Below are positions 1 through 35,687 of a stretch of 35,687 nucleotides of DNA, piece by piece. Origin of the DNA: an uncultured bacterium (lineage in GTDB: Bacteria; Krumholzibacteriota; Krumholzibacteriia; LZORAL124-64-63); NCBI GenBank assembly GCA_903912525.1, contig CAIWHK010000005.1:1-35687 (forward strand), given 5' to 3'. Within the stretch, counting starts at the first letter, position 1; each line of letters begins with the position of its first letter. The position numbers were made by a program, and so were the translations under genes. The notes below the pieces were generated by a model that saw only the letters and a program-made list of their open reading frames with translations, ran no database searches and had not been told where the DNA came from.

Positions 1-260
1 CCGGCGGGCCCCACTTGCCGCCGCAGCCAGCGGGCCGGCCCGCCGATGCCGCAGCCGAGGTCCAGCACGCGCGCGCCGGGCGCGACAGCGGCCAGCCGCG
101 CCAGTTCCTCGGTGGCGGCGCGCCCGCCGGGATGGAACTCGTCGCCGCGGGCCAGCGCGTCGTCCTCGCGGCCGCCGCAGGCGGACAGCAGCGCCTCGAG
201 CCGCTCGAGCAGCCCTTCGCGCCCGTAGTGCGCCTGCAGGTCGGGGCGTGGCTCGATCAC
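1..260 (-). CDS. SAM-dependent methyltransferase, C-terminally truncated by window edge
   Basis: The minus strand encodes about 86 residues before the window ends. The class I SAM-binding motif I, VLDLGCGIGGPARWL, is at about residues 67-81, preceded by FHPGG and a helical stretch. This glycine-rich loop binds S-adenosylmethionine, so the gene is a Rossmann-fold methyltransferase; the substrate cannot be told because the rest lies outside the window. The start is GTG at 260-258, whose last two bases fall in the TGA stop of the DinB-like gene (GTGA overlap), implying translational coupling. Another GTG one codon upstream is equally possible. It is the last visible gene of the arfB-dinB operon. 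Confidence 0.8.
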   Translation of the reverse strand, partial: MIEPRPDLQAHYGREGLLERLEALLSACGGREDDALARGDEFHPGGRAATEELARLAAVAPGARVLDLGCGIGGPARWLRRQVGPA

Positions 261-769
261 CACTGCCCCGCATATCGCGAGTCATACGGAACGATCTCGC
301 CCTGCAGCCGCAGCCAGTGCCAACGGGCCAATTGCCGAAGGTGGAGCACATCGTGCGCGCACCACGAAGCCAGCAGGTCGCCGGCGCGGAATTCGCCCAG
401 CGTCGCGTGCGTGTACGTCGCAGCCCAGTCGGGGTGCGACAGGCCATGCAGCCACTCCAGCGAACGCCGCCTCTCGAGCGCGAAGGCCTCCAGGGTGGGA
501 CCGAGTTCGCGGCCCGCATAGTCGCGCGCGACCACCCAGCCGGGCGGATCGATCGGCGGCCAGTTCTCGCCCGGGCGGTGCAGCGTGATGTCCAGGCGAA
601 CGCGGAAGTCCTCGCGCTCCTCGTCCAGCAGGTGGCAGGCTATCTCCAGCGCCGACCACTGCCCGGCGGCGGGCCGCCACGCGGCCTCGACCGTGTCCAG
701 GCCGGTGGTCGCGCCGGCCAGCGCGGTGGCCCCGGCCTCGAGCCGACCGATCATCGTCGCGAGATCCAT
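257..769 (-). CDS. DinB/YfiT-superfamily metalloprotein
   Basis: A 170-residue four-helix-bundle protein of the DinB/YfiT superfamily. These proteins carry a three-histidine metal site and often act as thiol-dependent transferases. The likely ligands are visible: His46 in EIACHLLDE, then His139 and His143 in the HxxxH of SWCAHDVLHLRQL. I chose ATG at 769 because AAGGA lies 6 nt upstream. A GTG at 784, overlapping the arfB stop, would add five residues but has no such site. The gene sits between arfB and a methyltransferase with almost no spacing, so the three are probably co-transcribed. The substrate is unknown. Confidence 0.8.
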   Translation of the reverse strand: MDLATMIGRLEAGATALAGATTGLDTVEAAWRPAAGQWSALEIACHLLDEEREDFRVRLDITLHRPGENWPPIDPPGWVVARDYAGRELGPTLEAFALERRRSLEWLHGLSHPDWAATYTHATLGEFRAGDLLASWCAHDVLHLRQLARWHWLRLQGEIVPYDSRYAGQW

Positions 770-780
770 GGGAAGTCCTT

Positions 781-1212
781 TCACTCGTCCCCGCGGGCAC
801 GGCCACGGGTACGCTTGACGGCGGCGCGCTGCTTCTTCTCGTCCAGCCGTTTTTCCTTCGAGGCCCGCGTCGGGCGCGTCGCGCGCCGCGGCTTGGGCGG
901 CACCAGCGCCTGCCTGACCAGCGCGGCCAGCCGCTGCGCCACCTCGTCGCGGTTGCGCCGCTGGCTGCGGTGCGTGTCGCAGGCCAGGATGAGGTCGCCC
1001 TCGGTGGTCAGGCGCGAGGCCAGCGCCGCCAGCACGCGCTGCCGCGGCACCTCGCCCAGGGCCACGCTGGCCACGACGTTCCAGCGCAGCTGCACCCGCG
1101 TGTCGGACGTGTTGACATGCTGGCCGCCCGGCCCCGACGCGCGCGTGGCCGTGAATTCCAGTTCCGCCGCCGGGATGGTTACCCGCGCGTTGATCATCAG
1201 GTCGTCCGCCAC
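781..1212 (-). CDS. arfB: Alternative ribosome-rescue factor ArfB (YaeJ-type peptidyl-tRNA hydrolase)
   Basis: 143 residues carrying the release-factor catalytic loop SGPGGQHVN, with GGQ at residues 29-31. The tail is basic, with PRRATRPTRASKEKRL followed by Lys/Arg-rich sequence. That is the layout of ArfB/YaeJ: a GGQ domain without codon-recognition domains, plus a tail that enters the empty mRNA channel of stalled ribosomes so the GGQ can hydrolyse peptidyl-tRNA. Length matches the family (about 140). I chose GTG at 1212 because GGAGG lies 7 nt upstream; ATG at 1197 is the alternative. Longer upstream extension is Gly/Pro-rich and unlike the family. First gene of a minus-strand operon. Confidence 0.92.
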   Translation of the reverse strand: MADDLMINARVTIPAAELEFTATRASGPGGQHVNTSDTRVQLRWNVVASVALGEVPRQRVLAALASRLTTEGDLILACDTHRSQRRNRDEVAQRLAALVRQALVPPKPRRATRPTRASKEKRLDEKKQRAAVKRTRGRARGDE

Positions 1213-1342
1213 CGCTCCGCCTCCGGGGCGCGCCCCCGCGCCCACCTTCGTCCCCGGGTTGCCCGCAACCGGCCCGTGCGCCACCTTGCCTCGCACATTA
1301 TCATGGCGTCAGCGCCGCCGGCGCGCCACCAGGAGGTTCCCC

Positions 1343-1690
1343 ATGCTCATCCGCAAGCTGGCCGACGTGCCTTCCGCGCCCACCCACATGGACGGCGCCC
1401 GCGACGTCACCAAGCAGCTGGTCGTCGGCACCGCCGACGGCGCCCCCAACTTCGCGTTCCGGGTGTTCACCATCGCGCCGGGCGGGCACTCGCCCCACCA
1501 CACGCACGATGTCGAGCACGTGAACTACATCATCAGCGGCCAGGGCGCGCTCGTCGACGCCGAGGGGCGCCTGAACCCTCTCGGACCGGGCGACTTCGCC
1601 TTCGTGGCCCCCCAGGATGTCCACCAGTTCCGCAATACGGGGCCCGAGCCGTTCGTGTTCATCTGCGCCGTGCCGAAGGCCTACGAATAA
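1343..1690 (+). CDS. Small cupin-domain protein
   Basis: A 115-residue single-domain cupin. Motif 1 reads PGGHSPHHTHDVEHVNYIISG, with candidate metal ligands His53, His55 and His59. Motif 2 reads GDFAFVAPQDVHQFRN, with His94. The spacing fits a mononuclear metal-binding beta-barrel. Such stand-alone cupins range from isomerases and dioxygenases to sugar-binding or sensory proteins, and the sequence does not decide which. The ATG has AGGAGG 6 nt upstream. It is divergent from the arfB operon and 112 bp before the sigma-factor gene. Monocistronic as far as can be seen. Confidence 0.88.
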   Translation: MLIRKLADVPSAPTHMDGARDVTKQLVVGTADGAPNFAFRVFTIAPGGHSPHHTHDVEHVNYIISGQGALVDAEGRLNPLGPGDFAFVAPQDVHQFRNTGPEPFVFICAVPKAYE

Positions 1691-1715
1691 CCAACTCATT
1701 GTGGCATAACGACCT

Positions 1716-1745
1716 GAGACAAGCGCCGGCCGGGTGTGCTATGAT
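1716..1745 (+). promoter_or_regulatory. Candidate sigma-70-type promoter of the sigma-factor gene
   Basis: A TATGAT -10 box at 1740-1745 is preceded by TGC, an extended -10 pattern. GAGACA at 1716-1721 matches four of six -35 positions with an 18-bp spacer. It would give a leader of roughly 50 nt before the sigma-factor start at 1803. This is pattern matching only. Confidence 0.4.
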
Positions 1746-1802
1746 CATGGCCGGGATGGCGCACTGAAAATGCTGGAAACACTCAATTAGGGTGCGGCCA
1801 AA

Positions 1803-2606
1803 ATGATGCGACGGGGCCTTTCCAAATGGATCCGGGGACCGGAGGCGGTCCCGGGGCCCGCGCCCGACGCGGCGATGGGAAGCGCCGGCACGCCTGCCTC
1901 CGACCTGGAACTGGAAAAGCGCTGGCTGCAGCTGGTCGCGATCGATACGGAGCAGTTCCGGGCCCTCTATGACAAGTACCATGACCCGTTGTTCCGCTTC
2001 ATCGCGCACCACGTCAGCGACGCCGAGACGGTGCAGGACCTGACCCAGGACGTGTTCATCCACGCGCTGGAGCACCTGGACCGCTATTCGTGGCAGGGCT
2101 ACTCGTTCGGGGCCTGGCTGTTCCACATCGCCCGGCGGCAGGTGCTGCCGCACTACTGGCGATCGCAGGTCCGGCACCCGGACCACGCGGTGGCGGGCAA
2201 CGAGGCCGTCGCCGACGCGAGCGCCGACCAGGCCGGCGACCTGGAGCGCGAGCAGCTGCGGGGACGCGTGCGCGCGTTGATGGCGCGCTTCCCGGACGAA
2301 CGGTACGACGTGTTCGTGCTGCGCGTGTTCATGGAGTGGTCGGAACAGGATACCGCGCTGGCGATGGGCATGAAGCCCAAGACCGTGCGCTCGCACCTGG
2401 CGCGGGGCCGCGCCCAGCTGGCCGAATGGCTGGGCAAGGAAGCGGCCCTGACCGATGACGAGCGCCGCGCCCTGGGCCGGGCGCAGGCCGCCGAGCGGGG
2501 CCTGGACCTGGTCCCGTCGCCGCGAGGGCAGCGCAATCGTCCGCAGGATGCCGATGGGCATATGGGTGGGGATAGCGATGTCGAGGGGGGTGATGACGAT
2601 GACTGA
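1803..2606 (+). CDS. ECF-type RNA polymerase sigma factor with acidic C-terminal extension
   Basis: 267 residues. Region 2 spans about 51-120, including DLTQDVFIHALEHLDRY and GAWLFHIARRQVLPHYWR, the helices that bind core polymerase and the -10 element. Region 4 spans about 155-210, with the HTH EQDTALAMGMKPKTVRSHLARGR for the -35 element. Sigma regions 1 and 3 are absent, as in ECF sigmas. Unusual features are a 40-residue low-complexity N-terminus and a roughly 57-residue C-terminal tail ending EGGDDDD; most ECF sigmas stop soon after region 4. The gene ends inside the next gene, which encodes a membrane protein, the usual arrangement for a sigma and its regulator. Its regulon is unknown. 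Confidence 0.9.
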   Translation: MMRRGLSKWIRGPEAVPGPAPDAAMGSAGTPASDLELEKRWLQLVAIDTEQFRALYDKYHDPLFRFIAHHVSDAETVQDLTQDVFIHALEHLDRYSWQGYSFGAWLFHIARRQVLPHYWRSQVRHPDHAVAGNEAVADASADQAGDLEREQLRGRVRALMARFPDERYDVFVLRVFMEWSEQDTALAMGMKPKTVRSHLARGRAQLAEWLGKEAALTDDERRALGRAQAAERGLDLVPSPRGQRNRPQDADGHMGGDSDVEGGDDDD

Positions 2607-3321
2607 CCCGCTGGACAAACTGCTGCGCGATGCGGCCGGCGCCACGCCGGACCCCGGTCCTTCACGTCATTTCATACGCGCGGGCCTGGCGCCGGAACTG
2701 GCGCGACGCCGGCGGGGCGAGAGGCGCGCGCGGGTGAGGCTGACGCTGGCGATGGCGGCGGCGTTGGTGGTCATCATGTGCGGGCAGTTGGGGAGCGAGG
2801 ATTTCCAGACCATCCTTGAGACCAGGATCAAAGGTGGCAGGACGTGGCTGGTTTACCGGCAGGGAATCGGCGACAGCGAAGTCTGGACCCGCCCCGCCGG
2901 CCAATACGGCCACATCGTCGAGAAAGACGCGGTGGAACTGCTCCAGCAGCACGCCGCGAACCAGGGCATCATCGTCGGCCTCCAAGGGTATGCTCTCGGC
3001 GGCGACACGTGGTTCATCATCCAGCAGGACTTTCTGGTCAACGGAGCATACGTCCTGTCCGGCGACGGCGCCGAAGGCCAGGGCGAGAAGATCCCCGAGG
3101 GAATCAGGGCGTACATGCGCGCCGGCGATCTGCAGAACCCGATCAGGTTGATGGAAATCAGCCACAGTCGCGATCCGGACTACTCGCTCCCGATGACGTG
3201 GAACGGACTCGAATGGGACGTCAATGCCTGGCGCATCACGCTGCCGGGGATGCCTGAAATCATCTACTTCACCGGTCTTCGCCATGACGGCGTGCGGTCG
3301 AAGGACGGGGATCCTTTCTGA
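2599..3321 (+). CDS. Single-pass membrane protein, possible anti-sigma factor
   Basis: 240 residues. The cytoplasmic N-terminus ends in an Arg-rich stretch (about residues 36-47), followed by one membrane segment (about 48-62, LTLAMAAALVVIMC) and a soluble C-terminal domain of about 175 residues with no motif I recognise. Position and topology suggest an anti-sigma factor or sensor for the preceding sigma. However, the zinc-binding HxxxCxxC signature of ZAS-type anti-sigma factors is absent, so this is inference. ATG at 2599 has a G-rich site at 2584-2590 with 8-nt spacing and overlaps the sigma gene by 8 bp; ATG at 2593 is possible. A hairpin follows the stop. Confidence 0.65.
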   Translation: MTDPLDKLLRDAAGATPDPGPSRHFIRAGLAPELARRRRGERRARVRLTLAMAAALVVIMCGQLGSEDFQTILETRIKGGRTWLVYRQGIGDSEVWTRPAGQYGHIVEKDAVELLQQHAANQGIIVGLQGYALGGDTWFIIQQDFLVNGAYVLSGDGAEGQGEKIPEGIRAYMRAGDLQNPIRLMEISHSRDPDYSLPMTWNGLEWDVNAWRITLPGMPEIIYFTGLRHDGVRSKDGDPF

Positions 3322-3366
3322 CGGGCATGCGAACGGCCGAATTGCGCCCGCATGCCCGCAGTCTTT
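3322..3366. terminator. Hairpin terminator between convergent genes
   Basis: A perfect 10-bp inverted repeat, CGGGCATGCG at 3322-3331 and CGCATGCCCG at 3349-3358, is followed by CAGTCTTT on the plus strand. It sits directly after the membrane-protein stop and just before the 3' end of the convergent peptide gene (3368), so it may end both transcripts. Confidence 0.65.
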
Positions 3367-3367
3367 G

Positions 3368-3538
3368 CTAGCCGTTCAACACCCAATGCACGCTGGTTAC
3401 ATTGACGACCTTGCCGGGCACCGGACTTACTCCATCACTATCCTGAATCGGCTCGACACAGCCACATTCACAGAGCACTGGCGGCTCGGTCGGCTCCGGT
3501 TTGTCCGGGTCAATAGGATCATTGAGTTCGCGAAACAT
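3368..3538 (-). CDS. Candidate RiPP precursor peptide, 56 residues, CECGC motif
   Basis: A 56-residue ORF starting 45 nt after the stop of a radical SAM/SPASM gene on the same strand. The start ATG has a near-ideal GAGGAGG with 6-nt spacing, which supports translation. The peptide has an acidic Pro-rich N-terminal half (MFRELNDPIDPDKPEPTEPP), a tight cluster of three cysteines (C23, C25, C27 in VLCECGC), and a C-terminal stretch VVNVTSVHWVLNG. This layout, a leader-like region plus a Cys-bearing core beside a radical SAM maturase, is that of ribosomally made, post-translationally modified peptides. I do not recognise its family. An extension to an upstream codon at 3577 lacks a ribosome site. 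No protease or exporter gene lies beside it. Confidence 0.7.
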   Translation of the reverse strand: MFRELNDPIDPDKPEPTEPPVLCECGCVEPIQDSDGVSPVPGKVVNVTSVHWVLNG

Positions 3539-3583
3539 CACGCACCTCCTCGTCTTTGCTGCCTGAGCGGGGACCATCTGAGA

Positions 3584-5086
3584 TCACATCATCTTCGTGG
3601 CTTCCAACCACGACCTCATCCCGGGCGGTTGCAAAAATGCGCGCGCCACGAGCCTGAGTTGTTGTTCCCGGGATCGGCGATACGTTTCGCACATTTCGGG
3701 ATGGATTGTCGAGGATCCCCCGCCGCCACCGGCAGACGCCTGCGAGGCGAAGCAAAGCCCGCAACCGCGCACCGCCCAGCACTGCGCGCACCGCTCACTC
3801 ACCGCGGCGTTGAAATCCTCCTGAAGGCTTCGCACCCGCTGTGAATCGATGCCGGTCGCGACATTGCCGATCGGCATCACGTCGCCGGTGCGCTCGCAGG
3901 GATGCAGCGATCCGTCCGGCATCACGTGCAGCTTGCGTCGGCCCGGCCGGCAGTTGCCGCCCGGCGTCCGCACTGGACCCAGTGGTGAGCGATCGCGGTG
4001 ATGCCAGCGGATGAGCACCGGCTCGCAGAGCGCGGCGGCCACCGGCCCCGCCTCGTGCCGTTTGCTGGCTGCCATCGCCGTGAGGTAGCGGTCCTCTTCC
4101 GCCGCCAGCGCCACAGCCAGCTCCTGATGCTCTCCGCGCGTGGCCGGCCAGTCGTGCCCGCGCAGGTCAGCACGGCTGACGCGCAGGCGCGGCCGACGCG
4201 TGACGCCGTGGCGGCGAAACGGCGGGAAGTCGGCGAAGTACGCGGCGACCGCGGCAACGTCGACCGGCGGCGCCAGGGTCACCATGAGCGAGAGGCGGTC
4301 GGCCGCCGACGGGTCGCGGTCGAGCAGGCGGTGGAGACCGGCCTCGATCCGCGCGTGCGTGGGCCGGCCGCCGGCATCCACACGGTGGCGGTCGTGCTCG
4401 GATGCCGGCCCGTCCAGGCTCACCTGCAGGAACATGCGCTCGCGCACGGCCAGGACGATGATGCGGTCGTCCAGCAGCACGCCGTTCGAGTCGAGGGAGA
4501 ACTGCACCGCCGCGCCCCGCGGGTGCGCGCGCGCCGCCGCGACGACGGCGCTGATCAGTTCCGGCTCGAGCAGCGCTTCGCCGCCGTAGAACGAGATTAC
4601 GGGCGGTTCGTTGGGCCATGCCCGGTCCAGGAAGTACGCGACCGCGGCGAGCGCCGTCGCGACCGGCATGCTGCGCTCGCCGTGCCCGCGCACCCAGCCC
4701 AGGTCCGCAGCGTGCAGGCAGTAGCGGCAGCGCAGGTTGCAGCGCTCGGTGACCGTCAGCACCAAGTGCTGGAGGTCGCGGTCGCAGGCGCCGGCGGCGG
4801 CCGTCTCTTCAGGCGGCGGCACCAGGCGTGGCCGCTGCGCCTGGAAAAGGCCGCGCTCACTTCGCCCGCGCTCGATGGCGAAGAAGGCCGCGCGGACGGA
4901 CAGCGCACCGAATTGCGGCGACAGTTCGGCGACGATCTCCCGGCGGGTCCGCGGTCCGTACAGCGGGAGCACCGCCGCGAGCACCGGCTCTACTTCCACC
5001 AGCCCGTTCGTGTGGACGTCATAGACGATAGGTCGACCGTCGAGGTCGAAGACGTGGCAGAAGGGGGCGAGCGGGCTACGCTTCAT
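3584..5086 (-). CDS. Radical SAM/SPASM peptide-maturase-like enzyme
   Basis: 500 residues. An N-terminal domain (about 8-90, with VYDVHTNGLVEVEP and REIVAEL) resembles the leader-binding, PqqD-like domains of peptide maturases. The radical SAM core follows: CNLRCRYC gives the [4Fe-4S] ligands C116, C120 and C123, and YGGE lies at 167-170. The C-terminal SPASM region has seven Cys (C379, C397, C433, C436, C442, C445, C466), with CAQCWAVRGCGLC typical of auxiliary cluster ligands. Such enzymes install C-C or thioether links in peptides, and a candidate substrate peptide follows 45 nt downstream. I chose ATG at 5086; in-frame ATGs at 5101 and 5140 are possible because none has a clear ribosome site. 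Confidence 0.85.
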   Translation of the reverse strand: MKRSPLAPFCHVFDLDGRPIVYDVHTNGLVEVEPVLAAVLPLYGPRTRREIVAELSPQFGALSVRAAFFAIERGRSERGLFQAQRPRLVPPPEETAAAGACDRDLQHLVLTVTERCNLRCRYCLHAADLGWVRGHGERSMPVATALAAVAYFLDRAWPNEPPVISFYGGEALLEPELISAVVAAARAHPRGAAVQFSLDSNGVLLDDRIIVLAVRERMFLQVSLDGPASEHDRHRVDAGGRPTHARIEAGLHRLLDRDPSAADRLSLMVTLAPPVDVAAVAAYFADFPPFRRHGVTRRPRLRVSRADLRGHDWPATRGEHQELAVALAAEEDRYLTAMAASKRHEAGPVAAALCEPVLIRWHHRDRSPLGPVRTPGGNCRPGRRKLHVMPDGSLHPCERTGDVMPIGNVATGIDSQRVRSLQEDFNAAVSERCAQCWAVRGCGLCFASQASAGGGGGSSTIHPEMCETYRRSREQQLRLVARAFLQPPGMRSWLEATKMM

Positions 5087-5150
5087 GGCTGCGGATCCCA
5101 TCGTCGGGGTTGGGCTGTCCCCATCGTTCCGCGTCCACATGTACCCGGAC

Positions 5151-5173
5151 ACCGTTCCGTCATGCGGAACGGT
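5151..5173. promoter_or_regulatory. 9-5-9 inverted repeat between divergent genes, possible operator
   Basis: ACCGTTCCG at 5151-5159 and CGGAACGGT at 5165-5173 form a perfect inverted repeat around a 5-nt centre. A further CGTTCCG half-site is at 5125-5131. The repeat lies 65 bp upstream of the radical SAM start and about 144 bp upstream of the divergent secreted-protein gene. The position and symmetry suit a dimeric regulator, but a transcript hairpin is an alternative. Confidence 0.45.
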
Positions 5174-5316
5174 CCCAACATTCCCTTGAATTCGGCTTTT
5201 CAACCTGTCACGCTGCCCTGTGGGAACGAACAGCTTGCCGCGCCGGACAGGAACGCCGGCACCGGCAGGCCGCATCCCACACCCATCGCATCCGGACCTT
5301 ATCGCGGGGGATATCC

Positions 5317-5925
5317 ATGAAGTCCAAGTCCATGCTGCTGTGCATCGCCGTGGCCCTGCTGGCGGCGCCGGCCGCGAACGCGGTCGACTACTGGCCCATC
5401 GGCGACGGCATGATCCTCAACTTCGACAACGGCAGCATCCTGTCCACGGCGCTGGGCGCGAACGCCCAGACGGCCTGGTACCACGAGAACCGCGGCGGCG
5501 CCATCACCAGCGTCTGCTACACGGCGCCGATCGATGGCGACGTCTACGTCGTCGGCGGCGCCACCCCGGGCGTGAACGGACCGGTACCCTGGACCCTGCC
5601 CACCCCCTTCAAGTTCCTGGACCTGCCCCTGTACCCGACCAAGACGTGGTCCATCGTGTACGGCGCCGAAGAGGGCGACAAGGCCCCGGCGGCCTGGGTG
5701 CGCGGCCGCTGCAACGAAGCCGGCACGCTGGTGACCGCGTGGGGCAACTTGTATTTCTACGAAGTGACCGTCACCGGCATCCACCCCACCGTCGACGGCA
5801 CCTACTGGGTGAACGACACCTACGGCCCGGTGCGGCTGCCGAGCGGCGCGCGGCTGACCGAGATCGCGCACCCGCTGCCCGACGAGCCGCAGGCGTGGGG
5901 GTCGGTGAAGGCGCTTTTCCGCTGA
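5317..5925 (+). CDS. Secreted protein of unknown function
   Basis: 202 residues with a clear Sec signal peptide (MKSKSMLLCIAVALLAAPAANA, cleavage probable after ANA). The mature part starts VDYWPIGDG and is rich in Gly, Thr and aromatic residues, suggesting a beta-sandwich-like exported protein; only two Cys remain. I recognise no family. The ATG has GGGGG 6 nt upstream. It is divergent from the radical SAM gene and 39 bp upstream of a second exported protein, probably in the same operon. A link to the peptide locus is possible from position alone. Confidence 0.75.
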   Translation: MKSKSMLLCIAVALLAAPAANAVDYWPIGDGMILNFDNGSILSTALGANAQTAWYHENRGGAITSVCYTAPIDGDVYVVGGATPGVNGPVPWTLPTPFKFLDLPLYPTKTWSIVYGAEEGDKAPAAWVRGRCNEAGTLVTAWGNLYFYEVTVTGIHPTVDGTYWVNDTYGPVRLPSGARLTEIAHPLPDEPQAWGSVKALFR

Positions 5926-5964
5926 CATGACGACGGATCCGACGATGATGGGGAGGGCGCGCGC

Positions 5965-6540
5965 GTGAACATCATCGCCCGGTTGGCGTGCGTGCTGGTC
6001 ATCTGCGCGTCCGTCGACGCCGCTGCCGACGAGTTCGCGCAGGCGACGCCGGGCGCGCCGGCAATCCCCTCGTGGTGGTCGATCAGCCTCGGCGGCGGCG
6101 GCGCCAGCGACGGGTACGACCGCGACGTCATGGCCGACGCGGCCCTCATGACCGCGATCAGCGCGCAGAACGGTCCCCACATCATCACCGCCCGCTACAC
6201 CTACCTGGGCAACTGGCGCGACGACGGTGACATCGCACTCCTCTACGAGAGGGCATTCTCGCAGCGACGCTGGCTCGTGTCGGCCGGCTTCGGGCTGGGG
6301 GTGCGCCATGCGACGACTGGTCATTACCTGGCCTACGACAAGTCCTCGGGCAGTTCATCCGACGGCTCGCTCGGCCTGGCCTGGACCATCCAGGCCGCCA
6401 CGCGCAAGCACGCCAACCTGGGCCTCGGCGTCATCGCCTACGGCTCGGTCAATAGCGACGTGACGCTGCTGGGCATGGGGCTGGTGCTGCATGTGGGGCA
6501 GTTCGAGCGGGCTGAACGCGCAGGCGGCGGTCGGCGCTGA
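5965..6540 (+). CDS. Exported outer-membrane-barrel-like protein
   Basis: 191 residues from a GTG start with GGGGAGGG about 8 nt upstream. An N-terminal signal peptide (MNIIARLACVLVICASVDAAA) is followed by alternating strand-like segments: WWSISLGGGGAS, HIITARYTYLG, WLVSAGFGLGVRH, GLAWTIQAATRK, ANLGLGVIAYGSV and TLLGMGLVLHVG. This pattern is typical of a small outer-membrane beta-barrel or a surface protein of that type, though the basic tail after LHVG is not the usual aromatic terminus. No specific family recognised. It follows the secreted protein at 5317 and ends 16 bp before a tandem palindrome array. Confidence 0.7.
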   Translation: MNIIARLACVLVICASVDAAADEFAQATPGAPAIPSWWSISLGGGGASDGYDRDVMADAALMTAISAQNGPHIITARYTYLGNWRDDGDIALLYERAFSQRRWLVSAGFGLGVRHATTGHYLAYDKSSGSSSDGSLGLAWTIQAATRKHANLGLGVIAYGSVNSDVTLLGMGLVLHVGQFERAERAGGGRR

Positions 6541-6556
6541 GGTGCCGGCTCGGCGG

Positions 6557-6688
6557 AGTTGCGCCGGCGCAAGTGGGGCGAATCGGCTGGCGCGACTTGC
6601 GCCGGCGCAAGTCGGGCGGATCGGCCGGCGCAACTTGCGCCGGCGCAAGTCGGGCGGATCGGCCGGCGCAACTTGCGCCGGCGCAAGT
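6557..6688. repeat. Four 18-bp palindromes in a 38-bp-period tandem array
   Basis: The self-complementary 18-mer ACTTGCGCCGGCGCAAGT occurs at 6595-6612, 6633-6650 and 6671-6688, with a one-base variant at 6557-6574. Starts are exactly 38 bp apart. The 20-bp spacers at 6613-6632 and 6651-6670 are identical, and the spacer at 6575-6594 is a diverged version, so this is a tandem duplication of a 38-bp unit. It begins 16 bp after a stop codon. No T-run follows, so it is not a standard intrinsic terminator. The core recurs at 31341, also just after a stop codon. Confidence 0.9.
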
Positions 6689-6878
6689 CTGACGGATCAC
6701 AAGCCGGCAGGCTCACTTCGGGCTGGATCTACGCCGCCATTTCCCGCAGCGCCGTCGTCAATGCAGGTTTGCGCCTGGCCTCCGGAATGTCGACAGACCA
6801 ATTCGCTTATTTCTTTTATTGCGTTTATTTCGTTCACGGAATATCATTGTGGCAGCCTCCAACACCTGGGGAACCACC
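6689..6878. other. Intergenic AT-richer leader upstream of the toxin-antitoxin pair
   Basis: Together with the palindrome array this completes a 338-bp gap without a gene. It turns markedly AT-rich from about 6798 (runs of T and A around 6806-6830), unlike its surroundings. The promoter candidate listed separately lies here. I see no ORF with a ribosome site and no RNA gene. Confidence 0.6.
6819..6847 (+). promoter_or_regulatory. Candidate promoter of the toxin-antitoxin operon
   Basis: TTGCGT at 6819-6824, a 17-bp spacer and TATCAT at 6842-6847 (five of six -10 positions) place a start site about 25 nt before the antitoxin ATG at 6879. The surrounding AT-rich DNA supports it; the -35 match is weak. 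Confidence 0.45.
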
Positions 6879-7322
6879 ATGGCCAAAACAACTTACGATC
6901 CGGTACTGCCCACCGGACACGATTCGGAGGCAGCCCGGGCTGCCCTGGCCGTACTGGTACGACTTGTGAAAGGGGACCTGACCTTCCGCGTCGATGAATC
7001 GGAAGTGTCCGTGGTGTTGCCCGAACCGGCCGTGAGGTTGCTCGTGGATCTGCTTACTGCCATGGCCGACGGCCACGCCGTGACGTTGGTTCCCATCCAC
7101 GCCGAACTGACCACCCAACAGGCCGCCGACCTGCTCGGCGTATCTCGGCCGTTCCTCGTCAAGGAGATCGAAGAAGGCAGGCTGCCGCACCGCAAAGTGG
7201 GCACGCACCGCCGCGTCCTTTTCCACGACCTGATGGCGTACAAGCAGGCGGGCGATCGGTCGCGCGAGCAGGCACTGGACGACCTGGCCGCGCAGGGGCA
7301 GGACCTCGACCTCGGCTATTGA
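6879..7322 (+). CDS. Excisionase-type HTH antitoxin
   Basis: 147 residues. The C-terminal half is an excisionase/MerR-like winged helix-turn-helix (about 77-120: [22 protein letters not shown], then [22 protein letters not shown]). An N-terminal domain of about 70 residues has no motif I know. In this family the protein binds its own promoter and neutralises a downstream PIN-domain RNase. The next gene is exactly such a PIN protein and starts about at this stop codon, so the pair reads as a type II toxin-antitoxin module. The ATG is preceded by GGGGAACC. The promoter candidate lies just upstream, where autorepression would act. Confidence 0.85.
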
Positions 7323-7324
7323 GA

Positions 7325-7894
7325 ATGACGTCGCTTACCGCGGTCCTGGATGCCTGCGTCCTGTATCCGGCTCCCCTGCGCGACCTGCTGCTGCAACTCT
7401 CCCTCGCGGGGCTCTACCGAGCGCGGTGGACGGACGAAATCCACGGCGAATGGATGGCCTCGCTTCTCGCACGTCGTCCCGACCTGACACATGAGCAGCT
7501 GGACCGTACGCGGACACTGATGAACGCAAGCGGGCTTGATTGCCTGGTGACGGGATATGCCCACCTTGTCGACGGACTGCAGTTGCCGGACGAGTGCGAT
7601 CGGCATGTCCTGGCTGCCGCGATACGATGTGGCGCGGCGGTGATTGTCACCTGCAACCAGCGCGATTTCCCGGCAGCCTATCTCGGCCAGTTCGGGATTG
7701 AAGCCCAGCATCCGGACGCGTTCATCGCGGAGCTGATGGACGCGGATCAGCAGCGGGTTCTCCAGTCCGTCCGGCGCGTACGCTTGCGACTGCGGAACCC
7801 GCCCATGTCCGCCGACGAGTACCTCCACATCCTCTCCCGCCAATCCCTGCCCGCAACCGTAACCGCGCTGGACCGGCATCGCACATCGATCTAG
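7325..7894 (+). CDS. PIN-domain ribonuclease toxin (VapC-like)
   Basis: 189 residues. The opening TAVLDACVLYPAPLRDLLLQL carries the first catalytic Asp (D9) of a PIN nuclease, followed by RARWTDEIHGEW and, later, DECDRHVLAAAIRCGAAVIVTCNQRDFP, which supplies the other acidic residues around the Mg site. PIN toxins cleave RNA and are held inactive by the partner antitoxin. The gene follows the HTH antitoxin directly. ATG at 7325 lies 2 bp past the antitoxin stop; a TTG at 7319 would overlap that stop and would also fit coupling. Confidence 0.85.
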   Translation: MTSLTAVLDACVLYPAPLRDLLLQLSLAGLYRARWTDEIHGEWMASLLARRPDLTHEQLDRTRTLMNASGLDCLVTGYAHLVDGLQLPDECDRHVLAAAIRCGAAVIVTCNQRDFPAAYLGQFGIEAQHPDAFIAELMDADQQRVLQSVRRVRLRLRNPPMSADEYLHILSRQSLPATVTALDRHRTSI

Positions 7895-8021
7895 CCGCCG
7901 GACAGTGGCCGACTCCCCCCGTTTGTCGTTACTTCATACCGTGCTCCCGGCCAAGCGCGGCAGCGGCCCGGCGACAGCGCATCTTCAGATTTCCCAGCAC
8001 CCTGCCCGGTCGGCCGGTTTC

Positions 8022-8035
8022 GGCACGCGGTTTGC
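8022..8035 (+). promoter_or_regulatory. Candidate sigma-54 (-24/-12) promoter of the prkA operon
   Basis: CGGCACG at 8021-8027 and TTGC at 8032-8035 match the sigma-54 consensus TGGCACG-N4-TTGC with one mismatch. The invariant GG (8022-8023) and GC (8034-8035) are exactly 10 bp apart. A start about 12 nt downstream would give a leader near 77 nt before the prkA ATG at 8124. In enteric bacteria the homologous yeaGH operon is known to be sigma-54 dependent, which makes the match more credible. Confidence 0.5.
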
Positions 8036-8123
8036 GGACAGCCCCACCGCGGGGACGAGTTTACCAGCCGTCCGGGCCGGCGCCCAAGGCGCCCTGCCCG
8101 ACGGATCCTGACGGGGGTCCACC

Positions 8124-10184
8124 ATGATCGAGACGAAGAAGAACACGCTGCACAACCACTTGCTGGCGCTGAAGGGCGGCGAGAAGGTGTTCGAGAACGC
8201 CTTCCAGTCGATCAGCCGCATGATCCTCGATGCGCCCATCGAGAAGGTGGTGGTGAACGGAAAGACCACCTACGACTTCAAGATCTTCCGCGACGGGAAG
8301 AAGCACATCGTCGGGATGTATGACGAAATCAACAGTTTCGTCTCATACGTCAAGGACGCGGCCGAGGGCGGGTCGTCGCAGGAGATGGCCTATGTGCTGG
8401 TCGGCGAGCCGGGCAACGGCAAGACGTTCTTCGTCGAGTACGTCAGTCGCCTGTACCGCGAGTTCCTGGCCAGGGAGCCGAACAAGCGCTTCAGCTTCCG
8501 GTTCACCGGCCTGGAAAAAATCGGGACATACGGCAAGATAACGTCCATCGAGAGCCAGACCTACGAGGACCCCGCAGTGCTCGCGATGAACCTCCTGGAG
8601 ACCCCCGAGGAGAGCCGCGACCACCTGGCCCGCAAGGTCGGCTTCAGCGATGCACAACTCGAGCACATGTACGCCAACTACCGCCCCCTCGGCGCGTGCA
8701 GCGGCTACATCTGGAGCGACCTCAGGCGCGCCTACGACGGCAACGTCGTCGAGATGCTCAAGCACATCGAAGTGTTCCCCGTGCCGCTGACCGAGAGCCT
8801 GGGCACCGTCACCGGCAAGTACCCCGCGAAGGACAAGATCACCAGCAGCGCCGTCGACCTGCTGGGCGAGGAGTCCATCCAGCGCCTGCTGCACATCACC
8901 GACACGAACAACCCGTACCGCTTCGACCTGCGGCGGGGCGCCCTGGCGCGCGTGGCGGGCGGCGGCATCCACTTCGCCGACGAGATGTTCAAGAACAAGA
9001 AGGACCTGGTGCAGGTGTACCTGGGCGTCATCCAGAACCGCACCATCGAGATGGACGGCTTCAAGTGGCCGATCGACATGCTGATCGTTGCCACCAGCAA
9101 CAACAGCGAGTTCAACCGCTTCCTGGCCGAGAAGGAAGAGGCGCCGATCATCGATCGCTGCCGCATCTGCTACATCTCGCACAACACGAACTACCGCCAG
9201 CAGACGCAGCTGACGCAGTACGCCATCGGCGGCGACACCAAGACGACGCTGACCCGCGAGGTGCTGCACCAGGACCCGAACCTGAACTACGCCGCCTCGG
9301 TGGCCGCCATCCTGACGCGCCTGCCGCGCAGCGAGAAGCTGACCCCCATCGAGACGATGAAGCTGGCCGCGGGCGAGGTGGCCGGCGAGAAGAGCATCAA
9401 GGCCCTGGCCGAGGTCATCGACACGCTGAGCCAGGACACCGACATCACCAACCGCTTCGGCCAGAAGGGGCTGGGCCAGCGCAACCTGGGCCGCGCCATC
9501 CAGCTGATGGTGGAAAGTTCGGAGACGAACGAGGGCCAGTGCATGTTCGCCTACGACGTCTTCAAGACCGTCGAGCGCGTCATCCTGGACTACGTCCACG
9601 ACAACAACGACCGCGCCAAGTACCTGGAGGACCTGAAGACCGCCCGCGGCCTGTACCGCGAACGGATCATGACCGAGATGTTCAACGCGTACATGGACGA
9701 GCCGCAGGCCATCCGCAAGGACGTGCTGAACTACGTGAACATGATCATCGGCATCGACGCCGAGCACCTGGGCTCGGACAAGATGTGGAAGTACAAGGAC
9801 CCGCAGACCGGCGAACTGCGCGCATTGAAGGTGGACGAGCGCTTCATCCGGAGCATCGAGGAGCGCCTGCACCTGAAGACCGACGAGCAGCGCGAGACCT
9901 TCCGCACCTCGATCCGCAAGATCTACGGGCAGAAGATCTCCATGAACCCGAACTACGACTTCATGGACAACCTCGAGCTGGTCAAGGCCGTCACCGACGT
10001 GCGGCTCAAGAGCGACATCGCCGGCGCCGGCAGCCTGATCGGCGCCCTGGCCAATCGCACCAACGAGGAGAACCAGAAGCTCTACGACCGCATGATCGAC
10101 ACCATGCTGCACAAGCTGGGCTATTGCCGGACCTGCGCGCAGAAGACCATCGAGTACTTCTGCACCCAGGAAGACGAGAACTAG
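8124..10184 (+). CDS. prkA: Serine protein kinase PrkA (AAA+ type)
   Basis: 686 residues, close to the PrkA/YeaG family (about 640-690). The N-terminal AAA domain has Walker A GEPGNGKT at 94-101 and a Walker B-like GGGIHFADEMFK near 278-290. A helical C-terminal region follows, ending with a Cys cluster (CRTCAQKTIEYFC). PrkA proteins are AAA+-related Ser/Thr kinases or proteases made under starvation and in stationary phase or sporulation, normally working with a YeaH/YhbH protein and SpoVR. Both partners follow here with 4-bp and 22-bp gaps. The ATG is preceded by a GGGGG site. A sigma-54-like promoter lies about 90 bp upstream. Confidence 0.96.
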   Translation: MIETKKNTLHNHLLALKGGEKVFENAFQSISRMILDAPIEKVVVNGKTTYDFKIFRDGKKHIVGMYDEINSFVSYVKDAAEGGSSQEMAYVLVGEPGNGKTFFVEYVSRLYREFLAREPNKRFSFRFTGLEKIGTYGKITSIESQTYEDPAVLAMNLLETPEESRDHLARKVGFSDAQLEHMYANYRPLGACSGYIWSDLRRAYDGNVVEMLKHIEVFPVPLTESLGTVTGKYPAKDKITSSAVDLLGEESIQRLLHITDTNNPYRFDLRRGALARVAGGGIHFADEMFKNKKDLVQVYLGVIQNRTIEMDGFKWPIDMLIVATSNNSEFNRFLAEKEEAPIIDRCRICYISHNTNYRQQTQLTQYAIGGDTKTTLTREVLHQDPNLNYAASVAAILTRLPRSEKLTPIETMKLAAGEVAGEKSIKALAEVIDTLSQDTDITNRFGQKGLGQRNLGRAIQLMVESSETNEGQCMFAYDVFKTVERVILDYVHDNNDRAKYLEDLKTARGLYRERIMTEMFNAYMDEPQAIRKDVLNYVNMIIGIDAEHLGSDKMWKYKDPQTGELRALKVDERFIRSIEERLHLKTDEQRETFRTSIRKIYGQKISMNPNYDFMDNLELVKAVTDVRLKSDIAGAGSLIGALANRTNEENQKLYDRMIDTMLHKLGYCRTCAQKTIEYFCTQEDEN

Positions 10185-10188
10185 CGCC

Positions 10189-11427
10189 ATGGACGATCGC
10201 GCACGGGCATGGCTGGAACAGTTGCGGGCGGCGGGACTCGTCCTGCCGTCGGCCACGCCCGTGCTGCGCCTGGGATCGCTGGACGACCTCATGGCGCGCG
10301 ACAGCCGCCGCGAGGAAGACGGCTTCCCGCGCAAGATCCGCATCGGCAAGCTGGTCAAGCCGGGCAAGGGCGGGCGCAACAAGGTCGTGGTGGTGCCCAC
10401 CACGGTCGAGGAGAAGCTCGTCCACGACCCGCGGTTCAAGGAAGAGGGCGACGGCGGCGAGCAGGGCGGCAGCGGCGCCGGCCAGGAAGGCGAGGTCATC
10501 GGCGAGCAGCCGGTGCGCCCCCAGGACGGCGACGGCGGCGGCGCGGGCCCCGGGCAGGGCGAGGGCTCGAACCACGAGATGGAAGCCAACGCCTACGACC
10601 TCGGCCGCATCCTGACCGAGCAGTTCAAGCTGCCCAACCTGAAGGACAAGGGCAAGCGGCGCTCGCTCACGAAGTACAGCTACGACCTGACCGACCGGCA
10701 CCAGGGCTTCGGCCAGCTGCTGGACAAGAAGGCCACGCTGCGGCGCATCATCGAGACCAACATCGCCCTGGGCCGGCTGCAGCCCGGCGAGGAACCGGAC
10801 ACCAGCGGGTTCCTGGTGGCCCCCCGCGACAAGATCTACCGGATCCTGTCGCGCGAGAAGGATTTCGAATCGCAGGCGATCATCTTCTTCCTGCGCGACT
10901 ACTCGGGCTCGATGAGCGGCAAGCCGACCGAGGTCATCGTCAGCCAGCACGTCATGATCTACAGCTGGCTGCTGTACCAGTACTCGGGCCAGGTGACCTC
11001 GCGGTTCGTGCTGCACGACACCGACGCCAAGGAAGTGCCGGACTTCTACACCTACTACAACAGCCGCGTGGCCGGCGGCACCAAGGTGGCGTCCGGCTTC
11101 AAGCTGGTGAACGAAATCGTGGCCCGGGAGAACCTGGCCAGCGACTACAACATCTACGTCTTCCACGGCACCGACGGCGACGACTGGGACAGCGAGGGCA
11201 AGGAGTTCCTGCCGGAGCTGGAGAAGATGATGGGTTACGCGTCGCGCATCGGCGTGACCATCGCCGAGTCGGGCTTCGGCGCCGCTGGCCAGACCGAGGT
11301 CGAGAAGTACCTGAAGGCGTCGGGCCTGCTCGAGAGCCGGCGCAAGCAACTGCGCCTGGACGTGATGCCGGAGAGCGCCGAGGAAACCCGGGTCATCGAG
11401 GGCATCAAGGCCCTGATCAGCGAATAG
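10189..11427 (+). CDS. yeaH: YeaH/YhbH family protein (DUF444) with vWA-like metal site
   Basis: 412 residues. An N-terminal basic stretch (RKIRIGKLVKPGKGGRNK) precedes an acidic Gly/Gln-rich linker (about 85-130). The C-terminal half is a von Willebrand factor A-like fold with a MIDAS-type DYSGS at 237-241, inside FFLRDYSGSMSGKP. Proteins of this family are always found with PrkA and are thought to be part of, or a client of, the same stress-response machine; the biochemical role is unsettled. The start follows the prkA stop by only 4 bp, implying coupled translation. Spacing to spoVR is 22 bp. Confidence 0.94.
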   Translation: MDDRARAWLEQLRAAGLVLPSATPVLRLGSLDDLMARDSRREEDGFPRKIRIGKLVKPGKGGRNKVVVVPTTVEEKLVHDPRFKEEGDGGEQGGSGAGQEGEVIGEQPVRPQDGDGGGAGPGQGEGSNHEMEANAYDLGRILTEQFKLPNLKDKGKRRSLTKYSYDLTDRHQGFGQLLDKKATLRRIIETNIALGRLQPGEEPDTSGFLVAPRDKIYRILSREKDFESQAIIFFLRDYSGSMSGKPTEVIVSQHVMIYSWLLYQYSGQVTSRFVLHDTDAKEVPDFYTYYNSRVAGGTKVASGFKLVNEIVARENLASDYNIYVFHGTDGDDWDSEGKEFLPELEKMMGYASRIGVTIAESGFGAAGQTEVEKYLKASGLLESRRKQLRLDVMPESAEETRVIEGIKALISE

Positions 11428-11449
11428 GCGGCAAGGAACAGGTGGCAAA

Positions 11450-13105
11450 TTGCAGCTGATCGACCAGCACGTCAAACTGATCATGGAGGGCTGCAAGGAG
11501 CGCGCCCGCGACGCCGGGCTGCGCTTCGACGACGAGTCGCTCGAGTACGTCGTGACCAACCGTGACCTGCTGGAACTGTCGCCCAAGGTCATGATCCCCA
11601 CGATGTACGACTACTGGGTGCACGACGTCGAAGTGCTGCAGGGCAAGGGCCGCTACGAGCTCTACCCCCACAACCCGTTCGAGACCGTGATCAACACGCG
11701 GCCGGCGATCAGCTTCTACAACGACAACAACCCCGACTGGCTGAACGTGATGATCTTCTATCACGTGCTCGGCCACATCGATTTCTTCCAGAACAACCTG
11801 TACTTCAGGCACACCTGGGACGACGACTTCACGGGCCAGGCCCTGGCCGACAAGCGCGTGATCGCCAAGCTGCGCTCGGAGAAGGGCCGCTGGGTCGACT
11901 ATGTGATCGAGTTCGCCCGCTCGCTGGACAACCTGGTCGACTACCACGGGCTGCTGGCCGAGCGCCACCGCCCCGAGGTGGCGGCGTTCCCGCCCCGCGT
12001 CGACTACTACTTCGACGTTTTCCTGCAGGACGAGAAGAAGGTCCGCGTCAGCGATTTCGTGAAGGAGATCGAGCGCTTCAACGAACTGCAGCGCCGCCTG
12101 GGCGACGCCGCCGAGGACGAGTTCTTCAAGGGCGTCCAGTCGCGGCACCCCGAGTTCCACGCCATGTTCGAGAAGGCCGGCCGCCCCCGCGCCCGCCGGG
12201 GCCGCGACGTCATGCGGTTCCTGATCGACCACTCGGAGTTCCTGAACCGCGACGAGAACAAGTGGATGAAGACGGTCATCGAGATCGTCCGCAACACGTC
12301 GCTGTATTTCCAGCCCCAGATCCGCACGAAGATCATGAACGAGGGCTGGGCCAGCTACTGGCACGAGACGCTGTTCATGCGCGACGACCGCATCGCCGGG
12401 CACGAGGTCGACTTCGCCCGCGTCAATGCCGCGGTGACGGCCATGCCGCGCGTGGGCCTGAACCCCTACGCCCTGGGCATGCGGCTGTTCTACTTCATCG
12501 AGGAAGCCGCGAACAAGGGGCGCTACAGCCGCTCGTTCCTGTCGCTGCTGGACGCCGACCAGCGCCGCAAGTTCGACGGCGTCACCGGCAAGGGTCGCGA
12601 CTACATGTTCCACATCCGGGAGAACCTGAACGACTTCCTGTTCATCAACAGCTTCGTCGAACAGGACTTCGTCGATCGCAACGACCTGTTCGTGGCCGAC
12701 CGCGTCCTGGACGAGAAGCGCATGGTCTGGCAGTGGTACGTCAAGAGCCGCAAGGCGGAGGACTATCGGCAGATGGTGCTGGACGGCCTCTACCACCCGC
12801 CACACGTGACGATCGACCTCGATCGCACCACCCCCGAGAGCCTGTGGCTGGACCACGAGTTCGAGGGCAAGCCGCTGGTGCGCGACTTCGTGCACAACAC
12901 GCTGCTGGGGCTGGAATTCCTCTGGGGCGGCAAGGTCCAACTGGACACCAGCGAGGTCCAGGCGATCAAGAAGCCCGACCAGAAGCAGCAGCCGACGCTG
13001 CCGGGGATGGCGCCGACCATCGAGGCGCCGGGCGAAGCGGAGATCCAATGGCAACGCGTGCGCTACACCATGAAGGACCGCAAGTTGAGCCGGGGGCTGG
13101 TGTGA
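11450..13105 (+). CDS. spoVR: SpoVR family protein
   Basis: 551 residues, starting at a TTG with AGGTGG just upstream. The family signature is plain: MIPTMYDYWVHDVE, NPDWLNVMIFYHVLGHIDFFQNN (HxxGHxDFF), and later EGWASYWHETLFM and VGLNPYALGMRLF. SpoVR is needed for the spore cortex in Bacillus, but the family is widespread in non-sporulating bacteria together with PrkA and YeaH, where it belongs to a stationary-phase module; the reaction is unknown. The conserved His residues suggest metal binding. It ends in a GTGA overlap with the second PrkA-like gene, so all four genes are one transcript. Confidence 0.95.
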   Translation: MQLIDQHVKLIMEGCKERARDAGLRFDDESLEYVVTNRDLLELSPKVMIPTMYDYWVHDVEVLQGKGRYELYPHNPFETVINTRPAISFYNDNNPDWLNVMIFYHVLGHIDFFQNNLYFRHTWDDDFTGQALADKRVIAKLRSEKGRWVDYVIEFARSLDNLVDYHGLLAERHRPEVAAFPPRVDYYFDVFLQDEKKVRVSDFVKEIERFNELQRRLGDAAEDEFFKGVQSRHPEFHAMFEKAGRPRARRGRDVMRFLIDHSEFLNRDENKWMKTVIEIVRNTSLYFQPQIRTKIMNEGWASYWHETLFMRDDRIAGHEVDFARVNAAVTAMPRVGLNPYALGMRLFYFIEEAANKGRYSRSFLSLLDADQRRKFDGVTGKGRDYMFHIRENLNDFLFINSFVEQDFVDRNDLFVADRVLDEKRMVWQWYVKSRKAEDYRQMVLDGLYHPPHVTIDLDRTTPESLWLDHEFEGKPLVRDFVHNTLLGLEFLWGGKVQLDTSEVQAIKKPDQKQQPTLPGMAPTIEAPGEAEIQWQRVRYTMKDRKLSRGLV

Positions 13106-15402
13106 GCAGCGAATCGATCAACCGGGCGATGGCCTCGCTGCAGGCCGGCCAGCGCGGACACGATCCTGCGCACGCCGTGCCGTTCGCGGAGTTCCTGGAC
13201 CTGCTGCGCGCCCATCCCGAGCGCCTGATCCGCAACGTCCACCAGGTCTTCCACGACATGGTGCGCGCCTACGTGGGCGAAGGCTTCGACGAGTACCCCG
13301 AGGACCCCGAGTCGATCAACTTCATCGCCTGGGACTTCCGGCGCCTGCTCGTCGAGAACACCGACCAGCCGTTCTTCGCCGACCGCATCTTCGCCAACCG
13401 GCTGATGAACATGATCGAGGCCTTCCGCGGCGGGGCCCAGCAGAACAAGGTCTTCATGTTCGACGGCCCCCCTGGCTGCGGCAAGTCGATCTTCCTGAAC
13501 AACCTGCTGCGCCGCTTCGAGGAGTACGCCGCCAGCGAGGCCGGCCAGCGCTACGAGGTGGTCTGGCGGCTGGACCGCCAGGCGCTGGGCGACCCCGTCG
13601 ACACCGACGTCCAGCCCGTCATGGAGCGACTGTCTGCGCTGTTGGAGAACCTGGGCGACGGCCACGGCCTGCGCGACGACGCCGACGACACCCACCGCCC
13701 GGGTGCACGCCAGAGCTTCGTCGAGGTGCCGTGCCCCAGCCACGACAACCCGATCCTGATGGTGCCGAAGGAACAGCGCCCGGCCTTCATGGACGCGCTG
13801 TTCGAGAACGACGAGTTCAAGTGGAACCTGTCGTACAACAAGGAATACGACTGGGTCTTCCGCGACACGCCGTGCACCATCTGCACCTCGATCTACCAGG
13901 CCCTGCTGCACAAGCTGGGCGACCCGGCGCGCGTGCTGGGCATGCTGCACGCCCGCCCCTACCAGATGGACCGCCGCCTGGGCGAGGGCGTCAGCGTCTT
14001 CAACCCCGGCGACCGCGCCGCGCGCACGCCCGTGGTCACCAACCCGCTGCTGCAGCGCCGGATCAGCTCGCTGCTGCAGGACAGCAACCAGGTGCGCTAC
14101 CTGTTCTCGCGGTACGCGCGCACCAACAACGGCATCTACGCGCTGATGGACCTCAAGGGCCACAACCGCGACCGCCTGTTCGAGCTGCACAACATCATCA
14201 GCGACGGCGTGCACAAGGTGGACGACATCGAGGAGCGCGTGAACTCGCTGTTCCTGGGCGTGATGAACCCCGAGGACAACAAGAACATCCACGGCTTCCA
14301 GTCGCTGACCGACCGCATCGAGTTCATCAACATCTCGTACGTGCTGGATTCGGCCACCGAGGTGGAGATCTACAAGAACATCTTCGGCAAGCACATCGAG
14401 GAGAGCTTCCTGCCGCGCGTGCTGGAGAACTTCGCGCGCATCATCATCTCCAGCCGGCTGAACGAGAAGTCGCCGGCCATGCTCGACTGGATCGGTGATC
14501 CGCGGAAGTACCGCCTGTACTGCGACGAGAGCCTGCACCTGCTGAAGATGTCCATCTACACGGGCGTCATCCCTTCCTGGCTGGACGACGACGACCGGCG
14601 TGCCTTCAACGCGAAGCGCCGCCGCAAGATCATCGCCGAGGCCGAGAACGAGGGCCACACGGGCTTCAGCGGCCGCGACGCCATCGACATCTTCCACGAC
14701 CTGTACTCGACGCACGCGCGCGAGGGCCAACTGATCACGATGGACACGCTGTGCGCCTGGTTCGTCAAGACACGGCCCGAGCTGGCCCGGCAGCTGCCCG
14801 ACGGGTTCCTGGACTCGCTGCGGCGGATGTACAACTACCAGATCCTCCAGGAAGTGAAGGAATCGTTGTACTACTACAACGAGGAACAGATCGCCCGCGA
14901 CCTGATGAACTACATGTTCGCGCTGAACTACGAGACGGGCACGACCGCCGTCTGTTCGTTCACGGGCGAGAAGCTGGAGATCACCGGCGCGTTCCTGACC
15001 GGCATCGAGGATCGCCTGCTGGGCGCCGGCGTGCGCGAAGGCCGCCGCAAGGACTTCCGCGACGCCACGCAGCGCGAGTACACCTCGCGGACGCTGACCC
15101 AGGAGATCATGGTCGAGGGGCGCGACATCCGCGACACGCAGTTGTTCGCCGACCTGCACAAGCGGTACGTGTTCCACCTGAAGGAGAAGGTGCTCGAGCC
15201 GTTCGTGAAGAACGCCAACTTCCGGCGCGCGCTGAAGGACTACGGCGGCGAGGATTTCCGCACCTACGACAAGCGGATCCGCGCCGACGTGACCTTCCTG
15301 CTGGCGAACCTGAGCGATCGCTTCGGGTACACCGAGGCGGGAGCGCGGGAGATGTGCATGTATGTATTGGACAACGATATCGCGTCGGAGTTCGCGGATT
15401 AG
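13102..15402 (+). CDS. Second PrkA-like AAA+ kinase
   Basis: 766 residues from a GTG that overlaps the spoVR stop by 4 bp and has GGGGG 5 nt upstream. Walker A is GPPGCGKS at 122-129. Compared with the upstream PrkA it has an N-terminal extension, a long insert after the P-loop (about 155-215) and a CTIC pair near residue 259. The C-terminal half (NEEQIARDLMNYMFALNYE, CSFTGEKLEITG, FRRALKDYGGEDFRTYDKR, ending YVLDNDIASEFAD) is PrkA-like. The two copies have diverged well beyond a recent duplication. The pairing of both with YeaH and SpoVR suggests two non-equivalent kinases in one assembly; that is inference. Confidence 0.88.
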   Translation: MSSESINRAMASLQAGQRGHDPAHAVPFAEFLDLLRAHPERLIRNVHQVFHDMVRAYVGEGFDEYPEDPESINFIAWDFRRLLVENTDQPFFADRIFANRLMNMIEAFRGGAQQNKVFMFDGPPGCGKSIFLNNLLRRFEEYAASEAGQRYEVVWRLDRQALGDPVDTDVQPVMERLSALLENLGDGHGLRDDADDTHRPGARQSFVEVPCPSHDNPILMVPKEQRPAFMDALFENDEFKWNLSYNKEYDWVFRDTPCTICTSIYQALLHKLGDPARVLGMLHARPYQMDRRLGEGVSVFNPGDRAARTPVVTNPLLQRRISSLLQDSNQVRYLFSRYARTNNGIYALMDLKGHNRDRLFELHNIISDGVHKVDDIEERVNSLFLGVMNPEDNKNIHGFQSLTDRIEFINISYVLDSATEVEIYKNIFGKHIEESFLPRVLENFARIIISSRLNEKSPAMLDWIGDPRKYRLYCDESLHLLKMSIYTGVIPSWLDDDDRRAFNAKRRRKIIAEAENEGHTGFSGRDAIDIFHDLYSTHAREGQLITMDTLCAWFVKTRPELARQLPDGFLDSLRRMYNYQILQEVKESLYYYNEEQIARDLMNYMFALNYETGTTAVCSFTGEKLEITGAFLTGIEDRLLGAGVREGRRKDFRDATQREYTSRTLTQEIMVEGRDIRDTQLFADLHKRYVFHLKEKVLEPFVKNANFRRALKDYGGEDFRTYDKRIRADVTFLLANLSDRFGYTEAGAREMCMYVLDNDIASEFAD

Positions 15403-15414
15403 CGACGCCCCGGC

Positions 15415-16959
15415 TCAGTAGATGCCGCGCAGGGGCGGGTCGAACCGTGGCCGGCAGAATTCCGGGTCGTCCACCACCCCGTTGCAGTCGTCATCGATCC
15501 CGTTCCCGCAGATCTCCTCCGCAAACGGGTGCACACCCGGGTTCGCGTCGTCGCAATCGGTTCCCTGCAGGCTGCAGTTGATCGAGGCGGGGCTGCCGTA
15601 GAAGTCGCCGTCCAGGTCGACGCACGGCCCCGGCGCCTCGTCCACCACGCCGTTGCAGTTGTCGTCCACCCCGTTGGCCACCTCGACGGCCCCCGGGTAC
15701 ACGTTGTCCGCGCCCACCCACGCGCAGTCGAGCGGGGCGATCGGGCGCTGCGTTGCGCGACCGTCCGGCGCCAGTTGCAGGTAGCGGAAGCGCAGGTCGC
15801 GGTACGCCTCCTGGACCCAGCCCAGCAGGAACCAGCCCCCCATGTCCAGCACTTCGGGCGCCACCTGCAGCACGGCGCCGTTGCCGGCGATCAACTCCGG
15901 CGGCGTCCAGTCGTTCGCCTCGAAGCCCGAGGCGCTGGTGTGGGCCAGGCCGCCGTTCGACGCCACCGTCCACATGAGGTGCACGCGGCCGCCGTGCAGG
16001 AAGAGCGTCCCGGACTCGGCCTTGGTGCCCAGCGTACAGGCGATGGGGCCGAGGTCGGTCCAGTGGATGAGATCGCTTGAGCGCGCCATGGCGATCACGC
16101 CCTTGCCGTTGTAGGGGCCGGGCGCCGTCGACCACACCATGTACCAGGACGCGCTGCCCGGATCCTTGATGACGAACGGGTCGCGGCACTGGCGACGCCA
16201 CGGACCTGGCTCGTCCCAGCTTCCCCACGGCACGTCGCCGTCCATCACGCAGCCCGGGCCGCTGATGCCGGCGCAACCACCGTCGGTGACGCGGGTCCAC
16301 GTCGAAAGATCGCTGCTGGTGGCCGAGCCGATGCGTTCGGTGTGCCACCCGGTGGCGGGGTCCACGATGACGCCCGCGTAGAACATGTGGTACAGGCCGT
16401 CGGCGGGATTGAAGACGATGCTCGGCGCCCAGACATAGTCGCGGTCCCAGTCCGAGGTCAGCTTGACCGCGAGCGCATCGCCCTGGTCCTGCCACGAGAG
16501 GCCGTCGGATGTGGTCTCGTGCCCGAACGACTTGCCGTGCGTGGCCGGGTAGTCCAGCCAGAGCGGTCCCTTGATGTAGATGACGTGGAGCAGGCCGTTG
16601 CGCCGCACGATCGCGAAGTCGGCCGCGTCCCAGCCGCCGACCGGCTCGCAGACCAGCGCCGAACGCGGCGCACACCAGCCGGTGTCGGGGTCGGCGAGGT
16701 CAAGGGTGTCGGTGCAGTCGCGCGGCCCGCAGCCGGCGCGCGGCGAGAAGCCGTCGAAGTCGCGGTCGGGACAGGCGTTCTTGTCGGGGGGCTCCATCTG
16801 CGGCAGCGGCGCGGTCGCGGGATCGTTCGGGAATTCAGGAACGGACACCAGCCGGCAACCGGCGCCGGCCAGCCCCGCGAGGGCCAGGCCCAGGAAGGCG
16901 ATCGCGACCGGGCGGCCGCGTCGCGGGCGACGTCCGTCAGGAACCCTGTGCATCGCCAT
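15415..16959 (-). CDS. Exported GH43-like beta-propeller protein with MopE-type repeats
   Basis: 514 residues. An N-terminal hydrophobic signal ends AGAGC (Cys35), probably a lipoprotein, although the -3 residue is atypical. After a short Cys/Asp-rich stretch ([20 protein letters not shown]) comes a region (about 75-420) with repeats such as [32 protein letters not shown] and VHLMWTVAS, the pattern of five-bladed GH43/GH32-type glycosidases. The tail has two MopE-like motifs, [13 protein letters not shown] and [13 protein letters not shown], flanked by Cys pairs that may bind metal. Catalytic acids cannot be assigned from sequence alone. ATG at 16959 (or 16953) lies inside the end of galE, a 23-bp overlap. 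The stop is 12 bp from the convergent prkA-like gene. Confidence 0.75.
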
Positions 16960-17983
16960 AACCGTTCGGGTGCCCCGACTGCCAGCGCCAGTGGTCGGCG
17001 CACATGCCGTCGATGTCGCGCTCGGCGCGCCAGCCGAGCAGTTCGCGCGCGCAGCCCGGATCGGCATAGCAGGTCGCGACATCGCCGGGGCGGCGCGCCA
17101 CGATGCGGTACGGCACGCGGCGGCCCGAAGCCTTCTCGGCCGCGGCCACCATCTCCAGCACCGAGTACCCGCGGCCGGTGCCCAGGTTGATCGGCACGCA
17201 CCCCTGCAGCGACGCCAGGCGGTCGAGCGCCGCCAGGTGCCCGAGCGCCAGGTCGACCACATGGATGTAGTCGCGCACGCCGGTGCCGTCGGGCGTCGGG
17301 TAGTCGTCGCCGTACACGCTCAGCTCGGCCAGGCGGCCGACGGCCACCTGCATGATGTACGGCATCAGGTTGTTGGGCAGCCCGCGCGGGTCCTCGCCGA
17401 TGCGGCCGCTCTCGTGGGCGCCGATCGGGTTGAAGTAGCGCAGCAGCACACACGTCCAGCGCGGGTCCGACTGGCAGAGGTCGCGCAGGATCTCCTCGAT
17501 GAACAGCTTCGTGCGGCCGTAGGGGTTGGTGGCCGACAGCGGGAAGTCTTCGGTGATCGGCATGCGCGCCGGGTCGCCGTACACCGTGGCCGACGAACTG
17601 AAGACCAGCTGACGGCAGTTGTACTCGTCCATCACCTTGAGCAGCTCGATGGTGCCGGTGATGTTGTTGTCGTAGTAGCGCAGCGGGATCGCCGAGCTTT
17701 CGCCGACGGCCTTCAGCCCCGCAAAGTGGACAACGGCGTGGAATGTTCGGTGAGCGAACAAACTCCGCAATGCCGCGCCATCGGTGATGTCGATTTGGTG
17801 GAACGCGAGATCGCGGCCCGTCAGCGCGCGCACGCGCCGCAGGCTTTCCTCGCTGGCATTGACCAGGTTATCGACGACGGTGACGTCGTGGCCGGCGTTC
17901 AGCAGTTCGACGCAGGTGTGGCTGCCGATGAAGCCGGCGCCGCCGGTGACGAGGATGGATCGCGGGACACGGGGTTCCGACAT
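16937..17983 (-). CDS. galE: UDP-glucose 4-epimerase
   Basis: 348 residues, the family length. The extended SDR fold is clear: NAD-binding TGGAGFIGS (about 13-21), the active-site Ser in [10 protein letters not shown] (S131), and Tyr155/Lys159 in [21 protein letters not shown] and [12 protein letters not shown] are GalE signatures. It interconverts UDP-glucose and UDP-galactose in the cytoplasm for envelope or exopolysaccharide synthesis. The ATG has GGAG 7 nt upstream. The gene overlaps a downstream gene for an exported GH43-like protein, an unusual coupling of a sugar-nucleotide enzyme with a surface glycan protein. A long non-coding stretch lies upstream. Confidence 0.96.
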
Positions 17984-18532
17984 GGCGATGCTCCTGACCG
18001 GGTACGGCTCAACCTTGCGGCTACGCCCCGGAGATTGTGCACGGCGAACAGTGACTGGCGTCAAGTGATGTACCAGGACCGCAACGGGAATGAAAAGTCC
18101 AAACCCAGCCATGCACAATATCCGGAACGCAGTTACCAGGACCAAGGGATCGGCCGGAGAACCATGGGACCGCGAGTGATCATCAACATCATCCTGCGCG
18201 ATCCGATCAGGCGCGAAAGCCCGTCCCCCCAGACGGACATCCGTGGCGCAGTCTAGCGCTCCGAGGTTCCGCCTGCAAGCCAATCCGTACAAGCCAAACC
18301 GTGCAGATGGTTGCCGGAGCCCATCTTGCGATTCGGTCATATGATCTCACGTTTGCACCGGTTTGGCCATGGGTTTTTTTGACGCGTCGGAATCTGACAC
18401 CAGGATCAGGCCCGTCCGGACGCGTCGGTACAACCCATAACCGACGCGTTTTCAATTGATTATGAGAACACACACTCTGTTTATCGACGCCCGGGCGCAA
18501 GGCTTGAATATTGTTTTTGGACGCTTATTTGA
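17984..18532. other. 549-bp non-coding region upstream of galE
   Basis: No gene is supported here. The right half (about 18290-18530) is clearly AT-richer, with T-runs at 18374-18380 and 18512-18518. It holds the inverted repeat listed separately. TACCAGGACC occurs twice (18071-18080 and 18134-18143). A 62-codon plus-strand frame (18068-18256) lacks a convincing ribosome site. galE regulatory signals are expected in the left part, but I could not single out a promoter. Confidence 0.5.
18381..18449. promoter_or_regulatory. Inverted repeat plus third copy of GACGCGTCGG
   Basis: ACGCGTCGGT at 18420-18429 and ACCGACGCGT at 18440-18449 are a perfect 10-bp inverted repeat with a 10-nt centre, followed by TTTTC on the plus strand. 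The sequence GACGCGTCGG also occurs at 18381-18390, 38 bp before its second copy at 18419. No plus-strand gene ends here, so three spaced sites for a DNA-binding protein are as likely as a terminator. Confidence 0.4.
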
Positions 18533-19000
18533 CTATTCGTTATCCTGCCCAGCCGGCTCGGCTGACGGACCTCCTGCCCAGGCTACGATGGCCGCCCGTT
18601 GCTGCGGACTCAGCTTTGCCTGCGGATGCACCCAGTCGTACCCCGCCAGGGGCATCTCCCCGGCGCCCACTTCCTTGGCGACCTCGCGCAGCATGTCGTC
18701 CTGGGCGTCGAGGTTGGTCGCCGGCCAGTCGGTGAAGTCGAGCTTCCGGCGTCCCTCGCGGACATGGTCGGCCACAATCCACGACACCGGAGCCACCCGG
18801 CTGTACCAGGGCCACTGTGTCTGCCGCGAATGGCAGTCGTAGCAGGCCCCGCGCAGCAGGGTCGCGATGTCCGCCGGGGCGCCCACCTCGTGGACTACCG
18901 GCGGGTTCGTGCGGTCGACGGGCACGAACTGGATGGCGACGGTCGCCGCGGCCAGGGCCACGGCGACCGTACGGAGGTTCACACGACGTCTGGGCGTCAT
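18533..19000 (-). CDS. Haem-binding domain protein (one CxxCH)
   Basis: 155 residues with an N-terminal membrane anchor or signal (about 9-26). A single c-type haem site, CYDCH at 53-57, lies in the sequence GACYDCHSRQTQWPWYSRVAP, then ADHVREGRRKLDFTDW. This is the pattern of the small periplasmic haem-binding (Haem_bd) family. These proteins often accompany other cytochromes, but their electron partners are poorly defined. The ATG has GGAG upstream and begins 10 bp after the stop of the two-haem cytochrome, so they form one operon. No terminator with a T-run is visible after it. Confidence 0.85.
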   Translation of the reverse strand: MTPRRRVNLRTVAVALAAATVAIQFVPVDRTNPPVVHEVGAPADIATLLRGACYDCHSRQTQWPWYSRVAPVSWIVADHVREGRRKLDFTDWPATNLDAQDDMLREVAKEVGAGEMPLAGYDWVHPQAKLSPQQRAAIVAWAGGPSAEPAGQDNE

Positions 19001-19010
19001 CGGCCTCTCC

Positions 19011-19760
19011 CTACTGGGTGAGCTGCTGCTTCAGGCGCTGGGCGTGCCGGTCCTTCGGATCCAGCTTGAGCGCGGCCTCGACCGCCGCCAGCGCACCGAC
19101 CTTATCCTGCTTCAGCTCGAGCACCTGCGCCACAACAACCTGCGCCGAGGCTGCCGTCGGATTCTGTTCGACGTTCAGCTTCGCGATGACCAGGGCCGCG
19201 TCGAGCGTGGCCTTGTCGTCTGCCAGCGTCAGCGCCACCGACTGCAGGCTGCGCGGCGTGAAGTCGAAGGTGCCGCTGCCGTAGTAGCGCTCGCGCAGCT
19301 CCTTGTACTTGCCCACGGCCGCGTCAGCGCCCTTCTCGCGCGTGAGGTCGACCAGGACCCTGTCCAGCGTGGTCGGGCTGGGCAGGCCGCGATGGCAGGT
19401 GACACAGCTGACCGCGGCATCCGGCTCGCCGGCCGCCTTGGGCAGCGTCGTCGCGTTGAGGCCGGTCATCATCGTGTACATGCGACGCGCCACTTCCTTG
19501 TGGCCGATCTTGTCGCTGGGCCAGTCGATGCTGCGGAAGTCGCCGGGCGTCTTCATCTCGTGGCAGAAATCGCAGCGCACGCCGAGCGCCTGGCTCCAGC
19601 CGTTCATCACTTCGTGCAGGTCGTTGCCGCTGATGTCCTTGGGCAGGACCTTGAGGTTCACGGCTCTCTCGTCTGCGGCGCGGGCCGGCATCACGCCGGC
19701 CGCCAGGGACAGGGCCAGGGCGGCAGCCGCGGCGACACGGGCGGTCGAGCGGATCGTCAT
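19011..19760 (-). CDS. Two-haem cytochrome c of the photosynthetic reaction-centre cytochrome type, with C-terminal TPR-like helices
   Basis: 249 residues with a Sec signal (cleavage probably after ARA). Two haem sites, CDFCH at 63-67 and CVTCH at 119-123, sit in the contexts LGVRCDFCHEM and VSCVTCHRGLPSP seen in the reaction-centre cytochrome subunit family. Here there are two haems rather than four and no photosynthesis genes, so the protein is a stand-alone periplasmic electron carrier. The C-terminal 100 residues (LNVEQNPTAASAQVVVAQVLELKQDKVGALAAVEAALKLDPK) look like tetratricopeptide helices, suggesting a protein-binding role. The ATG has GGAG 7 nt upstream. It is divergent from the thioesterase gene and is followed by the single-haem gene. 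Confidence 0.85.
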   Translation of the reverse strand: MTIRSTARVAAAAALALSLAAGVMPARAADERAVNLKVLPKDISGNDLHEVMNGWSQALGVRCDFCHEMKTPGDFRSIDWPSDKIGHKEVARRMYTMMTGLNATTLPKAAGEPDAAVSCVTCHRGLPSPTTLDRVLVDLTREKGADAAVGKYKELRERYYGSGTFDFTPRSLQSVALTLADDKATLDAALVIAKLNVEQNPTAASAQVVVAQVLELKQDKVGALAAVEAALKLDPKDRHAQRLKQQLTQ

Positions 19761-19969
19761 GGGTCGTCTCCGTTCGGGTCGGGTAGAGGGGAGATCACAA
19801 GGGACCCATGATAAGGAATCCCGGGTGGGCGGCCACAACACGGTGCCGTGTCGATCTGGACAGGCGCGCCGTCCTTTGCGATGCTGTCGGGGTTGGAAGC
19901 GACGACGACGACACCGGCCGGTCGAACGCTTTCCACCCGTCTTCGTGCCCCGACCCCGAGGAGCGACCC

Positions 19970-20359
19970 GTGACCAGGACCCCGGACGAGCCCCGCGACG
20001 CCGCCATCCGCGTCCTGATGATGCCGCGCGACACGAACCATCACGGGACCATCTTCGGGGGCGTCATCCTCAGTTACATCGACCAGGCCGGCGCCGTGGC
20101 GGCGATCCGGCTGGGCTGCACCCGGCTGGTGACCGTGGCGATGGACCGCATCGTCTTCAACGAACCGGTGTACGTCGGCGACCTGGTGTCTTTCTACGCC
20201 GAATTGATCAGCCGCGGCCGCACCTCGGTGCGGGTGCGCGTGACGGTCGAGGCCGAGCGGCGCGACGACGGGCACCGGGTCCAGGTCACCGAGGCCGAGG
20301 TCACTTACGTCCAGATCGACCCCCAGGGCCGCCCGGCCCCGCTGCCTGCCTCTCCCTGA
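19970..20359 (+). CDS. Hotdog-fold acyl-CoA thioesterase (YciA-like)
   Basis: 129 residues from a GTG with GAGGAG 6 nt upstream. The hotdog signature is clear: RDTNHHGTIFGGVILSYIDQAGAVAA, the long helix with the Asp that polarises water, followed by NEPVYVGDLVSFYAELISRGRTSVRVRV. This family hydrolyses acyl-CoA thioesters; chain specificity cannot be read off. A longer in-frame extension upstream is Asp-rich and unlike the family, so it was excluded. Divergent from the two-haem cytochrome; followed by 250 bp of AT-richer DNA before the redox operon. Confidence 0.9.
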   Translation: MTRTPDEPRDAAIRVLMMPRDTNHHGTIFGGVILSYIDQAGAVAAIRLGCTRLVTVAMDRIVFNEPVYVGDLVSFYAELISRGRTSVRVRVTVEAERRDDGHRVQVTEAEVTYVQIDPQGRPAPLPASP

Positions 20360-20609
20360 AAAGCCCCCGTCGTAGCTGAATCGCTATTCACCTTCCGGGC
20401 GGGCCGGGGAGGTGTTGATCCCCTGAAATTGAGTCGGATTTTCTCTTTAATGGCATGGCAACTATGAGGTTAGAATTCCCCACGGTTTTCATATGTCAAT
20501 TAATTAACATTTACTTTGACTTTCCGAAACTCGATATCCAAGATGATCGGTGTGAGCGGCCGGACCGCTTTCAACCCCCGTGTTCCGGCGAGTCTCCAGG
20601 AGGATTTTC
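20360..20609. other. AT-rich leader of the redox operon
   Basis: The DNA from about 20420 to 20520 is strikingly AT-rich for this window (TTTAAT, TTAATTAA). TTGACT at 20516-20521 is a fair -35 element, but the -10 partner (CAAGAT at 20539-20544 with a 17-bp spacer) is poor. This is the probable promoter zone for the genes from 20610. No ORF here is supported. Confidence 0.4.
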
Positions 20610-21536
20610 ATGGTCACCAGACGGGAGTTCCTGAAGTACACCGGCGCGGCAGCCGGGACCGCGGCCCTGGTCGCGACAGGAGCCGAGGCTTCAACCGGCA
20701 AGACGCATTTGGATCCGGAGCGGATCGGCGTCCTGGCCGACTTGACGCTGTGCATCGGATGTCGGCGCTGCGAATGGGGCTGCGCCAACCAGAACGAGCT
20801 GCCCCACGGCACGTTGCAGTCCTACGACGACCAGAACATGCTGAAGGAAATGCGACGGCCGGACGAGGCGCAGTTCACCGTCATCAACCGGTATCCCGCC
20901 CCCGCGTGGCGCGAGCAGCCGCTGGACGTGAAGGTCCAGTGCTACCACTGCGAAAAGCCGGCCTGCGTGTCGGCCTGCATCGTGGGCGCGCTCGAGAAGC
21001 ACCCCAAGGGCCCCGTCCTTTACGACGCCTGGAAGTGCATCGGTTGCCGGTACTGCATGGTGGCCTGCCCCTTCCAGATCCCGGCCTACGAATACGACAA
21101 CGCCCTGACCCCCAAGGTCATGAAGTGCACGCTGTGCTCCGAGCGCACGCTCAAGGAGGGCAAGCTGCCGGCCTGTGTCGAGATCTGCCCGCGCGAGGCG
21201 CTGGTCTACGGCAAGCGCGAGCAGCTGCTGGAGCTGGCGCACGAGCGGATCGCGCAGCACCCGGATCGCTACCATCCCGAAGTGATGGGCGAACACACGG
21301 TGGGCGGCACCTCGTGGCTGCTGCTGGGCGACCGCCCGGCCACCGAGTACGGCATCCCTGAACTGTCGGACCAGAGCCCGGCCGTGCTGACCGAAACCAT
21401 CCAGCACGGCATCTTCCGCGGCTTCAGCGGCCCGTTGATGATCTTCGGCCTGCTGAGCGTGCTCATGAAATCGTCGACCGACAAGCGCAAGCCCGGCGAA
21501 AGCGACGACGAGGACGGGGAGGATCACCATGGCTAG
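20610..21536 (+). CDS. Tat-exported four-cluster ferredoxin subunit (HybA-like)
   Basis: 308 residues. The N-terminus carries a twin-arginine motif, TRREFLKYTG, so the folded protein goes to the periplasm by Tat. Four cysteine sets for [4Fe-4S] clusters follow: CIGCRRCEWGC, CYHCEKPACVSAC, CIGCRYCMVAC, and CTLC paired with a downstream CVEIC. The C-terminus has one membrane segment (GFSGPLMIFGLLSVLM), as in HybA. It would pass electrons between the quinone protein and the multihaem cytochrome encoded next. The ATG has AGGAGG with 6-nt spacing. The stop overlaps the NrfD gene by 8 bp. No molybdopterin or hydrogenase subunit is present beside it. Confidence 0.94.
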   Translation: MVTRREFLKYTGAAAGTAALVATGAEASTGKTHLDPERIGVLADLTLCIGCRRCEWGCANQNELPHGTLQSYDDQNMLKEMRRPDEAQFTVINRYPAPAWREQPLDVKVQCYHCEKPACVSACIVGALEKHPKGPVLYDAWKCIGCRYCMVACPFQIPAYEYDNALTPKVMKCTLCSERTLKEGKLPACVEICPREALVYGKREQLLELAHERIAQHPDRYHPEVMGEHTVGGTSWLLLGDRPATEYGIPELSDQSPAVLTETIQHGIFRGFSGPLMIFGLLSVLMKSSTDKRKPGESDDEDGEDHHG

Positions 21537-22839
21537 CCCTGACAATGGCCCGGGCAACGCCGCGATGGCGATGCCGGGCGCGCGCCCGGCGCCGAAGCCG
21601 AAGCACGCTGCCGCGCACCACGAGCGCCCGGCCCCCCTGTTCGGCCGCGCGGCCGTCCCGTTCTTCACCCCGGGCGTGATCGTGATCGCGGCCGTGGCGG
21701 CGGCGGGCCTGGTCGTGCTGGGCGTCCGGCTGTTCTTCGGCCTGGGCGCGGTCACGAACCTGGACAACCAGTACCCGTGGGGCATCTGGATCGGCATCGA
21801 CGTCGCCACCGGCGTCGCGCTGGCCGCCGGCGGCTTCACGACGGCGTTCATCGCCCACGTATTGAACCACGAGCGCTACCACGTGCTGGTGCGCCCGGCG
21901 CTGCTGACGGCGATGCTCGGCTACACGTTCGTGGCGCTGGGCGTCTGCGTCGACCTGGGTCGCTACTACAACATCTGGCACGTGCTGATGCCCCAGATGT
22001 GGCAGGGCAACTCGGCGCTGTTCGAAGTCGGCATGTGCGTCTGCATCTACCTGACGGTGCTGTACCTGGAGTTCATGCCCATCGTCTGCGAGCGCTTCCG
22101 CGGCCACGTCAACCTGCCGGGCCTGCTCCGCGGGCTGAACAAGCCGGTGGAGACGCTGCTGCGCCTGCTGGACAACACGCTGGGCGCGACGATGAACTTC
22201 TTCATCATCATGGGCGTGGTGCTCTCCTGCGCGCACCAGTCGTCGCTCGGCACGCTGATGGTGATCGCCCCGAGCAAGCTGCACCCGCTGTGGCACACGG
22301 CCATCCTGCCGCTGCAGTTCCTGCTGTCGGCGTTTGCGGTGGGCCTGTCGATGGTGGTCTTCGAGTCGCTGCTGGCCTCGCGGTCGCTGAAGCGGAAGCC
22401 GGAGATGTCGGTGCTCAGCCCCTTCGCGCGGATGATCCCGTTCCTGCTGACGATCTACTTCGGCGCCAAGGTCATCGACATGGCCAACCGCGGCACCTGG
22501 CAGTACCTGCAGACGTTCTCGCTGCGGTCGGTCAGCTGGAGCGTCGAGGTCATCGTCGGCATCTTCATCCCGGTCGCGATCCTGCTGAGCCACAAGCTGC
22601 GCCGCAAGCCGGCCTGGCTGTTCAGCGCCGCGGCGATGGTCGTGTTCGGCGTGGCGCTCAACCGCTTCAATGTCTTCATCATCGGCTACACGGCGCCCTA
22701 CGCCACGAAGCCCTACATCCCGGCCTGGACCGAAGTACTGCTGACGGTGGGCTTCATCGCATTGCTGGTCCTGATCTACCGGCTGTTCATCTTCATGTTC
22801 CCCATCCTGCCGGAAGAGGAAGGAGCCAAGCATGCGTAA
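21529..22839 (+). CDS. NrfD/HybB-type quinone-interacting membrane subunit
   Basis: 436 residues with about ten hydrophobic segments beginning at VPFFTPGVIVIAAVAAAGLVVLG. NQYPWGIWIGIDVATGVALAAGGFTTAF is a hallmark of the NrfD/PsrC/HybB family, which exchanges electrons with membrane menaquinone or ubiquinone without haem. A soluble Pro/Ala-rich N-terminus of about 40 residues precedes the first helix. GGAGG lies 6 nt before the ATG. It overlaps the ferredoxin gene by 8 bp and the cytochrome gene by 8 bp, so the three proteins are surely made together as one complex. Confidence 0.95.
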   Translation: MASPDNGPGNAAMAMPGARPAPKPKHAAAHHERPAPLFGRAAVPFFTPGVIVIAAVAAAGLVVLGVRLFFGLGAVTNLDNQYPWGIWIGIDVATGVALAAGGFTTAFIAHVLNHERYHVLVRPALLTAMLGYTFVALGVCVDLGRYYNIWHVLMPQMWQGNSALFEVGMCVCIYLTVLYLEFMPIVCERFRGHVNLPGLLRGLNKPVETLLRLLDNTLGATMNFFIIMGVVLSCAHQSSLGTLMVIAPSKLHPLWHTAILPLQFLLSAFAVGLSMVVFESLLASRSLKRKPEMSVLSPFARMIPFLLTIYFGAKVIDMANRGTWQYLQTFSLRSVSWSVEVIVGIFIPVAILLSHKLRRKPAWLFSAAAMVVFGVALNRFNVFIIGYTAPYATKPYIPAWTEVLLTVGFIALLVLIYRLFIFMFPILPEEEGAKHA

Positions 22840-24010
22840 GCTCAAGGGAGCGCTGGTTGTCCTGATCTGCCTCGTCGCGGCGCAGGTGGCGACGGCCCAG
22901 GTCATGGACCCGGCGCACCGCAACCCGACGCCGAAGAAGCCCGTGGCGGACACCAGCGGCTGCACGGATTGCCACAGCTGCCCGACGCCGACCCACGAGA
23001 ACCCGTGCGTGCAGGCCTGCAAGCGCCATGGCGCGCAGTTCCTGGGCAAGCATGCGACGGACGAGGGCCCCGAGATCGTCGTCATCGACCAGCTGGCCAA
23101 CCTGTACGGGCCGGTGGTGTTCGCACACCAGTTGCACGCGCGGATGTCGGCGATGACGGGCGGCTGCACGAACTGCCACCACTCGTCGCCGGCCACCGGC
23201 AAGGTGCCGCCGTGCCGCGAGTGCCACGAGCCGACGCGGGCCAACACGGACCTGCGGCAGCCCGCGCTCAAGGGCGCCTACCACCGGCAGTGCATCAACT
23301 GCCACCTGGACTGGAGCCACGAGAACGCGTGCGGGTTCTGCCATGAGCAGGCGGCCGACAAGACGGCGGGCGCGGCGGGCCAGGTGCCGAAGAAGCCGGG
23401 CTCGCACGACCCGACGGACATCGTCGGCGCGCGGCACCCGCTGATCAAGGCGACGCCGACGTACACCTACCAGACGAACGAGCCTTCGGGCCCCGTGGTC
23501 ACGTTCCACCACGAGGACCATGTCTCGAAGTTCGGCCTGCAGTGCGTGAGCTGCCACCGCGGCGACAGCTGCCGCAGCTGCCACGACTCTGCGGGCGCCA
23601 CGAAGGAAAAGAAGCGGCTGGACCACGTGACGACGTGCGGCGCCTGCCATGGCGAGCGCGACTGCAGCTTCTGCCACTCGAAGGCCGCGAAGCCGCAGTT
23701 CGACCACAAGACGAGCACGGGCTGGGCGCTGGAGCCCTTCCATCGCAAGGTGGCCTGCACCACGTGCCACGGGCAACCGGAGAACTTCCTCAAGCCGAGC
23801 CCCTCGTGCACGTCGTGCCACATCCACTGGGCCGTGGGCTCGTTCGACCATGCCGTCACCGGCATCAAGCTGGACGAGAACCACCGCGAGCTGGACTGCG
23901 ACAGCTGCCACCTGGAGAAGAAGTTCGCGGCGAAGCCCGACTGCTCGGGCTGCCACGACACGCCGATGTACCCGGCAAAGCTGCCGGGCGCGAAGGCGCC
24001 GCGCCGCTAG
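22832..24010 (+). CDS. Periplasmic 13-haem cytochrome c
   Basis: 392 residues with a Sec signal (MRKLKGALVVLICLVAAQVATAQ). Thirteen CxxCH motifs are visible in order: CTDCH, CTNCH, CRECH, CINCH, CGFCH, CVSCH, CRSCH, CGACH, CSFCH, CTTCH, CTSCH, CDSCH and CSGCH. An additional CVQAC-KRH near residue 60 is not a normal haem site. The early part, with many extra His and paired motifs, looks like class III (c3-type) cytochrome. Linked by overlap to an NrfD and a ferredoxin gene, it is the likely periplasmic electron acceptor or donor of a quinone-linked complex. Partner terminal reductases are not in the window. Confidence 0.95.
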   Translation: MRKLKGALVVLICLVAAQVATAQVMDPAHRNPTPKKPVADTSGCTDCHSCPTPTHENPCVQACKRHGAQFLGKHATDEGPEIVVIDQLANLYGPVVFAHQLHARMSAMTGGCTNCHHSSPATGKVPPCRECHEPTRANTDLRQPALKGAYHRQCINCHLDWSHENACGFCHEQAADKTAGAAGQVPKKPGSHDPTDIVGARHPLIKATPTYTYQTNEPSGPVVTFHHEDHVSKFGLQCVSCHRGDSCRSCHDSAGATKEKKRLDHVTTCGACHGERDCSFCHSKAAKPQFDHKTSTGWALEPFHRKVACTTCHGQPENFLKPSPSCTSCHIHWAVGSFDHAVTGIKLDENHRELDCDSCHLEKKFAAKPDCSGCHDTPMYPAKLPGAKAPRR

Positions 24011-24036
24011 GAATCGGGTGGGGTGGTGAGGTGAAA

Positions 24037-24064
24037 GCGGGCCCGGTCTTCGGACCGGGCCCGC
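24037..24064. terminator. Bidirectional hairpin terminator with TTCG loop
   Basis: GCGGGCCCGGTC at 24037-24048 pairs perfectly with GACCGGGCCCGC at 24053-24064 around a TTCG tetraloop. It lies between the convergent cytochrome gene (ends 24010) and redoxin gene (ends 24091). T-richness after the stem is weak on both strands (TGTGCGTTGT on plus, TTTCAC on minus), so efficiency is uncertain. Confidence 0.7.
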
Positions 24065-24090
24065 TGTGCGTTGTCATCTGACCGGATCGG

Positions 24091-24732
24091 TCAGCTGCCG
24101 TACTTCACGCTGCAGCCGTAGGGCTTGGTCGTCGGCTCGGGCGCCGGCCGCCCCTCGAGGGCCGCCCGCAGCGCGCTGATGACGTAGTTGCGCTGGCCGG
24201 CCTGGGTGGGCGACGGGTCGTCGTCGATGGCCCCGCTGTAGAAGAGCTTGCCGTCCTTGCCGATGATGAACATGTGGGGCGTGGTCTTGGCGCCGTAGGC
24301 GCGGCCGACCTTGCCGGACTCGTCCATCAGGATCGGGAACGACATCTCGTATTCCTTGTGCGCCGCCTGGTTGCGCTCGAGGCCGGCGCCCTGCTTGCCC
24401 GCCGCGCTGGAGTTGACGGCCAGCCACACGACGCCCTTGTGCCCCATGTTGGCGAACGTCTCGTTCATCGTCTTGTTGAGCTTGTGGTGCTTGATGATGA
24501 ACGGGCAGTCCGGGTTGAACCACTCCAGCACGACGATCTTGCCGTCGGCCAGGTACTTCGTCAGCGAGTGCGAGACGCCGGCGGTGTCGGTGAGGGTGAA
24601 GTCGGGCGCCTTGTCGCCGGGGCTCACGGTCGTCACGGCGGCGGCCGGGGCGGCCGCGGGCGCGTCGGCGCAGAACGCCGGCGCGGCCAGCAGCAGGGTG
24701 AAGGTCAGGGCGAGGAAACGGTTCGCGGTCAT
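24091..24732 (-). CDS. Exported redoxin (AhpC/TSA-like), single active-site Cys
   Basis: 213 residues with a signal peptide ending near AFCA. The redoxin fold is recognisable: PGDKAPDFTLTDTAG, VVLEWFNPDCPFIIKHH, then KTTPHMFIIGKDGKLFY. The active-site Cys76 is in DCPFI without a second Cys at the CxxC position, so it is peroxiredoxin-like or a single-Cys redoxin rather than a classical thioredoxin. A lone C-terminal Cys (YGCSVKYGS) may act as resolving residue. GGAGG lies 6 nt upstream of the ATG. It follows the DsbD N-terminal-like gene with 2 bp between stop and start and probably works with it in periplasmic thiol redox. Confidence 0.88.
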   Translation of the reverse strand: MTANRFLALTFTLLLAAPAFCADAPAAAPAAAVTTVSPGDKAPDFTLTDTAGVSHSLTKYLADGKIVVLEWFNPDCPFIIKHHKLNKTMNETFANMGHKGVVWLAVNSSAAGKQGAGLERNQAAHKEYEMSFPILMDESGKVGRAYGAKTTPHMFIIGKDGKLFYSGAIDDDPSPTQAGQRNYVISALRAALEGRPAPEPTTKPYGCSVKYGS

Positions 24733-24734
24733 GG

Positions 24735-25628
24735 TCAGCCTCCGGTGGCGTGGGGTTCAGTGTTGTTTCCCGGGACATCGATGTGAAAGGCGCGCGGGGC
24801 CGCGCCGGGATCCTCCACGAGCAGCAGGCCGCGCACGGGGTCATTCCCGGCGGCCGGCGACGACAGGTGCAGCGCCAGCGCCTGGCCCTGGCCATCGTTC
24901 AGCAGGTCGGCCAGTTCGGCGCAGTCGACGGCCGGCATGAACGTCAGGCGTCCGCCGGGGGTTCCGGCCGTCCGCGCGATGCGCAGGACACCGCCGTCCC
25001 AGGTGGTCGTCACCAGGCCGGCCGGCAGCGGCTGCGGCAAGCGCGCGCGGACAGCGGCCAGCGCCGGCGACGGCGCCGCAGGCGCGGCGGCGGCTGTCGG
25101 GTCGACAGTGACGGCGACCGCCAGCGAGTCGCGGCCCGGCACGCAGCTGTCCTTGCAGGTGAGCCACTGCCAGTCGGCGCGCAGTTCGCGGCGCCCGGCC
25201 GCGGCAGCGTCGCGCGGCGCGGTGATCTCCTGAAGCATGACCACTTCGTCGTGGTAGACGTGGTCGAGGATGTCGCCGGGCGAGACCAGCCGCTCGGGCG
25301 TCGGCCACTGCAGGGGGCCGGCGGTCCAGCCGTCGGGCAGGAAGAGCTTCTGGCGCGGCGCGAAGCCCGAGTCGTTGCGGCCGTCCCAGTAGAAGTGCCA
25401 GCCGGGCGTCGCGGCCAGGCGCCAGGCCACCGTGACGGCGCCGCCCGGGGCGACGGCGACCGGTTCGACGGTCGCGGTGAGCGAGACGCGCGGCGTCTCG
25501 GCGGCAGGCGCGGCGGCGGCCTCCGGAACGGGCGCCGGCTCGGGCGCACGGCGGCAGCCAGGCGCGACAAGGCTGAGCAGGATCGCCGGCAAGAGGATGA
25601 TCACGGATTTTCGGGTGACGTAAAGCAT
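24735..25628 (-). CDS. Lipoprotein-like DsbD N-terminal-domain protein
   Basis: 297 residues. The start MLYVTRKSVIILLPAILLSLVAPGC gives a signal ending at Cys25, a probable lipidation site. After an Ala/Pro linker the body matches the N-terminal periplasmic domain of DsbD/ScsB-type proteins: PGWHFYWDGRNDSGFAPRQKLFLPDGW, then a CKDSC pair. In DsbD this domain receives electrons from a membrane domain; here the membrane and thioredoxin domains are missing, so the domain stands alone with a separate redoxin gene 2 bp downstream. In-frame ATGs up to 25670 are possible starts. It follows the M16 gene by 58 bp. Confidence 0.75.
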   Translation of the reverse strand: MLYVTRKSVIILLPAILLSLVAPGCRRAPEPAPVPEAAAAPAAETPRVSLTATVEPVAVAPGGAVTVAWRLAATPGWHFYWDGRNDSGFAPRQKLFLPDGWTAGPLQWPTPERLVSPGDILDHVYHDEVVMLQEITAPRDAAAAGRRELRADWQWLTCKDSCVPGRDSLAVAVTVDPTAAAAPAAPSPALAAVRARLPQPLPAGLVTTTWDGGVLRIARTAGTPGGRLTFMPAVDCAELADLLNDGQGQALALHLSSPAAGNDPVRGLLLVEDPGAAPRAFHIDVPGNNTEPHATGG

Positions 25629-25686
25629 GAGGGCCACGATACCCGTGGCCCCCATGCTCCGCAACTTCATGGCTCCGGCGCGGACG

Positions 25687-28431
25687 TTACGAACGCGGCT
25701 TGACGACCTCGGGCTCGCCCAGGCCCAGGCCGCGCAGGCCGTCGGCGATGAGCGACCAGTCGCCCACGATGACCCAGACCGTGCGCGCGGGGTCGAGGTG
25801 GTCCCGAACCACGGCCGCGAGGTCGCCCTCGCCCAGCGCCTCGACGCGCTTCGAATAGGTCAGCCAGTCGTCCAGCGGCTGCTCGGCCAGGATCTGGTCG
25901 GCCAGCTGACGGGCGATGCCGCCAAACGTCTCGAACCGCTGCGGCAGGCCCTGCATCAGGCGGCTCTTGTTGTCGGCCAGTTCGACGCCGGCCAGCGGCT
26001 TGTCGGCGCGGATCTGCGCCATCTCCTTCATCAGCTCGCTGACCGACGCCGCGGTGGCGTTGGTCTGCACCGGCGCGCTCATGACGAAGAGGCCGCCCTG
26101 CCGGTAGCTGGACAGCTGCGAGCGCGCGCCGTAGGTGTAGCCCTTGTCCTCGCGCAGGTTCATGTTGATGCGCGACGAGAACTGGCCGCCGAAGGCCGAG
26201 TTCAGCACCTCGAAGGCCAGGTGCGCCGGGTCGTTGCTGGCCATGTCAGCAAAGCCGCCCGTGATCTGGCTCTGCTGCGCGCCCGGGCGGTCGATGACGA
26301 CCAGCTTCGGGCCCGTGTACGGCGCCGTGACCAGCGGACGACGGTCCGGCAGCGTGGCCGACGTCCAGCCACCGAAGGCCTTGAGCACGGCCGCCCGCGC
26401 CTGGTCCATCGTCAGGTCGCCGACGACCACCATCGTGGCGTTGTTCGCCGAGAACCACGTGCCGTGGAACGTCACGAGGTCGTCGCGCGTGAGCGCCTCG
26501 AGCGACTGCGGCGTGCCGATGCCCGACCCGGGCTGCGCGTACGGGTGACCGTCGCCGAAGCAGCGCTTCTGGAACTCGTTCATGCCCTGCGACTGCGGCG
26601 TCACCGCTTCCTGCTTCTGGCGGCCGCGGTAGCCCTGCCTGACGCGGTCGAAGTCGGCCGCGGGGAACGTCGGGCGCAGCGCCACGTCGGCCAGCAGCGC
26701 CAGGCCGGCGTCCAACTGGCCCTTCAGCACGTTCAGCGAGACCTGGGTGCCGTCGAAGTTGCTGCTCGAGCGCAAATCGGCGCCCAGCCCCTCGATGGCC
26801 GCCGACAGCGCCAGCGCGTCCTTGCCCTTGACGCCCTCGTCGAGCATCTCGGCCGTCAGCGAGGCGGCGCCCTGCCGGTCGGCCGGGTCGTCGGCCCAGC
26901 CCGCGCGCACGACCAGCCGCGCCTCGACCAGCGGCAGGTCGTGCTTCTCGACCAGCGCCAGCTTCAGGCCGTTCGGCAGCGTGGCCACCTGCACGGCGGG
27001 CGGCGTGAAGACCGAGCGGGCCCCGCCCTCGGGCAGCTTGCTGCGGTCGACGTCGACCTTGGTGGCCGCGAGCTTGCCCTGGGGCACGATGTACAGCACG
27101 CCGCGCCGGCCCAGGTCGATGTACTTCCGCATCCAGCTGTTGATGGCCGCGGGGTTGGTCGCGGCATAGCGACCGAGGTCGTCCTTCAGCCAGCCGGGGT
27201 TGCCGACCAGCACGTTGTAGCGGTTGAGGCGGTCGGCCTTGCCGCCGAAGCCGCCGATCTGCTGCAGGTCGCGGACGGCGCTGGTCTCGTAGCGCGTGCG
27301 GGCCAGGACCACCTCGGCCTCGGTGACGCCGCCGGCCAGCAGCGTGCGCAGCTCGGCGTCGATCGCGGCCTCGAGCTCGGGCAGCGTGTGGCCGGGCGCG
27401 GCGCTGGCGGTGATGCCGAAGATGCCGCTCATCTCGCGCGAATCCTGCGAGCAGCGGACGTCCAGCGCGATGCGCTTGTCGTAGACCAGCGTCTTGTACA
27501 GGCGCGACGTCTTGCCGCCGCCGACGATGTCGCCCAGCAGGTCGAACTCGGCGTCGCCCGCCTGGTACCAGCCCGGCGTGTGCCACTGCATGTACAGGCG
27601 CGGCACCTCGACGGCGTCCTCGGCCACGGCGCGGCGCTCGCCGTCCAGCTGCGGGATCCACGACTCGAGGCGCTGGACCGGCTGGCCGGGCGGGATCGGC
27701 CCGAAGTACTTCGCGATCCATTCCTTCACCTGGGCAGTATCGAAGTCGCCGGCGACGCACAGCGACGCGTTGTTGGGCGCGTAGTAGAGCTTGAAGAACT
27801 CGGAGACGTCCTCCTTCGAGGCGGCCGACAGGTCCTCCATGCTGCCGATGACGGACCACGAGTAGGGATGGCCCTGGTCGTACATCAGGTCGAGCAGCAT
27901 GTCGCGGCTCTTGGCGTAGGGACGGTTCTCGCCCTGGCGCTTCTCGTTCTTCACGACGTCGCGCTGGTTGTCGAGCTTCTCCTGCGTCATGGCCGGCACC
28001 AGCCAGCCCATGCGGTCGGCCTCCATGAACAACGCCAGCTCGAGCTGGTCGGCCGGCACGTTCTCCCAGTAGTTCGTGCGGTCGTTGTTCGTGGAGCCGT
28101 TGATCTGCCCGCCGATCTTCTGCAGCGGCAGGAAGTAGTCCTTGTCGTGGTGTTCCGAGCCCTGGAACATCATGTGCTCGAACAGGTGCGCGAAGCCGGT
28201 GCGGCCGGGCTTCTCGTTCTTCGAGCCCACGTGGTACCACACGTTGACCGCTGCGTTGGGCAGGCTGTGGTCCTCGTGCAGGATGACCTGCAGGCCGTTC
28301 TCCAGGGTGTACTTCTGGTACTTGAGGTCGGGCAGGTCGACGACCGGGGCCTTGGTGCTGGCAGCCAGCGCCGAGCCGGCGGCCAGCAGGACCGCGAGCC
28401 CGATAAAGGACGCGATTCGGCGGAGATTCAC
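25687..28431 (-). CDS. M16-family zinc metallopeptidase, two-half fused form
   Basis: 914 residues from a GTG with AAGGGAT upstream and a Sec signal (LAVLLAAGSALA). The N-terminal half has the inverted zinc motif HLFEH at 82-86, with the third ligand Glu163 in KNEKRQGENR. The C-terminal half lacks HxxEH (AEMLDEGVKG at that place) but keeps the substrate-binding SSRINMNLREDKGYTYGARS, so one half is catalytic and the other structural, as in fused PqqL-like M16 proteins. It would degrade or process peptides in the periplasm. It is first in a minus-strand set with the DsbD-like and redoxin genes and divergent from the alkyltransferase. Confidence 0.95.
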   Translation of the reverse strand: MNLRRIASFIGLAVLLAAGSALAASTKAPVVDLPDLKYQKYTLENGLQVILHEDHSLPNAAVNVWYHVGSKNEKPGRTGFAHLFEHMMFQGSEHHDKDYFLPLQKIGGQINGSTNNDRTNYWENVPADQLELALFMEADRMGWLVPAMTQEKLDNQRDVVKNEKRQGENRPYAKSRDMLLDLMYDQGHPYSWSVIGSMEDLSAASKEDVSEFFKLYYAPNNASLCVAGDFDTAQVKEWIAKYFGPIPPGQPVQRLESWIPQLDGERRAVAEDAVEVPRLYMQWHTPGWYQAGDAEFDLLGDIVGGGKTSRLYKTLVYDKRIALDVRCSQDSREMSGIFGITASAAPGHTLPELEAAIDAELRTLLAGGVTEAEVVLARTRYETSAVRDLQQIGGFGGKADRLNRYNVLVGNPGWLKDDLGRYAATNPAAINSWMRKYIDLGRRGVLYIVPQGKLAATKVDVDRSKLPEGGARSVFTPPAVQVATLPNGLKLALVEKHDLPLVEARLVVRAGWADDPADRQGAASLTAEMLDEGVKGKDALALSAAIEGLGADLRSSSNFDGTQVSLNVLKGQLDAGLALLADVALRPTFPAADFDRVRQGYRGRQKQEAVTPQSQGMNEFQKRCFGDGHPYAQPGSGIGTPQSLEALTRDDLVTFHGTWFSANNATMVVVGDLTMDQARAAVLKAFGGWTSATLPDRRPLVTAPYTGPKLVVIDRPGAQQSQITGGFADMASNDPAHLAFEVLNSAFGGQFSSRINMNLREDKGYTYGARSQLSSYRQGGLFVMSAPVQTNATAASVSELMKEMAQIRADKPLAGVELADNKSRLMQGLPQRFETFGGIARQLADQILAEQPLDDWLTYSKRVEALGEGDLAAVVRDHLDPARTVWVIVGDWSLIADGLRGLGLGEPEVVKPRS

Positions 28432-28719
28432 GGCAGGATCCCTTCGCGGCGGCAGGGGTTGCGTCGATGGCCGCGGCGGGTGCGCCGTCCCGTGCGCGGA
28501 TCGTGGGGCCGGTGTCCTGATACGGACGGGAGGCGGCGCCGGTTGCAGCTTACCCGCCCCCGGGCTGCGGCGCAACGGCTCCCCGCCGGGGCCGAAATCC
28601 CGTGCAGCGGCCTGCGCCCGATGGTATCGTCAAGCCAGGTCGGCCTTTGGCGTCGCCAGGGCCGTCGACCCGTCCCGCGACGGCTGGTCCGTCCAGCTAC
28701 CCCTGCCGGGGAGACACGG

Positions 28720-29268
28720 ATGGTGCGCTACACGCTGCTGCGAACGGCCCTCGACCCCCTGCTGGCGGTCATGGGCCCGGCCGGGCTGGCCCGGCTGGAG
28801 TTCCTCCCCCGCGCCTGGGAATACCACACCCAGGCCCATGCGACCGCGCGCCACGACTTCGGCGCCGACGTGGTCGTGAAGGAGGATCCGGACGCCTTCG
28901 TCCAGTTGCGCGAGCAGCTTGCGGAGTACTTCGTCGGCGACCGCACCGAGTTCACGATCGAGCTGGACCCGCACGGCACCGACTTCGACCGGCGCGTCTG
29001 GAACCAATTATTGAAGATCCCCTACGGACGCCTGCGGACCTACGGCGAGGTGGCGCGCGCGCTGCGCAAGCCGACCGCGACCCGCGCCGTGGGCCAGGCC
29101 GCGGGGCGCAACCCGCTGCCGATCCTGGTGCCCTGCCACCGCGTGGTCGGACGCGGCGGCTCGCTGGTGGGCTTCGCCGGCGGCATCGACACCAAAGCCC
29201 GCCTGCTGCGGCTGGAAGGCCACACGCTGGGCGACTCACCCCGCCTCCAGGAGCCGCGACTGTTTTGA
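28720..29268 (+). CDS. ogt: O6-alkylguanine-DNA alkyltransferase
   Basis: 182 residues. The acceptor cysteine is C139 in PILVPCHRVVG, the invariant PCHR motif, preceded by the DNA-binding HTH (YGRLRTYGEVARAL, TRAVGQAAGRNP). This suicide enzyme moves methyl or alkyl groups from O6-guanine to its Cys. The ATG has GGGGAG upstream. No Ada regulatory domain is attached. The last codons overlap the SSS transporter start (TTGA), implying coupling of a repair enzyme with a transporter, which is probably incidental. Confidence 0.95.
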   Translation: MVRYTLLRTALDPLLAVMGPAGLARLEFLPRAWEYHTQAHATARHDFGADVVVKEDPDAFVQLREQLAEYFVGDRTEFTIELDPHGTDFDRRVWNQLLKIPYGRLRTYGEVARALRKPTATRAVGQAAGRNPLPILVPCHRVVGRGGSLVGFAGGIDTKARLLRLEGHTLGDSPRLQEPRLF

Positions 29269-31328
29269 CCATCCTCGACTGGCTCATCCTCCTGGTCATG
29301 TATTGCGTGATCATGGGCTCGATGCTGTTCACGCGGCAGCACATGCGCGGCGTGGCCGACTACCTGGCGGCCGGCCGCAGCGCCGGTCGCTACCTGCTCA
29401 CCGTGTCGGCGGGCATCGCCGCGGTCGGCGCCATCACCATCGTCGCCAACCTGGAGATGGGCTACGAGGCCGGCTTCGCCATGGGCTGGTGGGGCCTGAG
29501 CATGTCGCTGTTCATGACGCTGGTGACCGTCACCGGCTGGGTGAACTACCGCTTCCGCCGCACGCGCGCGCTGACGTTGTCGGAGTTCTTCGAGCGCCGG
29601 TACAGCCGAAGGTTCCGCATCTTCGCCGGCAGCGTGGCCTTCGGCGCCGGCCTGATCAACTTCGGCATCTTCCCCGCCGTCGAGGCCCGGTTCTTCATCC
29701 ACTACCTGAACCTGCCGGAATTCTGGCACCTGGGCCCACTGGCCGTGCCGATGTACCCGACCATCATGTTCATCACGCTGGGCTCGGCGGTGTGGTTCGT
29801 GCTGTCGGGCGGGCACGTCTCGGTGCTGGTGACGGACTTCATCCAGGGCGTGTTCGCCTACGTCGTGTTCCTGGTGATGGCCGCCTGGCTGCTGCAGAAG
29901 GTGGGCTGGGACGACGTCTCGACGGTGATGCTGCAGACGCCGCCGGGACTGTCGAAGATCAACCCCTTCGACACCAGCTACGTGAAGGACTTCAACGTCA
30001 CCTACTTCCTGATCGGCGTCATCGGCCTGTTCTACGGGGCGATGTCGTGGCAGGGCACGCAGGCCTACAACACCTCGGCGCGCTCGGCCCACGAGGGCAA
30101 GATGGGCAACGTGCTGGGCCTGTGGCGCGGCATCGGGCAGGGCATGTTCATGACGTTCGTGCCCATCCTGATCTACACCGTGCTGCACCACCCCGACTGG
30201 AAGCCGCTGGCCGACGGCGTGCAGGTGCAGCTGGACGCCATCCCCAACGAGGCCGTCCGCTCGCAGATGCGCGGGCCGCTCACATTGTCGGCCCTGCTGC
30301 CGACGGGCCTGATGGGCGCCTTCGCGGCGCTGATGCTGTGCGCTTCGATCAGCACGCTGAACACCTACATGCACTCGTGGAGCAGCATCTTCGTGCAGGA
30401 CGTGCTGATCCCCCTGCGCCGCAAGCCCCTGGCACCGGCGGCGCACATGCTCACGCTGCGGCTGTCGGTGGTCTTCGTCGCGCTCTTCACGTTCATCTTT
30501 GCGCTGTTCTACAAGCAGAGCCAGGCCATCCTGCTGTTCTTCGCGCTGACGGGTGCCATCTTCGCCGGCTGGTCGGGCGCCGTGATCATCGGCGGCCTCT
30601 ACACCAAGTGGGGCACGACCGCCGGGGCCTGGGCCGCGGGCATCAGCGGCGTCACGCTGACGATGACGGGCTTCGTGCTGGAACAGGCCAAGCGCTCGTG
30701 GCGCGAGACGGGCACGGCGTTCTGGGGCCTGGTCGATTTCGCGGGCCCTGGGCGCGCCGAGGCCTGGGCCGCCTGGGTCGAACACCACCTGCCCAACGGC
30801 CAGGAGATCTGGGGCTGGTCGATGTGGGTGTGTGCACTGACGTATGTGGCGGTCTCGCTCTCGCAGCAGCTGGTGCGGCGGCGCGTGTTCGACCTGGACC
30901 GCCTGCTGCACCGCGGCCCCCATGCCGTGCCGGGCGAGTTCGAGGGCACCGGCCTTGCCGTCTCGCGCGGCTGGCGCGCGCTGGGCATCACCGACGAGTT
31001 CGGACGCCGCGACAAGATCCTCTACCTGGCCACCTGGGGCTGGAACCTGGCCTGGATGCTGGTCTTCGCCGTCGGCACCATCTTCTTCCTGACCAGGCGC
31101 CTGACCGCCCACGGCTGGACGGGCTACGACAGGCAGTGGCTGCACTTCTGGCACACGCGGTTCTGGATCGAGCTGGTGGTCTCGTCGCTGGTGATGGTGT
31201 GGTTCACGGTCGGGGGCGCCAAGGATGTGCGGCGGATGCTGCGTGAATTGAAGTCGCGCACGCGGGATGATTCGGATGACGGGTATGTGCATGAGGAAAA
31301 GGCCGGGGAGCGCGGGGGGAACGACTAG
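29265..31328 (+). CDS. Sodium:solute symporter family transporter
   Basis: 687 residues from a TTG overlapping the alkyltransferase stop, with AGGAG 11 nt upstream; ATG at 29298 is the alternative but would cut into the first helix. There are about 13 hydrophobic segments. SSS features are visible: YLAAGRSAGRYLLTVSAGIAAVGAITIV, GVFAYVVFLVMAAW, FYGAMSWQGTQAYNTSARSAHEGKMGN, and LMLCASISTLNTYMHSWSSIFVQD. The family couples Na+ entry to uptake of sugars, amino acids, nucleosides or other organic acids; the substrate cannot be read from sequence. The long hydrophilic loop near 30870-31010 and acidic C-tail are not needed for transport. A copy of the palindrome core follows its stop. Confidence 0.9.
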   Translation: MTILDWLILLVMYCVIMGSMLFTRQHMRGVADYLAAGRSAGRYLLTVSAGIAAVGAITIVANLEMGYEAGFAMGWWGLSMSLFMTLVTVTGWVNYRFRRTRALTLSEFFERRYSRRFRIFAGSVAFGAGLINFGIFPAVEARFFIHYLNLPEFWHLGPLAVPMYPTIMFITLGSAVWFVLSGGHVSVLVTDFIQGVFAYVVFLVMAAWLLQKVGWDDVSTVMLQTPPGLSKINPFDTSYVKDFNVTYFLIGVIGLFYGAMSWQGTQAYNTSARSAHEGKMGNVLGLWRGIGQGMFMTFVPILIYTVLHHPDWKPLADGVQVQLDAIPNEAVRSQMRGPLTLSALLPTGLMGAFAALMLCASISTLNTYMHSWSSIFVQDVLIPLRRKPLAPAAHMLTLRLSVVFVALFTFIFALFYKQSQAILLFFALTGAIFAGWSGAVIIGGLYTKWGTTAGAWAAGISGVTLTMTGFVLEQAKRSWRETGTAFWGLVDFAGPGRAEAWAAWVEHHLPNGQEIWGWSMWVCALTYVAVSLSQQLVRRRVFDLDRLLHRGPHAVPGEFEGTGLAVSRGWRALGITDEFGRRDKILYLATWGWNLAWMLVFAVGTIFFLTRRLTAHGWTGYDRQWLHFWHTRFWIELVVSSLVMVWFTVGGAKDVRRMLRELKSRTRDDSDDGYVHEEKAGERGGND

Positions 31329-31640
31329 GCATCTGCGGGACTTGCGCCGGCGCAAGCGGGGACCTCAGCCAACTGGCCTGCCTGGTGGACCAACCGCTGC
31401 CCGATGGGGTGGTTATAAAATCGGACTATAATTATCCTATATCCTTACCCTGACGGCCGATTGCAGATTAATTCCGTGTGATTTTTGCGCCCGGCCGGAC
31501 CCTTCCTCTCTGTTACAGGGAAGCACTCGGAGGGACAGGGCCATCGGCGCCGCAGTCCCCGAGAGCCGCATTCTCAGGTGAGACCGGCCGGACTGCGGCC
31601 AGATCGTCGACAACCGCCCCGCGGCGGCAGGAGGATACGC
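31329..31640. other. 312-bp leader of the FG-GAP gene
   Basis: After the palindrome copy the DNA becomes AT-rich (31413-31440), with a TATAAT at 31427-31432. No matching -35 box is seen at the right distance. The rest is GC-rich and holds no supported ORF. It is the likely promoter region of the following large gene. Confidence 0.4.
31341..31356. repeat. Dispersed copy of the palindrome core
   Basis: CTTGCGCCGGCGCAAG, a perfect 16-bp palindrome 13 bp after a stop codon. It equals the centre of the 18-bp element repeated four times at 6557-6688. A single unit here, with no 38-bp periodicity. Confidence 0.8.
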
Positions 31641-34600
31641 ATGTTCAGGCAACCTCGACACTCATTGGCCCGACACCCATTGGCCCGACACCTATCGTCC
31701 CGGCATTTGTCGCTGGCCTTGCTCGTCGCCATGTCGAGTGCGCTCGGGAGCCTGTCTCCGGCGCGTGCCTCCACGGTGCCAATGTCGGCACCGGCGCTCG
31801 CGAGCGCGGTCGGAGCGATCGCTGCCGGCGCCGACAAAATGCCCTCCACCGTGCCTGGTTGGCAATTCGAGGGCGGCGATGCCTTCGCCTACACCGGGTC
31901 GGGCGCCAGCACGATCGGCGACGTCAATGGTGACGGCATCAGTGATTTTGCCGTCGGCGCGCCGTACTACACAACGGTCGTCGGCGGCCAAGGGTACAAT
32001 GCCGCCGTCTTCATCTTTTTCGGCGGCCCAAACGGGCCGGCGACGACGCCGGACCAGACACTCTATGCGACAACCAGCGGCTTCGGCAGCGTGGTGGCCC
32101 CGGCCGGCGACGTCAACGGTGACGGCCATGCCGACCTGCTCGTCGGGCATCCGAGCGCGGTCCCGGCCGGCAGCGGCAAGGCCTATGTCTACCTGGGCTC
32201 CGGTACCGCTTCCGGGCTGCAGACCACGCCGATCTGGCAGTACGCCTACGACAGCAGTTTCGGCACCAGCGTGGCGTCGGCCGGCGACGTGAACGGCGAC
32301 GGGAATGACGACATCATCATCGGCGGCCCGACCTCCTCGTCATTCTACATAACCGGTCCCGGTATGGCGTTCCTCTTCAACGGCAATGGCGGCGGCGTCG
32401 ACGCGGCTCCCTCCTGGGCCTGGGGCCTGGGTGGAAACTTCGGCACGTCGGTCGCCGGAGCCGGCGACGTGAACGGCGACGGCATGGACGACGTCATCAT
32501 CGGGGCCCCGAATGTGTCGGGTGTCGTGCCGGTCTCCTATCAGGGAGCGGCCTTCATCTACCACGGCAACGAGTCCGGACTGGCGCTGGGCTTCAGTTCG
32601 GTGCTGTGGGGCTCCGACAACCAGCTGGGCTCTGGGTACGGGAGCGCCGTCGCCGGCGTTGGGGACATCAATGGCGACGGAACGGCCGACGTCGCCGTCG
32701 GTTCCCCGACCTGGGATTGGCCGGAGCACGAGGATGCCGGTCGCGCCTTCATCTACCCCGGTTCGGAGGGTGGCGTAAGCGACACGCCGATCTGGGAAGA
32801 GTGGGGCATCGACGCCGGTTCCCGCTTCGGCGCCGACGTCCAGCCGGCCGGTGACGTCAACGGTGACGGTCTGGCCGACTGTGCCGTGAATGCGCCGGGA
32901 AACATCGTCGGCAGCGGCGTCTTCAACCGCTATGTCGTCCTGGTCCAGGGCGCTCGCGCGGGATTCAGCGTGCCTCTGATCGAGTGGTACCTCGCCCGCA
33001 ACGACGGGACGGATTTCGGTTCGGCGATCGGCACGGCCGGCGACGTGAACGACGACGGTTTCAGCGACCTGATCGTGGGTTCCGCCACCTATTTCAGAGG
33101 AACGCCAGGCATGGTTGGCGAGGGCCGGGCGGAAATCTTCTTCGGCGCCGGCACCGGCCCGCGCCCCAAGATTGCCCAGAGCCTCACCTACGAGCAGAAC
33201 AGCACGTATTACGCCTGGGTGACCACCACGATCGGTGACGTCAATGGCGACGGCTACAGCGACGTGGCCGTCACCGGCCCCGGTGTCGACGTCAGCGGCA
33301 CCGACAACGGTATCATTCAGATCCAGTTCGGTTCGTCGGGCGGCCTGCTGGCAGGTCCGCAATGGGCGCCCTCGCAGGCGAGCGGCAGCTTCGGGTACTC
33401 GGCGGCGGCGGCCGGCGACGTCAACGGCGACGGTTACGACGACATTATCATCGGCGCCCCACTGACCGGACTTACCGGCCGGGCCTATTGCTGGTTCGGT
33501 GGACCGTTTGGTCCGTCGGACGCCGGCCCTGAGTGGGGTGCGGAGCAGGGCGGAGTCGGCGCCTGGTTCGGTTGCAGCGTCTCCGGGGCGGGCGACGTCA
33601 ACGGCGACGGCTATGCCGACGTGATCGTGGGCGCACTCTACGACGAGACCGACCAAGCCAATGAGGGCCGTGCCTACCTCTACCTGGGGTCGGCCTACGG
33701 CCTGGCGAATTGGCCGGTCTGGAGCTGTGAAGGGAACCAGGTCAACGGCAATCTGGGCGTCTCGGTCTCCGGGGCAGGCGACGTGGACGGCGACGGCTTC
33801 GACGACGTGGTCGTGGGTGAGTACAAACGGAATGTACCCCTCTTCGGGGGCCAGCTCATTCTTCCGGAAGTCGGCCGCGTTTATGTCTTCCAAGGCGGGC
33901 AAACCGGCCTGAGCGGGACGCCGGCAACGATTCTCGAGGGCTCGACATCCTACATGAATTTCGGCAGTTCCGTCTCGACGGCCGGTGATGTCGACGGCGA
34001 TGGCTACAGCGATATCCTGGTGGCCGCACGTTACGCGGACAGTCCTCTGACCGACGAAGGCCAGGTCTTCGTCTACCGCGGATCCGCGGCGGGTGTCTCC
34101 ACGACCGCGCACTGGACGTACCACAGCGGCCAGGGGCTGGCCAACCTCGGCGCGAGCATCGCCTGCGCCGGCGACGTGAACGGCGACGGGCTGAGCGACG
34201 TCATTGTGGGCGCCAACTTCGCCGACCGGAACAACTATCAGGACAACGGCGAGGCGATGGTGTTTGCGGGCCCGCTCACGGGCAGTTCCGCGACAACGCC
34301 GATCTGGTCGTTTGCCGGCCAGCAGAGCTACGAGAATCTGGGCAACGCGGTCGGCTCCGGCGGAGACATCAACGGCGACGGGTTCTCCGACGTGCTCACC
34401 GGCTCGCCCGGCTGGTCGGGCTCGTACTACGGCCAGGGACGCATGCTCGTCTTTTACGGGAACGGCCTGGAATTTCCCGAAAGCGCGTTGTCCCTGGCGG
34501 TACAGCAGCGCCGCGGCGACAACAGCGCACCCATGGGCCTGAAGGCCGACGCCGGCGTGCCGCCGACGATGCGCCTTAGAGCGAACGCAAGATCCGCCGC

Positions 34601-35165
34601 CGGCTGGGGCAAACTGCGGTTGGAATGGGAGGTGAAGCCGCAGGGAGTCATGTTTGATGGCCAGAATCTGGGCCGCGGGGCCTGGGCCAACTTTGGTCCG
34701 CTCGACTCCGGCCCGATCAATCTGCAGCCGGGGACGAGCATCCACTGGCGTGCGCGCGTCGTCGGCAATTCGCCGCACCAACCGCACTCGCGTTGGCTCT
34801 CGCCGCAAGGCAACGGCGCCCAGGAAGCCGACGTGAGCACGCGCAGCTCGGGGACGTCGGGCGTGGAACTGCCGGGTCGTCTGCCTCGCAGTGCTTTGCT
34901 GGTCGCTGCCGCGCCCAATCCGTTCAACCCGAGCACGTCGATCCGCTTCGAAGTCCCGCGCGCAGGACAGGTCAGGGTCGACCTGTTCGACCTGCGGGGT
35001 TGGCTGGTGCGGACGCTGGTGGACGAGGCGCGCCCTGTGGGTCCCACCGCGGTGGTCTGGGACGGGCTGGACCTGAACGGTCAGCCGGTCGCCTCGGGCG
35101 CCTACCACGTTCGTGTCGAGGCCGGTGGCCAGAGTGGCTCCGTTCGCGTGTTGCTCCTGAAGTGA
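31641..35165 (+). CDS. Large secreted FG-GAP beta-propeller protein with FlgD-like C-terminal domain
   Basis: 1174 residues. AGGAGG lies 6 nt before the ATG. The N-terminus is a long signal with a repeated LARHP/LARHL stretch and a hydrophobic core, LALLVAMSSALG. Fourteen FG-GAP calcium loops of the form GDVNGDG--D--VG begin near residues 94, 157, 216, 276, 342, 405, 468, 533, 593, 652, 714, 783, 845 and 909, spaced 59-69 residues, enough for two seven-bladed integrin-type propellers. A linker precedes a C-terminal FlgD-Ig-like domain (NPFNPSTSIRFEVPRAGQVR, ending SGAYHVRVEAGG), which acts as a surface-anchoring or secretion domain in FCB-type bacteria. Likely an extracellular adhesion or glycan-binding protein. 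A strong terminator follows. Confidence 0.9.
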   Translation: MFRQPRHSLARHPLARHLSSRHLSLALLVAMSSALGSLSPARASTVPMSAPALASAVGAIAAGADKMPSTVPGWQFEGGDAFAYTGSGASTIGDVNGDGISDFAVGAPYYTTVVGGQGYNAAVFIFFGGPNGPATTPDQTLYATTSGFGSVVAPAGDVNGDGHADLLVGHPSAVPAGSGKAYVYLGSGTASGLQTTPIWQYAYDSSFGTSVASAGDVNGDGNDDIIIGGPTSSSFYITGPGMAFLFNGNGGGVDAAPSWAWGLGGNFGTSVAGAGDVNGDGMDDVIIGAPNVSGVVPVSYQGAAFIYHGNESGLALGFSSVLWGSDNQLGSGYGSAVAGVGDINGDGTADVAVGSPTWDWPEHEDAGRAFIYPGSEGGVSDTPIWEEWGIDAGSRFGADVQPAGDVNGDGLADCAVNAPGNIVGSGVFNRYVVLVQGARAGFSVPLIEWYLARNDGTDFGSAIGTAGDVNDDGFSDLIVGSATYFRGTPGMVGEGRAEIFFGAGTGPRPKIAQSLTYEQNSTYYAWVTTTIGDVNGDGYSDVAVTGPGVDVSGTDNGIIQIQFGSSGGLLAGPQWAPSQASGSFGYSAAAAGDVNGDGYDDIIIGAPLTGLTGRAYCWFGGPFGPSDAGPEWGAEQGGVGAWFGCSVSGAGDVNGDGYADVIVGALYDETDQANEGRAYLYLGSAYGLANWPVWSCEGNQVNGNLGVSVSGAGDVDGDGFDDVVVGEYKRNVPLFGGQLILPEVGRVYVFQGGQTGLSGTPATILEGSTSYMNFGSSVSTAGDVDGDGYSDILVAARYADSPLTDEGQVFVYRGSAAGVSTTAHWTYHSGQGLANLGASIACAGDVNGDGLSDVIVGANFADRNNYQDNGEAMVFAGPLTGSSATTPIWSFAGQQSYENLGNAVGSGGDINGDGFSDVLTGSPGWSGSYYGQGRMLVFYGNGLEFPESALSLAVQQRRGDNSAPMGLKADAGVPPTMRLRANARSAAGWGKLRLEWEVKPQGVMFDGQNLGRGAWANFGPLDSGPINLQPGTSIHWRARVVGNSPHQPHSRWLSPQGNGAQEADVSTRSSGTSGVELPGRLPRSALLVAAAPNPFNPSTSIRFEVPRAGQVRVDLFDLRGWLVRTLVDEARPVGPTAVVWDGLDLNGQPVASGAYHVRVEAGGQSGSVRVLLLK

Positions 35166-35203
35166 TCGCGGCGGGCGGCCATCCGGCCATTGGTTGAGGC
35201 TCT

Positions 35204-35244
35204 GTCGGCCCCGGTCTGGAGAGAGATCCGGGGCCGACTTCTTT
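35204..35244 (+). terminator. Rho-independent terminator of the FG-GAP gene
   Basis: GTCGGCCCCGG at 35204-35214 and CCGGGGCCGAC at 35228-35238 form a perfect 11-bp stem with a 13-nt loop, followed directly by TTCTTT. It lies 38 bp after the stop codon. Confidence 0.85.
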
Positions 35245-35368
35245 CCAGGCCGGTCGCTGCGCCGAGGATTGCCACCACGGGCGATTGACGCCCCGCCGCG
35301 ACTTGGCCAACCATTGTGGAATGAATGACGGCGGCAAGGACGACGACGGACGGGACGGGCCCGCTCCG

Positions 35369-35687
35369 TCACCGGGGATGAGCAGAAGGAGCGGCAATGG
35401 CGACGGAGGATAGTTTTCGCCCTGCACGGAGCCCGTTCTGCGCCGCCGCGGACAGACGCCTCCATCCGTCGCGCGGTGGCGGTCGAGCCGGCACCACCGC
35501 CGGCGGCTGCGTGGGCTCGCCGATGTGATCGAGGATCCGCTCGATCGTCGGTGCGTCGAGCACGAACACGATGATGCGCATCGGCTCGCCGCACTTCGGG
35601 CATTTCAGGGGGAGGCACTCGTAGAGGCGGGCCAGGAGCAGCGCCCAGCTGCGCGCCAGCTGCGCGCGGAAGTCCGGCTTGGTTTCG
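35369..35687 (-). pseudogene. IS91-type transposase C-terminal fragment, cut by window edge
   Basis: The minus strand encodes about 105 residues ending at 35369. The start of the visible part, ARLYECLPLKCPKCGEPMRI, then DAPTIERILDHIGEPTQPP, is the zinc-knuckle and following region that ends many IS91/IS801-like (Y2-type) transposases. After PARPPPRD the sequence becomes low-complexity and basic and does not look like the usual end, suggesting the 3' end is decayed or replaced. The catalytic part is beyond the window, so I cannot tell whether the gene is otherwise intact. No terminal sequence of an IS is identifiable. Confidence 0.5.

Follow-up and report, generated by a model that had tools for sequence, protein, structure and literature searches.

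A radical SAM/SPASM enzyme and an adjacent CxCxC peptide as a probable new RiPP family in the candidate phylum Krumholzibacteriota

Analysis of a 35,687-nucleotide stretch of DNA from an uncultured bacterium (hereafter the window) revealed a gene for a radical SAM/SPASM enzyme and, just downstream on the same strand, a short open reading frame (ORF) encoding a peptide with three closely spaced cysteines. The best explanation overall, to which we assign a probability of about 0.75, is that the enzyme is a RiPP maturase and the peptide its substrate. Sequence comparisons indicate that the pair is a conserved enzyme and substrate in about two dozen uncultured relatives, and by analogy with known maturases it probably represents a new, thioether-forming RiPP family of the candidate phylum Krumholzibacteriota. 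An encoded putative precursor lies beside the presumed modifying enzyme and the two are kept as a pair, which is the arrangement by which RiPP systems are recognised. The genes concerned are located in the window as follows.

3584..5086 (-): peptide maturase of the radical SAM/SPASM type, 500 aa, with an RRE at the N-terminus (~9-80), CxxxCxxC at 116-123 and the SPASM region at 379-466
3368..3538 (-): precursor of 56 residues, MFRELNDPIDPDKPEPTEPPVLCECGCVEPIQDSDGVSPVPGKVVNVTSVHWVLNG, with leader MFREL, core CECGC and a conserved motif at the C-terminus
1803..2606 (+): ECF-type sigma-70 factor (Pfam Sigma70_r2, 5.4e-15; r4_2, 2.1e-10)
2593..3321 (+): one-helix membrane protein, putative anti-sigma factor; overlaps the sigma gene at 2593-2606 and is convergent with the peptide gene
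8124..13105 (+): PrkA - (YeaH/YhbH-like) - SpoVR gene group with PrkA and SpoVR domains; located beyond the enzyme at 9-13 loci

The preliminary description had reported a 500-residue enzyme with a CxxxCxxC motif, a seven-cysteine SPASM region and a PqqD-like N-terminal domain, and the subsequent comparison with homologues confirmed the first two of these features. The start of the gene was set at 5086 because relatives begin there; the open frame itself reaches 5275. The radical SAM cysteines (C116-x3-C120-x2-C123) were invariant among the homologues aligned, and cysteines 379, 397, 433, 436, 442, 445, and 466 of the SPASM region were kept in 20 of 20. In the Pfam domain search, Radical_SAM matched the enzyme at 5.9e-10, the SPASM model scored 19.3 bits, slightly below its cut-off of 21.5, and PqqD gave no match in the window enzyme. 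In the AlphaFold model (mean pLDDT 91.4, pTM 0.89), residues 10-78 adopt an RRE-like beta-beta-beta-alpha-alpha-alpha order. The nearest solved structures were those of the SCIFF maturase CteB (5WHY and 5WGG), aligned with the model over its full length (~500 columns, E ~1e-20), and the next neighbours were ChlB and anSME. The predicted fold and the CteB alignment support the assignment of the N-terminus as a PqqD-like RRE, which bears out the third feature.

Among the NCBIfam models, CcpM (TIGR04068) ranked first for the enzyme (residues 9-478, E 6.9e-53, 180 bits against a cut-off of 500), followed by RumMC (NF035951; 1.4e-44, 152.6 bits against 720) and QhpD (4.1e-37). The lachnocin maturase model was placed between QhpD and PapB (NF047865; 2.8e-34, 118.8 bits against 340), and the SCIFF maturase model TIGR03974 gave 93 bits against a cut-off of 425. 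Thus, no NCBIfam cut-off was reached by the window enzyme; the same leading models matched all 20 aligned relatives. Most of the top-scoring maturases act on cysteine peptides, and this similarity was counted in favour of the RiPP reading.

The peptide ORF starts 45 nt past the enzyme stop, is preceded by a GAGGAGG ribosome site and carries CECGC at residues 23-27, in agreement with the preliminary description of a 56-residue ORF with a good ribosome site and three cysteines in five residues. The corresponding peptides of the order are mostly 56-66 aa long. They open with a leader M[FY]xKLE (M[FY]x[KE]L), which an acidic stretch separates from CxCxC around residues 23-29, and usually carry [YF][DE]ING close to the C-terminal end. 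Across 16 aligned peptides the C-x-C-x-C pattern was invariant and the x residues varied. The dN/dS values of the ORF (0.10-0.34) pointed to purifying selection, i.e., it evolves as a protein; within the genus, the window gave 0.22 against L042 and 0.32 against L041; for the pair L048 and L050 the value was 0.10. No obvious cleavage motif was recognised in the peptide family. Since the peptide had no match in any family of NCBIfam or Pfam, the suggestion that it belongs to an undescribed family stands against those libraries; the CxCxC core itself, however, is not unique and also occurs in CcpM-type precursors (TIGR04065).

The enzyme is carried by 25 of the 38 genomes of the order and by 27 of the 80 genomes of the class. 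A motif search located a CxCxC ORF beside it in 26 of these 27 genomes (24 of 25 in the order and both of the others), with cores ranging from CxCxC up to CxCxCxCxCxC, which upholds the proposal that the two genes are a maturase and its substrate. Absence of the short ORF beside the enzyme in relatives, which had been named as grounds for rejecting this proposal, was observed in a single genome, G030 (L039; G030:C436:33000-42784), where the enzyme gene is split over three frames and the peptide is missing; there, the whole system was apparently lost as a unit. A profile built from the 16 peptides and run over the 80 class genomes gave matches at E<=0.01 in 19, each of them beside the enzyme; all 19 belonged to the 27 enzyme-bearing genomes and none to the 53 without the enzyme (Fisher p 1.9e-12). 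Furthermore, each of the loci compared had one ORF of the peptide's shape with CxCxC next to the enzyme (20 in 83 kb), and none occurred in 190 kb elsewhere in these loci. The linkage is kept even as the position of the peptide shifts (downstream, upstream, or convergent). The class relatives are apparently all metagenome assemblies of one lineage, which we counted against the pairing explanation. A survey of 387 genomes from across the domain found the enzyme at E <= 1e-90 in only one genome outside the class, G136, where it stands in a row with a cysteine-rich CRCACSC peptide and an ABC transporter (L185:6426-10480). A DNA search against plasmids gave no match.

Variants of the pair were observed within the class. 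In a sister clade (L035, L036, L056, L058, and L060), the cores form longer ladders, from CNCACVCGC to CSCSCSCSCSC, the latter in L036. The peptide lies directly upstream of the enzyme there and is itself preceded by a class I methyltransferase (Methyltransf_25, TehB-like similarity) with a His-rich tail, which is a candidate second modifying enzyme. The methyltransferase genes upstream of the long-ladder peptides are located as follows.

L035:681-1325
L036:374-1030
L056:1992-2636
L058:10723-11361
L060:1924-2613

Elsewhere in the class, a different family is represented by G055, with one CxCxC peptide beside the enzyme, and by G057, which encodes two enzymes together with five CxCxC peptides whose leader, MIFRIRLPI, is distinct (L186 = G057:C101; L187 = G057:C71).

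The preliminary description had noted that no exporter, protease or second modifying enzyme adjoins the pair. Indeed, neither an exporter nor a leader protease was found next to the window pair, and no exporter lies beside the class pairs; the conserved sigma factor and one-helix membrane protein, however, had been overlooked. Clustering of the neighbouring ORFs placed a stress-type ECF sigma factor at 22 loci and the membrane protein at 20 loci, which outlined a four-gene locus of sigma factor, membrane protein, peptide, and enzyme. The membrane protein consists of a short N-terminal cytoplasmic part, one transmembrane helix followed by LGS[DE]xF, and an outer domain of ~170 aa. It had no significant match in Pfam, including the anti-sigma families, and its fold model, based on four sequences, was of low confidence (mean pLDDT 56.6). 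In L054, L055, L057, L059, and L162 the four genes remain linked despite an altered order and orientation, and this points to a functional tie in addition to simple synteny; nevertheless, inheritance of gene order could explain in part why the loci share a position near the sigma pair and PrkA-SpoVR. The probable role of the sigma factor and its membrane partner is to regulate or sense the peptide system. A search upstream of the enzyme and sigma genes for an ECF promoter (GGAAC-spacer-GTC and variants) revealed no excess over shuffles. The PrkA-SpoVR group, although a frequent syntenic neighbour, is probably outside the pathway. In the literature searched, we found no report of PrkA-SpoVR with radical SAM enzymes or of ECF sigma factors with RiPP precursors.

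Two further observations concern the surroundings of the PrkA-SpoVR group. A second PrkA-like protein is encoded right after SpoVR at 13102-15402(+), with a PrkA C-terminal domain (6.9e-51). Between the enzyme and PrkA, at 6891-7894(+), an HTH_17 protein is followed by a PIN_3 protein, the gene ends overlapping as in a toxin-antitoxin-like pair.

Since the architecture of the enzyme is CteB-like, its RRE would bind the peptide leader M[FY]xKLE. The radical SAM cluster would then generate a 5'-deoxyadenosyl radical, and hydrogen would be taken from residues near or downstream of CxCxC. The thiols of the core cysteines would be joined to the radical-bearing carbons as thioethers with the assistance of the SPASM clusters, by analogy with RumMC, PapB, and CteB; a thioether product of the window pair is thus a prediction. 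RumMC2, an enzyme with RRE and SPASM domains, forms alpha-thioethers with one SAM per bridge and some acceptor tolerance (PMC8188230), and PapB forms thioethers from cysteine to Asp/Glu carbons with loose spacing (PMC9413430). By comparison with these two enzymes, the CxCxC thiols are likely the donors, and with three core cysteines per peptide (up to six in the sister clades), up to three rings could be formed.

As to the acceptors, a residue count around the core showed that a fixed CX3D/E spacing is absent from the peptides. Within 15 residues after the core, 2-5 Asp/Glu residues are present in every main-clade CxCxC peptide and 1-2 in the poly-CxC clades. A rule restricting the acceptors to Asp/Glu is unsupported, given the low count of 1-2 in the poly-CxC clades. 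Variation of the x residues and the absence of any fixed partner residue speak slightly more for an alpha-carbon or hairpin geometry than for a strict Cys-Xn-Asp pattern, a preference tempered by the acidic residues that the main clade does hold after its core. We infer leader binding, the chemistry, the acceptor residues, and the regulation; the sequence data themselves show the pair and its conservation, selection on the coding sequence, the motifs of leader and core, the architecture, and the linkage of the genes.

Among known systems, CcpM/CLI_3235 comes closest: it has the core in common with the window pair but not the leader or the score. The pair could accordingly be described as a divergent CcpM/CLI_3235 (TIGR04068/TIGR04065) bacteriocin system rather than a family of its own, which we consider unlikely, though deserving of weight. 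Its CcpM model is the best for the window enzyme, matches it over the full RRE-rSAM-SPASM length and also matches all 20 relatives; both systems have a small adjacent precursor with a KL-type N-terminus, and the CLI_3235 precursors beside the Bacillota relatives likewise combine CxCxC with an N-terminal KKL. However, the enzyme falls far short of the CcpM cut-off, and the window peptide gave no match to the precursor model TIGR04065 (cut-off 26 bits). The leader M[FY]xKLE and the C-terminal DING are absent from CLI_3235, and the window family consists of mostly acidic peptides with the sigma/membrane pair nearby. A profile comparison of the two peptide sets gave a probability of 4.9, with only 8 columns around CxCxC aligned. 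A tree of 82 maturases placed the 25 class enzymes together on one side of a branch (support 100) and apart from the CcpM group. The CcpM accessories TIGR04066 and TIGR04069 were not found in the window genome, although the control genomes had none either. In the paper located (SacP23, PMC10731318), the product chemistry of CLI_3235 is predicted only.

Three other readings abandon the secreted product or the peptide itself. The modified peptide might be retained as a metallothionein-like or sensor metal ligand, with crosslinking shaping the CxC ladder. The alternating cysteines, which reach CSCSCSCSCSC in L036, the His-rich tail of the methyltransferase ahead of the long-ladder peptides, and class pairs with a sigma/membrane partner nearby and no adjacent exporter agree with it; yet a plain cysteine ligand needs no radical SAM maturase, cysteines all engaged in thioethers would bind metal poorly, and no metal transporter was found adjacent (G136 has an ABC transporter by the enzyme). 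On balance, we regard this role as rather improbable. Maturation of a protein subunit in place, as by QhpD for quinohemoprotein amine dehydrogenase, would account for the missing exporter and for the rank of the QhpD model; with no dehydrogenase subunit genes nearby and a peptide of ~56 aa whose cysteines are tightly clustered and whose remainder is variable, it is very unlikely. Finally, the brevity of the ORF and its low-complexity front half might suggest that it is untranslated, either arising by chance or serving as a regulatory tail on the enzyme mRNA. This is contradicted by the codon-level purifying selection, by motifs kept over wide divergence and by a linkage that persists as the position relative to the enzyme moves, and can hardly be maintained.

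Other characterised systems share some features with the window pair. The RumMC1/RumMC2-ruminococcin C system shares the RRE-rSAM-SPASM architecture and supplies the second-best model, and the first hairpin of RumC holds a CxC pair. Ruminococcin C forms sactipeptide hairpins (PMC8188230). It differs in having four cysteines in two hairpins, as opposed to CxCxC here. CteB, a thioether former with RRE, radical SAM, and SPASM domains, is the nearest solved structure, whereas the six-cysteine pattern of SCIFF is missing from the three-cysteine window precursor. Freyrasin-type ranthipeptides of PapB have repeated cysteine donors, and the Asp/Glu-rich surroundings here resemble their Cys-Xn-Asp/Glu acceptors (PMC9413430), but the CX3D/E spacing is not fixed in our peptides. 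Krumholzibacter-type taxa and ranthipeptides are both named in two papers, a Cariaco Basin survey (PMC9902471) and a cold-seep survey (PMC12016038); the accessible part of the former does not describe this peptide/enzyme family. Thus, we regard the pair as a new precursor and maturase family, an unnamed branch within a known class of peptide modification.

This adds a precursor/maturase family open to testing from an uncultured candidate phylum. The natural variation from 3 to 6 cysteines would show how radical SAM enzymes pick ring positions in alternating-cysteine cores, which are also present in the chemically still uncharacterised CcpM/CLI_3235 peptides, and the conserved sigma partner provides a starting point for asking why bacteria of this kind produce the peptides. 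It is conceivable, if doubtful, that the CxC ladder (3-6 Cys) yields unprecedented overlapping rings and that the producer retains the product, which would serve the linked membrane protein and ECF sigma factor as a signal or sensor, i.e., a RiPP-controlled sigma system; that no exporter adjoins the pair is compatible with this.

Several elements were observed in the DNA upstream of the enzyme genes. In five relatives, the 5' leader of the enzyme gene contains a sigma-70-type promoter and, after it, a hairpin that is conserved among them, GGGAAGAGG-TTGTGCTCGCTGCCG-CCTCTTCCC, and then T residues, at these positions.

L047:10960-11045(-)
L048:1672-1760
L050:2983-3070
L051:8688-8770
L053:8065-8170(-)

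The hairpin shows compensatory changes at two pairs and is a possible attenuator in these relatives. No RNA families were found in eight sources including the window, and the leader hairpin had no Rfam match. The hairpin upstream of the window enzyme had a folding z-score of just -1.4. An inverted repeat, CCGTTCCG-CATGA-CGGAACGG, lies upstream of the window enzyme (5087-5200, - strand) and is kept in L041 and L042 of the same genus.
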